A DNA stretch of 64,000 bases, taken from Streptomyces roseoverticillatus. GTDB lineage: Bacteria > Actinomycetota > Actinomycetes > Streptomycetales > Streptomycetaceae. The position numbers and the translations under genes are program-made. The DNA is taken from NCBI RefSeq assembly GCF_000719265.1, contig NZ_JOFL01000009.1, positions 1 to 64,000 on the forward strand. The letters run 5' to 3'. Positions 1 to 64,000 of the stretch are shown one piece after another (position 1 is the first letter of the stretch; every line of letters begins with the position of its first letter). Under the pieces are notes generated by a model. It made no database searches and was not told the DNA's origin. It was given only the letters and a program-made list of their open reading frames with translations.

Positions 1-1
1 G

Positions 2-997
<996 letters not shown>

Positions 998-1011
998 CGA
1001 AAGGAGCCCCG

Positions 1012-1230
1012 GTGACCACCGAGCTCTTCCTGCGCGTCGAGAAGGGCGAGGCGGGCCCCGAGGAACTGGCCGCCCTGACGGCCGTCCTCCTCGCCCGCAC
1101 CGCCGCCGGCGCCGACCCCGGCGACCTGGCCCGCCACCACCGCGCCGCCGCCCGGTGGGCCCGCCCCGAACGCACCCCGCGCACGCCCGGGCCGCGCAGC
1201 TGGCGCGGCGCACCGCCTTCCGGAAGATGA
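1012..1230 (+). CDS. Acyl-CoA carboxylase epsilon subunit
   Basis: Small accessory subunit that stabilises the alpha-beta carboxylase complex in actinomycetes. The 72-residue product has the conserved opening LRVEKGEAGPEELAALTAVLLAR and a basic, Trp-containing tail (HRAAARWARP..RSW), as in the family. I chose GTG at 1012 because AAAGGAG lies at 1000-1006; an in-frame GTG at 994 overlapping the upstream stop is possible but has no ribosome site of its own. It is almost certainly co-transcribed with the beta subunit. Confidence 0.85.
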   Translation: MTTELFLRVEKGEAGPEELAALTAVLLARTAAGADPGDLARHHRAAARWARPERTPRTPGPRSWRGAPPSGR

Positions 1231-1237
1231 GAGAGAG

Positions 1238-1729
1238 ATGACACTGCAGCAGGACGAACTCGCCGCACTGAGCGACCGCGTTCGCGAACTCGGCGACCGC
1301 GCGGCGGTCAACGAGCTCCTCGACCGCTACATCGTCCTCCTGGACAACCAGGACGAGAACGGCTTCGACGGCTCCTGGCCGTCGGCCGTCTTCACCGACG
1401 ACGTCAGGATGATCTTCCCCGTCGGCGCGTGCGAGGGCCTGTCCGACGTCGCGCGGCTGCACTTCGTGGCCAAGAACCGCTTCGACCGGTCCCTGCACGT
1501 GAGTTCCAACCACATCGTCACCCTGGACGGCGACCGGGCGGACGTGCGCCTGCACGTCCTCGCCACGCACGTGCACCACCCGGGCCCCGAGAACCGGCCG
1601 AACTTCGACATCGGCGGCTACTACGAGGGCGAGGCCGTGCGGACCGCGGCGGGCTGGCGGCTGCGCACCTGGGCCTTCCACCTGGTGTGGAGCACCGGGC
1701 CGGGCCCCGACGGGTGCCCCCTGGGCTGA
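1238..1729 (+). CDS. SnoaL-like / NTF2-fold protein
   Basis: A 163-residue protein of the SnoaL_4 type (nuclear transport factor 2 fold). It shows an N-terminal helix with AVNELLDRYIVLLDNQD, a mid-region VFTDDVRMIFPVG, a His-rich sheet (SSNHIVTLDGDRADVRLHVLATHVHH) and a closing strand GGYYEGEAVRTAAGWRLRTWAF. Members act as polyketide cyclases, hydroxylases or dehydratases, or are uncharacterised; the exact reaction cannot be read from the sequence. It starts 8 bases after the epsilon subunit stop and probably shares its transcript, which suggests a tailoring role in the same pathway. Confidence 0.8.
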   Translation: MTLQQDELAALSDRVRELGDRAAVNELLDRYIVLLDNQDENGFDGSWPSAVFTDDVRMIFPVGACEGLSDVARLHFVAKNRFDRSLHVSSNHIVTLDGDRADVRLHVLATHVHHPGPENRPNFDIGGYYEGEAVRTAAGWRLRTWAFHLVWSTGPGPDGCPLG

Positions 1730-1733
1730 CCGC

Positions 1734-1773
1734 CGCGGCCGGGCCCCGGGAGCGGGTGCGGGCCCCGGCCGCG
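1734..1773. terminator. Bidirectional hairpin between convergent genes
   Basis: Arms at 1734-1747 and 1760-1773 form an almost perfect GC stem (CGCGGCCGGGCCCC against its complement, one bulge). It lies between the ends of the convergent SnoaL-like and SCO6745-like genes. No U-tract follows, as is usual in Streptomyces. Confidence 0.6.
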
Positions 1774-1784
1774 CGGTATTCGCG

Positions 1785-2669
1785 TCAATCCTTGGCGAAG
1801 GTCCCCAGCAGGGCCTCGGGGAACGCGCCGGAGGCCACGGCGACCGCGTTGAGCTCGCCGGCGAGCCTGGTCAGGCGCTCGACACCGGCCGCGCCGAGCC
1901 GCTCGTACGGAGCGCCGTCGAGCCGGTCGGTCTCCTCCTCGAGTCCTTCGCGCAGCCGCACGCCTTCGGCAGTGAGGGCACCGCCGGCGTCCAGGAACCC
2001 CCGCGCACGCAGGCTCTCCTCGGCCGCCGACCAGTCCTCCTCCGTCCAGCCGCGCTTGGACATCACGATCTCCTTGGGCATGCCCTCACTGCTCGCGCAG
2101 TGCGACACCAGCGCCTCGAGACCACCGATCCCGGCGTTCTGCAACGCGATGACGTGGGCGTCGCCCCGGTGTTCCCGCAGGACGGTGGCGGCGTGCCACA
2201 GCGCGAGGTGCGCGGGGCCGGGGACCGGCTGCGCCGCCTGGGCGGCCGACATCGGCCGGCCGGGCCACGTACAGCCTTCCACGGCCCGCAGGGCGAGTTC
2301 CGCGGCCTCCGCCAGCTCCCGGGAGGCGATGACCTCCGCCCCGAGCACCCGGCGCAGGGTGGCGTCGGCCGCCCGCAGGCGCAGTTCGAGCACGGTGGCG
2401 GAGGAGACCGACTCCCACACCGCCGGAATGTGACGGGAGATCACGCGGTGGTGGAAGCCGTAGAAGACGGCCGTGACCGTGGCCGCCGCGACGGAACCGA
2501 GGGGCGCGGCCCGTCCGGCGAGGTAGGCGCCCATCGGGTCGGTGACGCCGCGGGCGGCCAGTTCCGTCCCGAAATCCGGCGAGAAGTAGAAAGTCGAATG
2601 CAGTGAATTAAGCGGTGTTTGGCAGTGTCGCCCGGCAAGCCTCGGCAGTGACGTCGAAATTGTGGTCAT
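1785..2669 (-). CDS. SCO6745-like putative regulator with winged-helix C-terminus
   Basis: A 294-residue protein resembling the actinobacterial 'SCO6745 family'. The N-terminal two thirds is helical (SPDFGTELAARG, VTAVFYGFHHRVISRHIPAVW). The C-terminal third (KRGWTEEDWSAAEESLRARGFLDAGGALTAEGVRLREGLEEETDRL) reads as a small winged-helix unit like those of MarR-type proteins. I start it at the second methionine (MTTISTSL) because the 16 residues before it look non-native. It is divergent from the MFS exporter, so a regulatory role on that gene is plausible but inferred. Confidence 0.7.
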   Translation of the reverse strand: MTTISTSLPRLAGRHCQTPLNSLHSTFYFSPDFGTELAARGVTDPMGAYLAGRAAPLGSVAAATVTAVFYGFHHRVISRHIPAVWESVSSATVLELRLRAADATLRRVLGAEVIASRELAEAAELALRAVEGCTWPGRPMSAAQAAQPVPGPAHLALWHAATVLREHRGDAHVIALQNAGIGGLEALVSHCASSEGMPKEIVMSKRGWTEEDWSAAEESLRARGFLDAGGALTAEGVRLREGLEEETDRLDGAPYERLGAAGVERLTRLAGELNAVAVASGAFPEALLGTFAKD

Positions 2670-2868
2670 GGTGGCCGAGATTAGGCCAGGGCCGGCAGTC
2701 CGGGACAGTGAAAACATTCAGAGAATCGTGAAATGTTCGTCCGGTCCTCGACATATTTTCTCCCGGCGGGATAACGGATGCGGAAGTTCCGAGAATATGG
2801 GGCCCGGAGTCCGCCGGAGCCGTACCACCCCAAGAACCGAGTTCGGACACACAACGTTAGGACCAGCC
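2670..2868. promoter_or_regulatory. Divergent promoter region, regulator / MFS exporter
   Basis: About 200 bases, noticeably AT-richer than the flanking genes, separate the divergent regulator and exporter. It holds a short perfect palindrome CGGAAGTTCCG at 2781-2791 and a CCCGGCGGG dyad near 2763. These are candidate operator half-sites. I see no convincing -10/-35 pair. Confidence 0.4.
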
Positions 2869-2871
2869 GTG

Positions 2872-4131
2872 GTGACCCCCAACAACGATGAATTCCAGGG
2901 AGAACAGCCGATACCGAGGCCCGCTTCCCGCCCGGTGCTGGCGACGCTGCTGGTGGCCAGCATGCTCACCACCATGGCGGGCGCCATCATCGCGCCCTCG
3001 CTGCCCGCCATGGAAAAGCACTTCTCCTCGGTCGACAACGCCGCCTTCCTGGTCCGTATGGTCCTCACCATTCCCGCGTTGATGATCGCCGTCGGCGCTC
3101 CGTTCGTCGGGACGCTCGTCGACCGGGTCGGCCGGAAGCCCGTACTGGCCTGCTCCGTCGGCCTCTTCGGCATCGCCGGCGGCTCGGGCCTGCTGCTGGA
3201 CGACCTGTACGCCATCCTCGCCGGCCGGCTCCTGCTGGGCGTGGCGGTGGCGGGCATCATGACCGCGACCACCACCCTCGTCACCGACTACTACCCGGGC
3301 GAGTCCCGGTCCCGGATCCTGGGCCTGCAGGCGGGCTTCATGGGCTTCGGCGGCGTCGCGTTCCTCTCCCTGGGCGGCGTGCTCGCGGACCTGGACTGGC
3401 GCGGCCCCTTCGCCATCTACCTCGTCGCCCTGCCGCTGACCGTGCTCGTCCTGCGCTACATCACCGAACCGCCCGCCGTGGCCGCCCCGGCCGGTGCCGA
3501 CGGCCGGCCCGCCGGCGCCCGTATGCCCTCGCTGGCCTTCGGCATCTACGCCCTGGTGCTGGCCTCGCAGGTGATGTTCTACACGATCCCCTCCCAGCTG
3601 CCGTTCTACCTGGAGGACATCGGCGGCATCGGAGCCAGCGGCGCCGGCCTGGCCATCGCGCTGATGAGCCTGGCCAACGCACTGGTCGGCCTCAACTTCG
3701 GCCGGATCAACAAGCGGTTCGGCGTCCGGCCGGTCGCGGTGGCCACCTTCACGCTGCTGGCCCTCGGCTTCGCCACCATCGGCGCCTCGTCGCACGTCGC
3801 GCTGGTCCTCGCCGGCCTGGTGCTGGTCGGCGCCGGCATCGGCATGCTGATCCCCAACCTCAACACCTGGCTGGCCTCCCGGACGCCCGCCGCCATCCGC
3901 GGCCGTGTCCTCAGCGGCGTCACCTCCTGCCTGTTCCTCGGGCAGTTCCTCTCGCCGGTCCTCAGCCAGCCCGTGTCCGGCTCCCTGGGCATCGACGGGA
4001 TCTACCTCGCGGCGGCGGGCATCGGCATCGCCGTGGCCGTGGTCCTGCTGCTCAGCCGGGCCGGCCGGCAGGACAGCGCCGGCGCCGCGCCGCAAGCCCC
4101 CGCTCCGCAGGCCGCCGCCGGCCGCCGCTGA
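2872..4131 (+). CDS. MFS transporter (drug/metabolite exporter type)
   Basis: A 12-helix major facilitator, about 419 residues. Helix 1 (VLATLLVASMLTTMAGAIIAPSLPAM) is followed by the cytoplasmic loop 2-3 motif A, GTLVDRVGRKP. The second half has a weaker copy around LNFGRINKRFGVRP. It resembles proton-antiport exporters of the Bcr/CflA-tetracycline class. Two adjacent GTG codons (2869, 2872) follow AGGA at 2859-2862; I use 2872. The tail is Ala/Pro-rich. Next to biosynthetic-looking genes it probably exports the product, but the substrate cannot be deduced. Confidence 0.88.
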   Translation: MTPNNDEFQGEQPIPRPASRPVLATLLVASMLTTMAGAIIAPSLPAMEKHFSSVDNAAFLVRMVLTIPALMIAVGAPFVGTLVDRVGRKPVLACSVGLFGIAGGSGLLLDDLYAILAGRLLLGVAVAGIMTATTTLVTDYYPGESRSRILGLQAGFMGFGGVAFLSLGGVLADLDWRGPFAIYLVALPLTVLVLRYITEPPAVAAPAGADGRPAGARMPSLAFGIYALVLASQVMFYTIPSQLPFYLEDIGGIGASGAGLAIALMSLANALVGLNFGRINKRFGVRPVAVATFTLLALGFATIGASSHVALVLAGLVLVGAGIGMLIPNLNTWLASRTPAAIRGRVLSGVTSCLFLGQFLSPVLSQPVSGSLGIDGIYLAAAGIGIAVAVVLLLSRAGRQDSAGAAPQAPAPQAAAGRR

Positions 4132-4189
4132 CGTGCCGCAGACCCCACACCCGACCGGCTCCGCCCCGACACCCACGAGGAAGACGACC

Positions 4190-4819
4190 ATGCCCGACGC
4201 CCCGCACGCACCACGACGCGTCGACATCGTGCTCGACATCATCTGCGCGCACTCCTACATCGGCTACACGCGGTTCTCCCGGGCCGTCCAGCGCTTCCGC
4301 GAGAGCGGCGGGCAGGCCGAGGTGCACTTCCACCCCTTCCAGCTCGACCCCGACGCCACGGACCGGGGCGAGCCGCTGCTGCAGGCCCTGGAGCGCAAGT
4401 TCGGCGCCGGCGTCTTCCAGGAGACCGCCCGCGTGGCCGCCCACGCCGCGCACGACGGGATCGTCCTCGACTACGAGAACGCCGTCCACACCGGCACCTT
4501 CGAGGCCCACCGCCACATCGCGCTGGCCGCCGGGCAGGGGCTGGCGGAGCAGATGACCGAGCGATTCTTCCGCGCCTACTTCACCGACGGGGTCAACATC
4601 GCGGACCCGGAGACGCTGGAGCGCCTCGCCCGCGAGACCGGCGTGCGCACCGGCGGCGACGTGCCGGACGGCGCCGGCGAGGTGCGGGCCGGCCTGGACC
4701 GCGTGCGGCGCAGCGGTGTCCGCTCCGTGCCGGTCTTCTCCTTCGCCGGCGGCCCGGTGCTCTCCGGCGCCCAGCCGGAGGAGTCCTACCTGTCGGCCCT
4801 CGCAGGGGCCGCGGGCTGA
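4190..4819 (+). CDS. DsbA family / FrnE-like oxidoreductase
   Basis: A 209-residue thioredoxin-fold protein of the DsbA/FrnE type. It has the N-terminal strand VDIVLDIICAHSYIGYTRF, the FHPFQLDPD segment, a helical insert with EAHRHIALAAGQGLAEQMTERFFRAYF, and the cis-Pro region RRSGVRSVPVFSFAGG. FrnE relatives occur in aromatic polyketide clusters, where their role is unclear. The usual CPxC active site reads CAHS, so only one cysteine remains and classic disulfide exchange is unlikely. It sits between the exporter and an FMN reductase in one orientation. Confidence 0.85.
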   Translation: MPDAPHAPRRVDIVLDIICAHSYIGYTRFSRAVQRFRESGGQAEVHFHPFQLDPDATDRGEPLLQALERKFGAGVFQETARVAAHAAHDGIVLDYENAVHTGTFEAHRHIALAAGQGLAEQMTERFFRAYFTDGVNIADPETLERLARETGVRTGGDVPDGAGEVRAGLDRVRRSGVRSVPVFSFAGGPVLSGAQPEESYLSALAGAAG

Positions 4820-4869
4820 CCGCCCGCCGCCCGTCCCACTCATCACTGTCCCTCAGACAAGGAGCACAC

Positions 4870-5454
4870 GTGTCCACCTCCCCCCTGAAGCTCGCCGTCA
4901 TCCTGGCCAGCGTCCGCGAGAACCGCTTCGGCCCGACCGTCGCGAACTGGTTCGTGAAGAAGGCCGAGGCCCACGGCGGCTTCGAGGTCGACCTCGTCGA
5001 CCTGGCCGACCACGAGCTGCCGTACGTGCTCTCGCACCAGCCCTCCGCCGAGGTCACCGAGACCCTGTCGAAGGTGACGCCGCGGCTGGAGCGGGCCGAC
5101 GCCTTCGCCGTGGTCACCCCGGAGTACAACCACAGCTTCCCGGCCTCGCTCAAGAGCCTGATCGACTGGCACTACACGCAGTGGCAGGCCAAGCCGGTCG
5201 GCCTCGTCTCCTACGGCGGCCTCTCCGGCGGCCTGCGCTCCGCCGAGCAGCTGCGCCCGGTCTTCGGTGAGCTGCACGCGGTCCCCGTCCGCGAGCAGAT
5301 CAGCTTCCACACGGCCTGGGAGCAGTTCGACGAGAACGGCCAGCCGAAGGACGAGGCGGGCACGTCCATCGCCGCCAAGACCCAGCTGGACCAGCTCGTC
5401 TGGTGGGCCGAGGCCCTGCGCGAGGCCCGCGCCCGCAAGCCCTACGGCAAGTAG
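4870..5454 (+). CDS. NADPH-dependent FMN reductase family protein
   Basis: A 194-residue flavodoxin-like protein. It has the phosphate-binding start LAVILASVRENRFGPTVANW, the family signature VTPEYNHSFPASLKSLIDW at about residues 80-98, and the SYGGLSGGLRSAEQLRPVF segment. Such enzymes reduce FMN or quinones, often to feed flavin-dependent monooxygenases in polyketide pathways. GTG at 4870 follows AAGGAG. It is 50 bases after the DsbA-like gene and probably in the same operon. Confidence 0.88.
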   Translation: MSTSPLKLAVILASVRENRFGPTVANWFVKKAEAHGGFEVDLVDLADHELPYVLSHQPSAEVTETLSKVTPRLERADAFAVVTPEYNHSFPASLKSLIDWHYTQWQAKPVGLVSYGGLSGGLRSAEQLRPVFGELHAVPVREQISFHTAWEQFDENGQPKDEAGTSIAAKTQLDQLVWWAEALREARARKPYGK

Positions 5455-5626
5455 GCCACCGCCGCTCCGCGGCCCCGGCGAAAGGGGCCGCAGGACGGCA
5501 GCCCTCCGCCGTACCGACCGAACGGACTGAACCCCCGCAGACCGTTCGCCCGCCGGACGCGGCGGCCTCCCCCGGGCCGCCGCGTCCGGCGTTTTCGTCC
5601 CCTGACGCCACCCACCGGAAGCACTC

Positions 5627-5755
5627 ATGGCCACCACCACGGCGAGGAGCACCCGCACCGGCCTGCTGCGCGCCCGCGCCCGCAGAGCCCTCTTCGACGC
5701 CCTCGGCGTTCTCGCCCCGGTCACCCCGCACCGCCCGAAGGAGAACTGCGCATGA
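5627..5755 (+). CDS. Short basic peptide ORF (42 aa)
   Basis: ATG at 5627 with ACCGGAAG just upstream encodes 42 residues: a Thr/Arg-rich start (MATTTARSTRTGLLRARAR), a hydrophobic middle (ALFDALGVLAPVTP) and the tail HRPKENCA ending in Cys-Ala. Its TGA overlaps the ATG of the next short ORF (ATGA at 5752), which argues for real, coupled translation. I do not recognise it. It could be a RiPP-like precursor or a small accessory protein. Confidence 0.45.
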   Translation: MATTTARSTRTGLLRARARRALFDALGVLAPVTPHRPKENCA

Positions 5756-5871
5756 ACGCCCGCCGTACCGACGCCGCACCCGCACCGGAGGAGGCCCGTC
5801 CCCTCCCGTGGCTCGCGGGCGACGACGAGGACCCGGCCCACGAGCCCCACATCGTGCGCGGCCTGGACTGA
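5752..5871 (+). CDS. Short acidic peptide ORF (39 aa)
   Basis: Starts inside the stop of the preceding 42-residue ORF and ends two bases before the GTG of the alpha/beta hydrolase. The ribosome site would be GAAGGAG at 5737-5743. The product is a Pro/Ala N-terminus followed by an acidic segment (LPWLAGDDEDPAHEPHIVRG). The three-gene chain with 4-base overlap and 2-base gap suggests translational coupling with the hydrolase. Function unknown. Confidence 0.45.
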   Translation: MNARRTDAAPAPEEARPLPWLAGDDEDPAHEPHIVRGLD

Positions 5872-5873
5872 CC

Positions 5874-6821
5874 GTGAACCTCACCGACACCGCCCCCGGG
5901 GTCCGCGTCCGCGACATCGTCCTCGACGCCGACGGCATCCCGCTGTCCGGCCTGATCGCCCTGCCCGAGGCGCCCCCGCGCGCCACCGTCGTCGCCGTCC
6001 ACGGCGGCGGCATGCGCGCCGGCTACTTCCACGGCCTCAGCCACTGCGGGCAGTCCCTGCTCAACCTCGCCGCGGGCCTGGGCTACGCCGTCCTGGCCGT
6101 GGACCGGCCCGGCTACGGCATGTCCGTGCCCAACTTCCCCAAGGGCGCCACGCTCTCCGAGCAGTCCCACGTCCTGCACGCCGCCCTCGGCTCGTACGCC
6201 CGCGAGCACGACACCGGCGCCGGCATCTTCCTCATGGCGCACTCCTACGGCGGCAAGCTCGCCCTGCACGCCGCCGCGGACCCGCGCGGCGCCGCCTTCC
6301 TCGGGCTGGACATCTCCGGCATCAGCCACCGCTACGCCGTCGACCCCGCCCGCCTCGACGACTTCCACGGCGTCAAGACCTGGCCCCTGCACTGGGGCCG
6401 CCTGGGCCTCTACCCGCCGGGCACCTTCAGCGCCGCCAAGCCCCTGGTCACCCCGATGCCCCCGCGCGAGGCCCAGGAGGCGCCCCGCTGGGCGCAGGCC
6501 TTCCCCGGCCTGGCCGCCCGCATCCGCGTCCCCGTCCGCTTCACCTTCGCCGAGCACGAGGGCTGGTGGCACCACGACGAGGAGACCATCGCCTCCATGC
6601 GGGCCCACCTGGCCTCGCCGCGGGTCGTCTTCGACCGGCAGCCGAACGCCGGGCACAACATCAGCCTGGGCTGGGCCGCCCGCACCTACCACCTGCGCGC
6701 CCTGGCCTTCGCCGAAGAGTGCCTCCTCGCCCGCGAACTGGCGCCCGCCGGCCGTCCTCCGGCCCGTACGACCGACCCCGGCGGCCTCCCCGGAGCCGCC
6801 CGCATCCCGTCCCCGCGATAG
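5874..6821 (+). CDS. Alpha/beta hydrolase
   Basis: A 315-residue serine hydrolase. Visible elements are the oxyanion loop HGGGMRAGYF, the nucleophile elbow AHSYGG (Ser at about residue 123), a DRPGYGMS strand, the acid-loop region FTFAEHEGWW, and the catalytic His in NAGHNIS near residue 262. Substrate unknown; thioesterase, lactonase or esterase are all possible. GTG at 5874 is chosen because homology begins just after it and it abuts the upstream short ORF. The tail after residue 285 is Pro/Arg-rich and probably disordered. Confidence 0.85.
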   Translation: MNLTDTAPGVRVRDIVLDADGIPLSGLIALPEAPPRATVVAVHGGGMRAGYFHGLSHCGQSLLNLAAGLGYAVLAVDRPGYGMSVPNFPKGATLSEQSHVLHAALGSYAREHDTGAGIFLMAHSYGGKLALHAAADPRGAAFLGLDISGISHRYAVDPARLDDFHGVKTWPLHWGRLGLYPPGTFSAAKPLVTPMPPREAQEAPRWAQAFPGLAARIRVPVRFTFAEHEGWWHHDEETIASMRAHLASPRVVFDRQPNAGHNISLGWAARTYHLRALAFAEECLLARELAPAGRPPARTTDPGGLPGAARIPSPR

Positions 6822-6834
6822 GCAGGTGCACACC

Positions 6835-7458
6835 GTGCAGCCCTTCATCGAGCACGCCCGCTCCCTGCGCCTGCGCATCGACCGCGACGGCCGCCGCGCC
6901 GAGTTCGGCGCCCTGGCCGCGGGCCAGTCGCCCATGGCCCTCTTCGTCACCTGCTCCGACTCCCGCGTCATCCCCTCCCTGATCACCGGCTCCCGCCCCG
7001 GCGACCTGTTCGAACTGCGCACCGCGGGCAATGCCGTCCCCGCCTACAGCCACGTGCGGCCCGGCGGCGACGCGGCCACCATCGAGTACGCCGTCGACGT
7101 GCTGGGCGTGCCCGACATCATCGTCTGCGGCCACTCCCACTGCGGGGCCGTCGGCGCCCGGACCCGCGGCGACGACCTCTCCGCGCTGCCCGCGGTCGAC
7201 CACTGGCTCACCACCCAGCTGCCCGGCGACGCGGGCCACGAGCCCGCGGACGCCGCCCGGCGCAAGGCCGCCGATCCCGGGATGCACGCCGCCGGCCAGC
7301 GCAACGTCCGCGCCCAGCTCGAACGGCTGCACACCTACCCGTGCGTCCGCCGCCGCCTGGGCGAGGGCACGCTGCGGCTGCACGGCTGGTTCTACGGCGT
7401 GGACAGCGGCCTCGTCCTCTCCCTGGACGGCGAACTCGACGCCTTCATGCCGCTGTGA
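6835..7458 (+). CDS. Beta-class carbonic anhydrase
   Basis: Reversible hydration of CO2 to bicarbonate in the cytoplasm. The 207-residue protein has the zinc ligands and dyad of the class: CSDSR at about residues 39-43 (Cys and Asp-Arg) and HSHCG near residue 100 (His and Cys). It also has the RTAGNAV and SxEYAV-like motifs. GTG at 6835 suits the upstream AGGCAGG; GTG at 6826 is the alternative. It follows the hydrolase by a few bases. Bicarbonate supply to the acyl-CoA carboxylase upstream is an attractive inference. A 23-bp tandem repeat begins at its last codons. Confidence 0.92.
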   Translation: MQPFIEHARSLRLRIDRDGRRAEFGALAAGQSPMALFVTCSDSRVIPSLITGSRPGDLFELRTAGNAVPAYSHVRPGGDAATIEYAVDVLGVPDIIVCGHSHCGAVGARTRGDDLSALPAVDHWLTTQLPGDAGHEPADAARRKAADPGMHAAGQRNVRAQLERLHTYPCVRRRLGEGTLRLHGWFYGVDSGLVLSLDGELDAFMPL

Positions 7459-7512
7459 GGCACGGTTTCACGCCGCCGTGAGCCACGGGTTGATGCCGCC
7501 GCGAGGCACGGG
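7444..7512. repeat. 23-bp tandem repeat, three copies, spanning a stop codon
   Basis: Three adjacent 23-bp units at 7444-7466, 7467-7489 and 7490-7512 (pattern TTSAYGCCGCYGYGAGSCAC plus GGK). The first unit contains the last codons and TGA of the carbonic anhydrase gene, so the 3' end of that gene has been copied twice downstream. Confidence 0.75.
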
Positions 7513-7602
7513 CGACCCCCTGTCGGCGCGTTGCTTGATCCCTTACCCTCCGGGGAACGGACGCAGCCGATCCGGTCCTGCCCGACCTGCGAGGAGGCCA
7601 CC

Positions 7603-8610
7603 ATGAGCCGACCAGCGGAGCCCCGCTCCCGGGAGGGGTGCGAGGGGGGACACGAGCGGGGAGGTGTCTTCCCCGCCCGTCACCTCCCGGCCGGCACCGC
7701 CGCCGGCGCCCCGTACGACCTCGACATCCGGCCCGAGAACGCCGGCTGGGACCACTGCTCCCTCAAGGTCGTCACTCTTCCCCCCGGCGGCACCCACACC
7801 TTCCCCACCGGCCCCAGCGAGTGGGTCGTCCTGCCGCTCAGCGGGGGGTGCACGGTCGCCACCGGCGGCCTGTCCTTCGCCCTGCGCGGGCGCGACGGCG
7901 TCTTCGCCTCCACCACCGACTTCGCCTACGTCCCCCGCGACACCACCGCCACCCTCACCTCGGCGGCCGGGGGCCGCTTCGCCCTCGCCGGCGCCCGCTG
8001 CGATCGCGGCCTGCCCGCCCGCTACGTCCCCGCCTCCGCCGTCCCCGTCGAACTGCGCGGCACCGGCACCTGCTCCCGCCAGGTCAACAACTTCGCCGCC
8101 GCGGGCGTCTTCGACTGCGACAAGCTCATCGCCGTAGAGGTCCTCACCCCCGGCGGCAACTGGTCCTCCTACCCGCCCCACAAGCACGACGAGCACCACC
8201 CGGGCGAGGAGTCCGAGCTGGAGGAGATCTACTACTTCGAGATCGCGGACGGGCCCGCCGGCACCCCCGGCCTCGGCTACCAGCGCGTGACCCCCTCGCG
8301 CGACAAGGGGACCGACGTCCTCGCCGAGGTCCGCACGGGCGACGCCGTACTCATCCCCGACGGCTGGCACGGCCCCTCCATCGCCGCGCCCGGCCACGAC
8401 ATGTACTACCTCAACGTCATGGCCGGCCCGGGCGCGGAACGCGAGTGGCTCATCCGCGACCACCCCGACCACGCCTGGATCCGCGGCACCTGGCCCGGGC
8501 AGCCCGTCGACCCCCGGCTGCCGCTCTACGAGAGCCATGAGGGCCACGAGGGCTACGAGGGCCACCAGAGTCAAGAGGGCCACGAGAGCCACGAGGGAGG
8601 CGCCCGATGA
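7603..8610 (+). CDS. iolB: 5-deoxy-glucuronate isomerase
   Basis: Converts 5-deoxy-D-glucuronate to 2-deoxy-5-keto-gluconate in myo-inositol breakdown. The 335-residue bicupin has the metal-binding run PPHKHDEHHPGEESELEEIYYFE, then GDAVLIPDGWHGPSIAAPGHDMYYLNVMAG and the closing DHPDHAWIRGTWPGQPVDPRLPLY, all typical of IolB. ATG at 7603 follows GAGGAGG at 7591-7597. It is longer than usual because of an N-terminal Glu/Gly-rich extension and a C-terminal tail of Glu-Gly-His triplets encoded by a 9-bp repeat. Its stop overlaps the iolD start. Confidence 0.95.
   Translation: MSRPAEPRSREGCEGGHERGGVFPARHLPAGTAAGAPYDLDIRPENAGWDHCSLKVVTLPPGGTHTFPTGPSEWVVLPLSGGCTVATGGLSFALRGRDGVFASTTDFAYVPRDTTATLTSAAGGRFALAGARCDRGLPARYVPASAVPVELRGTGTCSRQVNNFAAAGVFDCDKLIAVEVLTPGGNWSSYPPHKHDEHHPGEESELEEIYYFEIADGPAGTPGLGYQRVTPSRDKGTDVLAEVRTGDAVLIPDGWHGPSIAAPGHDMYYLNVMAGPGAEREWLIRDHPDHAWIRGTWPGQPVDPRLPLYESHEGHEGYEGHQSQEGHESHEGGAR
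8530..8601 (+). repeat. 9-bp degenerate tandem repeat in the iolB tail
   Basis: Eight 9-bp units (GAGRGCCAC-like) encode Glu-Gly/Ser-His triplets (about 24 residues) after the end of the conserved IolB fold. The unit is a multiple of three, so copy-number change would keep the frame. Confidence 0.8.
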
Positions 8611-10484
8611 CCACCACCCGCCGTCTCACCACCGCCCAGGCCCTGATCGCCTTCCTCGCCCGCCAGTACACCGAGCGCGACGGCCGGCGGCAGCGCCTGA
8701 TCGCCGCCTGCTGGGGCATCTTCGGCCACGGCAACGTCGCCGGCATCGGGCAGGCGCTGCTGGAGTCCGGCGACGCCATGCCGTACCACCAGGGGCGCAA
8801 CGAACAGGCCATGGTCCACGCGGCCGTCGGCTGGGCCCGCCACCGCGACCGGCTCTCCGCCCACGCCGTCACCACCTCCATCGGCCCCGGCGCCACCAAC
8901 CTCGTCACCGGCGCCGCCCTCGCCACGGTCAACCGCCTCCCCGTCCTGCTCCTCCCCGGCGACACCTTCGCCACGCGCCCCGCCGACCCCGTCCTGCAGC
9001 AGCTCGAACACCCCGGCGCGGGCGACGTGTCCGTCAACGACTGCCTGCGCCCGGTCTCCCGGTACTTCGACCGGATCACCCGGCCGGAGGCGCTCATCCC
9101 CGCCGCCCTGCAGGCCGTGCGCGTCCTCGCCGACCCCGTCGAGACCGGCGCCGTCACCCTCGCCCTCCCGCAGGACGTGCAGGCCGAGGCGTACGACTGG
9201 CCCGAGGAGTTCTTCGCCGAGCGCGTCTGGCACGTGCGCCGCCCCGCCCCCGACCCGGCCGAGCTGGCCGCGGCCGCGGCCGCCGTACGGGCCGCCCGCC
9301 GCCCCCTGCTGATCGCCGGCGGCGGCGTCCACCACAGCGAGGCGGAGGACGCGCTGCGCGCCCTCGCCGACGCGACCGGCATCCCCGTCGCCTCCACCCA
9401 GGCCGGCAAGGGCTCCCTGCACCACACCCACCCCGCGGACGTCGGCGGCATCGGCCACACCGGAACGGCCGTGGCGGACGACCTGGCCCGTACGGCCGAC
9501 CTGGTCATCGGCGTGGGCACCCGCTACAGCGACTTCACCACCGCCTCGAACACCCTCTTCGCCGCCCCGGGAGTCCGCTTCCTCAACCTCAGCATCGCCC
9601 CCTCCGACGCCCACAAGCTCGCCGCCCTGCCGCTCGTCGCGGACGCCCGCACCGGCCTGGAGGCGCTGACACGGGCGCTGGCCGGCCACCGCGTCCCGGA
9701 GCCGTACGAGAAGGAGTACGCGGCGGGCAAGCAGGCGTGGGAGCGGGCCGTCACCCGGGCGCTCACCGCGCGGGACGAGACGGCGCGCCCCACCCAGGCC
9801 CAGATCCTCGGCGCCCTCGACTCCGTCGTCGACGAGACGGACGTCGTCATCAACGCGGCCGGCTCCCTCCCCGGCGACCTCCACAAGCTCTGGCGCGCCC
9901 GCTCCCGCCGCCAGTACCACCTCGAATACGGCTACTCCTGCATGGGCTACGAGATCCCGGCCGCGATCGGCGTCGCCATGGCCGAGCCCGGCCGCCCGGT
10001 GTGGGCCCTCGTCGGCGACGGCACGTACCTGATGATGCCGACCGAGCTGGTCACCGCCGTGCAGGAGGGCATCCCGATCAAGGTGGTGCTGATCCAGAAC
10101 CACGGCTACGCCTCGATCGGCAGCCTGTCCGAGGCCGTCGGCGGCGAGCGCCACGGCACCGCCTACCGCTTCCGCGCCGCCGACGGCACGTACACCGGCG
10201 ACCCGCTCCCCGTGGACCTGGCCGCCAACGCCGCCTCGCTCGGGATGCACGTGCTGCGCGCCCGAACGGCCGGTGAGCTGCGGGAGGCGCTCGCCGAGGC
10301 GCGCGCTTGCGACCGCCCCACATGTGTCTACGTGGAGACCGAAACAGCCGACACAGTGCCGGGCGCGCCCCCTGCCCAGGCGTGGTGGGATGTGCCTGTC
10401 GCCGGGGCCGCGACCCGCCCGGCGGCCCGCAGGGCCCGGGAGGAGTACGAGCGCCACGCCGCTGCCCGCCGCCGCTATCTTTGA
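8607..10484 (+). CDS. iolD: 3D-(3,5/4)-trihydroxycyclohexane-1,2-dione hydrolase
   Basis: Thiamine-diphosphate enzyme that opens the ring of the inositol-derived dione to give 5-deoxy-glucuronate, the substrate of IolB. The 625-residue protein has the N-terminal ThDP domain with catalytic Glu region GRNEQAMVHAAVGWA, the central DHS-like Rossmann domain (RRPLLIAGGGVHHSEAEDALRALA), and the C-terminal ThDP-binding motif starting GDGTYLMMPTELVTAVQEG with the NHGYASIGSLSE segment. It overlaps iolB by ATGA, so the two are translationally coupled. Confidence 0.95.
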   Translation: MTTTRRLTTAQALIAFLARQYTERDGRRQRLIAACWGIFGHGNVAGIGQALLESGDAMPYHQGRNEQAMVHAAVGWARHRDRLSAHAVTTSIGPGATNLVTGAALATVNRLPVLLLPGDTFATRPADPVLQQLEHPGAGDVSVNDCLRPVSRYFDRITRPEALIPAALQAVRVLADPVETGAVTLALPQDVQAEAYDWPEEFFAERVWHVRRPAPDPAELAAAAAAVRAARRPLLIAGGGVHHSEAEDALRALADATGIPVASTQAGKGSLHHTHPADVGGIGHTGTAVADDLARTADLVIGVGTRYSDFTTASNTLFAAPGVRFLNLSIAPSDAHKLAALPLVADARTGLEALTRALAGHRVPEPYEKEYAAGKQAWERAVTRALTARDETARPTQAQILGALDSVVDETDVVINAAGSLPGDLHKLWRARSRRQYHLEYGYSCMGYEIPAAIGVAMAEPGRPVWALVGDGTYLMMPTELVTAVQEGIPIKVVLIQNHGYASIGSLSEAVGGERHGTAYRFRAADGTYTGDPLPVDLAANAASLGMHVLRARTAGELREALAEARACDRPTCVYVETETADTVPGAPPAQAWWDVPVAGAATRPAARRAREEYERHAAARRRYL

Positions 10485-10503
10485 CCGTAGGAGAGGCCGA
10501 CCG

Positions 10504-11997
<1,494 letters not shown>

Positions 11998-12046
11998 GCC
12001 CGCCCCGCTGCGCGGAACGCACCGGTCCGGAACGTAAGCTCAGGCC

Positions 12047-14143
12047 ATGACCTGGTCCAGCGCGCTGCGGAAAGCCGCCCGCGACGGGCTGACGATCGAG
12101 CGCACCAAGCTGACGCCCGTGGTCGCCGCCCGTGGCGCGCTCGGCGTGGCGATCGTCGTCGGGGCCACCCTGTGGCTGGGGACCCCGGCGCTCGCCGTGT
12201 CGTCCGCGTTCGGCGCGTTCTCCGCGGGCCTGGTGACGTTCCAGCGCAGCTGGCGGCCCCGGCCGGTGCTGGCGCTCGCCGTGGCGACCGGCCTCGCCGT
12301 CAGCACGTTCCTCGGCTACGTGGCCGCCTTCGACCCCGTCGTCTTCGGCACCCTGCTGACCGTGTGGACGCTGCTCGCGGGCATGGCCTGGGCGGTCGGG
12401 CCGGTCTCCGGCCTGGTCGCCACCCAGACCATCGCCGTCATGCTCGTCACCGTCACCCTGCCGACGTCCGTCATGGGAGCGCTGCACCACGCCGGGCTGA
12501 TCGCCGTCGGCGGGCTGGTGCAGGCGGTCCTCATCGTGCTGCTGCCCGTCCGCCCCTGGGGCGTCCAGCGGGACGCGCTCGCCGACGCGCTGGCCGCCGA
12601 GGCGGACTACGCGCGCAGGCTCCGGCACGACCCGCAGGCCCTCTTCGACCCGCAGCCGCTCATGGACGCCCGCGAGGCCGCCGAGCTGACGCCCCGCCAG
12701 GCCCGCAGCCGGCCCCGCCAGCTGGCCGGGCCGCGCGGCGTCGCCGAACGGCTGCGGCCCGTCCTCGCCGCGCTCGCCGACCCCGTCCTCGGCGCCCCCG
12801 CCGAGGGCCCCGAACGGGACCGCGTGCGGGACCTGCTGGGCGCGGCGGCGACTGTGCTGGACGCGGTCGCGCGGGCCATCCGGTGGGGCAAGCCCGTGAA
12901 ACTCCCCGAAGAGGCCACCGCCGTCCTCACCGTGCCCGCCACCGGGCCGGTCCTCCACGGCGCCGCGCGGCGCTCCGCCCTGCGCCTGATGGCGCTCCTC
13001 GGCGACGCGGTCGACGCCACCGACGAACCCGTGCGCCGGACCACGGCGCGCGGCGGTTCCGAACACCGGCACCTGCTGCGGCCCTCCGTGCCGCGGCTCG
13101 TGCCCGTCGCGCTGCACGCCCTGCGGCGCGAGGCGCGCTGGTCCTCGCCGGTCGGGCGGCACGCGGTGCGGGTCTCCGCCGTGGTGCTCGCCGGCTACGC
13201 CGCCGGCACCGCCCTGCCCTGGGGGCACGCCTACTGGGCGCCCATGACCTCCGTCATGGTCATGCGGCCCGACTTCGGGCAGACCTACTCGCGGGGCGTC
13301 GCCCGGTTCGCCGGGACGGTCGTCGGCGTGGCCGTCGCCGGCGCGCTCATGGCCTTCACCCACCCCGGGCTGTGGGTGTGCGCGGGGCTCGCGGTGCTGT
13401 CCGTCGGGCTCATGTACCTGCTGATGCGCACGGGCTACAGCGTCACCTCCGCCTGCATCGCCGCCTACGTCGTCTTCCTGCTGGGCATCGCGGGGGAGGG
13501 CTGGTCCCAGACCATCGAGGCGCGCGTCGCCCTCACCCTGCTCGGCGGACTCCTCGCCATGGCCGCGTACGCGCTCTTCCCCACCTGGGAGACGCCCCGG
13601 CTGCGCGACCGGCTCGCCGACTGGCTCGCCGCCAATGGGGACTACGCGCTCGCCGTGCTCGGCGCGTTCGCCCGGCCGGAGGAGCGCAAGCAGCGACGCG
13701 TACGGGAGGCTCTCCTGGACGCGCGGGCCGCCCGGATGGCCTGGGAGGAGATGGCCGGCCGCGCCCTGACCGAGCCCGTGCGCCACCGCGGCCTCTCCCG
13801 CAGCTCCGAGCGGGCTGCGGAGGCGGCGCTGGCCACGCTGGGCCGCGCCACGATGCTGATGGAGGCTCACCTGCCGGACCGTGAGGCGGAGCCGTCGAAG
13901 GGCGCGGCCGCCTTTGCCGCGGCGCTGGAGGCCGCGTTGCCGGCGGCGGCCGAAGCGATCCGCGACCGCCGCGCCCTCGACTGGACGGCCCCGCACGAGG
14001 CGCTCGCCGCGTGGCGCGCGAACGAGGGCGAGGAGGGCGTGGCCGTCCGCGGCTCGGAACTCCTCCTGGACGCCCTGGACGAACTCGCCGCGTCCCTCTC
14101 CCCGGGCCCGGGCGGCCGCAACCGCGCTGCGCGCAGGCCGTAA
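12047..14143 (+). CDS. FUSC family (aromatic acid exporter-like) membrane protein
   Basis: A 698-residue integral membrane protein. Two hydrophobic bundles, at about residues 20-170 and 370-505, flank cytoplasmic segments, the fusaric-acid-resistance arrangement. The second bundle has the FUSC hallmark YWAPMTSVMVMRPDFGQTYSRGVARFAGTVVGVAVAG. The C-terminal 190 residues are helical and soluble, with LLDARAARMAWEEMAGRALTEP. Substrate unknown. It starts 49 bases after mmsA without an obvious link to inositol. Confidence 0.87.
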   Translation: MTWSSALRKAARDGLTIERTKLTPVVAARGALGVAIVVGATLWLGTPALAVSSAFGAFSAGLVTFQRSWRPRPVLALAVATGLAVSTFLGYVAAFDPVVFGTLLTVWTLLAGMAWAVGPVSGLVATQTIAVMLVTVTLPTSVMGALHHAGLIAVGGLVQAVLIVLLPVRPWGVQRDALADALAAEADYARRLRHDPQALFDPQPLMDAREAAELTPRQARSRPRQLAGPRGVAERLRPVLAALADPVLGAPAEGPERDRVRDLLGAAATVLDAVARAIRWGKPVKLPEEATAVLTVPATGPVLHGAARRSALRLMALLGDAVDATDEPVRRTTARGGSEHRHLLRPSVPRLVPVALHALRREARWSSPVGRHAVRVSAVVLAGYAAGTALPWGHAYWAPMTSVMVMRPDFGQTYSRGVARFAGTVVGVAVAGALMAFTHPGLWVCAGLAVLSVGLMYLLMRTGYSVTSACIAAYVVFLLGIAGEGWSQTIEARVALTLLGGLLAMAAYALFPTWETPRLRDRLADWLAANGDYALAVLGAFARPEERKQRRVREALLDARAARMAWEEMAGRALTEPVRHRGLSRSSERAAEAALATLGRATMLMEAHLPDREAEPSKGAAAFAAALEAALPAAAEAIRDRRALDWTAPHEALAAWRANEGEEGVAVRGSELLLDALDELAASLSPGPGGRNRAARRP

Positions 14144-14170
14144 CGGTTCCGGGGCGCGGGACGCCGCCTC

Positions 14171-14275
14171 GCCCTGCCCGCGCCGGGCACCGTTCTTCCG
14201 CCGCGGCGGCGGAGGAGGGGCGGGCAGGGCCACCTGGCATTGCCCTGCCGGGCACTTTCTTCCGCCGCGACGGCG
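14171..14275. terminator. Duplicated hairpin module between convergent genes
   Basis: Two related blocks lie between the FUSC stop and the TetR stop. TGCCCG-CGC-CGGGCA at 14175-14189 is followed by a CCGCCGCGGCGG palindrome. A second TGCCC..GGGCA hairpin at 14241-14254 is followed by TTCTTCCGCCGCGACGGCG. Both blocks share the string TTCTTCCGCCGCG. They probably terminate transcription in both directions. Confidence 0.5.
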
Positions 14276-14325
14276 ATCAGCCCCCGCGGCGGAGGCCGGC
14301 GGTGCCGAATTGACCTGGCCCCCCG

Positions 14326-14925
14326 TCACGCAGTGAACAGGCGATCCAAATGGCCGTCCAGCAAGGACACCGCCTCGTCCGGACCGCACGCTTCCAGCAG
14401 GAGGTACGTCGTCAGGCCGTCCGTCAGGGCGATCAGGAGCATCGCCTCCGCGTCCGCGTCGCGGGACGCGTCCACCTCGCCCCGCGCGATCCCCGCCCGC
14501 ACCTGGTCCGCGAAGAAGGCCCGCAGCGCGGGAATGCCCTCCTTCGCGTGCCCGCGCAGCCGTTCGTCGTGCAGGGCCCGTACGAAGTAGGCGATCTGGA
14601 CGAGGTTCCCGGTGCGGCTCGCGCTGTCCAGGGGGAGCATCTCCATGACCGTCTCCCGCAGGACGTCCCGCGGGGACGGCGGCCCGGTGAGCCCCAGGAG
14701 GCGCGCCCGGATGCGATCCTCCGCCAGTCCGCCCAAGTGCTTGAGGGCGAAGACGAGCATCTCGTCCTTGCTGGAGAAGTAGTGCTGCAGCTGCCCCAGC
14801 GAGATCCCCGCCTCCGCCGCGACGTCCCGCAGGCTCGCCCCGTCCAGCCCCCGCGCGCACGCGATGCGCCACAGGGCTTCCGCGATCGCCCGGCGCCGCT
14901 CTTCGTGGTCCACGCGCTTGGGCAC
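14326..14925 (-). CDS. TetR family transcriptional regulator
   Basis: About 199 residues. The N-terminal helix-turn-helix is clear: RRAIAEALWRIACARGLDGASLRDVAAEAGISLGQLQHYFSSKDEMLVFAL. The helical C-terminal ligand domain contains MEMLPLDSASRTGNLVQIAYFVRAL and ends LLDGHLDRLFTA. I use the GTG giving VPKRVDHEERR; a GTG five codons upstream (14940) also exists. It is divergent from the PH-domain operon, with a large dyad in between, so it probably controls itself and that operon. Confidence 0.9.
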   Translation of the reverse strand: MPKRVDHEERRRAIAEALWRIACARGLDGASLRDVAAEAGISLGQLQHYFSSKDEMLVFALKHLGGLAEDRIRARLLGLTGPPSPRDVLRETVMEMLPLDSASRTGNLVQIAYFVRALHDERLRGHAKEGIPALRAFFADQVRAGIARGEVDASRDADAEAMLLIALTDGLTTYLLLEACGPDEAVSLLDGHLDRLFTA

Positions 14926-14941
14926 AGTCCACCACCTCACC

Positions 14942-14995
14942 TTTCCAAGTCGCTCGTATTGCTATAGCTTATTCTCAATACAGCTGACTTGGAAA
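14942..14995. promoter_or_regulatory. Nested inverted repeats, likely TetR operator
   Basis: The outer arms are TTTCCAAGTC (14942-14951) and GACTTGGAAA (14986-14995), a perfect 10-bp inverted repeat. Inside it are GTATTG and CAATAC, another perfect pair, around GCTATAGC. The block is AT-rich and lies between the TetR gene and the PH-domain operon, covering both likely promoters. Confidence 0.65.
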
Positions 14996-15020
14996 AGCGG
15001 GAGCGGGGAGCGACGCGGCC

Positions 15021-15551
15021 ATGGCACGACACGGACAGACGACGATCAGGCTGAGGCCGCCCCGCCACGGCGTCGCGCCCCGCGCCCGCCGCTGGTGGAC
15101 CGTGCAGGCCTGGCTGACGGTCACCGGCCCCCTGCTGCTGACCGCCGTCACGCTCCTCGTCCTCTCCCTGCTCTTCTTCCCCGGCGCCCTCCCGTGGCTC
15201 GGCCCGCTGCTCCTCGGCGTCCTCGTCCTGCCCGCCGCCGGCTACGTCCTGGCGATGCCGCGCCTGCGCTGCCGCATCCACGCCTGGGAGGTCGGCGGGA
15301 GCGCGGTCTACGCGGCGGGCGGCTGGCTGCTGCACAAGCGGCGCATAGCCCCGCTCTCCCGCGTCCAGACCGTCGACACCGTGCGCGGCCCGCTGCAGCG
15401 CGCGTTCGGCCTCGCCACGGTCACCGTCACCACCGCCTCCACGGCCGGCGACGTCCGCATCACGGGCGTGTCGGACGAGGACGCGGAGCGGATAGCGGCC
15501 CGCATCACCGAGGCCGCCCGCCTCGCGCCCGGTGAGGGCGATGCCGCATGA
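15021..15551 (+). CDS. Membrane protein with bacterial PH domain (YdbS-like)
   Basis: A 176-residue protein. Two adjacent hydrophobic helices at about residues 30-75 (TVTGPLLLTAVTLLVLSLLFF and LLLGVLVLPAAGYVLAM) are followed by a bPH2 domain with the family pattern LHKRRIAPLSRVQTVDTVRGPLQRAFGLATVTVTTAS. Pairs of YdbS/YdbT-like proteins are membrane-anchored and often stress related; exact function unknown. The stop overlaps the start of the second PH protein (ATGA). Confidence 0.85.
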   Translation: MARHGQTTIRLRPPRHGVAPRARRWWTVQAWLTVTGPLLLTAVTLLVLSLLFFPGALPWLGPLLLGVLVLPAAGYVLAMPRLRCRIHAWEVGGSAVYAAGGWLLHKRRIAPLSRVQTVDTVRGPLQRAFGLATVTVTTASTAGDVRITGVSDEDAERIAARITEAARLAPGEGDAA

Positions 15552-17089
15552 GCGGCCTTCCGGCGGGCGGCCTCCGCACGAGCGAGCAGCCGTGGCGCAC
15601 GCTCGACCCCCGTACGATCGCCGTGCACTGCACCTGGATGGGCGCCCCCCTCGGCTCGCTGGCCCTCACCGCGCTCGCCACCGGCGGCCGGCTCGACGCC
15701 CGCGCGTGGATCACCCTCGCCGTCATCGGCGCCGTCTTCGCGGCCGTCACCACCGCCGGCGTCGTCACCTGGCGCCGCACCCGCTACCGCGTCACCGCCG
15801 ACGCCATCGAGCTCCGCACGGGCCTGTTCACCCGCAGCGTCCGCGCGATCCCCCTGCACCGCGTGCGCAACGTGGACATCACGGCGAACCTCGTCCAGCG
15901 CCTCCTCGGCCTCGCCGTGCTGCGCGCCGGCACGGGCGGCGGCGGGCGGGGCGGCGAGCTCTCTCTGGACGCCCTCGCCCGCCCCGAGGCCGTGCGCCTG
16001 CGCGCCGAGCTCCTGGCCCGCGCCGGCGCCGGCAGCACCGGCGACCCCGTGCTCGCCACCGCCGACCTGCGCCGCCTGCGCTACGCACCGCTGACCTTCT
16101 GGGTCGTCGGCGGCGTCTTCGCCGCGGCGGGCGCCGTCTGGCGCGTCCTCGACGGGATCGGCGTCCAGCCGTGGCGCATCGGGTTCGTGCGCCGCGCCTT
16201 CGAGGACTTCGGCCACAGCGCCCTGTGGCTCACGATCCCGCTCGCGCTCCTCGCCGTCACCGCCCTCGGCTGCGTCGGCGCGGTCGCCCTCTACGCCGAG
16301 AACTGGTGGAACTACCGCCTGGAGTGGACCGACGCGGCCACCCTGCGCGTCCGCCACGGCCTGTTCACCACCCGGTCCGTGTCCATCGAGCGCGCCCGTC
16401 TGCGCGGCGTGGCCCTGCGCGAGCCGCTCCTGCTGCGCGCGGGCGGCGGCGCGAGCGTCCGGGCCGTCGCGGGCGGCCTCGGCGACAGGGAGGCGAACCG
16501 CCGCCGCAGCCTCGTCCTGCCGCCCGCCTCGCGCGGCGAGGCGCTGCGCGTGTGCGACGGCGTGCTGGGCGAGCCCTTCGACCCGGCCGGGCTGACGGCC
16601 CACCCGCGGGCCGCGCTCCGCCGGCGCGCCGTCCGGGCCTTCGCGTGGTGCGTGCTGCCGCCCGCTGTCGTACTGGCCGTGCTGGGCGCGCTCCTCACGC
16701 CCGTCCTGCTGTACTGCGCGGCGGGCTGGCTCGTCCTGGCCGCACCGGTCGCGTACGGGCTCGCGCGCGACGCCTACCGCGGGCTCGGCCACGGCCTCCG
16801 AGGCCGCTTCCTCCTCGTGCGCTCCGGCACGTTCGGCCGGGAGACGGTCGCGCTGGACCGCTCGGCCGTGCTGGCGTGGACCTTCACCGACACCCCGTTC
16901 TCGCGCCGGGCGGGCCTCGTCACGGCGACCGCCGCCGTCGCCGCGGGAGAGGACGGATACCGCATTCGGGACATGAACGCCGGCACCGCCGCGGCCTTCG
17001 CGGAATCGGCGACTCCGGGCATGCTCGCCGAATTCCTGGAACACGGCGAACAACAGCCCCCCATAAAAGGATTTGTCCGGTCCTCTTGA
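15548..17089 (+). CDS. Large membrane protein with repeated bacterial PH domains (YdbT-like)
   Basis: A 513-residue partner of the preceding gene. It has three hydrophobic pairs, each followed by a bPH2 repeat. The first contains IELRTGLFTRSVRAIPLHRVRNVDITANLVQRLLGLAVL. The second is around LRVRHGLFTTRSVSIERARLRGVALREPLLLRA. The third, more divergent, is around FLLVRSGTFGRETVALDRSAVLAWTF. It is probably a membrane complex with the YdbS-like protein. The pair is controlled, by inference, by the divergent TetR gene. Confidence 0.85.
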   Translation: MSGLPAGGLRTSEQPWRTLDPRTIAVHCTWMGAPLGSLALTALATGGRLDARAWITLAVIGAVFAAVTTAGVVTWRRTRYRVTADAIELRTGLFTRSVRAIPLHRVRNVDITANLVQRLLGLAVLRAGTGGGGRGGELSLDALARPEAVRLRAELLARAGAGSTGDPVLATADLRRLRYAPLTFWVVGGVFAAAGAVWRVLDGIGVQPWRIGFVRRAFEDFGHSALWLTIPLALLAVTALGCVGAVALYAENWWNYRLEWTDAATLRVRHGLFTTRSVSIERARLRGVALREPLLLRAGGGASVRAVAGGLGDREANRRRSLVLPPASRGEALRVCDGVLGEPFDPAGLTAHPRAALRRRAVRAFAWCVLPPAVVLAVLGALLTPVLLYCAAGWLVLAAPVAYGLARDAYRGLGHGLRGRFLLVRSGTFGRETVALDRSAVLAWTFTDTPFSRRAGLVTATAAVAAGEDGYRIRDMNAGTAAAFAESATPGMLAEFLEHGEQQPPIKGFVRSS

Positions 17090-17195
17090 AGTTTTCCGAG
17101 CAGTATTTGTTATCGTCGCGCCCCATCCGCATCTCCTATGTGTCGGACCGAACGGATCGACTCCCGAACGGAATGCCGGAGAAGGGTGGCGGAGC

Positions 17196-18872
17196 GTGAA
17201 CAGTCAGAGCGTGGCCGTGGTCGAGGCGGCGCGAGCCGGGGACACGGCGGCACAGGACGAGCTCGTCGCCGCCCACCTGCCGCTCGTCTACAACATCGTC
17301 GGCCGGGCCCTGGGCGGCCACGCCGACGTTGACGACGTGGTCCAGGAGACCATGCTCCGGGTCATCAACGGCCTGGGCGAGCTGCGGGACGCGGCCGCCT
17401 TCCGGTCCTGGCTCGTCGCCATCACCATGAACCAGATACGCAGCCACTGGCGGGAGCGCCCGGAGGCTCCCGTCAGTGGCCTGCAGGAGGTTGCCGAGGT
17501 CGCCGACCCGGAGGCGGACTTCGTCGACCTCACCATCGTCCGGCTCGGTCTGCAGGGGCAGCGCAAGGAGGTCGCCGAGGCCACGCGCTGGCTCGACGAC
17601 GACGAGCAGACCGTGCTCTCCCTGTGGTGGCTGGAGGCCGCCGGCGAGCTCACGCGCGCCGAGGTCGCCACCGCCCTGGAGATGACCCCGCAGCACGCGG
17701 CCGTCCGCATCCAGCGCACCAAGGCCCAGCTGGACACCGCCCGAGGCGTCGTACGGGCCCTCGCCGCACACCCGCTCTGCCCGCAGCTCGGGGACGTCGT
17801 CGCCTCCTGGGACGGCGCTCCGTCCGCCCTGTGGCGCAAGCGCGTCGCCCGCCACGTGCGCGGCTGCGGCCGCTGCGCCGGAGCGCTGTCGGCCCTGGTC
17901 CCGGCCGAGGGGCTGCTCGTCGGCCTCGGGCTGGTGCCCGTCGGGGCGGCGCTGCTGGGCTGGTGGCCCGGCGGCGCGATGCTGCGGACGGAGCAGGTGG
18001 GCCACGCGTCCCCGGCCGCCTCCTCCCACACCTCCTCCCACGCTGCCGCCGGCGGCTCGCGCGCGGGCCGCCGCCGCGCGGGCAACGGCAACGGCAACGG
18101 CAGCCGCGGTCACCGCGCGAGCCGCCCCCGCACCGCCCGGCGGGCCGCGGCCGGCGCCGCTGTCCTGGCCGTCCTGGCCGGCGGCGGCCTCTACCTCTTC
18201 ACCGACGCCTCGGACGGCAAGAGCGTCTCGGCCAAGGACGGGCAGACGTCGCAGAACCGCGTGCAGGCCCTCGACGCCAGTACGTCCGCGCTGCCGCCCA
18301 GCGCCTCGCCGTCCGCGTCGGCGAGCGCGTCCGCGTCCGCCTCGGCCAAGCCGTCCGCGTCCGCGTCGTCCTCCGCCCCGCCCTCGTCCTCCGCGCCGGA
18401 GCCGAGCAGGTCCGCCTCCGCGAAGCCCTCGCCCGAGCCGAAGAGCGCGGCCCCGGCCAAGAGCGCCCCCAAGGCCGCGAACCCCGGCGGCGGCTCCCTC
18501 GGCCAGCAGGTCACGGCCCTCGTGAACGCCGAGCGCGCCAAGGCCGGCTGCTCGCCCCTGACCGAGAACAGCACGCTCGACGCCGCCGCCCAGGGCCACT
18601 CCGACGACATGGCCGCCCGCGGCTTCTTCAACCACACCAACCCCGACGGCAAGGGCCCCGGCGACCGCATCACCGCCGCCGGCTACAACTGGAGCACGTA
18701 CGGCGAGAACATCGCCTACGGGCAGCAGACGCCGGCGTCCGTCATGGACTCGTGGATGAACAGCGACGGCCACCGCAAGAACATCCTCAACTGCTCCTTC
18801 AAGGAGATCGGCGTCGGCGTCAACAAGGCCCCGGGCGGTCCCCGCTGGACCCAGGTCTTCGGCGCCCGCTGA
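17196..18872 (+). CDS. ECF-like sigma factor fused to zinc-finger, membrane segment and CAP domain
   Basis: A 558-residue mosaic. Residues 10-90 are sigma region 2 (VYNIVGRALGGHADVDDVVQETMLRVI, WLVAITMNQIRSHW). Residues 130-185 are region 4. Residues 205-230 resemble an anti-sigma zinc finger (HVRGCGRC). Hydrophobic stretches lie at about 235-257 and 317-337. Residues 358-428 are Ser/Ala/Pro-rich. Residues 435-558 are a CAP/SCP domain (HSDDMAARGFFNHTNPDG, GENIAYG, HRKNILN). The design implies a membrane-tethered sigma factor with an external CAP sensor or effector. GTG at 17196 is preceded by GGCGGAG. Confidence 0.85.
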   Translation: MNSQSVAVVEAARAGDTAAQDELVAAHLPLVYNIVGRALGGHADVDDVVQETMLRVINGLGELRDAAAFRSWLVAITMNQIRSHWRERPEAPVSGLQEVAEVADPEADFVDLTIVRLGLQGQRKEVAEATRWLDDDEQTVLSLWWLEAAGELTRAEVATALEMTPQHAAVRIQRTKAQLDTARGVVRALAAHPLCPQLGDVVASWDGAPSALWRKRVARHVRGCGRCAGALSALVPAEGLLVGLGLVPVGAALLGWWPGGAMLRTEQVGHASPAASSHTSSHAAAGGSRAGRRRAGNGNGNGSRGHRASRPRTARRAAAGAAVLAVLAGGGLYLFTDASDGKSVSAKDGQTSQNRVQALDASTSALPPSASPSASASASASASAKPSASASSSAPPSSSAPEPSRSASAKPSPEPKSAAPAKSAPKAANPGGGSLGQQVTALVNAERAKAGCSPLTENSTLDAAAQGHSDDMAARGFFNHTNPDGKGPGDRITAAGYNWSTYGENIAYGQQTPASVMDSWMNSDGHRKNILNCSFKEIGVGVNKAPGGPRWTQVFGAR

Positions 18873-18950
18873 CCCCGTCCGCCGGTCCCGTCCGCCGGTC
18901 CGCCCGCTGATCCGTCCGCAACGAGGCGCCCCGTCCGTCGTTGGACAGAC

Positions 18951-19595
18951 GTGCCCGCACCGTACGCACCACCTCCGCGCGCCCTGCGCGTCAGCGGGGT
19001 GCACAAGTCGTACGGTGCCCGGCGGGTGCTGCGCGGCGTCTCGCTCGAACTCGGCCGCGGCACCCTCGCCGGCATCGTCGGCGAGAACGGCGCGGGGAAG
19101 ACGACGCTGCTGCGCATCCTGTGCGGGCAGACCGCGGCCGACTCCGGTGCCGTCGAGCACCGGGGCCGGCTCGGCTACTGCCCCCAGGAGACGGTCCTCA
19201 ACGACTTCCTCACCGTCGAGCAGCACCTGCGCTACTTCCAGGTCGCCTACGGGCTGGACGGGATGCGGCGCGCAGAGGAGCTGATGGAGGAGCTCCACTT
19301 CTCCGGGTACCGGCACTCCCGCGTCGCCGTGCTGAGCGGCGGGACCCGCCAGAAGCTCAATCTCACGCTCGCCCTCATGCACGACCCGCAGGTGCTGCTG
19401 CTCGACGAGCCGTACCAGGGCTTCGACTGGGAGACCTACCTGCGGTTCTGGAGCGTCGCCGCCCGCCTGCGCGACCGCGGCTGCTGCATCCTGGTCGTCT
19501 CCCACCTCGCCTGGGACACCGAGCGGCTCGACGCCCTCTACCGCCTGCACGACGGCGTCGCGGCGAGCTGGCAGCCCGGCCGGGGAGGCGGGTGA
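18951..19595 (+). CDS. ABC transporter ATP-binding protein
   Basis: A 214-residue ATPase. It has Walker A GENGAGKTT (about residues 44-52), a Q-loop YCPQETVLNDFLTVEQHL, a signature degenerated to LSGGTRQKLN, Walker B VLLLDEPYQGFDW and the switch His in VVSHLAWD. It partners with the permease that starts five bases later. The start is a GTG (VPAPYAPP). Substrate unknown. Confidence 0.9.
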   Translation: MPAPYAPPPRALRVSGVHKSYGARRVLRGVSLELGRGTLAGIVGENGAGKTTLLRILCGQTAADSGAVEHRGRLGYCPQETVLNDFLTVEQHLRYFQVAYGLDGMRRAEELMEELHFSGYRHSRVAVLSGGTRQKLNLTLALMHDPQVLLLDEPYQGFDWETYLRFWSVAARLRDRGCCILVVSHLAWDTERLDALYRLHDGVAASWQPGRGGG

Positions 19596-19599
19596 GCGG

Positions 19600-20400
19600 A
19601 TGGACAACCCGGGACGCCGTTTCGCCACGGCCGCCGCCTTCGCCCTGCTGGAGCACACCCGCAACCGCTTCGCGCTCGTGCTCGTCGTCTTCTACATCCC
19701 GTTCTGGCTGACGATGGAGCACTGGTTCGTGGCCAGCGCGCCCACCGGCTTCCTGCTGCGGGCCACCGGGCGGCACCTGACCGTCGACGGCAACCGGCTG
19801 ACGATGGTCTCCGGCGCGATCAACGCCGTCACACTGATCGTCGGCTTCATGATGTTCATGACGACGTTCAAGTCGCTGGCCTTCGACCGCCGGCTGGTCC
19901 TGGCCGGCTACCCGCGCGTCTGCCTGCTCGTCGCCAAGGTGGGCGCGATGCTGCTCGCCGCGGCCCTGATCTCCGCGTACGCGACGGCCGTCATCTGCTG
20001 GTACTGGGACCCGGTCCGGCCCTGGCTGCTGATGGCCGGCGTGTTCACGGCCGGCGTCGGCTACGGCGGGATCGGCATCCTGCTCGGGGCCTTCCTGCGC
20101 AACGAGCTGGCCGGCCTGTTCGTCATCATCATGACCAGCCTGCTCGACACCATGCTGCAGAACCCGATCAGCAACCCCGGCGCCACCAAGGGCGGCGTGC
20201 AGGCCCTGCCCGAGTACGGGCCCACGCAGGTGAGCGTGGCCGCCGGCTTCTCGCACGACACCCCGTACGGGCACCTGCTGCTGGGCCCCGCCTGGTTCGC
20301 CGCGATGTGGCTGCTGGGCACCGCCGCCTTCCGCCTGCGCACCCGCGACCACCGCCCGGCCGCGGGGCGCCGCCCGCTCAGCGCCGCCGCCCGCCCTTGA
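19600..20400 (+). CDS. ABC transporter permease (ABC-2 like)
   Basis: A 266-residue membrane protein with about six helices, including [70 protein letters not shown], a Gly-rich [15 protein letters not shown] helix and [20 protein letters not shown]. It resembles ABC-2 type export permeases. It is 5 bases behind its ATPase and its 3' end overlaps the 3' end of the convergent sdhB gene by 23 bases. Confidence 0.83.
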
Positions 20401-21129
20401 GCGAGGCCCGCAGGTACTCGCGGTTCATCGTCGCGATGGACTGCAGCGGGATCCCCTTCGGGCAGGCGGTGGCGCACTCGCCGGTGTTCGTGCAGCCTCC
20501 GAAGCCCTGGTCGTCCATGGCGTCTACCATGCCCAGGACCCGCGACTCCCGCTCGGGCGCGCCCTGCGGCAGGACGTTGAGGTGGACGACCTTCGCGGAG
20601 GTGAAGAGCATCGCCGAGCCGTTCGGGCAGGCGGCCACGCACGCGCCGCAGCCGATGCACTCGGCGTGCTCGAAGGCGAGGTCCGCCACCGGCTTGGGGA
20701 CGGGCGTCGCGTGGGCGTCCGGGGCGGAGCCCGTCGGGACGGAGACGTAGCCGCCGGAGCCGATGATGCGGTCGAACGCGGACCGGTCCACGACCAGGTC
20801 CTTCACGACCGGGAAGGCCGCCGCGCGCCACGGCTCGACGTCGATGGTGTCGCCGTCGCTGAAGTGCCGCATGTGCAGCTGGCAGGTCGTGGTCCGCTCG
20901 GGGCCGTGCGCCTGCCCGTTGATGACCATGCCGCACGCCCCGCAGATGCCCTCGCGGCAGTCGTGGTCGAAGGCGACCGGCTCGTCCCCGGCGAGGATCA
21001 GCTCCTCGTTGAGGTGGTCGAGCATCTCCAGGAAGGACATGTCCTCGCTGATGCCCGTGACCCGGTACGTGGTCATGGCGCCCGCCTCGCCGGCGGTGCG
21101 CTGGCGCCATATGCGCAGGGTGAGGTCCA

Positions 21130-21130
<1 letters not shown>
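20378..21130 (-). CDS. sdhB: Succinate dehydrogenase iron-sulfur subunit
   Basis: Electron-transfer subunit of a membrane-bound succinate dehydrogenase / fumarate reductase, 250 residues. The N-terminal 2Fe-2S domain carries [15 protein letters not shown] and a later Cys in TTTCQLHM. The C-terminal domain carries [14 protein letters not shown] and [16 protein letters not shown] for the other clusters. The ATG overlaps the sdhA stop by one base (TGATG), a coupled arrangement. The order is sdhC-sdhA-sdhB. Confidence 0.95.
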
Positions 21131-23094
<1,964 letters not shown>

Positions 23095-23096
23095 GG

Positions 23097-23801
23097 TCAG
23101 CTCACGACTCCTGTCAGGACGCCCACGGGCACGGCGATGAAGCCGCAGGTCAGCACCAGCGCCAGCGCGTCGGCCAGGAACTTCAGCGCCCGGTCGCGGC
23201 GCGGCGAGTTGGCGCCCAGCGTCTGCGCCGCGCTCCAGAACCCGTGCCGGATGTGCAGGCCGAGGGCGAGCATCGCGACGATGTAGAACGCGCTGACGGC
23301 CGGGCGGTCGAAGGAGGCGACGAGGTTCTCGTACGGGCGCCCCTCCTGGGCGTTGGGGTTCACGTCCAGCGTCGTGAAGTCGAGGATGTGCCAGACGATG
23401 AACAGCGCCAGGATCACCCCGCCCCAGCGCATCGTGCGGGTCGCGTAGCTCGCGCGCGGGCGCTTCCGCTCGTACTTCTCCGGGCGGGCGGCCAGGTCGC
23501 GGCGGCTGAGCTGGTACGCGGCCACGCCGTGCAGCACGACCGCCGTTCCCAGGCCCACGCGGGCGATCCACAGGAACCACTCGTAGTGCAGGAACGGCTC
23601 GCCGATGGTGCGGATCCAGTGCCCGTAGTGGTTGAACTCCCCGGCGCCGAAGAACACCTTCAGGTTGCCCACCACATGGGCGACCAGATACGCCAGCATG
23701 ATCAAGCCGGTGACCGCCATGACCGCCTTCTTGCCGACGGTCGACCGCCACACGGAGCCGATGAGGGACGGAGGACGGTCCGTCCGGGTCGCCAGTGCCA
23801 T
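23097..23801 (-). CDS. sdhC: Succinate dehydrogenase cytochrome b subunit
   Basis: A 234-residue, five-helix dihaem membrane anchor of the succinate:quinone reductase b558 type. Haem-ligand histidines can be seen in [35 protein letters not shown] and [12 protein letters not shown]. It is the first gene of the operon. Its start is 76 bases from a divergent LysR gene, with a perfect LysR-type box between them. Confidence 0.93.
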
Positions 23802-23860
23802 GGCACCAGACGCTAGGCAGCCCCGGTCGATCCGTCCAAGACATGATGAAGCTGGTTTCC

Positions 23861-23875
23861 ATAGGCTCCGCCTAT
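23861..23875. promoter_or_regulatory. LysR-type T-N11-A box between sdhC and lysR
   Basis: ATAGGCTCCGCCTAT is a perfect dyad (6-bp arms, 3-bp centre) matching the T-N11-A consensus. It ends two bases before the LysR ATG and lies 60 bases upstream of sdhC, the expected position for autoregulation and divergent control. Confidence 0.7.
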
Positions 23876-23877
23876 CT

Positions 23878-24792
23878 ATGCTGCTGACCGTGCAATTCCA
23901 GCAGCTCCGCTACTTCGCGACCCTGGCCGAAGTCCGTCACTTCACCCGCGCGGCGGAGGCGCTGCACGTGGCCCAGCCGTCCCTCTCCCAGCAGATCCGG
24001 GCCCTCGAACGGGAGCTGGGCGCCGAGCTCTTCCAGCGCGCCCGCGGCAACATCACCCTCACCGACGCCGGCGAGGCCCTGCTGCCACTGGCCCGGCAGA
24101 TCCTCGCCGACACCGAGACCGCGCGCCGCGAGGTCCAGGAGGTCGCCCAGCTGCGGCGCGGCCGGGTCCGCCTCGGCGCCCCGCCCAGCCTGTGCGCGAG
24201 CCTCGTCCCCGACGTGCTGCGCGCCTACCACGCCCGCTACCCCGGCATCGAGCTCGTCGTCGACGAGGGCGGCTCCCAGGACCTCGTGCGCACCCTCGCC
24301 GGCGGCGGCCTCGACCTCGCCCTGATCATCACGCCGCTGGCCGTCGGCGCCCCGGCCCTCGCCACGACCGAGCTCCTGCGCGAGGACCTCGTCGTCGTCA
24401 CCGCCCCCGGCGAGCCCCCGCCCACCCGCCGCCGCGCCCTGCGCGTGGCGGACCTGGAGGGCCTGCCCATGGTGATGTTCCGCCGCGGCTACGACCTCCG
24501 CGAGATCACCACCACGGCCTGCCGCGCCGCCGGCTTCGAACCGTCCTTCACCGTCGAGGGCGGGGAGATGGACGCCGTCCTCGGCTTCGTCCGCGCGGGC
24601 CTGGGCCTGGCCGTGGTGCCCGGCATGGTGGCCGCCCGCTCGGGCCTGCGCGTCACGCCCTTCGAGGGCACCCGCATGCGCCGCACGGTCGCACTGGCCC
24701 ACCGCAAGGACGTGGCCCCGCCGCGCGCGGCACGGGAGCTGCGGGCGGTGCTCCTGGAGCACCTGGGGGCGGAGGAAGGAGAGGGGGAGTGA
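23878..24792 (+). CDS. LysR family transcriptional regulator
   Basis: A 304-residue regulator. The N-terminal helix-turn-helix is LRYFATLAEVRHFTRAAEALHVAQPSLSQQIRALERELGAELFQR. The periplasmic-binding-like effector domain follows from about residue 90 (RVRLGAPPSLCASLVPDVLRAYHARYPGIELVV). ATG at 23878 or the in-frame GTG at 23890 could be used. It is divergent from sdhCAB, so regulation of succinate dehydrogenase is the natural inference. Confidence 0.93.
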   Translation: MLLTVQFQQLRYFATLAEVRHFTRAAEALHVAQPSLSQQIRALERELGAELFQRARGNITLTDAGEALLPLARQILADTETARREVQEVAQLRRGRVRLGAPPSLCASLVPDVLRAYHARYPGIELVVDEGGSQDLVRTLAGGGLDLALIITPLAVGAPALATTELLREDLVVVTAPGEPPPTRRRALRVADLEGLPMVMFRRGYDLREITTTACRAAGFEPSFTVEGGEMDAVLGFVRAGLGLAVVPGMVAARSGLRVTPFEGTRMRRTVALAHRKDVAPPRAARELRAVLLEHLGAEEGEGE

Positions 24793-24799
24793 GCGGGGC

Positions 24800-25159
24800 T
24801 CACCCCCACAGGACCCGCCCCAGCGCCACCCCCGCGAACGCCGCGCCCAGCCCGCACACCACGCTCAGCGCCGCGTTCGCCACGGCGTAGCCGCGCGCGC
24901 CCTCGCGGGCCAGCGTCAGCGTCTCGTACGAGAACGTGGAGTATGTCGTGAGCGCGCCGCACAGGCCCGTGCCCAGGAGCAGCCGCAGCGGGGACGGGGC
25001 CGCGGCGGTGAGGATCCCCAGGATCAGGCTGCCCATGACGTTCACGGCGAACGTGCCCCACGGGAAGACCGAGTCGTGGCGCGCCTGCACCGCACGGTCG
25101 GTGAGGTAGCGCAGGGGCGCGCCGGCCATCGCGCCGGCGACGACGAGGAGCCAGTTCAC
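24800..25159 (-). CDS. crcB: Fluoride efflux channel CrcB/Fluc subunit
   Basis: A 119-residue, four-helix fluoride channel subunit. It has the family motifs [29 protein letters not shown] and [22 protein letters not shown] at 25159 overlaps the stop of the DUF190 gene (GTGA). It is the last gene of a crcB-DUF190-crcB operon; two unlike subunits probably form a heterodimer. Confidence 0.93.
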
Positions 25160-25506
25160 GCACCGTCCTCCGGGGCGGGCCGCCCGAGCCGCGGGATCTC
25201 GACCGGTTCCAGCGTGACGAGCCGCTCCCCGGTGACCTCCCCCAGGACCGGCAGGAACGCCCGTACGCGCTCCTCGGCGTCCACGATCACCACCGTCACC
25301 GGCAGGTCCTCGCTCAGCGAGAGCAGCCGCGCCGTGTGGACGACGGAGGAGGCGCCGTACCCCTCGACGCCGCGGAAGACCGTCGCGCCCGCGAGCCCGG
25401 CGGTGTGCGCGCGGTGCACGATCTCGGTGGACAGCGGCCGGTGCTGCCACCGGTCGGACTCGCCGAGGAAGACCGTCAGGCGCAGCGCCCTGCCGGCGGG
25501 CCTCAC
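25156..25506 (-). CDS. DUF190 protein between two crcB genes
   Basis: A 116-residue protein of the DUF190 family (PII-like fold). It has [75 protein letters not shown]190 genes often accompany crcB; a sensing or modulating role is assumed in the family but not proven. It overlaps both neighbours by GTGA, so the three genes are coupled. Confidence 0.9.
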
Positions 25507-25982
25507 CGCACGCTCCTGCGGAGCAGGGCCGCCCGCGTCGCCGTCGCGGCCGTCCACACGGCCGCCAGCGCGGCGAGCAGCGTGCCCGCCAGGTACGCGA
25601 GCGCCGTCGCGACGTGCCCGTCCGCGGTCAGCCGCTGGACGTCCACCGCGTACGTCGAGAAGGTGGTGAATCCGCCGAGCACGCCCGTGCCGAGGAACGG
25701 CCGCAGCAGCCGGTGCGGCGCGGCGAGCTCGCCGATCACCGCCAGCAGTACTCCGATCAGGGCGCAGCCCACGACGTTGACCAGGAAGGTGGTCCAGGGG
25801 AACGCGCCGGCCGGGGCGGGCCACAGCAGCCCGGCGCCGTAGCGGGCCGCGGCCCCGGCGCCCCCGCCGAGCGAGACCGCGCAGACGACCGCGCCCTGCC
25901 CGCGCGCCACGGGCCGCCGCCCGGGGGGACGCGTCCGCGGGGGCGGGCCGTCGGTGACCGTCCCGGGCCGGGTCGTGCTCAT
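25503..25982 (-). CDS. crcB: Fluoride efflux channel CrcB/Fluc subunit (first copy)
   Basis: A 159-residue fluoride channel subunit with an N-terminal Pro/Arg-rich extension of about 30 residues. Core motifs are [38 protein letters not shown] and [18 protein letters not shown] start it at MSTTRPGTV. It is the first gene of the operon. No fluoride riboswitch could be recognised upstream. Confidence 0.92.
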
Positions 25983-26644
25983 GCGGTCGGCCGGCCTCCT
26001 CTTCGTCCTCGTCGTCGTGTCGTCCACGTCGTCCTGCGCCCAGGCTATCCACCGCCCGCCGGAACCGCCGCGCCGGCCGCTCCCACGGCCGTCAGGTACG
26101 CGTCGGCCCGGGTCGTGATGCGGGGCCGCCCGCGCCTCCCGCAGGTGCAGCCCGGCAGCGCGCTCCAGGGCGAGGGCGGGGCCGTAGCAACGGCGTGCGC
26201 GGCGCGCTGTACAGACGGCGCCATCATCGTCCGCGCGGGCCCGCTCCCGCACGGTGTTGGCCTGAAGTTGACGGGCCGCGGGGGCGGCTCCACCGCAGGT
26301 CACACGGGTGAATCGGCGGATGATACGACCGGCGTCGGGGGGAAGCCGGGGGAATCGGCCCAGGCCGGCCGGGCGGTGACAGCCGATTATGAGCCACATG
26401 CGCACCACGCTCGTACGCGCGCACGGGCCGCAAGCCGCCTTCTGGGGCCGTTCCGGCGGCTCGGAGAGGGCGGCGAGAGCGCCATGAAGCAGGAGGGATG
26501 ACGCATTCCGGTATGGCAGGAAACCGTCGCTTCCCGAGCGCTCCCGTGGGCAGTCTTCTGGCCGGTCACGCTCCGCCGCCCCGGGCGGAGCGCCCGCCCG
26601 GCAGGGTCGGTCGCAGGACCGAAACCGATCCAGGGAGGCACACG
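25983..26644. other. Intergenic region without a confident gene
   Basis: 662 bases between the divergent crcB operon and the polyprenyl-synthetase-like gene. A minus-strand reading frame at 26045-26293 (82 codons, Pro/Arg/Ala-rich) is possible but has no recognisable family features. I see no tRNA or riboswitch. The last 100 bases presumably hold the promoter of the downstream gene, whose ribosome site CAGGGAGG lies near 26631. Confidence 0.4.
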
Positions 26645-27613
26645 ATGACGACGCAACCCCGGCTGCCCCGCGCGGTGACGCCCCAGGAGCCGGTCCCCCA
26701 GCTCCAGCGCGCCGGGATGCTCGACCAGGTCGAGAAACGGCTGCGCGGCCTCCTCAACGACGAGCACCGCCGCTGGCGCACCGCCGACGCGCGGGGCGCC
26801 GGCGTCGTCGAATCCCTCGCCGAACTCGTCGCCGTGGGGGCCGACCGGGTCCGTCCGGTCATCCTCCTCACCGGCTATCTGGCGGGGGGCGGCGACGCGG
26901 ACGCCACGGCCGCCGTCGAGGCGGCCGCCGCCCTCGAACTCCTCGACACCTGCACCCTCATCCGCAGCGACGTGCGCGACAACGCCGCCCTGCGCCGCGG
27001 CATCCCCACGCTGCACGTCAGCCGCGCCGCCGAGCACGAGCGCAACGGCTGGGCCGGCGACGCCCGCCGCTTCGGCGAGTCCACCGCCACCCTGGCCGGC
27101 GACCTCGCCCTCTCGCTCGCCGACCGGCTCGCCGCGCGGCTGCCCGCCTCCGCGTGGCAGATCTGGGACGAGATGCGTGTGGAGCGCGTGATCGGCACGT
27201 ACGCCCACGAGGCGATGGCCGCCGAGTACCTCGACGACCCGTGGCCCGGGCGGTGCATATCGGGATGCGACCGGGGCTGTACCGCGGGCTGGTACGCCCT
27301 GCGGCATCCGCTCCGGCTGGGCGCCGCGCTCGCCGACCGGCCCGACCTCGACACCGCCTACGACGCCTACGCGCGCTCGCTGCACGCCGCCTGGCGGCTG
27401 CGCGGCTTCCTCGACGGCGGCCCGGAGTACGACTGGGACGCCGAACTGCTGCGGGAGATCCTCCTGGAGCGCGAGGAGCGCGGCATCGCCGAGCGCCTCA
27501 TCCGCGAACTGGTGGACCGGGCGTCCCGGACCGCGGCCGCCGCGCGGCTGACGGCGGGGTGGTGCGAGGAGCTGACGGCCTTCGCGGTGCGGATGGCGGC
27601 GGAGCGGGGGTAG
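26645..27613 (+). CDS. Polyprenyl synthetase family protein with degenerate metal-binding motifs
   Basis: A 322-residue protein with the all-helical isoprenyl diphosphate synthase outline: VESLAELVAVGADRVRPVILLTGYLAGG, AAAALELLDTCTLIRSDVRDNAALRRGIPT, and a WYALRHPLRLGAALADRPDLD segment matching KTAxYxxxxPLxLGAxLA. The first Asp-rich motif, normally DDxxD, reads SDVRD. The second motif, normally xxQxxDDxxD, reads WRLRGFLDGGPEYDWD. A Cys cluster CISGCDRGC replaces the usual Lys-Thr region. It is probably inactive as a prenyl transferase or has a changed role. Confidence 0.75.
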   Translation: MTTQPRLPRAVTPQEPVPQLQRAGMLDQVEKRLRGLLNDEHRRWRTADARGAGVVESLAELVAVGADRVRPVILLTGYLAGGGDADATAAVEAAAALELLDTCTLIRSDVRDNAALRRGIPTLHVSRAAEHERNGWAGDARRFGESTATLAGDLALSLADRLAARLPASAWQIWDEMRVERVIGTYAHEAMAAEYLDDPWPGRCISGCDRGCTAGWYALRHPLRLGAALADRPDLDTAYDAYARSLHAAWRLRGFLDGGPEYDWDAELLREILLEREERGIAERLIRELVDRASRTAAAARLTAGWCEELTAFAVRMAAERG

Positions 27614-28000
27614 GGCGGCGGGCCGGCGGGCCTGTGGGCCGATGGGCGCGGTTTGCTGAAGGCCGCCGCGTTGGGCCGTACGGGTAATTCTGCGGAACCG
27701 CATTTGTAGGGCTATTCCTATCCGCGACGCGCGCTCCCTCCGCGGCCGCCCGCACAGCGCATTAGACCGACGACCTGCCGAAATGACTGCAGGGGTACGG
27801 AGAATCCTGCGGATTTCTCCGTGGCCACGGCACGGACCGGCACACGGACAGGGCCGCCCGGAGGGGAGAAACCCGGTCACCCATCCGCACCACGGACGAA
27901 ACCTTTGTGAGTACGGGGCGTTGAAAAGCACACCCCGGTCGTCACGGCCGGGTGCCTCCCAGTACGACCGAGCAAGATCAAGCAGCAAAGGTGTCTCCGC
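27614..28000. promoter_or_regulatory. Upstream region of the chaplin gene
   Basis: 387 bases with no gene. An AT-richer stretch near 27685-27720 could hold a promoter. A hairpin ACGGAGAA / TTCTCCGT at about 27797-27823 and a CGTGGCCACGG dyad follow. The chaplin ribosome site is AGCAAAGGTG near 27985. Long untranslated leaders are common for chaplins and rodlins. Confidence 0.4.
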
Positions 28001-28240
28001 ATGTCACGAATCGTCAAAACGGCTGCCCTGACCGCCACCGTGGGCGCGGCGCTCGCGGGTATCACCGGTACCGCGCTCGCCGACGCCGGCGCCAAGGGGG
28101 CGGCCGTCGGTTCCCCGGGTGTCATCTCGGGCAACGTCATCCAGGTCCCGATCCAGATCCCGATCAACCTGTGCGGCAACACGATCGACATCATCGGACT
28201 GCTGAACCCCGCGTCCGGCAACGTCTGCGTCATCGACTGA
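28001..28240 (+). CDS. Short chaplin (hydrophobic aerial-hyphae surface protein)
   Basis: A 79-residue secreted protein of the short chaplin class (ChpD-H like). Residues 1-27 are a signal peptide (IVKTAALTATVGAALAGITGTALA). The mature part is a single chaplin domain: GSPGVISGNVIQVPIQIPINLCGNTIDIIGLLNPASGNVCVID, with two cysteines 19 residues apart forming the characteristic disulfide. Short chaplins assemble into amyloid fibrils on spores and aerial hyphae. This strongly supports a Streptomyces host. Confidence 0.96.
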   Translation: MSRIVKTAALTATVGAALAGITGTALADAGAKGAAVGSPGVISGNVIQVPIQIPINLCGNTIDIIGLLNPASGNVCVID

Positions 28241-28366
28241 CGCAGGAGGAAAACCGGCGGATTCGGGGTGCCCCCGCCCCGGGCCGCTTCCGTGTGGCGC
28301 CCTCGATTTCCGTCGCGGGCGCCACGCTGCGTTTGCGGGGCGTTCAGGCGTTTCCCTGATCCTGCT

Positions 28367-28472
28367 CGGAGTTGCGCTTCCCGGGCTCCGGCCGGGAGTT
28401 GTTCTTCCCGGGCTCCGGCCGGGAGTTGTTCTTCCCGTGCTCCCGCTCGGAGTTGCCCTCCCCAGCAGGTGA
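28367..28472. repeat. 27-bp tandem repeat upstream of the STAND gene
   Basis: Four degenerate copies of a 27-bp unit (GGGAGTTGTTCTTCCCGGGC plus TCCGGCC) run in tandem. The middle two are nearly identical and the outer ones are diverged. Each copy contains a short dyad (GGGA..TCCC). The array ends about 55 bases before the GTG of the STAND NTPase gene. Confidence 0.7.
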
Positions 28473-28528
28473 TCTTCCCGCTAGCGTGGTCGGGACTGCG
28501 GGGCGGGGAGAGCTGGGGGAGGCGTGCG

Positions 28529-30994
28529 GTGGATCCGTTCACGATGACGGCGGTGCTGGCGGCCGTTGACACGGCGGCGTCGGGAGCGCTGTCGGGCGCG
28601 GCGGGGGAGCTGGGGCGGCGGACGGCGGAGGGGCTGGCCGGTCTGGCCCGCCGGGCCTGGCGCAGGGACGGGGGCGGCGAGCCGCCCGCGGCCCCCACCG
28701 ACGACGGCGGACGCAGGGCGCTCGCCGCCCTGCTGATCGAACAGGCCCGCACCGAGCCCGGATTCGCCCGCGACCTGGCCTCGTGGCTCCGCGAGAGCGA
28801 GTGGCTGGCGGCGGCCACCGCCGTACCCGCGACGGACAACGGCGCGGCCCGCCCGCGGATGCTGCCGCCGCTGACGTCGGCCTTCACCGACCGCGAGGAC
28901 GTCCTGGCTGGGATCACGGCGCTGCTGGACGAGGGGGACGGCGGCGCTGACTCACGTATGGCCGCGCCCATGGCCCTGCTCGTCGGCCCCGCCGGCGTCG
29001 GCAAGACCGCGGCGGCCGTGCACTGCGCCCGCGCCCTGGCCGCCCGCTACCCGGACGGCGAGCTGTACGCCGACCTGCGCGGTTCCGCGGCGGCCACCGC
29101 CGTCACCCCGTCCGAGGTGCTCGTACGCTTCCTGCACCACCTGGGCGTGCCGGCGGACCGGGTGCCCGCCGACGAGCAGGGCCAGACCGACCTCTACCGC
29201 GAGCGCACCGCGGGCCGGCGCATGGTCGTCCTGCTCGACAACGCCCACAGCGCCGCCCAGCTCGGCCCGCTGCTGACGGCGTCGCCCACCTCGCTCGTCC
29301 TGGTCACCAGCCGCCACCGGCTGCCCGAGCTCGTCCGCGACCACGGGGCGCGGATCGTGCGGGTCGGCCCGCTGTCCGACGCCGATTCCTTCCTGCTGCT
29401 GAGCCGCGTCGCCGGCCCGGAGCGCGTCGCCGCGCAGCGCACGCACGCGGAGGCCGTGGCGGCGCGGTGCGGGGGCATACCGCTCGCGCTGTGCGAGACG
29501 GGGGCCCGGGTGCAGGTGCGGGAGCAGCTGAGCTGGGAGAGCCTGGAGCGCGAATTCGCGGCGGCGGTCGCGGGCTTGAGAGGGAGCGGGCAGGGACAGG
29601 CTCCAGGAATGCCTGATGATGCTGATGGTCTTGATGACGCTGATACCCCTGATACGTATGGGGGTGGCGATTCGCCGGTGGAACCGGCCCTCCTCGCCAC
29701 CGACCTCTCCTACCGGGACCTGCCCCCCGACGCGGCCCGCCTCTACCGGCTGCTGGCCCTGCGCCCCTGGCCGGACATCCCCGTCGGCGCCGCCGCGGCC
29801 GCGGCGGACACCGGCGAGGCCGAGGCGCGCCGCCTGCTCGAAACCCTCGCCGCGGCCCACCTCCTGGAGGAGACCGGCGAGGAGCGCTACCGCTTCCACG
29901 ACCTCGTCCGCCTCCACGCCGAGCGCCGCGCCCACGAGGAGGACGGCCGCGGGGCGACGGCTCCAGCCGTCCGCCGCACCATCACCTGGTACCTGCGGCT
30001 GGCCGCCCGCGCCGACGCCCTCGTCGTCCCCGGCCGCTGGCACCTCGGCCCCGCGTACGCCCGCACGCAGGGCGGCGACGGCCCCGCCGGCCGCACCGCG
30101 GAGGCGGCTCGCGCGGCCCTGTCCGTGCTGCGGCGCGAGCGCGCGAACCTCGCCGAGGCCGTACGGGCCGCGGAGGAGTACGGCTTCGACGAGGAGGCCT
30201 GGCAACTGTGCGAGGCCATGTGGGGTCTGCACCTGCGCCTCGGCTTCCACGACCAGTGGGTGGCCACGCACCTGCGGGGCGTCGAGGCGGCCCGCCGCTG
30301 CGCCGCCGGCATCGGCGACCCGCGGGCGGAGGGCCGGATGCGGACCCAGCTCGCCTTCGGCTACATGGGCCTCGGCCGGTACGCGGAGGCCGAGGCCCAG
30401 CTGACCGCCGCCGCGGCGGCCGACGAGCGCGCCGGCCACCACCGCGGCCGCGCCACGGCGACCGAGTCGCTGGGCCTGCTCTGCCTGCGGCAGTGGCGGT
30501 ACGAGGCCGCCGAGGAGCACTTCCGGCAGGCCCGGCGAGCCCTGGACGGCATCGCTCCGGGCGGCGACGGCGCGGCCGACGTGCCGCGCGCCGACGCGCT
30601 CCTCGCCCATCACCTCGGGCGGGCCCTGCGCGGCCAGGGCCGCCACGCCGAGGCCCTGGCCCAACTGGCGGACGCCCTCGCCCGCTTCCGGGCGCTGCCC
30701 GCCCGCGACCTCTACAACGAGGCCCGCGTCCGGATGAGCCTCGGCGAGACCCACCTGGCCGCCGGCGACCCGGCCGCGGCCCGTACGCCCCTCGACGAGG
30801 CACTGGCCGTCATGGCGGCCGAGGGCGCCGTCCTGCAACAGGCGGACGCGGCCGAACTCCGCGCCCGCTGCACCACGGACCGGGACGACGCGGTGCACCA
30901 CCTGAGCCTGGCCCACTCGCTGTACGAGGAGGTGGGCGAAGCGGCGGGCGTGTCCCGCACGGGCGCGCTTTTGCGGGAGCGGAGGGCGGGCTGA
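28529..30994 (+). CDS. STAND-type NTPase with TPR repeats (NB-ARC/TPR protein)
   Basis: An 821-residue signalling-type ATPase. Residues 1-110 are an Ala-rich helical region. Residues 112-420 are the NB-ARC-like domain with Walker A VGPAGVGKT (about 150-158), Walker B RRMVVLLDNAH (about 230-240), a sensor region LVLVTSRHRLPEL and GGIPLAL. Residues 395-490 are winged-helix-like with DVVRLHAER-type sequence (DLVRLHAERRAHEE). The rest is TPR (GYMGLGRYAEAEAQLTAAAAADERAG and later units). No SARP DNA-binding domain is present. An Asp-rich insert at about residues 360-385 is encoded by unusually AT-rich DNA. GTG at 28529 follows GGGGGAGG. Confidence 0.85.
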   Translation: MDPFTMTAVLAAVDTAASGALSGAAGELGRRTAEGLAGLARRAWRRDGGGEPPAAPTDDGGRRALAALLIEQARTEPGFARDLASWLRESEWLAAATAVPATDNGAARPRMLPPLTSAFTDREDVLAGITALLDEGDGGADSRMAAPMALLVGPAGVGKTAAAVHCARALAARYPDGELYADLRGSAAATAVTPSEVLVRFLHHLGVPADRVPADEQGQTDLYRERTAGRRMVVLLDNAHSAAQLGPLLTASPTSLVLVTSRHRLPELVRDHGARIVRVGPLSDADSFLLLSRVAGPERVAAQRTHAEAVAARCGGIPLALCETGARVQVREQLSWESLEREFAAAVAGLRGSGQGQAPGMPDDADGLDDADTPDTYGGGDSPVEPALLATDLSYRDLPPDAARLYRLLALRPWPDIPVGAAAAAADTGEAEARRLLETLAAAHLLEETGEERYRFHDLVRLHAERRAHEEDGRGATAPAVRRTITWYLRLAARADALVVPGRWHLGPAYARTQGGDGPAGRTAEAARAALSVLRRERANLAEAVRAAEEYGFDEEAWQLCEAMWGLHLRLGFHDQWVATHLRGVEAARRCAAGIGDPRAEGRMRTQLAFGYMGLGRYAEAEAQLTAAAAADERAGHHRGRATATESLGLLCLRQWRYEAAEEHFRQARRALDGIAPGGDGAADVPRADALLAHHLGRALRGQGRHAEALAQLADALARFRALPARDLYNEARVRMSLGETHLAAGDPAAARTPLDEALAVMAAEGAVLQQADAAELRARCTTDRDDAVHHLSLAHSLYEEVGEAAGVSRTGALLRERRAG

Positions 30995-31015
30995 GGTTGT
31001 GCCCGGCGCTGGGCG

Positions 31016-31050
31016 TTGCGGCTTGCGGCTTGCGGCTTGCGGCTTGAGGC
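31016..31050. repeat. 7-bp tandem repeat (TTGCGGC), four perfect copies plus one variant
   Basis: TTGCGGC is repeated at 31016-31043, followed by TTGAGGC to 31050. It lies in the 190-base gap between the STAND gene and the end of the frameshifted transferase gene. About 100 bases on, a 13-bp unit (CACTACAGCTACG) is also repeated near 31157-31182. Confidence 0.75.
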
Positions 31051-31183
31051 GCAAGAAGCGGCCGGCCGCGCCGGATTCCCTCCGCCGCAAGGGCGAAGTG
31101 CCACCACGGTGAGGGTCCGGCGGCATACGCAGCACCGGCATCGGCACGGGCCGGGCACTACAGCTACGCACTACAGCCACGCA

Positions 31184-32997
31184 CTAGACGGCCAGGCCGT
31201 CATCGTCCCGCTCGACGTCCACACCATGCCGCACCCTCCCCGTCACCACCGTGATGCCGCCCGTCACCGCCTCCTCCACGGACTTGCCGCCCGCGAGCCA
31301 TGCGTGGAGGGCGGAGGCGTGGGCCGCCGGGTCGCACAGGTCGCCCCGGCCGTCCGCGCCGGGGCGGGCGGTGAGCTGCAGCAGGTCACCGCCGCGCGTG
31401 CGGACGGTGCAGCGCCCGGGCCCCGTCACGTACACGGCGAGCGCGCAGCCCGGGTGGCGGCCGAGGACCTCCGCGGTCCAGGCGGCCGGCGGTCCGACGC
31501 GTGGGTCGTCGGCCGCCCCGTACCGCACGATCACGTCCGCGATGCGCAGCCGCCCCGGGTCGGGGGTGTCCTCGTGGACGGAGGTGTGGGCGTCCCAGCC
31601 GATGTCGTCGATGTCGTCGATGCCGGTGTCGGAGTACGGGCCGTCGTCCGTCGCGCGGCGCACCACGGCGATCTCCGGTGCGCCCGAGGCGTCGGTCAGC
31701 CGGCTGAGGACGCGGACGGGCGCCGTGCGCTCGGCCGGCGCGTACGACGGGAGCCGCAGCGGGTCGAGGAGCGCGGGCCGGCCGGCGGGCTCCGGAATGC
31801 CGATCAGGCCGTAGAACGCGCGGCGCAGGAGCGCGGCGGAGCGCCCCGGCGCGGAGCTGACGTGCTCGGCCTGGGCGCGGAAGCGGCCGGGGTCGTGGTG
31901 GCCGACGGCGTGGTCGACCTGCGCGCGCAGCCCGTCGTACGGGCGCAGCCGCGGCGCGGCCCGGCCGAGGGCGGCGACGGGCGAGCCGGGGTCGAGGGCG
32001 CCGCCGGGGAAGGCGCCGAGGAGGACGGGCCTGCCGATGGCGGCCGCGTAGTACGTGACGGAGCCGTGGTCGCCGATCACGCAGTCCGCGGCGATCAGCG
32101 CCTGCCGCCAGTCCTCCAGCGGGTCCACGAGCGCGAGCCCGGCGCGGCGGGCCCGGTCGAGCCAGGCCCGTATCTGACCGGGGCCGTGGCCGTGCCAGAT
32201 GTTGGGGTGCAGGACCGCGGCCGCGCGGTACTCGTCGGCGGGGAGCTCAGCGGCCAGCCGCGGGAGGAGGGACGGCAGCAGGTCGCCCTCGGAGTCGTCG
32301 TCGCCGAAGAGGGAGCCGGGCGACCAGGTGGAGTTGACGACGACGAGCCGCTGGCCGGGCGCGACGCCGAGGGCCCGGCGGAAGCGGTCCCGGTGGGGCA
32401 GGGCGGCGAGGATGCGGTCGTAGCAGGGGTCACCGGCGAGGACGGCGGTGCCGGCCGCCTCCGGGCAGGCGGCGCGCAGGCGGTCGAGCTGCTCGGGGTG
32501 TGAGAGGACGGTCGCGGCGGCGAGGGGCCGGCCGTCGTGGAGCAGCCAGTCGGGGGAGAGCCCGAAGACGGGGGCAGGGGCAGGGGCAGCGGGTGTCCGG
32601 TGTCCGGTGTCCGGCGTCCGGCGTCCGGCGTCCGGCGTCCGGCGTCCGGCGTCCGGCGTCCGGCGTCCGGCGTCCGGCGTCCGGCGTCCGGCGTCCGGCG
32701 TCCGGCGGCCAGGTCGACGGGCGTCTCCTTGGCCTGCTCCCAGGGCAGCACTGGCAGCCCCACGGAGGCCAGCAGCTCCGGCACTCCGGCGAGGAACGGC
32801 GACGATCCGGTGCACGTCACGAGCAGCTGCACCCGCAGGTCGTCCCGGAAGAGCGGCAGTACGTCCAGCAGCCGGGTGGCGGAGGTGACGTTGTGCACGA
32901 CGAACAGGACGCGGCGGCACGCGGCCCGGGTCACCCACCGGTGGGAGTCGTCCCCGACGGGAACCCGCAAGCGTGCCTCTGCACCTGTCCCACGCAT
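31184..32997 (-). pseudogene. CDP-glycerol glycerophosphotransferase-like protein split by a 7-bp repeat frameshift
   Basis: The N-terminal part (32997 down to about 32706) reads RVLFVVHNVTSATRLLDVLPLFRDDLRVQLLVTCTGSSPF..LPWEQAKETPVDLAA in one frame. The C-terminal part (about 32593 down to 31184) reads VFGLSPDWLLHDGRPLAAATVLSHPEQLDRLR..VIGDHGSVTYYAAAIGRPVLL in another. Together they resemble actinobacterial TagF-like or GT-B proteins of surface glycopolymer synthesis. Sixteen 7-bp repeats join them and put the halves out of frame. As I recall the family, a conserved segment with an HG-containing loop normally lies there, so a deletion may also have occurred. It may be phase-variable, a decayed gene, or an assembly error. 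Confidence 0.7.
32594..32705. repeat. 16-copy 7-bp tandem repeat inside a coding region
   Basis: Three TGTCCGG units followed by thirteen perfect CGTCCGG units, 112 bases in all. Read on the minus strand it encodes repeats of RRTPDAG. Seven is not a multiple of three, so each copy gained or lost changes the frame of the transferase-like gene. A short (GGGGCA)n tract at about 32571-32590 abuts it. Confidence 0.93.
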
Positions 32998-33193
32998 CTC
33001 TGCATCCCCCCAACGATCACCGGCAACACCAGCAATACCGGAAACACTGGTCCCACTGAAGCACAGCACACCTCCGACGTGGATGTCGGATTTCCGCCGG
33101 ATCGGGGGTGTGACCTCCGCCAATACTGGCGGCATGCGCAACGACGTCATGTACAGCGATGGCACGCACGGCGATGGCATGCACAGCCGTGGC

Positions 33194-34699
33194 ATGCACA
33201 CCGACGCGGACCGGTGCGTCCGGGCCGTACAGTCCAAGGACGCCCGCTTCGACGGATGGTTCTTCACCGCGGTGACGACCACCCGCATCTACTGCCGCCC
33301 GAGCTGCCCCGTCGTACCGCCCAAGCCGCGGAACATGACCTTCTACCCGAGCGCGGCCGCCGCGCAGCAGGCCGGGTTCCGCGCCTGCAAGCGCTGCCGG
33401 CCCGACGCGAGCCCGGGCTCGCCCCGCTGGAACGAGCGGGCCGACCTGGCGGCCCGGGCCATGCGCCTGATCGCCGACGGCGTGGTGGACCGCGAGGGCG
33501 TGCCCGGGCTCGGGGCGCGGCTCGGGTACAGCACCCGGCAGATCGAGCGGCAGCTCCTCGCCGAGCTGGGCGCGGGTCCCCTCGCCCTGGCCCGCGCGCA
33601 GCGCGCCCAGACGGCGCGGCTGCTGATCGAGACGACGTCCCTGCCGATGGGGGAGGTCGCGTTCGCCTCCGGGTTCGCGAGCATCCGCACCTTCAACGAC
33701 ACCGTGCGGGAGGTCTTCGCGTTCTCCCCGAGCGAGCTGCGGACCCGCGCGGCGGGCCGGGGACGCGCGGGGGCCGCCGCGGGCGCCACGGCCACCGCAG
33801 CCACCACCCCCGGCACCGTGTCCCTGCGCCTGCCCTACCGCGCCCCGCTCTTCCCGGACAACCTGTTCGGGCACCTGGCGGCGACCGCCGTGCCCGGCAC
33901 GGAGGAGTGGCGGGAGGGTGCGTACCGCTGCACGATGCGGTTGCCGCACGGCCACGGCATCGCGACGCTCCGCCCCGCGGACGGCCACATCGGCTGCCGG
34001 CTGACCCTGACGGACCTGCGCGACCTGGCCGCCGCGGTCAGCCGCTGCCGCCGCCTCCTCGACCTGGACGCGGACCCCGAAGCCGTCGACGGGCTCCTGC
34101 GCGAGGACCCGCTGCTGGCCCCGCTCGTCGACCGCGCCCCCGGCCGCAGGGTGCCGCACACCGTGGACCCGGCCGAATTCGCCCTCCGCGCGGTGCTCGG
34201 CCAGCAGGTGTCCACGGCCGCGGCCCGCACCCTCGCCGGGCGCCTGGTGACCGCCCACGGCACCCCGGTCGAGGACCCGGACGGCGGCCTCACCCACCTC
34301 TTCCCGGCGCCTGAGGCCCTCGCGGAGCTCGACCCCGCCACCCTCGCCATGCCGGGCACGCGCCGCCGTACGTTCACCGCCCTCGTCGCCGCGCTCGCCT
34401 CGTCCGGGCTCGACCTCGGCCCGGGCAGCGACTGGCAGCGCACCCGGGAGCAGCTCGCCGCGCTGCCTGGCATCGGCCCCTGGACCGTGGAGACGATCGC
34501 CATGCGCGCCCTCGGCGACCCGGACGCCTTCGTCGCCACCGACCTCGGCGTCCGCCTCGCCGCGGCGGGCCTCGGCCTGTCCGCCACGCCCGCGGCGCTC
34601 ACCCGCAGGTCCCGGGCCTGGCAGCCGTGGCGGTCGTACGCCGTCCAGCACCTGTGGGCGACGGGCGACCACCCGGTCAACCGCATGCCGGCGGCCTGA
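33194..34699 (+). CDS. Ada-type activator fused to AlkA DNA-3-methyladenine glycosylase
   Basis: A 501-residue alkylation-repair protein. Residues 1-75 form the Ada zinc/methyl-acceptor domain (RFDGWFFTAVTTTRIYCRPSCP..FRACKRCRPD, four Cys). Residues 90-180 are an AraC helix-turn-helix (LGYSTRQIERQLLAELG, MGEVAFASGFASIRTFNDTVREVF). Residues 215-320 are the AlkA N-domain. The rest is the HhH-GPD glycosylase (LPGIGPWTVETIAMRALGDPDAFVATDLG, catalytic Asp). I start at MHTDADRCVRAVQSKDARFDG; ATGs at 33134 and 33182 would add a repeat-like leader. Downstream ogt completes an adaptive-response pair. Confidence 0.92.
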   Translation: MHTDADRCVRAVQSKDARFDGWFFTAVTTTRIYCRPSCPVVPPKPRNMTFYPSAAAAQQAGFRACKRCRPDASPGSPRWNERADLAARAMRLIADGVVDREGVPGLGARLGYSTRQIERQLLAELGAGPLALARAQRAQTARLLIETTSLPMGEVAFASGFASIRTFNDTVREVFAFSPSELRTRAAGRGRAGAAAGATATAATTPGTVSLRLPYRAPLFPDNLFGHLAATAVPGTEEWREGAYRCTMRLPHGHGIATLRPADGHIGCRLTLTDLRDLAAAVSRCRRLLDLDADPEAVDGLLREDPLLAPLVDRAPGRRVPHTVDPAEFALRAVLGQQVSTAAARTLAGRLVTAHGTPVEDPDGGLTHLFPAPEALAELDPATLAMPGTRRRTFTALVAALASSGLDLGPGSDWQRTREQLAALPGIGPWTVETIAMRALGDPDAFVATDLGVRLAAAGLGLSATPAALTRRSRAWQPWRSYAVQHLWATGDHPVNRMPAA

Positions 34700-34725
34700 C
34701 CGCGACGCACCTTACGGAGGAACCC

Positions 34726-35292
34726 ATGACCCACCGCTCCCACACCGTCATCGACAGCCCGTACGGCCCCCTGACGCTGGTGGCCGCCGACGGCCGGCTC
34801 TGCGGCCTGTACATGGAAGGGCAGCGCCACCGCCCGCCCCAGGAGACCTTCGGCGCGTACGACCCGCAACCGCACGCACAGGGCTCGGTGTTCGCCCGGA
34901 CCCGCGAGCAACTGGAGGAGTACTTCGCCGGCGTCCGCACCGCCTTCGACCTCCCCCTCGCGCTCGCCGGGACCGGCTTCCAGCGCACCGTCTGGCACGC
35001 CCTCCAGGAGATCCCGTACGGGGAGACCGTCTCGTACGGCCTGCTGGCCGACCGCATCGGCCGCCCGACCGCGTCCCGGGCCGTGGGGCTGGCCAACGGC
35101 CGCAACCCCGTCGGCATCATCGTCCCCTGCCACCGCGTCGTCGGCGCGACCGGCGCCCTCACCGGTTACGGCGGCGGACTGCCCCGCAAGCAGCGCCTGC
35201 TCGCCTTCGAACGCGCAGGCAGCGCGCACGAGGAGGCATCGTGCAGCGTGTACGAGGAGGCATCATGCTGCGCGCACGAGGAGGCATCATGA
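34726..35292 (+). CDS. ogt: Methylated-DNA--protein-cysteine methyltransferase
   Basis: A 188-residue suicide repair enzyme removing O6-alkyl groups from guanine. The DNA-binding wing GTGFQRTVWHALQEIPYGETVSYG and the active site NPVGIIVPCHRVVGATGALTGYGGGLPRKQRLLAFE are typical. ATG at 34726 follows ACGGAGG. The enzyme normally ends soon after LLAFE; here a tail of three Glu-Glu-Ala-Ser-Cys-type repeats follows, encoded by a 24-bp tandem repeat. It lies 26 bases after ada-alkA. Confidence 0.94.
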   Translation: MTHRSHTVIDSPYGPLTLVAADGRLCGLYMEGQRHRPPQETFGAYDPQPHAQGSVFARTREQLEEYFAGVRTAFDLPLALAGTGFQRTVWHALQEIPYGETVSYGLLADRIGRPTASRAVGLANGRNPVGIIVPCHRVVGATGALTGYGGGLPRKQRLLAFERAGSAHEEASCSVYEEASCCAHEEAS

Positions 35293-35294
35293 CG
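35224..35294 (+). repeat. 24-bp tandem repeat carrying ribosome-site plus ATG modules
   Basis: Three units at 35224-35247, 35248-35271 and 35272-35294. Each contains GAGGAGGCATC followed by GTG or ATG. It encodes the last 24 residues of Ogt and places three Shine-Dalgarno-like sequences directly before the next gene's start at 35297. Confidence 0.8.
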
Positions 35295-35296
35295 TC

Positions 35297-36415
35297 GTGA
35301 GCGTGAGCATAGATATCGCCGGCCTGGCCACCGAACGGATCGTCTTCGAGACGTCGCCGATGGGCGAGTTGTGCCTCGCGCTGCACGTGCTGTCCGAGCC
35401 CGGCCACCACCCGGGCACGGCCGGCTGGGCCACGGCCACGGCCGCCGCGCTCCGCCCGGACCTCGCCGACCGCCTCCAGGAAGCCGACTTCCTGTGGCGC
35501 ACCACCTTCTCCGACCTGTTCATGCCCTGGGCCGGGCTGCGCGGCGGCGCGGGCAAGCCCGGCGCGACCCTCGCCGACGAACTGGACCTCCTCGACCTGC
35601 TGGACGACGACCAGTTCGTCACCACGGCCCTGGAGTTCGCCTGCCTCGCCTCGTACAGCATCGGCGGCCCGTCACCGCTCACCCACCTGCCCACGCGCGC
35701 CCGCACCCTGGAACTGGCCGCGGCCCGCGGACCCCGGCAGGTGGAGTTCGCCGAGCGCCTGCTGAAGGACCCCGTGTCCGTACGGGCCTGGGTGCGGCGG
35801 CTGTTCGAGGACTGCGACGAGGCGTTCTTCGCGGACATCTGGCAGCGCGTCGAGCCCCGGCTGGCCGCCGACGTCCGGCACAAGACGGAGCTGCTGCGCC
35901 GCAAGGGCCTCCGCGAGGCGCTCGCCGCGGTCTCCCCGGCCCTCCACCTGGAGGACGGCGGCCGCCGCATCCGCGTCGACAAACTGGCCGAGGGCAGGGC
36001 CACGGCGACGGGCCCCGCGGTGCGGCCGGGCCTCACCCTCGTCCCGTCCCACTTCGGCTGGCCGCACCTGATGGTCCTGCACCGCCCGCAGTGGCGCCCC
36101 GTCGTCCACTACCCGGTCGGCTCGCCCGAACTGCCCGCCCCCACCTCGGTCGACCTCCTCAAACTCCGCCTGGAAGCCCTGGCCCACCCCGTCCGCATGC
36201 GGGTCTGCCGCAGCACGGCCCGCACCCCGCACACCACGGGCGAACTGGCCGGCGTCCTCGGCATCAGCCCCCCGGAGGTCTCCCGCCACCTGTCGGTCCT
36301 CAAGAAGGCGGGCCTGATCACGTCCCGCCGCCGCGGCCGCTACGTCCTCTACCAACTGGACGTCCGCGCGGTGGCCCGCCTGAGCAGCGACTTCCTGGAG
36401 GGAATCCTCCGCTGA
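35297..36415 (+). CDS. ArsR-type winged-helix regulator with DUF5937 domain
   Basis: A 372-residue protein. The long N-terminal DUF5937 region has ERIVFETSPMGELCLALHVL, LWRTTFSDLFMPWAG and RPGLTLVPSHFGWPHLMV. The C-terminal ArsR helix-turn-helix has LEALAHPVRMRVCRSTARTPHTTGELAGVLGISPPEVSRHLSVLKKAGLITSRRRGRYVLYQL. No metal-binding Cys pair is seen. GTG at 35297 (or 35303) is used; the nearer ATG at 35289 opens only MTS-stop. Target genes unknown. Confidence 0.85.
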   Translation: MSVSIDIAGLATERIVFETSPMGELCLALHVLSEPGHHPGTAGWATATAAALRPDLADRLQEADFLWRTTFSDLFMPWAGLRGGAGKPGATLADELDLLDLLDDDQFVTTALEFACLASYSIGGPSPLTHLPTRARTLELAAARGPRQVEFAERLLKDPVSVRAWVRRLFEDCDEAFFADIWQRVEPRLAADVRHKTELLRRKGLREALAAVSPALHLEDGGRRIRVDKLAEGRATATGPAVRPGLTLVPSHFGWPHLMVLHRPQWRPVVHYPVGSPELPAPTSVDLLKLRLEALAHPVRMRVCRSTARTPHTTGELAGVLGISPPEVSRHLSVLKKAGLITSRRRGRYVLYQLDVRAVARLSSDFLEGILR

Positions 36416-36468
36416 CGCCCGCAGGAACGACGAACCCGCAGCTGACCGGGAATCCGCAGCTGACCAGC

Positions 36469-36494
36469 AAAAAAGCCCTCCCGAGAGGGAGGGC
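36469..36494 (-). terminator. Rho-independent terminator (minus strand)
   Basis: On the minus strand, GCCCTCCC-TCTC-GGGAGGGC is followed by six T. It lies about 55 bases past the end of the small minus-strand gene at 36551-36799. Confidence 0.85.
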
Positions 36495-36550
36495 GCCCTC
36501 GTTCCGGCAGCCGAGGCATGACGTTTTCTGTCCGGTCCCTGCCGGGGCCG

Positions 36551-36799
36551 CTATTCCGCAGTGCCGCGGCAGAGGCCCTCGACGCGGAACCACAGGCCCG
36601 GGGCGTAGACCGCATGGACGACGGCTTCCTCTCCCTTTGCGACCCGGAGGATTCTCAAGGACCCGCCGGGAAGTACGTCGTATTGGTAAGTGATCTCTGA
36701 AGTCCCCTCGACGGTGTCGTCGTAGGAGATATCCGCCCCACGCTCGTTCGCGTATTCCTTCGGCGGCCGATTCTCCACCAGCTTGATGAAGACGCTCAT
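36551..36799 (-). CDS. Small hypothetical protein (82 aa)
   Basis: An 82-residue protein of mixed composition: SVFIKLVENRPPKEYANERGADISYDDT, then YQYDVLPGGSLRILRVAKGEEAVVHAVYAPGLWFRVEG. It reads like a real all-beta soluble protein and is followed by a good intrinsic terminator on its own strand. I do not recognise a family. Confidence 0.6.
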   Translation of the reverse strand: MSVFIKLVENRPPKEYANERGADISYDDTVEGTSEITYQYDVLPGGSLRILRVAKGEEAVVHAVYAPGLWFRVEGLCRGTAE

Positions 36800-36955
36800 G
36801 GGTCAACCGTACGGTCGTTTCGTTCGCTTCGCCCTCCGGGACGAGGGGAGGGCGCGGCGTCCACCGGCCGGGGCCTTGCTCCTGTTCACGGCAGCCCGGC
36901 AGCGGGGCAGAGCCTCCCGCACGCGGGGTGAAGCCGATCAAGCCGAGGTGGCGAT

Positions 36956-37252
36956 TCAGTCGTGGCCGTGCTGTGGGCGGTCGGCAGACGGACCCCGGCT
37001 GGTCGCCAGCCAGGGTCGCGCGGGTTCGGCGGGATGAGTGGTGTCCACGGTGAGATGGAGCCTGGTTCCGCCTTCGCGGCCGGCCGGGTAGCTGCGTTGT
37101 TCGGTGGAATCGAAGCAGTGCCGCAGGACTTCCGCTACGCGGCGGGCGGTCTCGGGGGACGCGGCGACGACGCGAACGTCGGCGCACCCCGCCCGGGGCA
37201 CCGGATCCGCTGGTGCGGGGGTGGGCTTGGCGTGTGCGGGGGTCATGTTCAC
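36956..37252 (-). CDS. Small hypothetical protein coupled to DUF5994 gene
   Basis: A 98-residue protein: a Pro/Ala-rich start, then VRVVAASPETARRVAEVLRHCFDSTEQRSYPAGREGGTRLHLTVDTT, an alpha/beta arrangement. GTG at 37252 overlaps the stop of the DUF5994 gene (GTGA), so it is co-translated with it. Such small genes commonly follow DUF5994 genes in Streptomyces; function unknown. Confidence 0.65.
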   Translation of the reverse strand: MNMTPAHAKPTPAPADPVPRAGCADVRVVAASPETARRVAEVLRHCFDSTEQRSYPAGREGGTRLHLTVDTTHPAEPARPWLATSRGPSADRPQHGHD

Positions 37253-37746
37253 CGCCTCCGGACGGAAGGGTCCTGGCCCCGTGACTCCGTCGCGTCGTCG
37301 GCCGCCCGCTCGTCCTCCATCAGCCTGCTCGCGGTGAGGAGGCTTCCGGGGGTGGCAGCGGCGGACATCAGCCTGGCGGCCGCGGCCGGGCCGGTCTCCG
37401 GCGGGATGATCAGCAGGTCCAGGCGGTCCGCGGTGTAGGAGAACACGAGGAGCTTGTGCGGGTCCTGCTCATTCGAGAACCACCCCACGTGCACCGTGTG
37501 TCCGGCGACGGGAACCTTGCGCGGGATCACGGGCCAGAAGGCCGGATTCACCGTGACGTGGGTAACCCGCCCCCAGGAGTGGTCCAGTCTCGCCGCCAGT
37601 GCGGGGAGCTCGCGGGAGAGGTCACGCGAGCGAGGCCACCAGGAGCCGTCCAGAAGCCCCGGCGCCGTTCCCGGCGTCAGGGACAGACGAGCGGGCGGTG
37701 AAGGGGCATGCTCGTCGCTGGTCGTACGGTCGATGGTGACAGCCAT
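37249..37746 (-). CDS. DUF5994 family protein
   Basis: A 165-residue protein with the DUF5994 pattern: RLSLTPGTAPGLLDGSWWPRSRDLSRELPALAARLDHSWGRVTHVTVNPAFWPVIPRKVPVAGHTVHVGWF, then HKLLVFSYTADRLDLLIIPPETGPAAAARLMSAA. Function unknown. A second DUF5994 gene is divergent from it 304 bases away, suggesting duplication or a paired role. Confidence 0.85.
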   Translation of the reverse strand: MAVTIDRTTSDEHAPSPPARLSLTPGTAPGLLDGSWWPRSRDLSRELPALAARLDHSWGRVTHVTVNPAFWPVIPRKVPVAGHTVHVGWFSNEQDPHKLLVFSYTADRLDLLIIPPETGPAAAARLMSAAATPGSLLTASRLMEDERAADDATESRGQDPSVRRR

Positions 37747-38050
37747 GATGCGAACCTGCCCCCCGGGCTCGTCGGCGGCCCGGCATAGCGACTCGCCGGG
37801 AACGACACCCGCATGGAGGCCGGTGTGCGAAGTGTTCCCGGTTTCTTCACCTTACTCCGGCAGGCGGGTCCACACGCCTTGCGCGACCAGGCAATCTTGC
37901 GGGAACGCGGGCGTGCGACGGCCCTGCGGGCGGCCCCGCCGCCGGCCTGCGGAGTACGGTGGGGTTACCGCGGGCGCTTCGCCCGGTGCTGCCGGCATGT
38001 TCCGGACGACGAGCGAATGCGCGGAACTCCCGGAAGCAGGCGAGCACACC
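37747..38050. promoter_or_regulatory. Divergent region between two DUF5994 genes
   Basis: 304 bases without a convincing gene. It should carry both promoters. An AT-richer stretch near 37830-37860 (TTTCTTCACCTTACTCC) is the best candidate. No clear dyad was found. Confidence 0.35.
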
Positions 38051-38527
38051 ATGACCGATTCCGACACCCCACGCCTTTCCGGGCTTCTGCCGGATGCGAT
38101 CCACCACGCCGTGAGACCTGGGACGGCGCTCCTGCGGCTGGAGACGACGCAGGAGCGCGGGGGAGTCCTGGACGGCGCGTGGTGGCCGCGCTCCCGCGAC
38201 ATCCATGCCGAGCTTCCCGGTCTGATCAGTGCCTTGACCGAGCACCTCGGGCCCATCATGCGCGTGGGCCTGGACGGGAGTGCCTGGGAGGAGCTCCCGG
38301 CACGGCTGACCGTCGACGACCGGGTCGTGCACATCGACTCCTTCCCCGTCGGTGACGACACGGTCCTCATCACCCGGGGCGACAACGATCACTTCGCCCT
38401 GTTGGTGGTCCCGCCCGGCGCGGCGCCCGACGCGGCACGGGCCGCGATGGCCAGAGCCGTACGGGCCGACAACGTCACCCAGGCCGAACAGATCCTCATC
38501 GACACCGGCAGCACTCCGCGGACCTGA
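38051..38527 (+). CDS. DUF5994 family protein (divergent paralogue)
   Basis: A 158-residue paralogue of the gene at 37249-37746. LLRLETTQERGGVLDGAWWPRSRDIHAELPGLISALTEHLGPIMRVGLDGSAWEELPARLTVDDRVVHIDSF aligns with it across the WWPRSRD core, followed by LLVVPPGAAPDAARAAMARAV. ATG at 38051 follows AGCAGGCGAG. Function unknown. Confidence 0.85.
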   Translation: MTDSDTPRLSGLLPDAIHHAVRPGTALLRLETTQERGGVLDGAWWPRSRDIHAELPGLISALTEHLGPIMRVGLDGSAWEELPARLTVDDRVVHIDSFPVGDDTVLITRGDNDHFALLVVPPGAAPDAARAAMARAVRADNVTQAEQILIDTGSTPRT

Positions 38528-38551
38528 ACGCCCGGGCAGCGCCGCGTACGG

Positions 38552-38974
38552 TCAGCCGAGGAAGGACAGCCGGACCTTTCGGTCGGGGGTGTCCCGGCCG
38601 GTGGTCACCAGAACGACGGACTGCGAGGTCCCCAGCTGCAGCTCACCGCCGACCACGGGCAGCGTGGCGTGGGGCGGCACCAGGGCCGGGAGCATGTGAT
38701 CGCGGCCGGGACCCGCACCGCCGTGGCGGTCCTGCCAGCGGTCGTCCGCGCGAAGAACCTCACGGAGGGCCGCCAGCAGGTCGTCGTCACTGCCGGCCCC
38801 GGTCTCGATGACGGCCAGGCCGGACGTCGCGTGCGGGGTGAAGACGTTCAGCAGCCCGTCTCTCCCGTGAGCGACCTCCCGGAGGAACGTGGAACACGTG
38901 TTCGTCAGGTCGTGCATGGTTTCGGCGGAGCCGGTTGTAACGTCGACAGTGCGGGTCGTGAAGGTGCCGGTCAT
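38552..38974 (-). CDS. YjbQ family protein (UPF0047)
   Basis: A 140-residue protein of the YjbQ/UPF0047 family, linked to thiamine-phosphate synthase side activity. It shows NVFTPHATSGLAVIETGAGSDDDLLAALREVL, a DHMLPALVPPHATLPVVGGELQLGTSQSVVLVTTG core with the conserved histidines, and the closing RKVRLSFLG. It is convergent with DUF5994. Physiological role unclear. Confidence 0.88.
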   Translation of the reverse strand: MTGTFTTRTVDVTTGSAETMHDLTNTCSTFLREVAHGRDGLLNVFTPHATSGLAVIETGAGSDDDLLAALREVLRADDRWQDRHGGAGPGRDHMLPALVPPHATLPVVGGELQLGTSQSVVLVTTGRDTPDRKVRLSFLG

Positions 38975-39184
38975 GGTTCACCAGTACCCGCTGTACAGGA
39001 GCGGCGCTGACGGCTGGACGGGTTGTTCCGCCGGACTCCGGTCACCGAAGCGGCCTCGCTGCCCGACCCGCCTCAAGGCCGTTCCGTTCAGCCCTGTTCG
39101 CGACGTACAGGCAGGACTAGGCTGCCGTATGAGGCCCCAGCCCCCGGCAGCACCGAGATGCGATTCGCTCCGAGGAGGCGCGTG

Positions 39185-39709
39185 GTGCCCATAAAGCGCG
39201 GAACCGTCCCCGTCCCCGCTGCAGTTCCCCGAGGGGCGGGCGGGCGCGTATCCGCATCGCGCTGTCACTCGCCGCCCTCCGGTAGCCCACGAGACCGCGT
39301 GCTCGTGGTCCGTGGAAGGCTGGACCTCTCCGGGGTGGCGAGGCTGCGCGAGCGCCTCCTGCACGTATCCCACAGCCCCGGAAGCCGGCTGATCCTCGAC
39401 CTGTCCGGCGTCACCTCCTGCGACGCCCTGGGCCTCGGACTGCTCGTCGCCGCCGCCCGCGAGGCCCGGCACTCCGGCGGCGACCTCTGCCTCGTCGCGC
39501 CGCGTCCCGCAGTCGCCCAGGCACTGAAAGCCAGTGGGCTGAGCAGAATCCTCCCGGCGTTTCCCGCCTTTGACGGGCGGCCCGGTGCCGGGACGGGCAA
39601 CGGACCTGCCCCGCGCCCGGGCGATCACGGGCAGAAGAACGGCCGCATCAACGGCCGCACTGAACCTCCGGGAAGTCTCCGGGAAGACCGCCCGCCGGAA
39701 GCCGTCTGA
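39185..39709 (+). CDS. STAS-domain anti-sigma factor antagonist
   Basis: About 174 residues. The STAS domain spans roughly residues 35-130: VLVVRGRLDLSGVARLRERLLH, LILDLSGVTSCDALGLGLLVAAAREARHSGGDLCLVAPRPAVAQALKASGL. The residue usually phosphorylated (Ser/Thr in the DSSGL loop) reads TSCDALGL, so a Ser at that loop remains possible. GAGGAGG at 39172-39178 favours GTG at 39185 over 39182 or ATG 39158. The C-terminal 45 residues are low-complexity and run into DNA resembling the integrase-side flank of the mobile element. Confidence 0.82.
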   Translation: MPIKRGTVPVPAAVPRGAGGRVSASRCHSPPSGSPRDRVLVVRGRLDLSGVARLRERLLHVSHSPGSRLILDLSGVTSCDALGLGLLVAAAREARHSGGDLCLVAPRPAVAQALKASGLSRILPAFPAFDGRPGAGTGNGPAPRPGDHGQKNGRINGRTEPPGSLREDRPPEAV

Positions 39710-39786
39710 CCCCGGACGCCCTGAGCCGCGCCCCGCCTCCCGGACGGCGTCACTTCACTACACCCACCAAACGGCCCCTGAACAGC

Positions 39787-39814
39787 AAAAACGCCCCTCC
39801 CGACGGGAGGGGCG
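39787..39814 (-). terminator. Terminator copy beside the outer attachment site
   Basis: On the minus strand, CGCCCCTCCCG-T-CGGGAGGGGCG followed by five T. It is identical to the terminator behind the intact tRNA-Arg at 56791-56818 and lies at the same distance from the tRNA 3' end fragment. Confidence 0.8.
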
Positions 39815-39831
39815 TGCAGTGTGGATCGAGC

Positions 39832-39875
39832 GCCCCCGGCAGGACTCGAACCTGCGGCCAAGCGCTTAGAAGGCG
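39832..39875 (-). repeat. Attachment-site copy A: 3' half of tRNA-Arg
   Basis: 44 bases identical to the 3' half of the tRNA-Arg gene, from the anticodon stem to the acceptor end. The match to the intact locus extends outward through the terminator to 39783, with one mismatch (39826). Marks an old integration boundary. Confidence 0.88.
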
Positions 39876-40104
39876 TGCGAGCTTGAGCGATGTGCTGACC
39901 TGCGGTTTCGCAGGTCGTTGCCGAGTAAAACGGGGCAAGGCGCTTGGTCTATCTTCGGATTGCGATTGGCGGGGAGCCGCCGCTGTGGCGTGGATGCGGT
40001 GGGAAGGTAGCCGCAGGCCCCGAGCTCCGGGTGCAGAACTCGCGGCCGTGACTGGCTGTGACCCCGATGGACGGCCACCGGTGGAAGACCCCAGCACGGG
40101 AGAA
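39876..40104. other. Element arm next to attachment copy A
   Basis: 229 bases with no gene. It contains TGAGCGATGTGCT at 39884-39896, repeated at 41463-41475, and a small dyad GACCTGCGG..CGCAGGTC around 39897-39918. These look like recombination-arm sequences of an integrated element. Confidence 0.45.
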
Positions 40105-40428
40105 TCACTGCCAGAAGCATTCGTCGATCACGATCTGCGGATCGGTGGTGCGGGGTGTGAAGTGGTATCGCAGCCAGCCGCGGCCGTGACCGAAGTAGAG
40201 GACATGTTCGCCGCTGGGCCGGGTCGACTGGACGGGTTCGACACTCATTCCCGAGGGCAGGTCCCGGTCGGTGTCAATACCCCGGAAGTACGGGTCTGTG
40301 GCGGTTACGAGCTCGGCGCGGGCGGCATCCACCAGGGTGCGGGCCTGGTCGGGAAGAGCGTTCCTGTTCTCCTCAGCTTCCTTGGTCCAGTCGGCCTGCC
40401 AGGGCGGCCCCATGAAGTCGTCCTTCAC
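40105..40428 (-). CDS. RelE-like small protein downstream of DUF6247
   Basis: A 107-residue protein: EENRNALPDQARTLVDAARAELVTATDPYFRGI, then HVLYFGHGRGWLRYHFTPRTTDPQIVIDECFWQ. The helix-then-sheet order and size resemble RelE/ParE-type toxins, though no diagnostic motif is certain. GTG at 40428 overlaps the stop of the DUF6247 gene (GTGA), antitoxin-toxin style. It lies between attachment copies A and B. Confidence 0.55.
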   Translation of the reverse strand: MKDDFMGPPWQADWTKEAEENRNALPDQARTLVDAARAELVTATDPYFRGIDTDRDLPSGMSVEPVQSTRPSGEHVLYFGHGRGWLRYHFTPRTTDPQIVIDECFWQ

Positions 40429-40772
40429 TCGCCGGGCTCCGCCTTCGCGGCTGCCCGGCGGATGCGTCCGGCTTCCTCGATCATCGCCTTGGCGCGCACG
40501 TAGTCGCTCTCCTCGGTGGCCTCGTCCTCCAGGCGGTGGACTCTGGCTTCAAGGCCGGGGTTACGGGCGAGGGCGTACTCACCCCACCAGCGGGCCATGA
40601 AGGCGGGGACGGGGGCAAGGTCGTAGGCGTCGGCGATGTCACGGCGCCAGTGCCGGTCGAAATCCACTAGGAGTTGCGGCGCGTACTGGGCGATGGCGGC
40701 GCGCAGTGACTTCGGAGTCCGCTCGGGCATGGGCGGGACCGTCGGCCCGTCTTCGAGGGGCGCAGTGGACAT
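40425..40772 (-). CDS. DUF6247 family protein
   Basis: A 115-residue protein with the DUF6247 core KSLRAAIAQYAPQLLVDFDRHWRRDIADAYDLAPVPAFMARWWGEYALARNP and a helical tail VRAKAMIEEAGRIRRAAAK. DUF6247 genes commonly precede a short RelE-like gene in Streptomyces; an antitoxin role is inferred. ATG at 40772 is used. It belongs to the remnant between attachment copies A and B. Confidence 0.72.
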   Translation of the reverse strand: MSTAPLEDGPTVPPMPERTPKSLRAAIAQYAPQLLVDFDRHWRRDIADAYDLAPVPAFMARWWGEYALARNPGLEARVHRLEDEATEESDYVRAKAMIEEAGRIRRAAAKAEPGE

Positions 40773-40800
40773 GAGCGGTGGGATTCCCTTCGGCTCGCGG

Positions 40801-41130
40801 TCATGCGGCGGTGTGGAGTGAGGACGGCGCGGTGGTTGCCGGCTCGGACGGTGGTGGCGTCCTTCCGGTCCGGCTCCTGCGGACCGCGGTGCGGATCTTG
40901 GCGATACGGTCGCGTTTGACGCCGAGAAGGCGTGCGACATGTTCTACACGGCCATAGGGGATCAGGCTGCCGGGCGTCCTGGTGGTGGCCGCGCACACGA
41001 GTTCGGCGAGCTTTCTCCGCTTGCTGCGTATGTCCTCCTCCAGCCGCCGGACCACCTGCTGCCGGCGGGCGATGGCCGTCAGCGCCGATGTCTTCAGATC
41101 ACGTTCGTATCGCAGATCCTCAGCACTCAC
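40801..41130 (-). CDS. Hypothetical helical protein with possible helix-turn-helix
   Basis: A 109-residue protein: a coiled helix RYERDLKTSALTAIARRQQVVRRLEEDIRSKRRKLAELVCAATT, then YGRVEHVARLLGVKRDRIAKIRTAVRR, which reads as a helix-turn-helix, then a Pro/Thr-rich tail. It starts with GTG. Similar small proteins occur on Streptomyces mobile elements; role unknown. Confidence 0.62.
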   Translation of the reverse strand: MSAEDLRYERDLKTSALTAIARRQQVVRRLEEDIRSKRRKLAELVCAATTRTPGSLIPYGRVEHVARLLGVKRDRIAKIRTAVRRSRTGRTPPPSEPATTAPSSLHTAA

Positions 41131-41527
41131 GTGGCCGAGGATGGCACATGGGCCTCATACTCAACAATCGATCCCTTGAGGATGCGCTCTTGTGAACGCT
41201 GTCCGTACGCAGCAGGGCACAGTTGGCTTTCCGGCGTCTGCCCGAGATGACCTCGATCCCCTTCTGGCTGTTGTCCACAGGTCGAACGCCCGGTTGGTGG
41301 ACGGTCGAGGCTCGACACCAGACCTCACGACGCGACCGCCGTCCCCGCCACGGTGGCACCGGCAAAAGGAACGTCCGAACGCCTGCACGGTGCCGACCTG
41401 CAACCACCCTGTGCGGTGCAGATCCCGAGATCCACGGTTGTGCGCAGTCAGCGCTTGGTCCCTGAGCGATGTGCTTCCGGACATAGCAGAGCCTCACCGG
41501 CGTTTTCGCAGGTGAGGCAGTGTGCGC
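41131..41527. other. Non-coding arm between the remnant genes and attachment copy B
   Basis: 397 bases; no reading frame with family features on either strand. It contains the second copy of TGAGCGATGTGCT (41463-41475) and a GCCTCACC/GGTGAGGC hairpin at about 41490-41518 just before copy B. Probably the decayed end of an older element. Confidence 0.4.
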
Positions 41528-41579
41528 GCCCCCGGCAGGACTCGAACCTGCGGCCAAGCGCTTAGAAGGCGCCTGCTCT
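41528..41579 (-). repeat. Attachment-site copy B: 3' part of tRNA-Arg
   Basis: 52 bases identical to the 3' part of the tRNA-Arg(TCT) gene, eight bases longer into the anticodon arm than copy A. It is the left boundary of the main integrated element, whose other end is the intact tRNA near 56.84 kb. Confidence 0.9.
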
Positions 41580-41736
41580 GGGAGCCGCGGCAAGGCCGCT
41601 GACTTGCAGAACGTCAGAGAGCCGACCCTGTTCAGGGAAAGTTCTCCTGTTTTTCGGGAGATCTGGGGCGCTCAGCCGCGGACGATGAAGGCCCTGTGAG
41701 GTCAGTCCATGAAGCCACGACCCCTTCGTCCCGAAG

Positions 41737-41988
41737 GCCTTCGACCATCCTGGCCTGTGGAAATGGCTGTGGGGCAAGCACATCGGCATCCGCATCGCCT
41801 GCAAAGTCATCGAGTCAAGCGAGCGACTGGGACGCCTAAGGTGGGTGATCGAGCGAACGATCTCCTGGCTGAGCGGCCATCGCCGCCTCACCATCTGCTA
41901 TGAACGCGACCCCTGCAACTACCGCACCTTTCTCGAACTCACAGCAGCGATCTGCTGCTACAAACGACTCACCCACCTCACCGCATAG
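41737..41988 (+). pseudogene. IS5-family transposase C-terminal fragment
   Basis: Reads AFDHPGLWKWLWGKHIGIRIACK, then LRWVIERTISWLSGHRRLTICYERDPCNYRTFLELTAAICCYKR and a stop. WVIERTISWL..RRL carries the last catalytic Glu of the DDE triad of IS5-type transposases. The N-terminal two thirds, including the first two Asp, is missing. It lies 40 bases from the end of the large membrane-protein gene. Confidence 0.8.
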
Positions 41989-42028
41989 GACATGGTCTAA
42001 GTTGGAACAACTGCGCGCGAACACAGGC

Positions 42029-44263
42029 CTAGATTGCGTCCAGCCAAACGTCCGGCGTAATGAAAGCTGCGAGGTGAGCAACGCCGCAGTTCTCGGCCTT
42101 CGCCCTGAGCTCACTTATCAGGAGTTGGCGGTCTTCCGCCGCCCGGGACCTAAGCTGCTCAGGAGTAGTGATATCTGCTTCCAAAAAGACTCGGACTACA
42201 TCCGGTCTCGCGAGATCATGGTGCAGGGCAGCCAGTGATGCGATGGCTTTGAGGTGAGAGACAACTAGAGTCGAGACATTGAGGTAGTCGGCCATTTTCT
42301 GCCGTTGCGTGACGCCGGAGGCCCGCAGCTGGAAATTTCTGAAAGTGGTGATGCCGGCTTCAGTAAGGGGCTTCGCGAAACGTTTGAACGGCTCCAGATC
42401 CAGCATTGCTAGCGGCTTGAGGCGGACAGTGTGTTCAGCCTGGGCTGCCCGTATCGGATCCTGCAAGTAACTCCAAAACGATGGGTCTGATTGGGCGGAT
42501 TGCCGATCCGAGGGGGTTGTAAGTGCGAAAGTGAGGTAGTCAAGTGTGTCGTCCAGGCCCTGGCGTGGGACACCGCGCTCTTCTGCCAATGCGGCCAGGC
42601 AAGCATAGTGGTGTGCAAGCTTGGGGGGAGGGTGGCGATCCGGTTCTGGTGGTGCCCAGGTCCACGTCCCGCCGTTGATACGCAGCCGGGATTCATCAGC
42701 GAGGAAGGATATTGCACTCTTCAGGTTCTCGGCCACTGGTTTCATGTAGCAAGCGAAATTATAAGCCGCTGGATCCTTCTTAAGGAATTCCTTGTTCGAT
42801 ATGACAGTCTCACATTCTTCCAGCAGATCAGATGCCGCTTCGTGTGCCGTGTCCAAGATGCCTGGGTGCTCGTGGCCTAGTTGATCGATGTGATCGTCAC
42901 TGATAGCTCGGGCCGCCAAGTAGGCATTGGTTCGTATGGCTGCACAACTATAGAGGATGCGAATGCAGAGACCTTCCCATCCTGACCTGTCCTCTTGCTC
43001 GCGAACAAGTTCCAGCTGGCGATCCATAAGGTGGGCCATCCTCATGCGATTCGCTACACTATTTGGCATGCAATTTTGGACTTCGGTCAGATAGTCGAGG
43101 CGTGCAAGACCGTATCTGGGATCCATGTTTACAGCGGACTGCAGGAGCCTTACGCGGACCTCCTTGTCGCTCACCAGAGCTCGTTCGCTGGCGATCATGT
43201 GGAGAGCGACCGGTTTCCAGTGTTGCGCTCCGCACAATCCTTTCAAGAGATCCCGGTGTCTTTGACTGAGTTCGATAAGAATAAACGCTGCGGCGCCAGT
43301 TAGCAGTTGAGCGCGGGCCCGTCCCAACTCTTCCTCCAGCCGAGGGGGCTTCGCCTCCGGCGGGAGCTCGGGCAGCCCAAGGTTCACGCGGCTGATCAAC
43401 TCGCTTTTTACGTGAAGGCCATTGCGCGTGAGGGAGACCACTACGCGGTTCACGTCGATCAGAGTGATTCGGGCACGCCATGTCAGGTCTGGCCTGACGG
43501 CATACATCACATGAGCGATCGCAGTCGCGAGTGCCCCGGAGGGGATAGCGCTAAGATCCTTGCTTAGCAACTTACTGAGTTCGCTGACCTGCAGGATCCC
43601 GAGCTCAGGCGCTCGAGAGCCCAGTGACTGCAGACGCGCAAGTACATAGTCGGACGCCGCAGGGTCCGACTTCCCGTCAGGCCCCTGCGCCTCTATTTGG
43701 AGTCGCCGGCTCTGCCCCAGGGCAGTCGCCGTCGCGGTGACTCCAAGCAGAGCAAGTGCAGCATATGCCACAGATATTCTCTCGTTTCCACTGATGAAGT
43801 AGAAGACAAGTACCGCCCACGCGGCAAGAAGCAATGAGAATACAGGCCAGGCGAGCCCCCCCGGCTTGCGGTCGAAATGAACTGGACAACTAACCTTCAG
43901 GCGCAAAGAAAACACCGTCAAAGCTACCCCAAGAGCTGCTATCCCACCGAATGTCCAGGGCAGCCACACACCGTCACCAAACGGATGAAAGGCCGGAAAC
44001 ACAGGAAGGAAAACCGCTGTTGCCGCCATAGACAAGGTACCCACAACTGCCCAGAGCCATCTCACCTTCTGCTCCCAGGCAGTGGTGTCCCGCCGGACCA
44101 TGAAGCGCGTTATGAGCCCACTGATAACAACCAACGCAAGCAGGGCTATGATTATCGGGATCAAGACATGAAAAATTGGCTCAACCCAGTCCCGGTAGAA
44201 CTTATCCCAACCGCTGTCCTGCAAAGCGGTAACTGCCCAGATGTGCTCGGTAAGGAAGGTCAT
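42029..44263 (-). CDS. Large five-helix membrane protein of unknown function (element cargo)
   Basis: A 744-residue protein I do not recognise. Five transmembrane helices lie at about residues 31-53, 69-90, 101-121, 138-157 and 163-183. A long soluble region follows, mostly helical with TPR-like spacing (residues 190-640). The last 100 residues contain two similar units (FAKPLTEAGITTFRNFQLRA and FLEADITTPEQLRSRAAED) resembling helix-hairpin-helix pairs such as DUF4332. GC content and codon choice are visibly lower than in neighbours, a sign of foreign origin. It is flanked on both sides by inverted IS5-type fragments. Defence or signalling cargo is a guess. Confidence 0.8.
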   Translation of the reverse strand: MTFLTEHIWAVTALQDSGWDKFYRDWVEPIFHVLIPIIIALLALVVISGLITRFMVRRDTTAWEQKVRWLWAVVGTLSMAATAVFLPVFPAFHPFGDGVWLPWTFGGIAALGVALTVFSLRLKVSCPVHFDRKPGGLAWPVFSLLLAAWAVLVFYFISGNERISVAYAALALLGVTATATALGQSRRLQIEAQGPDGKSDPAASDYVLARLQSLGSRAPELGILQVSELSKLLSKDLSAIPSGALATAIAHVMYAVRPDLTWRARITLIDVNRVVVSLTRNGLHVKSELISRVNLGLPELPPEAKPPRLEEELGRARAQLLTGAAAFILIELSQRHRDLLKGLCGAQHWKPVALHMIASERALVSDKEVRVRLLQSAVNMDPRYGLARLDYLTEVQNCMPNSVANRMRMAHLMDRQLELVREQEDRSGWEGLCIRILYSCAAIRTNAYLAARAISDDHIDQLGHEHPGILDTAHEAASDLLEECETVISNKEFLKKDPAAYNFACYMKPVAENLKSAISFLADESRLRINGGTWTWAPPEPDRHPPPKLAHHYACLAALAEERGVPRQGLDDTLDYLTFALTTPSDRQSAQSDPSFWSYLQDPIRAAQAEHTVRLKPLAMLDLEPFKRFAKPLTEAGITTFRNFQLRASGVTQRQKMADYLNVSTLVVSHLKAIASLAALHHDLARPDVVRVFLEADITTPEQLRSRAAEDRQLLISELRAKAENCGVAHLAAFITPDVWLDAI

Positions 44264-44329
44264 ATCAAGACCTCAGAACTTTGTGGAAATCCCCCTACGT
44301 ATCCACACTAGATTGTGCGGCTGAGCGAT

Positions 44330-44560
44330 GCACGCTGAAACGTTCAGCGAGAAGGAGGAACTCGCCTGTCTGTGCACGGAGAACCGGCGCCCGTGGGTGG
44401 ATGTGAGGCGGCGGTAGTCCATCACCCAGGAGATCATGCGATCGATCATCCGCCTTCGGCGTTCCAGTCGCTCGCTTGACGCGATGCCTTTGCGAGCGAT
44501 GCGGATGCCGATGTGCTTGCCCCGCAGTCATTTCCGCAGGTGAGGAGGATCGAAGGCATT
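44330..44560 (-). pseudogene. Degenerate IS5-family transposase fragment (inverse orientation)
   Basis: On the minus strand it reads AFDPPHLRK-stop-LRGKHIGIRIARKGIASSERLERRRRMIDRMISWVMDYRRLT. This is the same part of the transposase as the fragment at 41737-41988, with a stop codon and the catalytic Glu replaced by Asp. The two fragments face each other around the large membrane-protein gene. Confidence 0.72.
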
Positions 44561-44940
44561 GTAGGCGTGGAGTCGCTAGGTCTTGAGGTGTCGGCCCCGA
44601 TGGGGTTCGTGTCTCATTCGGAGGGCCGGTCACCCTCGGTTTCAGGGCCTGGCTGGCGTGAGCGTCGGCGGCGGAGAGCCTGACGAGGACGGGTGGTCCG
44701 TTCGCATCCGATAGAAGGTGCGTTCTGGAACCCGGCTTGCCTCATTCACGGGGCTCGGACTTGTGAGGCCGACGATGTCGCGTACAAGATCTAGCGCGGT
44801 AACGCCATCCGCATACTGTGCCTTGGTCTGGACCGGGAGAGGAGGGCCGTCCGGCCCTGAGGCGCGGCCCCGACGAGTGCGACACTGGGGCTCGTAGGGA
44901 TCCTCAGAGGGCACGTCAGACCCGGTTGGGTGGGTGTCGG
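44561..44940. other. Region with probable decayed mobile DNA upstream of the FkbM gene
   Basis: 380 bases without a confident gene. A minus-strand frame at 44642-44914 (ALDLVRDIVGLTSPSPVNEASRVPERTFYRMRTDHPSSSG) looks like a remnant of a longer conserved protein, possibly transposase-related, but I cannot name it. The promoter of the FkbM gene must lie in the last 100 bases. A weak GGGTGGG is the only ribosome site before its ATG. Confidence 0.35.
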
Positions 44941-45864
44941 ATGAGTAGTTGTATCGCGGAGTTATTAGCCTCGGCCGGTCGCCAGTACGTGCGGTATGGT
45001 CCTGGCTCGCTGGGGAAGTCGTGGCTAGCCGCGGAGTGTCTTAACCCCTACCTGCGTGAGCGGCCCCGGCGGTGCATGGCGCGGACCCGGTTCGGGGCGG
45101 ATATCGCTGTTGACACGCAGGACCTCATCCAGCGGTATATCTACATGTTTGGGGCGTGGGAGCCCCCCATGACGTATTGGCTCAGCCAGCGGCTTGGACC
45201 CGGCGACACCTTCGTTGATGTCGGGGCGAACATCGGGTACTTCAGCTTACTTGCTGCTCGTCGGGTGGGGCCGGCGGGCCGGGTTGTTGCCATTGAGGCT
45301 TCTCCTGTGTTCCACCGACGTGTGTTGGCGAATGCGCGGCGCAACGCCTGTCGCAACGTACGGGCGGTCAACGTGGCCGTCTCCGACGTGCGGCGGTCTG
45401 TGAGGTTCACGCTCGCTAGCTCTCGGAACATGGGGGCGAACAGCATCGTCCCGTACGACGGGCCGGTGGAGTCCTGCTTTGAGGCGCAGGCCCTTCCGCT
45501 CACTGAGGTGCTCACTGCTTCTGAGGTTGCCGGCGCGCGCGTGATCAAAGTTGATGTGGAGGGGGCGGAAGGCAGCGTGGTTCGGGGCATGGTTCCCTTA
45601 CTTGATCGGCTTCGGTCCGATGCAGAGATCACCGTTGAGGTGGCCCCTGAGCGCATGGCTCTCCTGGGGGACTCCGCTGATGAACTGCTGGCCACCATGC
45701 GTCATTTCGGGTTTCACGCCTATCGCCAGCCCAACGACTACGCCGCCGAGAGCTACCCTGCCGCTCTTCGAAGTGCCGGCGCCCCGCTTGCTCGTGTGCG
45801 GGGACCTCTTGTGGAGGAGGGCGATCTCGTCTTCTCGCACGTGGACGCTGATGTGCTGCCCTGA
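44941..45864 (+). CDS. FkbM family methyltransferase
   Basis: A 307-residue SAM-dependent methyltransferase. The SAM-binding motif is FVDVGANIGYFSLLAARRVGPAGRVVAIEASP (about residues 98-130). This is followed by NVRAVNVAVSD and the FkbM signature VIKVDVEGAEGSVVRGM near residue 205. The family O-methylates sugars, lipids or polyketides. It is cargo of the integrative element; substrate unknown. A strong hairpin follows it. Confidence 0.87.
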   Translation: MSSCIAELLASAGRQYVRYGPGSLGKSWLAAECLNPYLRERPRRCMARTRFGADIAVDTQDLIQRYIYMFGAWEPPMTYWLSQRLGPGDTFVDVGANIGYFSLLAARRVGPAGRVVAIEASPVFHRRVLANARRNACRNVRAVNVAVSDVRRSVRFTLASSRNMGANSIVPYDGPVESCFEAQALPLTEVLTASEVAGARVIKVDVEGAEGSVVRGMVPLLDRLRSDAEITVEVAPERMALLGDSADELLATMRHFGFHAYRQPNDYAAESYPAALRSAGAPLARVRGPLVEEGDLVFSHVDADVLP

Positions 45865-45870
45865 ACGCAA

Positions 45871-45898
45871 ACGGTCCGGCCCCGAGGGGCCGGACCGT
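45871..45898. terminator. Bidirectional terminator hairpin
   Basis: ACGGTCCGGCCCC and its perfect complement form a 13-bp stem between the convergent FkbM gene and the small element gene at 45913-46266. Confidence 0.8.
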
Positions 45899-45912
45899 GG
45901 TAGCTGCCGCTG

Positions 45913-46266
45913 TTACGGCTGGCACGCCTCATCGAGGTCCGGGGCGGGCAAGCGACCGCCCCGGCTCTCTGCCACTCGTAGGACGTCGCTCAGCGATTTG
46001 GCCGTCTGCTGAAGCGCGATCCGGAGGTGATCGCAGCGTGCCTCCGGGTTGGCTAGGAGTTTCTCCGCGTCCGCCAGCACATCCGCCCCGATATCCATCT
46101 GCGCTGCTTCCACAGCGTCGGCGTATCGAGACAGCCTTCCTTGGCCCTCGACCGGGCTCAGGAAGCATGGCTTGTCATCTGGGGAGGTCCACGGCAGGAG
46201 CCGCCAGTCGAGACGACCACCGTCGTCCTCTGTCCTGGGGTCTCTTCCGATCGCGTCGGACGTCAT
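45913..46266 (-). CDS. Hypothetical element protein (117 aa)
   Basis: A 117-residue soluble protein: RLDWRLLPWTSPDDKPCFLSP, then DAVEAAQMDIGADVLADAEKLLANPEARCDHLRIALQQTAKSLSDVLRVAESRG, a long helical part. Its ATG overlaps the stop of the upstream GntR gene (ATGA). It is the last gene of a five-gene minus-strand operon. Similar proteins accompany GntR genes on Streptomyces elements; role unknown. Confidence 0.7.
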   Translation of the reverse strand: MTSDAIGRDPRTEDDGGRLDWRLLPWTSPDDKPCFLSPVEGQGRLSRYADAVEAAQMDIGADVLADAEKLLANPEARCDHLRIALQQTAKSLSDVLRVAESRGGRLPAPDLDEACQP

Positions 46267-46994
46267 CCAGCTTCCTCCCGGTTTTCGACGTGCGTGCGTG
46301 TGGTGAAGAGGACTTCCGCGCGGTCGCCTGGAAGGAGCAGGAGCGCCCACTCCACCACTTGCCCCGCTTCGTCCCTCGACGTCCGTTCCACAACCAGCAC
46401 AGGCGCGGGACTGCGGAATAGCTCCCTCTCCTTGGCGCTCGGCAGTCGGGACGTGACACGCTCGACACTGGACGCCACGTGCACTCCGGCTGCGGTCAGC
46501 AGCTCCCGAACGTTGTCGCCCCACGGAGACAAAGGCGCTTCGGGGCGGCCGAGCTTCGCCACCTTGTGGGGGACGTACAGGCGCGCCACGCTCCGTACCG
46601 AGATACCGGCGGAGCTGACGTACTCGTACTCGGTCATTGGGGAGCCGGCTCGTACCTGCAGGAGTGACGCCACACCCGCGGACGCCTTCACCCGGCGGAC
46701 GTCGACGCTGACGCGCAGCGCGGAGCAGGGCGCCGGTGGGCGATCCGACGTGTGCCGTGCGCTGTCGTAGACCGTGCGGTCGCCGGGCCTCCGTACGAAA
46801 TTGCCTCGGCCGTGGAACTTCTCCACCAGCCCTTCGGCCTGGAGCAGATCCAGAGCGCTCCTCAGCGTGGGGCGGCTGGCCCTGTACAGCGAGGCGAGTT
46901 CCGCCTCCGCTGGGAGTTGCTCGCCTGCCCGCCAGTTTCCGGCGGCGATGAGCCGGCGGAGGTCCTCTGCGATGGTCTGGTAGCGGCCTGCCAT
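46263..46994 (-). CDS. GntR family regulator (HutC/KorA-like)
   Basis: A 243-residue regulator. The N-terminal winged helix is YQTIAEDLRRLIAAGNWRAGEQLPAEAELASLYRASRPTLRSALDLLQAEGLVEKFHGRGNFV. The UTRA-type effector domain covers residues 85-235 and ends WALLLLPGDRAEVLFTT. Such proteins act as KorSA-like repressors of transfer genes on actinomycete elements. ATG at 46994 is used. Confidence 0.88.
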   Translation of the reverse strand: MAGRYQTIAEDLRRLIAAGNWRAGEQLPAEAELASLYRASRPTLRSALDLLQAEGLVEKFHGRGNFVRRPGDRTVYDSARHTSDRPPAPCSALRVSVDVRRVKASAGVASLLQVRAGSPMTEYEYVSSAGISVRSVARLYVPHKVAKLGRPEAPLSPWGDNVRELLTAAGVHVASSVERVTSRLPSAKERELFRSPAPVLVVERTSRDEAGQVVEWALLLLPGDRAEVLFTTRTHVENREEAG

Positions 46995-47002
46995 GGTGGG
47001 CT

Positions 47003-47236
47003 TCACCGCTTCCTGATGGTCCGTACAGCGGACAGTTCTTCGTCCGGCTCCACGAACAGCTCTTCCCCTGTGCGGAAGCGCAAGCCCCTTGTGCCGTTGG
47101 AGAAGTCGAGTACGTAGACCACCGTGAATCCCCGGCCTCCGAAGTCGATGACGTCTCCGATCCGGACCGTCTTCCCGGTGACCTGAACGCGCACGTGGTG
47201 GTACGTCCCCATGGATGTGGCGATTTCCTCGATCAT
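47003..47236 (-). CDS. Small hypothetical element protein (77 aa)
   Basis: A 77-residue, all-beta looking protein: YHHVRVQVTGKTVRIGDVIDFGGRGFTVVYVLDFSNGTRGLRFRTGEELFVEP. ATG at 47236 overlaps the upstream stop (TGATG). It is the middle gene of the minus-strand operon, just before the GntR gene. Function unknown. Confidence 0.7.
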   Translation of the reverse strand: MIEEIATSMGTYHHVRVQVTGKTVRIGDVIDFGGRGFTVVYVLDFSNGTRGLRFRTGEELFVEPDEELSAVRTIRKR

Positions 47237-47523
47237 CAGTGCGCCTCCGCCACGGTCCAGGACAGGCCGATCGCGAGGGGACGCCAGCGAGGATCCAGCC
47301 GCCGCCGGGCGCGCTCATCTTCGGCCGTCACGTACAGGCGGACGAGTGCCGTCTCCTCGGCGTCGCGTAGTGCTGCGCACCACTGCGGCTGATGCATGGG
47401 CGGGGCCGGCGGAGTGGTCTCCTCGGCGGGCCGGAGCTCCGCCGGAGCGCGGTGGTGTTCCGGCTCCGCGGCGGGAACGAATTGTCGCCTGGCCCACTCA
47501 AGGGCCCGGCGGATAAGGTCCAT
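47236..47523 (-). CDS. Small hypothetical element protein (95 aa)
   Basis: A 95-residue protein: basic helix MDLIRRALEWARRQFVP, a Pro/Glu-rich linker, then WCAALRDAEETALVRLYVTAEDERARRRLDPRWRPLAIGLSW. I start it at MDLIRR; a start 16 codons upstream is possible. It is coupled to the next gene by TGATG. Function unknown. Confidence 0.65.
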   Translation of the reverse strand: MDLIRRALEWARRQFVPAAEPEHHRAPAELRPAEETTPPAPPMHQPQWCAALRDAEETALVRLYVTAEDERARRRLDPRWRPLAIGLSWTVAEAH

Positions 47524-47539
47524 CACGTTGATCAGCTCC

Positions 47540-47839
47540 TCACAGCTGACGGCCGTGCCCCCGGGCAGCACCCGTTGCCGCGGGGGTTTCCTTGTCGACG
47601 GCGGCCCAGGCGATGCGGCCGTTTCCGCTGGTGACCAGCCCGAACGAGTCGGCCGTCCCCAGCACCTTCAAGAGCTCTTGCCATGCCGCGGTCGAGACCG
47701 GATTCGGGACTTCCGTCTCGACGTGGATGCGGCCTTTCCGGTGCCTCACGCGCGGAGTGAAACCAGCAGCCGAGAGGCGTGCCGCGATGTGGTCGGCGCG
47801 GTTGCTGCGTGCGGCCACAAGGTGTTCCTCCGTCGCCAC
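47540..47839 (-). CDS. Small hypothetical element protein (99 aa)
   Basis: A 99-residue protein: HLVAARSNRADHIAARLSAAGFTPRVRHRKGRIHVETEVPNPVSTAAWQELLKVLGTADSFGLVTSGNGRIAWAAVDKE, an alpha/beta pattern. It starts with GTG at 47839. It is the first gene of the five-gene minus-strand operon and divergent from a GntR gene across a pair of CTAG-palindrome operators. Confidence 0.7.
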   Translation of the reverse strand: MATEEHLVAARSNRADHIAARLSAAGFTPRVRHRKGRIHVETEVPNPVSTAAWQELLKVLGTADSFGLVTSGNGRIAWAAVDKETPAATGAARGHGRQL

Positions 47840-47858
47840 GGGATCACAGTGCGTGAAG

Positions 47859-47889
47859 CTAGTTAACTAGAATAGGGCTAGTGGACTAG
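47859..47889. promoter_or_regulatory. Paired CTAG-type operators
   Basis: CTAGTTAACTAG (47859-47870, perfect palindrome) and CTAGTGGACTAG (47878-47889, one imperfect centre) are spaced 19 bases centre to centre, about two helical turns. They lie between divergent genes, right at the GntR start, as expected for an autoregulating GntR-type repressor. Confidence 0.75.
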
Positions 47890-47898
47890 ATTTTCCAC

Positions 47899-48654
47899 AT
47901 GCGTGAGCAGCCGCCTTATCTCCGCGTCGCTGACCTGCTGAGACAGCGCATCGCGGATCAGGAGTGGGCGCCGGGCGACCGGCTGCCGTCGCGTGCGCAG
48001 CTTGCGCAGGAGTGCGGCGGCGTGGGTGAGAACGTCATCCGCCGAGCGCAGGAACTCCTGATCTCACAAGGCGTCTTGGAAGGGCGTGCAGGGTCCGGGA
48101 CGTACGTCGCCGAGCCGCGCGCACGCCTGCGCATGGTCCGGACGCGGCACCGCGAGCAGCGTGATGGGTCGCCCTTCGCCGCGGACATGTCCGCCCTCGG
48201 CAAGCACGGCACGTGGGAGAGCAGCACGGAGGCCAAGCTTCCGGCGCCCGCAGGCATCGCAGCTCGACTCGGCATCGCCGAAGGGGATCTCTGCGTCCGG
48301 ACCGTCTACGAGTTCTTGTCCGACGGCAAGCCCGTTCAGCTCTCCACCAGTTGGGAGCCGTACAGCATCACGGCCAACACGCTGGTGGTGCTGCCGGAAG
48401 GCGGTCCTCACGCCGGCAAGGGCGTAGTCGCCCGCATGGCGGAGATCGGCATCACGGTCACCCGCGTGGTGGAGCAGCCGGAGCCCGGGCAGGCGACCGC
48501 CGAGGAGGCGACACTCCTCGGCGTGCAGCGGGGAGCGCTCGTGACGCGCATCCAGCGGACGTACTACAGCGACGATGGACGAGCAGTCGAGACGGCGGAC
48601 ATCGTCGTGCCCGCCTCCCTCGGCGTGATCGTCTACGAGATGCCCGTCAGCTAG
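47899..48654 (+). CDS. GntR family regulator
   Basis: A 251-residue regulator. The winged helix YLRVADLLRQRIADQEWAPGDRLPSRAQLAQECGGVGENVIRRAQELLISQGVLEGRAGSGTYV is followed by a UTRA effector domain (GIAARLGIAEGDLCVRTVYEFLSDGKPVQLSTSWEP..VTRIQRTYYSDDGRAVETADIVVPA). It is divergent from the small-protein operon and starts 9 bases after the CTAG operators. It probably represses both directions. Confidence 0.88.
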   Translation: MREQPPYLRVADLLRQRIADQEWAPGDRLPSRAQLAQECGGVGENVIRRAQELLISQGVLEGRAGSGTYVAEPRARLRMVRTRHREQRDGSPFAADMSALGKHGTWESSTEAKLPAPAGIAARLGIAEGDLCVRTVYEFLSDGKPVQLSTSWEPYSITANTLVVLPEGGPHAGKGVVARMAEIGITVTRVVEQPEPGQATAEEATLLGVQRGALVTRIQRTYYSDDGRAVETADIVVPASLGVIVYEMPVS

Positions 48655-49414
48655 CCGGCTGGTAGTTCCAGCGGTGGTAGGCCAGCGCTTGCGCCCGCGC
48701 CTCTACGACGGCCATGCGCGCGTCCCGCTCCACGGCGTCCGTGTGCGCGGCCTGGCCCGTCGCCTGTCCGGGCCACTTGCGGTAGAGGAGGCCGACGTCG
48801 CGGATGAAGTAGCCGCGGCTGACGGCGTCCAGGGCGAGCAGGAGCCCGGTGTCCTCGGAGGCCGGCAGCGCCATCCAGCCGCCCAGGGCTAGGAGCAGTT
48901 CCCGGCGGACGCACAGGGTCGCCGGGTGGACCTGGGCGCGGTAGTTGTGCGCCCGCCAGTGTTCGAGGACGGCGCCCATCTCTATCGGCCCGTCGTCCGG
49001 GTCCTGGGCGAAGCCGACGGTGGAGCCGTCGGGGAGCAGGTCCAGGACGCGGGACGTGGTCCAGCCGATGCTGGGGTCGCGTTCGAGGACGGCGATGTCG
49101 CGGGCCAGGGCGCCCGGGGGGAGCTGGTCATCGGCGTCGAGAATCTTGACGTACTCGCCGTCCGCGTGTGCCAGAGCCATCGTCCGGGCCACCCCGGGGC
49201 CCCCGCGTCGACCCTGGCGGAAGGTCACGCGCTCGTCGTCCGGGACGTGCGGGGCAACGTCGTCCGTCTGGCCGTCTTCCTGTATCAACCAGTGCCACTC
49301 CCAGTCCTCGGGGAGCTCCTGAGCGCACAGCGACTTGTAGGCGTCGTGGAGGTGGTGGGCGGACGGTCCGTGCACAGCGGTGACGATGATGATGCGCCGG
49401 CGCACGGCACTCAC
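48647..49414 (-). CDS. GT2 family glycosyltransferase (element cargo)
   Basis: A 255-residue GT-A fold glycosyltransferase. It has the N-terminal strand RRRIIIVTAVHGPSAHHLHDAYKSLCAQ, the nucleotide-binding region EYVKILDADDQLPPGALARD with DxD near residue 97, and the acceptor region LLALGGWMALPASEDTGLLLALD. GTG at 49414 overlaps the stop of the upstream GntR gene (GTGA), so it is coupled to that regulator. Acceptor unknown; such genes recur beside GntR genes on Streptomyces elements. Confidence 0.85.
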   Translation of the reverse strand: MSAVRRRIIIVTAVHGPSAHHLHDAYKSLCAQELPEDWEWHWLIQEDGQTDDVAPHVPDDERVTFRQGRRGGPGVARTMALAHADGEYVKILDADDQLPPGALARDIAVLERDPSIGWTTSRVLDLLPDGSTVGFAQDPDDGPIEMGAVLEHWRAHNYRAQVHPATLCVRRELLLALGGWMALPASEDTGLLLALDAVSRGYFIRDVGLLYRKWPGQATGQAAHTDAVERDARMAVVEARAQALAYHRWNYQPAS

Positions 49415-50199
49415 CACCTTTCCAGGGGAGTGGTGAAGAGCATCTCCGTGCGGTCGCCGGGCAGCGTGATGTCGGAGAGCTCCACAACGCGGTCGTTGGT
49501 GTCGTACGAGGTCTTGCGCAGCAGGATCACGGCGGTGCCCGGCGGGAGTTCCAGCTCTTCGGCTTCTTCCGGGGTGGGCGGCCGGGCGGTGACGTGTTCT
49601 TCGATGCGGTCCAGCTCGATGCCGATCGTGAAGAGCTGGTTCTGGGTGCCGCCCGGCCACGGCTCCTTGGACTCGTCCAGGAGGTCCGGGTTCGCGGCGA
49701 CCATGTCGCGGACGAGATAGGAAGTGACCAGGGCGAACGGCGCGCGCTCCGCTGCGTACCGCGTCCGGTAGGTGCGCTCCAGGAGCACTTCGCCTTCCGT
49801 GACGCCGAGAGCCTGCGCGAGATCCTTGCTCGCCTTGATCTCGCGGTAGGACGCCCGGAAGACCAGATCGTTCAGCGACAGGCCGGTGTCATGCTCCGTG
49901 GCGCCGGTCTTCGCCCGCTGCTCTTCGGGTTGCTGGACGCGGTCCTTCTCCCACTGGTGCCTGACGTTCGTTCGGAGGACCGTCGCCCGCGGCTGACGGA
50001 CGAAGTTGCCGCGGCCGTGCTGCTTCTCGATCAGCCCCTCGTCGCGCAGGAGCCGCAGCGCTTCGCGGATCGTGGGGAGGCTGCGCCCGTACTCCTCCGC
50101 GAGGGCCGTCTCCGAGGGGAGACGGTCTCCGGCGCTCAGCTGACCTGCACGGATGGCTTCTCGCAGGCCGTCCGCAATCCGCTCGTACGCCTTGGCCAT
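49411..50199 (-). CDS. GntR family regulator
   Basis: A 262-residue regulator. The winged helix YERIADGLREAIRAGQLSAGDRLPSETALAEEYGRSLPTIREALRLLRDEGLIEKQHGRGNFVRQP is followed by a UTRA domain ending VELSDITLPGDRTEMLFTTPLERW. It resembles the gene at 46263-46994. It is divergent from the transfer genes across a cluster of TCAAG dyads, and is probably the repressor of the FtsK operon. Confidence 0.88.
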   Translation of the reverse strand: MAKAYERIADGLREAIRAGQLSAGDRLPSETALAEEYGRSLPTIREALRLLRDEGLIEKQHGRGNFVRQPRATVLRTNVRHQWEKDRVQQPEEQRAKTGATEHDTGLSLNDLVFRASYREIKASKDLAQALGVTEGEVLLERTYRTRYAAERAPFALVTSYLVRDMVAANPDLLDESKEPWPGGTQNQLFTIGIELDRIEEHVTARPPTPEEAEELELPPGTAVILLRKTSYDTNDRVVELSDITLPGDRTEMLFTTPLERW

Positions 50200-50243
50200 C
50201 CGTACTCACCCGTTCCGTCGTGCCGGTGGCGCTCAGCATACGA

Positions 50244-50337
50244 CTCCTCAAGAGGACTTGACGAGTTGGTGAGACCCGCGTCATAGTCCCAGTCTGAACT
50301 CCGAACTCCTTAAGAGGACTTGAGGACTTGACCTCTT
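50244..50337. promoter_or_regulatory. Operator cluster of TCAAG/CTTGA dyads
   Basis: TCAAGAGGACTTGA (50248-50261) and TTAAGAGGACTTGA (50310-50323) are inverted repeats with a 4-bp centre. A third, reverse-facing copy (GACTTGACCTCTTGA) ends near 50338. They sit between the GntR gene and the divergent transfer operon and are its likely binding sites. Confidence 0.72.
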
Positions 50338-50422
50338 GATGAGTCGTCAGCGGCTGTCGCGCGTCCGGAGGACGTGCGCGTTTCCCGCGCCTGCACTGTT
50401 CTCGACCTCAGAGGTGGATCGC

Positions 50423-50800
50423 ATGCAGCTCACCGTCGGCGACATCGCCCGTAGCCAGGAGGACCTCTCCTTCGGCACCGTGGCCGGGGTCGCGGATCAC
50501 GGAGAAGGAAAGCTCGTCGTCTTACGGCGCCCGAACGGGGGTGGCCTCAGCTTCGTTGAGCCGTGCTCCCTGGTCGTCGTGGGGCGCTACGTCCCGCCCG
50601 CTTCGACCACCCGCAGCGTCGTGGCCCTGGTCTTCCTGGGCCTCGCGCTCCTCGTGGCCTACATCAGCTGCCGGTCGGCCGAGGCCATCGGCGCGGATTG
50701 GCTGCTGACGCTGCTCGCCGGCCTGGGCGGCTTCAAGGCCGTGGCGATCACGTACCAGTGCTGGGCGCGCGTCACCGGACCGCGGCGCTTCCGCGTCTGA
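50423..50800 (+). CDS. Small membrane protein of the transfer operon
   Basis: A 125-residue protein. The N-terminal beta-rich part (LTVGDIARSQEDLSFGTVAGVADHGEGKLVVLRRP) is followed by two hydrophobic segments (TTRSVVALVFLGLALLVAYIS and WLLTLLAGLGGFKAVAITY). It is the first gene after the operator cluster and ends 48 bases before the FtsK-like gene. It may be an Spd-like spread protein or another transfer accessory; not certain. Confidence 0.65.
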   Translation: MQLTVGDIARSQEDLSFGTVAGVADHGEGKLVVLRRPNGGGLSFVEPCSLVVVGRYVPPASTTRSVVALVFLGLALLVAYISCRSAEAIGADWLLTLLAGLGGFKAVAITYQCWARVTGPRRFRV

Positions 50801-50848
50801 ACGGCTCCGCTCCGTGTGTCCGTCCCGTCCCGGCTTTGGAGGGGTCAC

Positions 50849-52930
50849 GTGAACGACCAACTGACGGCGAACCCCGCGTTAGGCCAGGGTCGCCCTGTCG
50901 GACCGGCTGTCTCCGTCGACAGCCCGTGCGCGGCGTCGGGCCCCGGCTTGGCGGATCGGGCTCAGGGCGCGAAGCGCCGCCCGGTCATCCCGGCATGGGC
51001 GAAGTCGCGTCAGGAATTCCTCGCGGCCGGCAAGGGCGTCGCCGCGTACGCCTGGCACGTGTCCGCGTATCACGCGGTGCGCACGCCGTGGTACGCCTTT
51101 CGTCTCGCGTTGCAGGCGCCGCAGGGTGCCGCACGGTTCGTCAGCGGCAGGCTGCGATGGGTCGCCGATGCCGAAGGCGAGCCGTTCCGGCAGTACGCGG
51201 CGGCCACCGACGACATCGTCAAGTACCTGCAGCTCTCGCGTCAGAGGGACCGTCGTGTCCGCTGGCGGGCGGCCGTCGCGTTCGTGGCCTCGATCGCGGG
51301 GATCACCACGGCGCTCGTGCTCTACGTCATGGCGCCGCAATGGCTGCTCGCGCTGTGCGGCTTTGCTCTGACGATGGCTGCGGGGTGGCTGGGGCAACCG
51401 GCCGATGCGCCGGTGATCCACAGGGCAGTGGAGATCCCGAGGGCGACAAGGCTCACGAGCGACATCGTCCTTCGTGCTCTCGGCTCACTCGGCATTCAGG
51501 GGATTAACCAGGCGCGGTCGAAGGGCGGGGACGGGTTCGTTTTCACTGCTCCCATCACCCGTGACGGTCCTGGCTGGCTCGCCGAGGGGGATCTCCCTCA
51601 CGGCGTGACCGTCACGGACGTCGTGGACCGCCGGGAGCGGCTGGCCTCCGGTCTCCGGCGGCCGCTCGGAACGGTGTGGCCGGAGGCGGTTCCGAACGAG
51701 CACACCGGCCGCCTGAGGCTGTGGGTCGGCGATCAAGACATGGCACAGGCCCCGCAGCCTGCATGGCCCCTCGCCAAGGCCGGCACGGTGGATCTGTTCA
51801 AGCCCATCTCGTGGGGAACCGATCAGCGGGGACGCTGGGTGGACATCACCCTCATGTACTTGGCGGGCGTCATCGGCGCCATCCCGAGGATGGGCAAGAC
51901 CTACCTTCTGCGTCTCCTGCTGCTTATCGCCGCGCTCGACCCGCGCGCCGAGGTACACAGCTACGACCTGAAAGGGACCGGCGATCTCGACCCTGTGGGC
52001 AATGCCGTCGGCTTTCGGCACCGGGCGGGCAATCGCGACGAGGACATCCTTTACGGGTTGACCTCCATGCGTGAGCTGAAGGCTGAGCTTCAGCGCCGTA
52101 CGGATGTCATCCGCTCGCTGCCGCGGGATGTCTGCCCCGAGTCGAAGGTGACGACGGAGCTCGCTTCGAAGAGGTCCCTCGGTCTGCACCCGGTCGTGGT
52201 CGGAGTGGACGAGTGCCAGAAGTGGTTCGAGCACCGGAAGTACGGCAAGGAGCTTGAGGAGATCTGCACGGACCTCGTCAAACTCGGCCCTGCAACGGGA
52301 ATCGTGCTGCTGCTGGCCACTCAGCGGCCGGACGAGGGCAGCTTGCCCAAGGGGATTTCCGCGAACGCCTCGGCCCGCTGGTGCCTGAAAGTCATGAGCC
52401 ACGTCGAGAACGACATGGTCCTCGGCACGGGAGCGTACAAGCGGGGCGTACGAGGAACCATGTTCGCCTGGGCCGACAAGGGCATCTGCTACTTCCTCGG
52501 CGAAGGTGCGGACGCACGGATCGTCCGGGCTGCCGAGATCAATGCCGTGGAGGCTGAAGTCATCGCCCTGCGGGCCCGGAAGACTCGCGAGCGCCTCGGC
52601 AGCCTGGCCGGTCACGCGCTGGGGGAGCAGCCCGAAGAGGCGGCCGGCCCGTCGTACGACCTGCTCTCGGATCTCCTCACGACGCTTCCCGCCGGCAAGG
52701 AAAAGCTCTGGAACGAGGCGATCGTCGTCGCACTCGCCGAGCTCCGGCCCGACACGTACGGCGCATGGACTGCGGAACAGCTCACCGCAGCCCTGAAGCC
52801 GTACCGCATCCGCACCGTGCAGGTGTGGGGCACCACGGAGGACGGCAAGGGCGCCAACCGGCGCGGGATCAAGCGCGCCGACGTCCTGAGAGCACTCGCG
52901 GAACGTGACGGCACCGGCGCCGCGGCATAG
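50849..52930 (+). CDS. FtsK/SpoIIIE-type DNA translocase (TraB-like transfer protein)
   Basis: A 693-residue protein that would move double-stranded DNA between hyphae during conjugation. Two membrane helices lie at about residues 145-190 (WRAAVAFVASIAGITTALVLYVM, WLLALCGFALTMAAGWLG). The motor has Walker A GAIPRMGKTYLLRLLLL near residue 350 and Walker B HPVVVGVDECQKWF near residue 450, then LLLATQRPDEGSLPKGISANASARWCLKV. A winged-helix-like tail (WTAEQLTAALKPYRIRTVQVWG) is probably DNA-recognising. GTG at 50849 follows TTGGAGGGG. Confidence 0.92.
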   Translation: MNDQLTANPALGQGRPVGPAVSVDSPCAASGPGLADRAQGAKRRPVIPAWAKSRQEFLAAGKGVAAYAWHVSAYHAVRTPWYAFRLALQAPQGAARFVSGRLRWVADAEGEPFRQYAAATDDIVKYLQLSRQRDRRVRWRAAVAFVASIAGITTALVLYVMAPQWLLALCGFALTMAAGWLGQPADAPVIHRAVEIPRATRLTSDIVLRALGSLGIQGINQARSKGGDGFVFTAPITRDGPGWLAEGDLPHGVTVTDVVDRRERLASGLRRPLGTVWPEAVPNEHTGRLRLWVGDQDMAQAPQPAWPLAKAGTVDLFKPISWGTDQRGRWVDITLMYLAGVIGAIPRMGKTYLLRLLLLIAALDPRAEVHSYDLKGTGDLDPVGNAVGFRHRAGNRDEDILYGLTSMRELKAELQRRTDVIRSLPRDVCPESKVTTELASKRSLGLHPVVVGVDECQKWFEHRKYGKELEEICTDLVKLGPATGIVLLLATQRPDEGSLPKGISANASARWCLKVMSHVENDMVLGTGAYKRGVRGTMFAWADKGICYFLGEGADARIVRAAEINAVEAEVIALRARKTRERLGSLAGHALGEQPEEAAGPSYDLLSDLLTTLPAGKEKLWNEAIVVALAELRPDTYGAWTAEQLTAALKPYRIRTVQVWGTTEDGKGANRRGIKRADVLRALAERDGTGAAA

Positions 52931-52948
52931 CCGCAACCACCCTCGGGC

Positions 52949-53024
52949 CTAGCAGGACAACCCGCTAGGTCTAGCACCCCCGCTAGCAGCACAAAACCTG
53001 TCTGACCTGCGCACTAGCGCCTAG
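52949..53024. promoter_or_regulatory. Cluster of six CTAG tetranucleotides behind the translocase gene
   Basis: CTAG occurs at 52949, 52965, 52971, 52983, 53014 and 53021, mostly as GCTAG or CTAGC and in both orientations. CTAG is normally rare in Streptomyces DNA. The block is non-coding and follows the translocase gene. It may be a GntR operator array (the same tetranucleotide bounds the operators at 47859-47889), a transfer origin, or both. Confidence 0.55.
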
Positions 53025-53071
53025 CGGTGCTCCCCGGGCACCGCCCGAATTCCCATCCGGAGAGGGTTCTG

Positions 53072-53335
53072 ATGAGTTCCCTGCTCGACGCTATGCCCGG
53101 CCTCATATTCCTCACGCTCTGCTACGCCGTGATCTGCGCGGTCAGCCCGTTCGGCGCGTGCCGCAAATGCGGGGGATGGGGAGCGAAGATCCGCCAGACC
53201 CGCAGCGGTCGGCTCAAGCGCGGCCGCGAATGCCGCCGGTGCGAGGGGCAGGGCCTGCGCCTGCGCGTCGGCCGGCGCCTTTACAACTCCGTCGTGGAGC
53301 TCCACCGCGACGGCACCGGCAAAGCCCGACGCTGA
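53072..53335 (+). CDS. Small membrane-anchored zinc-ribbon-like protein
   Basis: An 87-residue protein. One N-terminal transmembrane helix (AMPGLIFLTLCYAVICAVS) is followed by two CxxC pairs (CRKCGG and CRRCEG) separated by a basic stretch, a zinc-ribbon arrangement of DnaJ type. ATG at 53072 follows GGAGAGGG. Such proteins are common in Streptomyces transfer operons; function unknown. Confidence 0.72.
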   Translation: MSSLLDAMPGLIFLTLCYAVICAVSPFGACRKCGGWGAKIRQTRSGRLKRGRECRRCEGQGLRLRVGRRLYNSVVELHRDGTGKARR

Positions 53336-53355
53336 CTTCTCCGAGGAGCCCCGCG

Positions 53356-53550
53356 ATGTCTTTCTCCCTCTCCGCGCTCGTGCTGTTCGGCCTGCTCCTG
53401 GCCATGCTCCTCCGCTCGAAGACCGTCGGCATCGGCGGCGCCACGGTCGCCATCCTCTTCGGCTACTACCTCAGCCGCACCGGAGCCGCCGGACCCATCG
53501 ATCAGGTCATGGGCGCTATCGCCCATGCCATCCCCGCCATCGACAAGTGA
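53356..53550 (+). CDS. Small membrane protein (64 aa)
   Basis: A 64-residue protein with two hydrophobic helices (FSLSALVLFGLLLAMLL and GIGGATVAILFGYYL) and a short tail. Ribosome site GAGGAG at 53342-53347. It resembles SpdD-like spread proteins in size and layout, but this cannot be confirmed by eye. Confidence 0.65.
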   Translation: MSFSLSALVLFGLLLAMLLRSKTVGIGGATVAILFGYYLSRTGAAGPIDQVMGAIAHAIPAIDK

Positions 53551-53568
53551 TCAGGAGGAATCCCTCCC

Positions 53569-53808
53569 ATGGAAAAGCAGAACCGCTCCGCCCCGCAGAA
53601 GATCTCGCTCATGGCTTCTGGAGAGCTCCGCGATGCGCTCACGGCCATCGAAGAGGGCAAAGGGCCGGCCGCTATCGCCGCGCTCATGGCCATTGACCCG
53701 GTGTCCTGGCACGCAATCGAGCACCGCCTCAAGGCCGTCATCGGCACCGACCTCCGCTCGCTCTTACTCCACACCGTGGAGAGCGCGGCGGCCCCGGCCC
53801 TCGACTGA
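53569..53808 (+). CDS. Small hypothetical element protein (79 aa)
   Basis: A 79-residue, helical soluble protein: KISLMASGELRDALTAIEEGKGPAAIAALMAIDPVSWHAIEHRLKAVIGTDLRSLLLHTVESA. Ribosome site AGGAGG at about 53552-53557. It lies in the transfer operon; no family recognised. Confidence 0.65.
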   Translation: MEKQNRSAPQKISLMASGELRDALTAIEEGKGPAAIAALMAIDPVSWHAIEHRLKAVIGTDLRSLLLHTVESAAAPALD

Positions 53809-53902
53809 CGGCTCCCTGTGCGGCCTCAACTCCTTCCGAGGTGGGGTCGTGCAGAGGGCCGGACAGCCCGGCTCGGCAATTCCGACGACGCAAAGGACGC
53901 CC

Positions 53903-54517
53903 ATGTCCAACACCACCACCATCGCGTGGTTCGACGACTTAACGGCGAGTGTGTTCGCCCTCGGGTCCGCGGCCCGGGAGATGCGGCTCGCGCACCAGGC
54001 GGCCCAGGTCGCCTCGTGGCAGATCGAGCCGTCCCGCCTGCGGCTGGTGACCGGCGACGTGAACATCCGCGGGGAGTACAAGGTCAGCCCCTGCGACATT
54101 GCCCTGGGCCAGGTCCGCGGCCTGTCCCGCGCCTACCAGCGCATGACGGCCGACCTGTACGAGAACCTCGCCCTCACGTACGCCTACGGCACCGCTGCAG
54201 CACTCCTCGCAGTCATCAAGGGGTACCGGCCGCGGTACGTCGAGCTCCAGCGCGATCAGACGGACCACTACCTCGTGCCGAGCGGCCCGCTGCCCGACTT
54301 CCGCGGAGACCTCGGCAACTGGGACGGCCAGAGGCGCCTGGCCCTGCTCCGCTCGATCGTCGCGGCCCGCAGGCTCGACCACTCCGGGGAGCTGAGCCAC
54401 GGGTCGTTGTCCGGTCTGGCAGACGTCGCCTACGCGTACGGCGAGCAGGCCGAGACGGCCCTCCACCACCTGCTCCTCACCTCCCGCACGATCCAGGAGC
54501 CGGAGGCGGAGCAGTGA
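53903..54517 (+). CDS. Hypothetical element protein (204 aa)
   Basis: A 204-residue, mainly helical protein: WFDDLTASVFALGSAAREMRLAHQAAQVASWQIEPSRLRLVTGDVNIRGEYKVSPCDIALGQVRGLSRAYQRMTADLYENLALTYAYG. No catalytic motif is evident. It occupies, with the next gene, the place where pSAM2-like elements carry the replication initiator. Whether it takes part in replication cannot be told. It is coupled to the next gene by GTGA. Confidence 0.7.
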   Translation: MSNTTTIAWFDDLTASVFALGSAAREMRLAHQAAQVASWQIEPSRLRLVTGDVNIRGEYKVSPCDIALGQVRGLSRAYQRMTADLYENLALTYAYGTAAALLAVIKGYRPRYVELQRDQTDHYLVPSGPLPDFRGDLGNWDGQRRLALLRSIVAARRLDHSGELSHGSLSGLADVAYAYGEQAETALHHLLLTSRTIQEPEAEQ

Positions 54518-54894
54518 CAGACGCAGCGCACAGCACTGACCCCGCCGCTGCGTACGCAGGCGCTCCCCGCATTCTCTCGGAGATCGTCTGGGTGCTCAGG
54601 CAGGCGAGGGCGGCCCGTTCCTCCGGCGCGGACGGCACGGAGCAGAGCCGGGAGTTCTGGCTCCGCAAGGCCGCTGTCTTCGATCGCATCGCGATGGAAG
54701 AGGTGGCGACGTACGCCCCGCAGGTCGCGGCCAAAGCGGTTGAGACCGCGGAAGCGGCTGCGAGGCGGCTGGTCGAGTACGACGCCACGCACAGCGGTCT
54801 AAGCCTCAGGGGCTCCGACGTGGTCACCGGCGAGGACTGCCGCGCCTACGTCCGCCGCGAGTACCACGCCTGGAACCGCGCCCAGCTGTTCTGA
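54514..54894 (+). CDS. Hypothetical element protein (126 aa)
   Basis: A 126-residue helical protein: AAYAGAPRILSEIVWVLRQARAARS, then EQSREFWLRKAAVFDRIAMEEVATYAPQVAAKAVETAEAAARRLVEYD and a charged tail ending YHAWNRAQLF. GTG at 54514 overlaps the stop of the 204-residue protein. No family recognised; it probably works with its partner. Confidence 0.7.
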   Translation: MTDAAHSTDPAAAYAGAPRILSEIVWVLRQARAARSSGADGTEQSREFWLRKAAVFDRIAMEEVATYAPQVAAKAVETAEAAARRLVEYDATHSGLSLRGSDVVTGEDCRAYVRREYHAWNRAQLF

Positions 54895-54981
54895 CTTCGC
54901 CCGGGGCAGCGGTCTACCCGGCAAGGACGCCCGCTGCCCCGGCCTCCCCATCCCGCAAAGGATTCAGGAGGTGCCACCAGC

Positions 54982-55044
54982 ATGCACCACATCGACGACG
55001 CCCCGCCGCCCGGGGCCGCTGGAACCGGCATGGAGGCCACGTGA
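54982..55044 (+). CDS. 20-residue leader ORF coupled to excisionase
   Basis: ATG at 54982 follows AGGAGG at 54966-54971 and encodes 20 residues (MHHIDDAPPPGAAG, ending MEAT). Its TGA overlaps the GTG of the excisionase gene at 55041. It may serve mainly to deliver ribosomes to xis, which has no good ribosome site of its own. Confidence 0.45.
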   Translation: MHHIDDAPPPGAAGTGMEAT

Positions 55045-55241
55045 CGACCCGTGGCCGTAAAGGCGGCGACAAGCTGACCGTGGACGAGCTCTGCGAGGAA
55101 CTGCGCATCGCACGCTCGACCTTCTACGACTGGCGCCAGAAGGGCCGTGGCCCGCGCTGCATACGGCTCCCGAACGGAGCCCTGCGCATTCGCAGGGACG
55201 ACCTGGACAACTGGCTCACCGACTGCGAGGACCGCGCATGA
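55041..55241 (+). CDS. xis: Excisionase / MerR-like helix-turn-helix protein
   Basis: A 66-residue DNA-binding protein: KLTVDELCEELRIARSTFYDWRQKGRGPRCIRLPNGALRIRRDDLDNWLTDCED, the standard helix-turn-helix_17 layout of actinomycete excisionases. It directs excision with the integrase. Its stop overlaps the integrase start (ATGA). Confidence 0.9.
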   Translation: MTTRGRKGGDKLTVDELCEELRIARSTFYDWRQKGRGPRCIRLPNGALRIRRDDLDNWLTDCEDRA

Positions 55242-56629
55242 CGACCCGGTCCTTCAAAGTCAGCTTCTACGAGACCGAGATCTACGAGGGCAAGCGCGGC
55301 ACCACCTATACCGTCCGCTGGTCCGTCAACGGCAGGCGTCACGGAGAGACCTACAAGACGAGCCCTCTCGCGGAGTCCTTCCGCGCCACGCTCCTCGTCG
55401 CCGCGAACAACGGCGAGCCCTTCGACATGGAGACCGGTAGACCGGTCTCACACGCCACGCCGGCTGCTGAGGTCACGACCTGGTACGCGTTCGCCCTGCA
55501 GTACGTCGACATGAAATGGGCCCGCATCTCGGCGAACAACCGCAAGAACACCGCCAAGGCCCTCACCAAGGCCACTATCGCGCTGCTGCGCACACAGCCC
55601 AAGCAGTTCGACCCCGTCGCCGTGCGCAAGGCCTTACGCGAGTACGCCTTCAACAAGCTCCGCCGCGACGAAGCGCCGCCCGAGGTCCGCACGATCCTGT
55701 CCTGGATCCGGCGCCACTCCCTCGCCATGAGCGCCTGGGAGGACACGAAGCACGTGGACAACGTCATGCTCGCGCTCAACACGCTCCTGGACGGCAGGCG
55801 CGCGGCCGCCAGCTCGGTCAACCGCGAGCGACGGATCCTGAACGTGGTCATCAAGTACGCCATCCGAGAGAAGATCCTGAAGACCAATCCGCTGCCCAAG
55901 GGCAAGGACGACAACGCCCCGCCCAAGCCGGCCCAGGCCATCGACAAGCGCTCTCTCCTCAACCCCACCCAGGTCGCCCTCCTCCTCGCCTGGATCGCGG
56001 CCCGCCCCCGCACCGGCCACCGCCTCCACGCCTTCTTCGCCACCCTCTACTACGCGGGTCTGCGCCCGGAGGAAGCCGTGGCCCTGCGCCGCAAGGCCGC
56101 CACACTGCCCGAGTCCGGCTGGGGCGAGCTGCTCGTCCACACCGCCGAACCTGAGGTCGGCAGCGCCTGGACCGACAACGGAACGGTCCACGAGACCCGC
56201 GACCTCAAGGGCCGTGCCGCCGGCGACACCCGTCCCGTCCCCGCCCATCCCGCGCTAGTCGCGATCCTCCGCGACCTGATCGAGCGAGACGGCCTCAAGC
56301 CGGGCGACCTCCTCTTCGCGGGGGAGAAGGGCGGGCTGCTCGCCGGATCGGTGTTCCGCCGCGTCTGGCGCATGGCTCGCAGGGCCGTCCTCAAAGAGCA
56401 CGAGTACGACTCACCCGTCGGCAAGCGCGTCTACGACCTCCGCCACACCTGCCTGACGACCTGGCTCAACAGCGGCATCCCGCCCGCCCAGGTCGCCGAG
56501 TGGGCCGGCAACAGCGTCCCCGTCCTCCTCGCCACCTACGCCCGCTGCATCACCGGTCAGCTGGCGGACCTCCAGAAGCGCATCGAGGGGCCGCAACAAC
56601 TCCCCGGCACGGCTCGCGCCTCGCAGTGA
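55238..56629 (+). CDS. int: Tyrosine site-specific integrase
   Basis: A 463-residue phage-type recombinase acting at the tRNA-Arg site. Residues 1-60 are an AP2-like arm-binding part (YEGKRGTTYTVRWSVNGRRHGETYKT). Residues 170-220 belong to the core-binding domain. The catalytic domain shows Arg in YYAGLRPEEAVAL, the RVYDLRHT box with the second Arg, and the nucleophile Tyr in VPVLLATYARCI. The residue before it that is usually His or Trp reads Asn (AGNSV), common in this subfamily. It ends about 200 bases from the tRNA. Confidence 0.94.
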   Translation: MTTRSFKVSFYETEIYEGKRGTTYTVRWSVNGRRHGETYKTSPLAESFRATLLVAANNGEPFDMETGRPVSHATPAAEVTTWYAFALQYVDMKWARISANNRKNTAKALTKATIALLRTQPKQFDPVAVRKALREYAFNKLRRDEAPPEVRTILSWIRRHSLAMSAWEDTKHVDNVMLALNTLLDGRRAAASSVNRERRILNVVIKYAIREKILKTNPLPKGKDDNAPPKPAQAIDKRSLLNPTQVALLLAWIAARPRTGHRLHAFFATLYYAGLRPEEAVALRRKAATLPESGWGELLVHTAEPEVGSAWTDNGTVHETRDLKGRAAGDTRPVPAHPALVAILRDLIERDGLKPGDLLFAGEKGGLLAGSVFRRVWRMARRAVLKEHEYDSPVGKRVYDLRHTCLTTWLNSGIPPAQVAEWAGNSVPVLLATYARCITGQLADLQKRIEGPQQLPGTARASQ

Positions 56630-56790
56630 CCGCGGCGGGTCGCCCGTCAGAACTTCGGGAGGTTTTCGGGAAGAACACCCGCCGAGAGCCGTTCCAGGCC
56701 GGCTTCAGCCGGACGCAGCCGCACAGCAGTGCACCACGTGGTGCACTGCTCTGTGGGCTTCAGTCACCGTCTCACGTCGCTCTGACCAGC

Positions 56791-56818
56791 AAAAACGCCC
56801 CTCCCGACGGGAGGGGCG
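56791..56818 (-). terminator. Terminator behind tRNA-Arg
   Basis: On the minus strand, CGCCCCTCCCG-T-CGGGAGGGGCG followed by five T, just downstream of the tRNA. Since it lies on the integrase side, the element's attachment arm carries its own copy of the host terminator; the twin is at 39787-39814. Confidence 0.85.
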
Positions 56819-56834
56819 TGCAGTGTGGAGCGAG

Positions 56835-56907
56835 CGCCCCCGGCAGGACTCGAACCTGCGGCCAAGCGCTTAGAAGGCGCCTGCTCTATCCACTGAGCTA
56901 CGGGGGC
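56835..56907 (-). tRNA. tRNA-Arg (anticodon TCT)
   Basis: A 73-nt cloverleaf on the minus strand. The acceptor stem is GCCCCCG/CGGGGGC and the D arm GCTCAGTGGATAGAGC. The anticodon loop is CTTCTAA (anticodon TCT, reading AGA), and the T arm is GCAGGTTCGAGTCCTGC. CCA is not encoded. It is the intact copy regenerated by the integrated element. Confidence 0.96.
56836..56879 (-). repeat. Attachment-site copy C within the intact tRNA-Arg
   Basis: The 44-base segment of the tRNA gene shared with copies A and B (the match with B runs 8 bases further, to 56887). It is the integrase-proximal junction of the element. Confidence 0.88.
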
Positions 56908-57205
56908 CGGTGTGTGCGGCGGTGTCGCGGACGGCTGAAGCCCCGGGCTCGGTGGTGCCGTGACCTTGCCGGGGACAAGGATAGGGCTCCGCTCACCTCG
57001 TCCCGGTTGCTTCACCTCCGTGCCACGATGTGGAGGTTTAGTGAAGCGGTCCTGATAATCGCAGGCAGGTACGAATCTTGCACCGTTTTTCACGCCTCAG
57101 GCGACGGGTGTTGTGTACTCGTTATGCCTGAGCCCCGTGCGCCACGCCTCGCGCGCCATGGCCTATACGCTTCAAAATCACACCAGAATTGGGCATTCTG
57201 CACGT

Positions 57206-58834
57206 GTGGCGACCTTGGACGTACGGCCCCGACTGCTCGACGCACTGTCCGCACTGCGTGACCGTGTCGACGCCGCACGCTTCCCCCTTCCCCTTCCCGG
57301 CGCCGCCCGCGCCCGCCGGAACCGTGCCGAACTCCTGGCGCAACTCGATGACTACTTGGTGCCCCGCCTGTGCGCCCCCGAAGCGCCGTTGCTCGCGGTC
57401 GTCGGGGGCTCGACGGGGGCCGGCAAGTCCACCCTCGTCAACTCCCTGGTGGGGCGGCGGGTCACTGAGGCGGGGGTGCTGCGGCCGACGACCCGTACGC
57501 CTGTACTGGTCTGCCACCCGGACGACCACCACTGGTTCGCGGGACAGCGCGTCCTGCCCGAACTGCGGCGCGTCTGGGTGCCCGCCCAGGACGTCTCCAC
57601 CCTCTACGACCCGGACCCCGACGCCCGCCGCGGCGACGAGGAGGACGCCGGCGAGCCCCCGTCCCTGCGCATCGAGACCGATCGCGCGATGCCGCCCGGG
57701 CTCGCCCTCGTCGACGCCCCCGACATCGACTCCCTCGTCGCCCGCAACCGCGAACTCGCCGCCGAGCTGATCTGCGCGGCGGACATCTGGGTACTCGTCA
57801 CCACCGCGACCCGGTACGCCGATGCGGTGCCGTGGCACCTGATGCGGACGGCCAAGGAGTACGACGTCACTCTCGTGACTGTGCTGGACCGGGTGCCCCA
57901 TCAGGTCGCCACCGAGGTCTCCAAGCACTACGGGGCGCTGCTGGCCGCCGCCGGCCTCGGGGACGTCCCGCGCTTCACCATCCCCGAGCTCCCGGAGTCC
58001 ACGGGCGGCGGCACCGGGCTGCTGCCCGACACCGCCGTCGCGGGGCTGCGCGCCTGGCTGCACCAGCGGGCGCAGGACCCCGCCGCCCGCGCCGTGGCCT
58101 CCGCCCGCACCGTCGCCGGACTGCTGGCCTCCCTGGGCTCGCGGCTGCCCGGGCTCGCCGGCGCCGCCGCCGTCCAGCACGCGGCCGCGGTCCGGCTGAC
58201 CCAGCGCGTGGAGGACGCGTACGCGAAGGCCGCGGCGCGCGTACGGGACGGGGTCGCGGCCGGGGAGGCCCTCGCGGGCGACGCCCTCACCCACTGGCGC
58301 GGACACCCCGAGGACAGCACCTCCGACGAGCTGCTCGGCGCGCTCACGGCCGCCCTCGCCGCCCTGGTCGGCTGCGCCGTCGCCGCCGCCGACGAGGAGG
58401 TCGCCGCGGCCTGCGCGGGCGACCCCGCCGCGGACGCTGTCCTCGCCCCGCGCGACCCGGACGGCGCGGTCGGCCGGATCGGCGTCGCCGTGCGCCGCTG
58501 GCGGCGCTGCCTGGAGGAGCTCGCGGAGGAGGAGGTGCGGGCCGCCGAGCGCGGGGCCGGTCTCGACGCCGACCGGGCGGCCGCCCTCCTCGCCGCCGCC
58601 CTGCTGGGCGGCGGACAGGCCCGCCCGGCGGGGGAGAGCCTCGCCGAACTGCTCGGCGCCCAGGGCGCCCTGCGCCTGCGCGACCGCGGCGGTCACCTCC
58701 TCGCCGAGTGCCTCGACGGCGTGCTCGACGCCGAACGCGACCGCCGGACCGCCCCGCTGGAAGCCCTGGAGGTCACCCCCGACCACCAGGTCGAGCTCAT
58801 CGCCGCGCTGTCTGTACTGCAGAGGGAGAGGTGA
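57206..58834 (+). CDS. Dynamin-like GTPase (first of a pair)
   Basis: A 542-residue protein of the dynamin/GTPase superfamily. It has a P-loop [22 protein letters not shown] at about residues 65-86, switch I Thr in [13 protein letters not shown]3 [12 protein letters not shown] and a G4-like VLDRV. A long Ala-rich helical stalk follows. GTG at 57206 is chosen because conserved sequence ([21 protein letters not shown]) begins there. Its stop overlaps the second GTPase gene (GTGA). Such pairs are conserved near ssb in Streptomyces; bacterial dynamin pairs remodel membranes, for example in sporulation septation. Confidence 0.85.
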
Positions 58835-61164
58835 CCACCGTGCGCCCCACCGACCGATCCGCCGACCGCCCCGCCGAGGGAGCCGCTCCGTCCGCCCCTC
58901 CGCCCGCGCCTCCAATGCCCCCTTCACCCCCTTCACCCCCTTCTTCTCCGTTCACCGATCCGTCCGCCCCTCCGGCCGCCGCCCGCCCGCGCACCTCCGC
59001 GGGCATCTGGGACGACGGCCTCATCGCCCGCCGCGCCCGCCCCGGCCGCCCCCCGCGCGCAGGCGGCGGCCCCGAGGTACGCACCGCGCCCCCATCGCGC
59101 CCGGAGACCGCCCCGCGCCCCCCGTCCATGCCCGCGCCGCACCCGGGCGCCGCCGTCCTCCGGCCGCGCCTGGACGCCCTGCGGGAGCTCGTCGGGCTCT
59201 CCCGGGCGCGCCTGGACCGGCGGACGCTCGCCGAGGCGGGACGCGTCCTGGACGAGGCCGTCGCCCGCCAGCGGCACCCCCTCGACCTCACCGTCGTGGC
59301 CATCGCCGGGGCGTCCGGCAGCGGCAAGTCCACCCTCTTCAACGCGCTCGGCCGGGCCCAGCTCTCGGAGGCGGGCGTCCGCCGCCCCACCACCGCCGCG
59401 CCCGTGGCCTGCGTGTGGACGGAGGAGCCCGAGCGCGCGGACGGCGTCCTCGACCGGCTCGGCATCCCCGCCCGCTCCCGCCGGCAGCCGGTCCGCCCGT
59501 ACGACCCGGCCCTCAACGGGCTCGTCCTCCTCGACCTGCCCGACCACGACTCGGCCACACCCGGCCACCGCGAGCAGGTGGACCGCCTCCTCGGGCTCGT
59601 CGACGCGGTGATCTGGGTGGTGGACCCGGAGAAGTACGCGGACGCCGTCCTCCACGAGCGCTACCTGCGGCCCCTCGCGGGCTACGCCGAGGTGTCGTTC
59701 ATCGTCCTCAACCAGACCGACCGGCTGGGCACGGACGCCGCGGACCAGGTCCTCGACGACCTGCGGCGGCTCCTGGACGACGACGGCATCGCGCTCGGCG
59801 AGCACGGCGAACCGGGCGCCGAGGTGCTGGCCCTGTCGGCCCTCACCGGCGACGGCGTCGGGGAACTGCGCGAGATCCTCGGCCGGTTCACGGCCTCGCG
59901 TGGCGCCGCGCTGCGCCGGCTGACGGCCGACGTCGACGGGGTCTCGGCGCGGCTGCGGGGCGCGTACGTGGCGGACGGGCGGCCCGGGCTGACGGAGTCG
60001 GCCCGGCACGAGTTCGAGGACCGGCTGGCCGAGGCGGTGGGCGCCCAGGCGGCCGGGCTCGCGGCGGAACGCGCGTGGCTCCGGGACGCCGGACGGGCGT
60101 GCGGGACGCCGTGGACGCGGGCGCACCGGTGGTACGTACGGGGCCGCGCTCGACGGAAGTCGACGAGTGCGGCGAGCGGTGCGGCTGCGATCGCAGAGGC
60201 AGTAGCGAGGGCAGAGGCGGCAGCGATTGCCGGGATGATCGCGGGGATGCGTACGCCCGAGGCCGCAACGGTCGGGACGGCTGGAACCGCTGCAACCGCT
60301 GCAACCGCTGCAACCGCTGCAACCGCTGGAACCGTAGGGGCGAGTGCGGCCCTGGAGACTGCTGCAGCCCTAGGGACTGCTACGGCCCTGGAGACGGGCA
60401 CGGTGAAAACGGGTGCGGGCCTCGGCGCGGGTGCGCCCCCCTGTCGCGCCGTCTCCCGCCCGCTCGTGGAGCAGGCCGTACGGGCCTTGGCCTACGAGGC
60501 GTCCACCGGGCTTCCCGACCCCTGGTCCCTGGCCGTGCGCGAGGCGGCGCGGCGCGGGGCCGAGGGCCTCGCGGAGGCCCTCGACGCGGCGTCCGCCGCC
60601 GCTGCCGCCGCAATGGCCGCGGCGGGGCCGGGACGCGCGGGGATGTGGCGCACCGGGGCGCGCCGGGCGAGCGCCTGGTGCACGAGCGTGGGGCGCCAGG
60701 CCGGGTCTCCGGAGGCCCCCGGCCCCGGCCGCACCGGCGACCCTGCCGGGGGCCGCACGGGCGGGTGGATCATCGGCGGTCGACGGGCGCGCGCGGGCGG
60801 CCCGGTCCGGCCGGTCCGGCCGGGCTGGTGGGCCGTGGCGGCCGCCGTGCAGTGGGTGCTGTCGGCGCTGCAGGTACTCACCGCGGCGTGGCTGCTGGGC
60901 CTGCTGACCGGCGCCTGGGGCGGCGAGTGGTGGATCCCCGTGCTGCTGCTGACAGGCGCCGTCGCGAGCGGCCCGGCCCTGGCCTGGTGCTGCCGGGCGA
61001 TGGCGCGGGGCCCGGCGCGCCGCTACGGGCTGGAGACGGAGCGGCGGCTGCGGAACGCCGCCGCGGGCTGCGGGCGGGAGCGGGTGCTGGAACCGGTCGC
61101 CGCGGAACTGCTGCGGTATCAGGAAGTCCGCGCCCAGTACGTGATCGCGGCCGGCGAGGCCTGA
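58831..61164 (+). CDS. YfjP-like GTPase with C-terminal membrane segments (second of a pair)
   Basis: A 777-residue protein. Residues 1-105 are Pro/Ala-rich and disordered. The GTPase core has P-loop [17 protein letters not shown] (about 160), switch [15 protein letters not shown]3 [11 protein letters not shown] and G4 LNQTDRLG. The middle holds low-complexity Ala/Thr repeats (residues 484-501) encoded by a 9-bp repeat. Two transmembrane helices lie at about 667-690 and 702-722. It anchors the GTPase pair in the membrane, by inference. Confidence 0.87.
60280..60333 (+). repeat. 9-bp in-frame tandem repeat in the second GTPase
   Basis: Six 9-bp units (GCTGSAACC), the middle four identical, encode Ala/Thr-rich sequence in the linker between the GTPase domain and the membrane helices. 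Copy changes would keep frame. Confidence 0.85.
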
Positions 61165-61350
61165 GGACGGGCCTGGGAACGGAACCTGAGGACGGACCTG
61201 GGAACGGAACCCGGGGACGGACCTGGGGAGGGAACCTGGAGACGGGCCTGGGGGCAGGCCTGGTGAGGGAACCTGGCACGGGCCTGGAGGCAGGCCTGAG
61301 GATGGACCTGGGCAGGGAACCTGGGGACGGACCTGTGGACGCCCCGGGGA
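61165..61350. repeat. 12-13-bp degenerate minisatellite between GTPase and ssb genes
   Basis: About 15 units of the type GACGGACCTGGG / GAACGGAACCTG in direct array, starting within a few bases of the GTPase stop. The purine-rich strand is the top strand. The following 150 bases up to ssb contain two TTGTCCACA-like strings near 61402-61430 but no gene. Confidence 0.75.
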
Positions 61351-61507
61351 TGCCCCCGTGGTTGTGCCGGGGACGCCCGGGACGCCCCTGAGGGTGACGG
61401 AGTTGTCCACAAACGCTCCGTCGTCCACAGCCCCCGGCAGGATTCCGCCGTCGCGGACACCATGGCTCCACGAAGCAGTTGCCGAACGTGAAAACGGGGG
61501 GATCCGC

Positions 61508-61984
61508 ATGAACGAGACGCTGGTGACGGTCGTGGGAAACGTCGCGACGGAGCCGGAATTCAGGGAGGCGGCGAACGGCGCGGCGTCCTCGCGGTTCCGC
61601 TTGGCGGCGTCGGTGCGCCGCTGGGACCGGGCCAAGGAGGAGTGGGCGGACGCGTACACGAGCTTCTACACCGTGTGGGCGTGGCGCGCCCTCGCGGCCA
61701 ACGTGGCGGCGTCGCTCGGCGTGGGGGAACCGGTCGTGGTCCAGGGCAAGTTGCGCATCCGCGAAGAGGAGCGTGAGGGAAAGCGGTGGCTGTCGGCGGA
61801 CATTGACGCAGTGTCGATCGGCCACGACCTGAGCCGCGGCACGTCGGTGTTCCGCAGGGTGTCGCAGGCGAGGCAGCTGCCGACGGACCCGGTCCGGTTG
61901 GCGGCGGCCTCCGCGGAAGCTCCTGCTCCGGCCATTCCGGATCGGGAGCCCGCGGCCGCCGGCGCCGAGGTGCCGCCCTTCTGA
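61508..61984 (+). CDS. ssb: Single-stranded DNA-binding protein (second SSB type)
   Basis: A 158-residue OB-fold protein. It opens MNETLVTVVGNVATEPEFREAANGAASSRFRLAASVRRWD, then SFYTVWAWRALAANVAASLGVGEPVVVQGKLRIREEEREGKRWLSADIDAVSIGHDLSRGT. The tail ends EVPPF rather than the classic acidic DDDIPF, as in the SsbB-type paralogue of Streptomyces linked to chromosome segregation in spores. A run of G precedes the ATG as ribosome site. Confidence 0.92.
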   Translation: MNETLVTVVGNVATEPEFREAANGAASSRFRLAASVRRWDRAKEEWADAYTSFYTVWAWRALAANVAASLGVGEPVVVQGKLRIREEEREGKRWLSADIDAVSIGHDLSRGTSVFRRVSQARQLPTDPVRLAAASAEAPAPAIPDREPAAAGAEVPPF

Positions 61985-62253
61985 AACACCCGGTTTGTCC
62001 CGGCGATTTATCGATATTGCCGGGTCCGGCCGCGGTCCGCTGGTAACGATTCCGATTCGGATCGATTGAGCGGCCCCCCGCGTGGGGATGGCGCCGTGCC
62101 CGCTCCTTAAGATCACGTTCACAGCAACGTGCAACGGGGGGCCGCGGCGACGTGTCAACGGCTGCGAGCGACAGCGTGCAACGGGGGCTTCTGAGTCTTG
62201 AGTTCGGTGGCGAGGCGCGCCGACTTGTTCTGCGTTCGCCCGGAAGGAAGTCG

Positions 62254-63744
62254 ATGATTTCTGTCAGGAGGCGGGGATCCGCCCGCCTTGCCGCAGCCTG
62301 CCTGGCAGCGGGACTCGCCGCGGTGGGCACGATAGCCGTGGCGGGCCCCGCCGCCGCGGACGACGCGCCGCAGAACCCGGGGGGCGTCACCGCCACGCTC
62401 GGCGGCCTCACCGCCGGCTCGGGCGTCGTGGTGCACGACCGGCGCCGGACGGCCGAGATCCCGGCGGGTCTGTTCGAGATGAAGGTCGACGGCGGCGGCT
62501 CGCTGCAGACGTACTGCGTCGACATCCTCACCAACACCGTGGACGGCGCCCGCTACCGCGAGGTCGGCGCGGCCGAGTCGTCCCTGCACGCCAACAAGGA
62601 CGCGGGGAAGATCCGCTGGATCCTGCAGCACTCCTACCCGCAGGTGAACGACCTCGCGGCGCTCGCCAAGGACGCCGGCTCGGGCCCGCTCGACGCGAAC
62701 ACCGCCGCCGCCGGCACCCAGGTCGCCATCTGGCGGTATTCGGACGCCGCCAAGGTCGACGCCAAGGACCCCGCGGCCGCCAAGCTCGCCGACTACCTCT
62801 ACAAGTCCGCGAAGGACGTCGAGGAGCCCGAGGCGTCGCTGACCCTGAGCCCGTCGGCGCTCTCCGGCAAGCCGGGCCGCAAGCTCGGCCCGGTCACGGT
62901 GCGGACCACGGCGAGCAGTGTGACCCTCACCCCTTCGGGTGACGCCGTGGCCAGGGGCGTGAAGATCGTCGACAAGGACGGCAAGCCGGTCGCCGCCACC
63001 GGCAACGGCGGCGAGTTCTACGTGGACGTCCCGGCGGGCGCCCCCGACGGCTCCATGTCGCTGAAGGCCTCGGGCGCCGCCAAGGTCCCCGTCGGCCGGG
63101 TCTTCGCCGGCGACCACACCACCACCCAGACGCAGATCCTGGCCGGCTCCAGCGAGAGCACCGTCTCCGCGGGCGCCACCGCGCACTGGACGGCCAAGGG
63201 GGCGGCCCCGGCCCTGTCCGCCCGCAAGAACTGCGCCAAGGGCGGCGTCGACGTCACCGCCGACAATCAGGGCGACGCCCCCTTCACCTACGAGCTGGCC
63301 GGCCGAACGCACACCGTCGCCCCCGGCCGCTCCGAGACCACGCTGGTGAAGGTCGGCGAGGACCGCGCCTACCGGTTCACGATCACCGGTCCGGGCGGGC
63401 TGTCCAGGACCTTCTCCGGGATCATGGACTGCGCGACCTTCGCCGCCACGGCGGCCGCGCCCCCCGCGGAGGGTGCCGCAGGCTCCGGCCACGAGGACGG
63501 CGCGGGCTCCGGCGCCGCTGCCGCCGGGGACGGCGGCACCAAGGCCACCCTGGCCTCCCGCATGAGCCCGGCGTCGACGGGCGGCGGCACCGGCAAGGCG
63601 GCCGTCAGGGCCGACGGGGACCTCGCCGCGACCGGCGGCAGCAACACCACCCCCACGATCGCCGGGATAGCGATCGCCCTGATCGTCGCCGGCAGCGGCG
63701 CGGTCTACCTGCTGCGCAGGGAGCGCGCGTCCGCCGGGGAGTGA
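62254..63744 (+). CDS. Cell-wall surface protein with thioester (TQXA) domain and LAxTG sorting signal
   Basis: A 496-residue exported protein. The signal peptide covers residues 1-35 (LAAACLAAGLAAVGTIAVAGPAAA). The thioester domain spans about 60-200, with the Cys in LQTYCVDILTNT and the Gln in AAGTQVAIWRY that would form the internal thioester. A beta-rich stalk follows, then a Gly/Ala linker. The C-terminus is LAATGGS, a hydrophobic helix (TIAGIAIALIVAGSGAVYLL) and basic tail RRERA, a class E sortase signal. It is probably covalently attached to peptidoglycan. Confidence 0.93.
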   Translation: MISVRRRGSARLAAACLAAGLAAVGTIAVAGPAAADDAPQNPGGVTATLGGLTAGSGVVVHDRRRTAEIPAGLFEMKVDGGGSLQTYCVDILTNTVDGARYREVGAAESSLHANKDAGKIRWILQHSYPQVNDLAALAKDAGSGPLDANTAAAGTQVAIWRYSDAAKVDAKDPAAAKLADYLYKSAKDVEEPEASLTLSPSALSGKPGRKLGPVTVRTTASSVTLTPSGDAVARGVKIVDKDGKPVAATGNGGEFYVDVPAGAPDGSMSLKASGAAKVPVGRVFAGDHTTTQTQILAGSSESTVSAGATAHWTAKGAAPALSARKNCAKGGVDVTADNQGDAPFTYELAGRTHTVAPGRSETTLVKVGEDRAYRFTITGPGGLSRTFSGIMDCATFAATAAAPPAEGAAGSGHEDGAGSGAAAAGDGGTKATLASRMSPASTGGGTGKAAVRADGDLAATGGSNTTPTIAGIAIALIVAGSGAVYLLRRERASAGE

Positions 63745-63817
63745 TCCGCCGGGGAGTGACCCACCGGGCCCCGGCGTGCGGGCCGCAGGGCGGGGCCCGG
63801 CGCCCCGCCCCGGGCGC

Positions 63818-63841
63818 CCGGAGGGCCGGAAAGCCCTCCGG
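63818..63841. terminator. Strong hairpin behind the surface-protein gene
   Basis: CCGGAGGGC-CGGAAA-GCCCTCCGG is a perfect 9-bp stem. A second stem (CCGGGCCCC at 63764-63772 with GGGGCCCGG at 63792-63800) precedes it. Together they probably end the surface-protein transcript before ettA. Confidence 0.75.
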
Positions 63842-63982
63842 CGGCCGCCCTCCGGCGGCCCGTGAGCGGGCCGCGCCCGAATCGGGTTTCCGCCCCGGGC
63901 GTCCGGTGCGGCAAGATGGGTGTATCTGCCCTCACGCGGCGGAGCCGCACATTGGCCCTTCTCGATTGCCGGACGGTTTCTC

Positions 63983-64000
63983 TTGGCTGAGTACATCTAC
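63983..64000 (+). CDS. ettA: Probable energy-dependent translational throttle protein EttA, 3' truncated by window edge
   Basis: The last 18 bases, TTG start, encode L/M-A-E-Y-I-Y, the exact opening of actinobacterial EttA (ABC-F protein that gates ribosomes when ATP is low). Only six codons are visible. A TTG start and this hexapeptide next to the ssb/thioester-protein block fit the Streptomyces gene order as I know it. Confidence 0.6.

Follow-up and report, generated by a model that had tools for sequence, protein, structure and literature searches.

Gene Organization at the Locus

The window, i.e., the whole stretch of 64,000 nucleotides that was analysed, belongs to Streptomyces roseoverticillatus (contig NZ_JOFL01000009.1), whose genome is a 7.2 Mb draft in 96 contigs. 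On its minus strand, a gene is split into two frames around a tandem heptamer array, and the features considered here are the following:

28436..30994, plus strand: NB-ARC/TPR gene with a provisional start, convergent, a neighbour outside the putative switch
31016..31050, plus strand: a further short heptamer array, TTGCGGC x5, in the gap separating the two convergent genes
31184..32590, minus strand: C-terminal part of the gene (VFGLSPDWLL...GDHGSVTYYAA...), in the other frame, open over 468 aa, with its stop at 31184
32594..32705, minus strand: heptamer array of 16 copies, 13 x CCGGACG then 3 x CCGGACA on the gene strand
32706..32707, minus strand: site of about 30 absent codons (VSASYGG...SHGVGYNKRLA in relatives) and of the absent 5' element
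32707..32997, minus strand: N-terminal part of the gene (RVLFVVHNVTSATRLLDVLPLF...), in a single frame, with the ATG at 32997 as the chosen start

The sequence-only reading had placed a tract of 16 heptamers inside a coding region, and this proved exact: on the forward strand, three TGTCCGG are followed by 13 CGTCCGG at 32594–32705, and TRF reports 32595–32707 with a period of 7 and 16.1 copies. The longest exact period-7 run of the window reaches 99 bases, whereas no such run exceeds 19 when 100 first-order Markov sequences of equal length are generated. Frame mapping of the N and C parts also bears out that the two halves lie in different minus-strand frames, and the linker between them, whose 137 bases are not divisible by 3, agrees with the modulo-3 arithmetic of the same reading. 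The N parts of the orthologues listed are 62 to 97% identical, and the C part of the window gene shares 93–94% identity with that of S. klenkii (G060).

Alignment to S. klenkii shows, moreover, that a conserved mid segment already suspected to be missing is indeed absent: about 30 codons directly 5' of the array (VSASYGGELELICGDLAVLSHGVGYNKRLA), a stretch in which residues invariant in the family alignment fall. The window copy is an off allele, and a conserved segment is missing from it as well. Because these codons with their invariant residues are lost together with the 5' element, the allele is, judging from its sequence, probably dead at any copy number, and a change in copy number alone probably would not restore its activity, as the deletion takes out invariant residues. 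Decay, which had been raised as an alternative, thus holds for this copy.

Regarding the surroundings, an NB-ARC/TPR homologue lies directly downstream of the gene in 72 of the 79 loci compared. About 134 bases separate the TTGCGGC array from the point where the C part ends, and a 24-base unit is repeated three times, in frame, at the end of an O6-methylguanine-DNA methyltransferase gene (window 35219–35291).

Protein Family and Fold

Pfam gave no match for either half of the window gene or for the in-frame relative L041, the gathering score of PF04464 (CDP-glycerol glycerophosphotransferase) not being reached; weak matches to PF04464 were obtained for 17 of 46 relatives, with a best E of 0.0074. 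A sequence search of solved structures gave no relative. The structure model of L041 (pLDDT 85.8) has a GT-B fold, with the array in an undefined loop of low confidence, like TagF, and its top rows in Foldseek are TarL and TagF, the wall teichoic acid polymerases, which count among the closest known systems. The motifs SHGxGYxK and LHPN resemble those of TagF, the former its histidine motif. The family is one of GT-B (TagF/TarL-like) enzymes in Streptomycetaceae, probably glycopolymer transferases.

The Array as a Trait of the Family

A search with the C part over 295 genomes of the genus found matches in 129, and the orthologue cut-off of at least 59% identity retained 71 of the 295, including the window's genome. 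The best 80 of 349 relatives from the genome scan were kept as named loci and further stretches were added, giving a comparison set of 127 distinct orthologues with both parts. L030, L058 and L078, which lie at contig ends and lack an N part, were left out, as were L133 (negative gap), L160 and 20 duplicates; the partial genes L158 and L178 were kept, and L027 was counted in frame by arithmetic only. The gene of L027 (G009) is interrupted by an insertion sequence, which lies in the linker with the 5' element on one side and the heptamer array on the other.

A tandem array of at least three copies is present in 109 of the 127 orthologues, always between ...SHGxGYxKRLA and PVFGLSPDWLL. Its unit is a 7-mer in 94, a 10-mer in nine, an 8-mer in four and a 6-mer in two, so that 107 of 109 arrays have a unit length (7, 10 or 8) that is not a multiple of three, as a contingency locus would have. 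The units are of 27 types, such as ACACCGG, AGCCGGG, AACACCC, AACGCCG and AACACCGGAC. The array-bearing orthologues divide into 57 in-frame and 52 out-of-frame genes, and among the 18 without an array of at least three copies 16 are in frame and two out, one of the latter (L147) having an N gap inside its array. The association between array and frame state has a Fisher p of 0.004 when kinship is ignored and is not significant on independent tree pairs (median p 0.5).

These arrays are concentrated at the gene. Across 78 named loci, heptamer arrays of at least four copies number 58 in 13.6 kb of linkers versus three in 1.56 Mb of flanks, where period-3 arrays number 68, and none occurs in eighteen 20-kb stretches of the window's genome. 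At least four ACACCGG in a row are found in 14 of the 295 genomes, and 12 of these places are at the family gene by position; the other two gave no match to either half of two family members with the array left out of the query. AGCCGGG is less specific for the gene, as its arrays also occur at other Streptomyces sites away from it: two of the 20 places fetched among the matches listed are family paralogues (L218 and L205), and the other 18 gave no match to either half of two family members, the array again being excluded. Around L065, two more heptamer arrays of about 14 copies each, at about 1111 and 5507 in gene orientation, lie less than 9 kb from the gene.

The linker is short and does not vary in the S. 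olivaceus proteins listed and in most of those listed for S. antibioticus. The differing protein lengths in these two species were considered as copy-number variation and rejected, since they mostly reflect differing annotated starts, the linkers being constant except in P0062. The S. olivaceus genome with L066 carries an out-of-frame 8-mer array.

Frame States in Close Relatives

The downstream half is kept intact in the off state: the C part is open over 430–500 aa in all 54 distinct out-of-frame orthologues, and in 61 of 61 when five duplicates and two paralogues are included. Repeat number, whose comparison among relatives the sequence-only reading had put forward as a check, does differ between them. 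Among the 19 closest tree pairs, four (L104/L028, L044/L046 with a 10-mer, L121/L132 and L080/L095) are separated by exactly one array unit together with a change of frame, six have equal linkers and eight differ in another way: by more than one unit, through other indels, or because of the window's deletion (L062/L069 by 38 bases, L140/L150 by 10 and L041/L042 by 88 are examples). The remaining pair, L108/L111, was rejected as a one-unit pair once the linkers were read, as its 7-base difference is not clearly within the array.

By a motif rule, 173 of the 260 proteins listed are full length and 53 have the C part only, with 34 in neither class; P0145 retains the middle segment though it falls in the C-only class. 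Both states occur in near-identical proteins, the base differences given here being deduced from residues and not from DNA. In S. anulatus, P0129 (full length) and P0149 (C part only) have C parts that are 100% identical over 460 aa, with arrays 28 bases, or four units, apart; P0237 and P0238, from metagenome sources, are 99.8% identical over 437 aa and 7 bases, or one unit, apart. P0121 and P0124 (99.8%), both full length, differ by seven residues, or three units. In S. celluloflavus, P0151 and P0162 (98.9%) are 14 residues apart, and P0158, which shares 97.5% identity with each of them, has DAGRRTP as its unit where they have GAGSREP.

Selection on the Downstream Half

If the gene were being lost in many lineages, the array could be a neutral expansion in a dispensable loop. 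Besides the window copy, with its missing codons, L151 (out of frame without an array) and L027 with its insertion sequence agree with such a decay. The C-part dN/dS of the window also speaks for it, as the two out/out pairs that include the window have the highest values of the out/out pairs (0.31 and 0.32); against decay, the four out/out pairs without it have 0.15, 0.17, 0.22 and 0.23. The ten remaining pairs range from 0.16 to 0.33. Out-of-frame genes do not have longer terminal branches than in-frame genes (medians 0.138 and 0.128, p 0.88), the downstream half stays open in every distinct out-of-frame orthologue, and the members without an array of three copies are nearly all in frame. 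For the family as a whole, decay is unlikely. Frame changes over the tree number 40, compared to a shuffled mean of 36.2 (sd 2.6), and the frame state has no phylogenetic signal.

Other Genera and Paralogues

Across the family Streptomycetaceae, a match was obtained in 32 of 61 genomes, which represent 13 of 17 genera. Among the 20 loci fetched and compared, eight close relatives from other genera bear an array (five 7-mers, an 8-mer, a 4-mer and a weak 8-mer with 2.8 copies). Two of these are out of frame, both frame states being found here as well. In L225, GCCA x18.8 replaces the heptamers at the equivalent position, and the gene is out of frame.

Heptamers at the equivalent place are also carried by six of the paralogues fetched: L159, L165, L166, L167 and L173, which are 39–49% identical to the window C part, and L218, with a mid-gene AGCCGGG array and the 5' element as well. 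Most of the remaining paralogues fetched alongside the first five have no heptamer array. Two further repeats were noticed at gene starts: L169 begins MPRAASREPRAASREPRAAS, a seven-residue N-terminal repeat, and L205, cut by a contig end, has 19 copies of AGCCGGG just 5' of its conserved start. From their sequences, both could possibly be further slippage sites.

A Conserved Element 5' of the Array

Array-bearing genes share an element of synonymous codons just 5' of the array, of the type TTGRCC-N21-TANANT, or more fully GGYSAACT, TTGRCC, 21 bases and TA[CT]A[AC]T-AAG-AGR, overlapping the codons that precede the array. Third-position GC, about 0.9 in both halves, falls to 0.64 over the 24 codons that precede the array, compared to 0.82 in 14 array-free members. 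The codon choice is nearly uniform with respect to that expected from the C part: CAA/GAA for Q/E in 101 of 101 (16.5 expected), TTG for L in 103 of 106 (5.2), AAT/ACT for N/T in 105 of 105 (6.9) and AGG/AGA for R in 75 of 76 (2.8). The T of AAT/ACT, which is base six of TA[CT]A[AC]T, occurs in 108 of 109 members with an array, one of 14 without and one of two weak-array rows, L009 (the window) and L151 being omitted from this count. On eight independent tree pairs, T and array are concordant in about seven and opposed in none (median p 0.016).

The same holds outside the orthologues. TA[CT]AATAA[AG] accompanies all eight arrays of other genera, and AAC is found in the three array-free rows with GYNK; similarly, the six array-bearing paralogues have TA[CT]AATAA and the array-free relative L171 has AAC. 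Some array-free members retain TTG and CAA/GAA. The strict pattern occurs four times in 61 genomes, each time at the family gene by position.

A promoter is the obvious guess for this element, but its spacing is unusual: 21 bases separate TTGRCC from TANANT, more than in an ordinary sigma-70 promoter. A stem formed by the inverted repeat GGYCAACT/AGTTGRCC is not supported, because 50 of 125 rows have G-G at one of its positions; consensus folding gave zero pairs and an energy of 0 in two runs, which is possibly an artefact of the runs. The GTG of PVFG was also rejected as a separate start of the C part, with GTC in 55 and GTG in 23 and no enrichment. It is tentatively proposed that the element may be a dedicated partner of the array, for example an internal promoter or melting site with transcription starting at the array, which would re-create and destabilise the tract, with a new unit per species at the same place; the array would then be no accidental microsatellite but a maintained repeat nursery.

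Another role for these codons would be recoding, where slippage of the ribosome or RNA polymerase at or near the array yields the full protein from out-of-frame alleles, with the AAG-AGR codons and the 5' element as the signal. The strong preference for AGG/AGA and AAT/ACT before the arrays fits such a signal, but an identical element is carried by in-frame, OUT1 and OUT2 alleles, so that no single frameshift direction serves them all, and recoding is considered quite improbable. Finally, an error of assembly or sequencing in a difficult repeat, named earlier as misassembly, is very improbable for the family pattern: most genomes compared are drafts, short reads assemble such arrays poorly and the N gap of L147 falls exactly in its array, but 16 of 32 loci hand-picked on contigs longer than 4.5 Mb (L027, L133 and L158, also on such contigs, being excluded) are out of frame and 16 in frame, C-part-only proteins recur in many records and several differences are whole units.

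Proposed Mode of Switching

The locus is best read, from the sequences compared, as a conserved slippage contingency locus in free-living actinomycetes: it is likely that the GT-B family gene is an on/off switch that works by slippage through a tandem array in loop codons, the window copy being a damaged off allele. The array of 7-base units (less often 8-, 10- or 4-base) would lie in the codons of the loop that the model leaves undefined, and slipped-strand mispairing within growing populations would alter its copy number by one or a few units per step. As the unit length is not divisible by three, every such change would shift the 430–500 codons downstream into or out of the reading frame, and the enzyme would be switched on or off in a heritable and reversible way. 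The product presumably modifies a cell-wall glycopolymer, and the switch would be maintained by selection, most likely by those phages that make use of such glycopolymers. The earlier suggestion of a phase-variable glycopolymer-transferase-like locus is strongly supported at the sequence level for the gene family, by arrays, frames, pairs and dN/dS; for the window copy, with its deletion of invariant residues, decay holds as well.

If this is true, antibiotic-producing soil bacteria, where phase variation has been little considered, would have a family-wide slippage on/off switch in a probable cell-envelope enzyme. Hidden mixed populations would be predicted in laboratory and production strains, as well as a testable cause for unstable phage sensitivity. 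In addition, the adjacent element opens the question of dedicated bacterial DNA signals that maintain hypermutable repeats.

Comparison with Known Systems

In the open-licence PMC papers searched, no report of this locus was found, and PMC7015867 and PMC3711429 offered nothing usable for it. Both in-gene heptamer switching of a glycan enzyme (neuO, PMC13001214) and simple-repeat switching in Streptomyces (pglX, PMC4365076) are already known. The latter corrects the earlier statement that simple-repeat contingency loci are not a theme in Streptomyces, as pglX of S. coelicolor phase-varies through a G tract (PMC4365076). It resembles the present family in being a simple-repeat phase variation within Streptomyces; however, pglX belongs to a phage-defence system and its repeat is a G tract, unlike the heptamer in a glycopolymer enzyme here. 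The heptameric repeats of Xanthomonas and Nostoc are likewise arrays that vary in length (PMC4692102), but those are intergenic, whereas the arrays here lie inside one gene family.

The closest likeness is to neuO of E. coli K1, a phage-borne capsule O-acetyltransferase gene, where slippage in an in-gene heptanucleotide repeat sets the frame; its copy number ranges from 3 to 53 and 65.6% of 64 genomes are off (PMC13001214). Shared features are the heptamer within the coding sequence, the frame set by slippage (proposed here) and a product that modifies a surface glycan (probable here). The repeat of neuO lies in the 5' region of the gene with the single unit AAGACTC, whereas in the Streptomyces family the array is mid-gene, with 27 kinds of unit that differ between species. 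Unlike neuO, the Streptomyces family has a GT-B model, occurs in GC-rich actinomycetes with a free-living habit, and has a conserved element adjoining the array.
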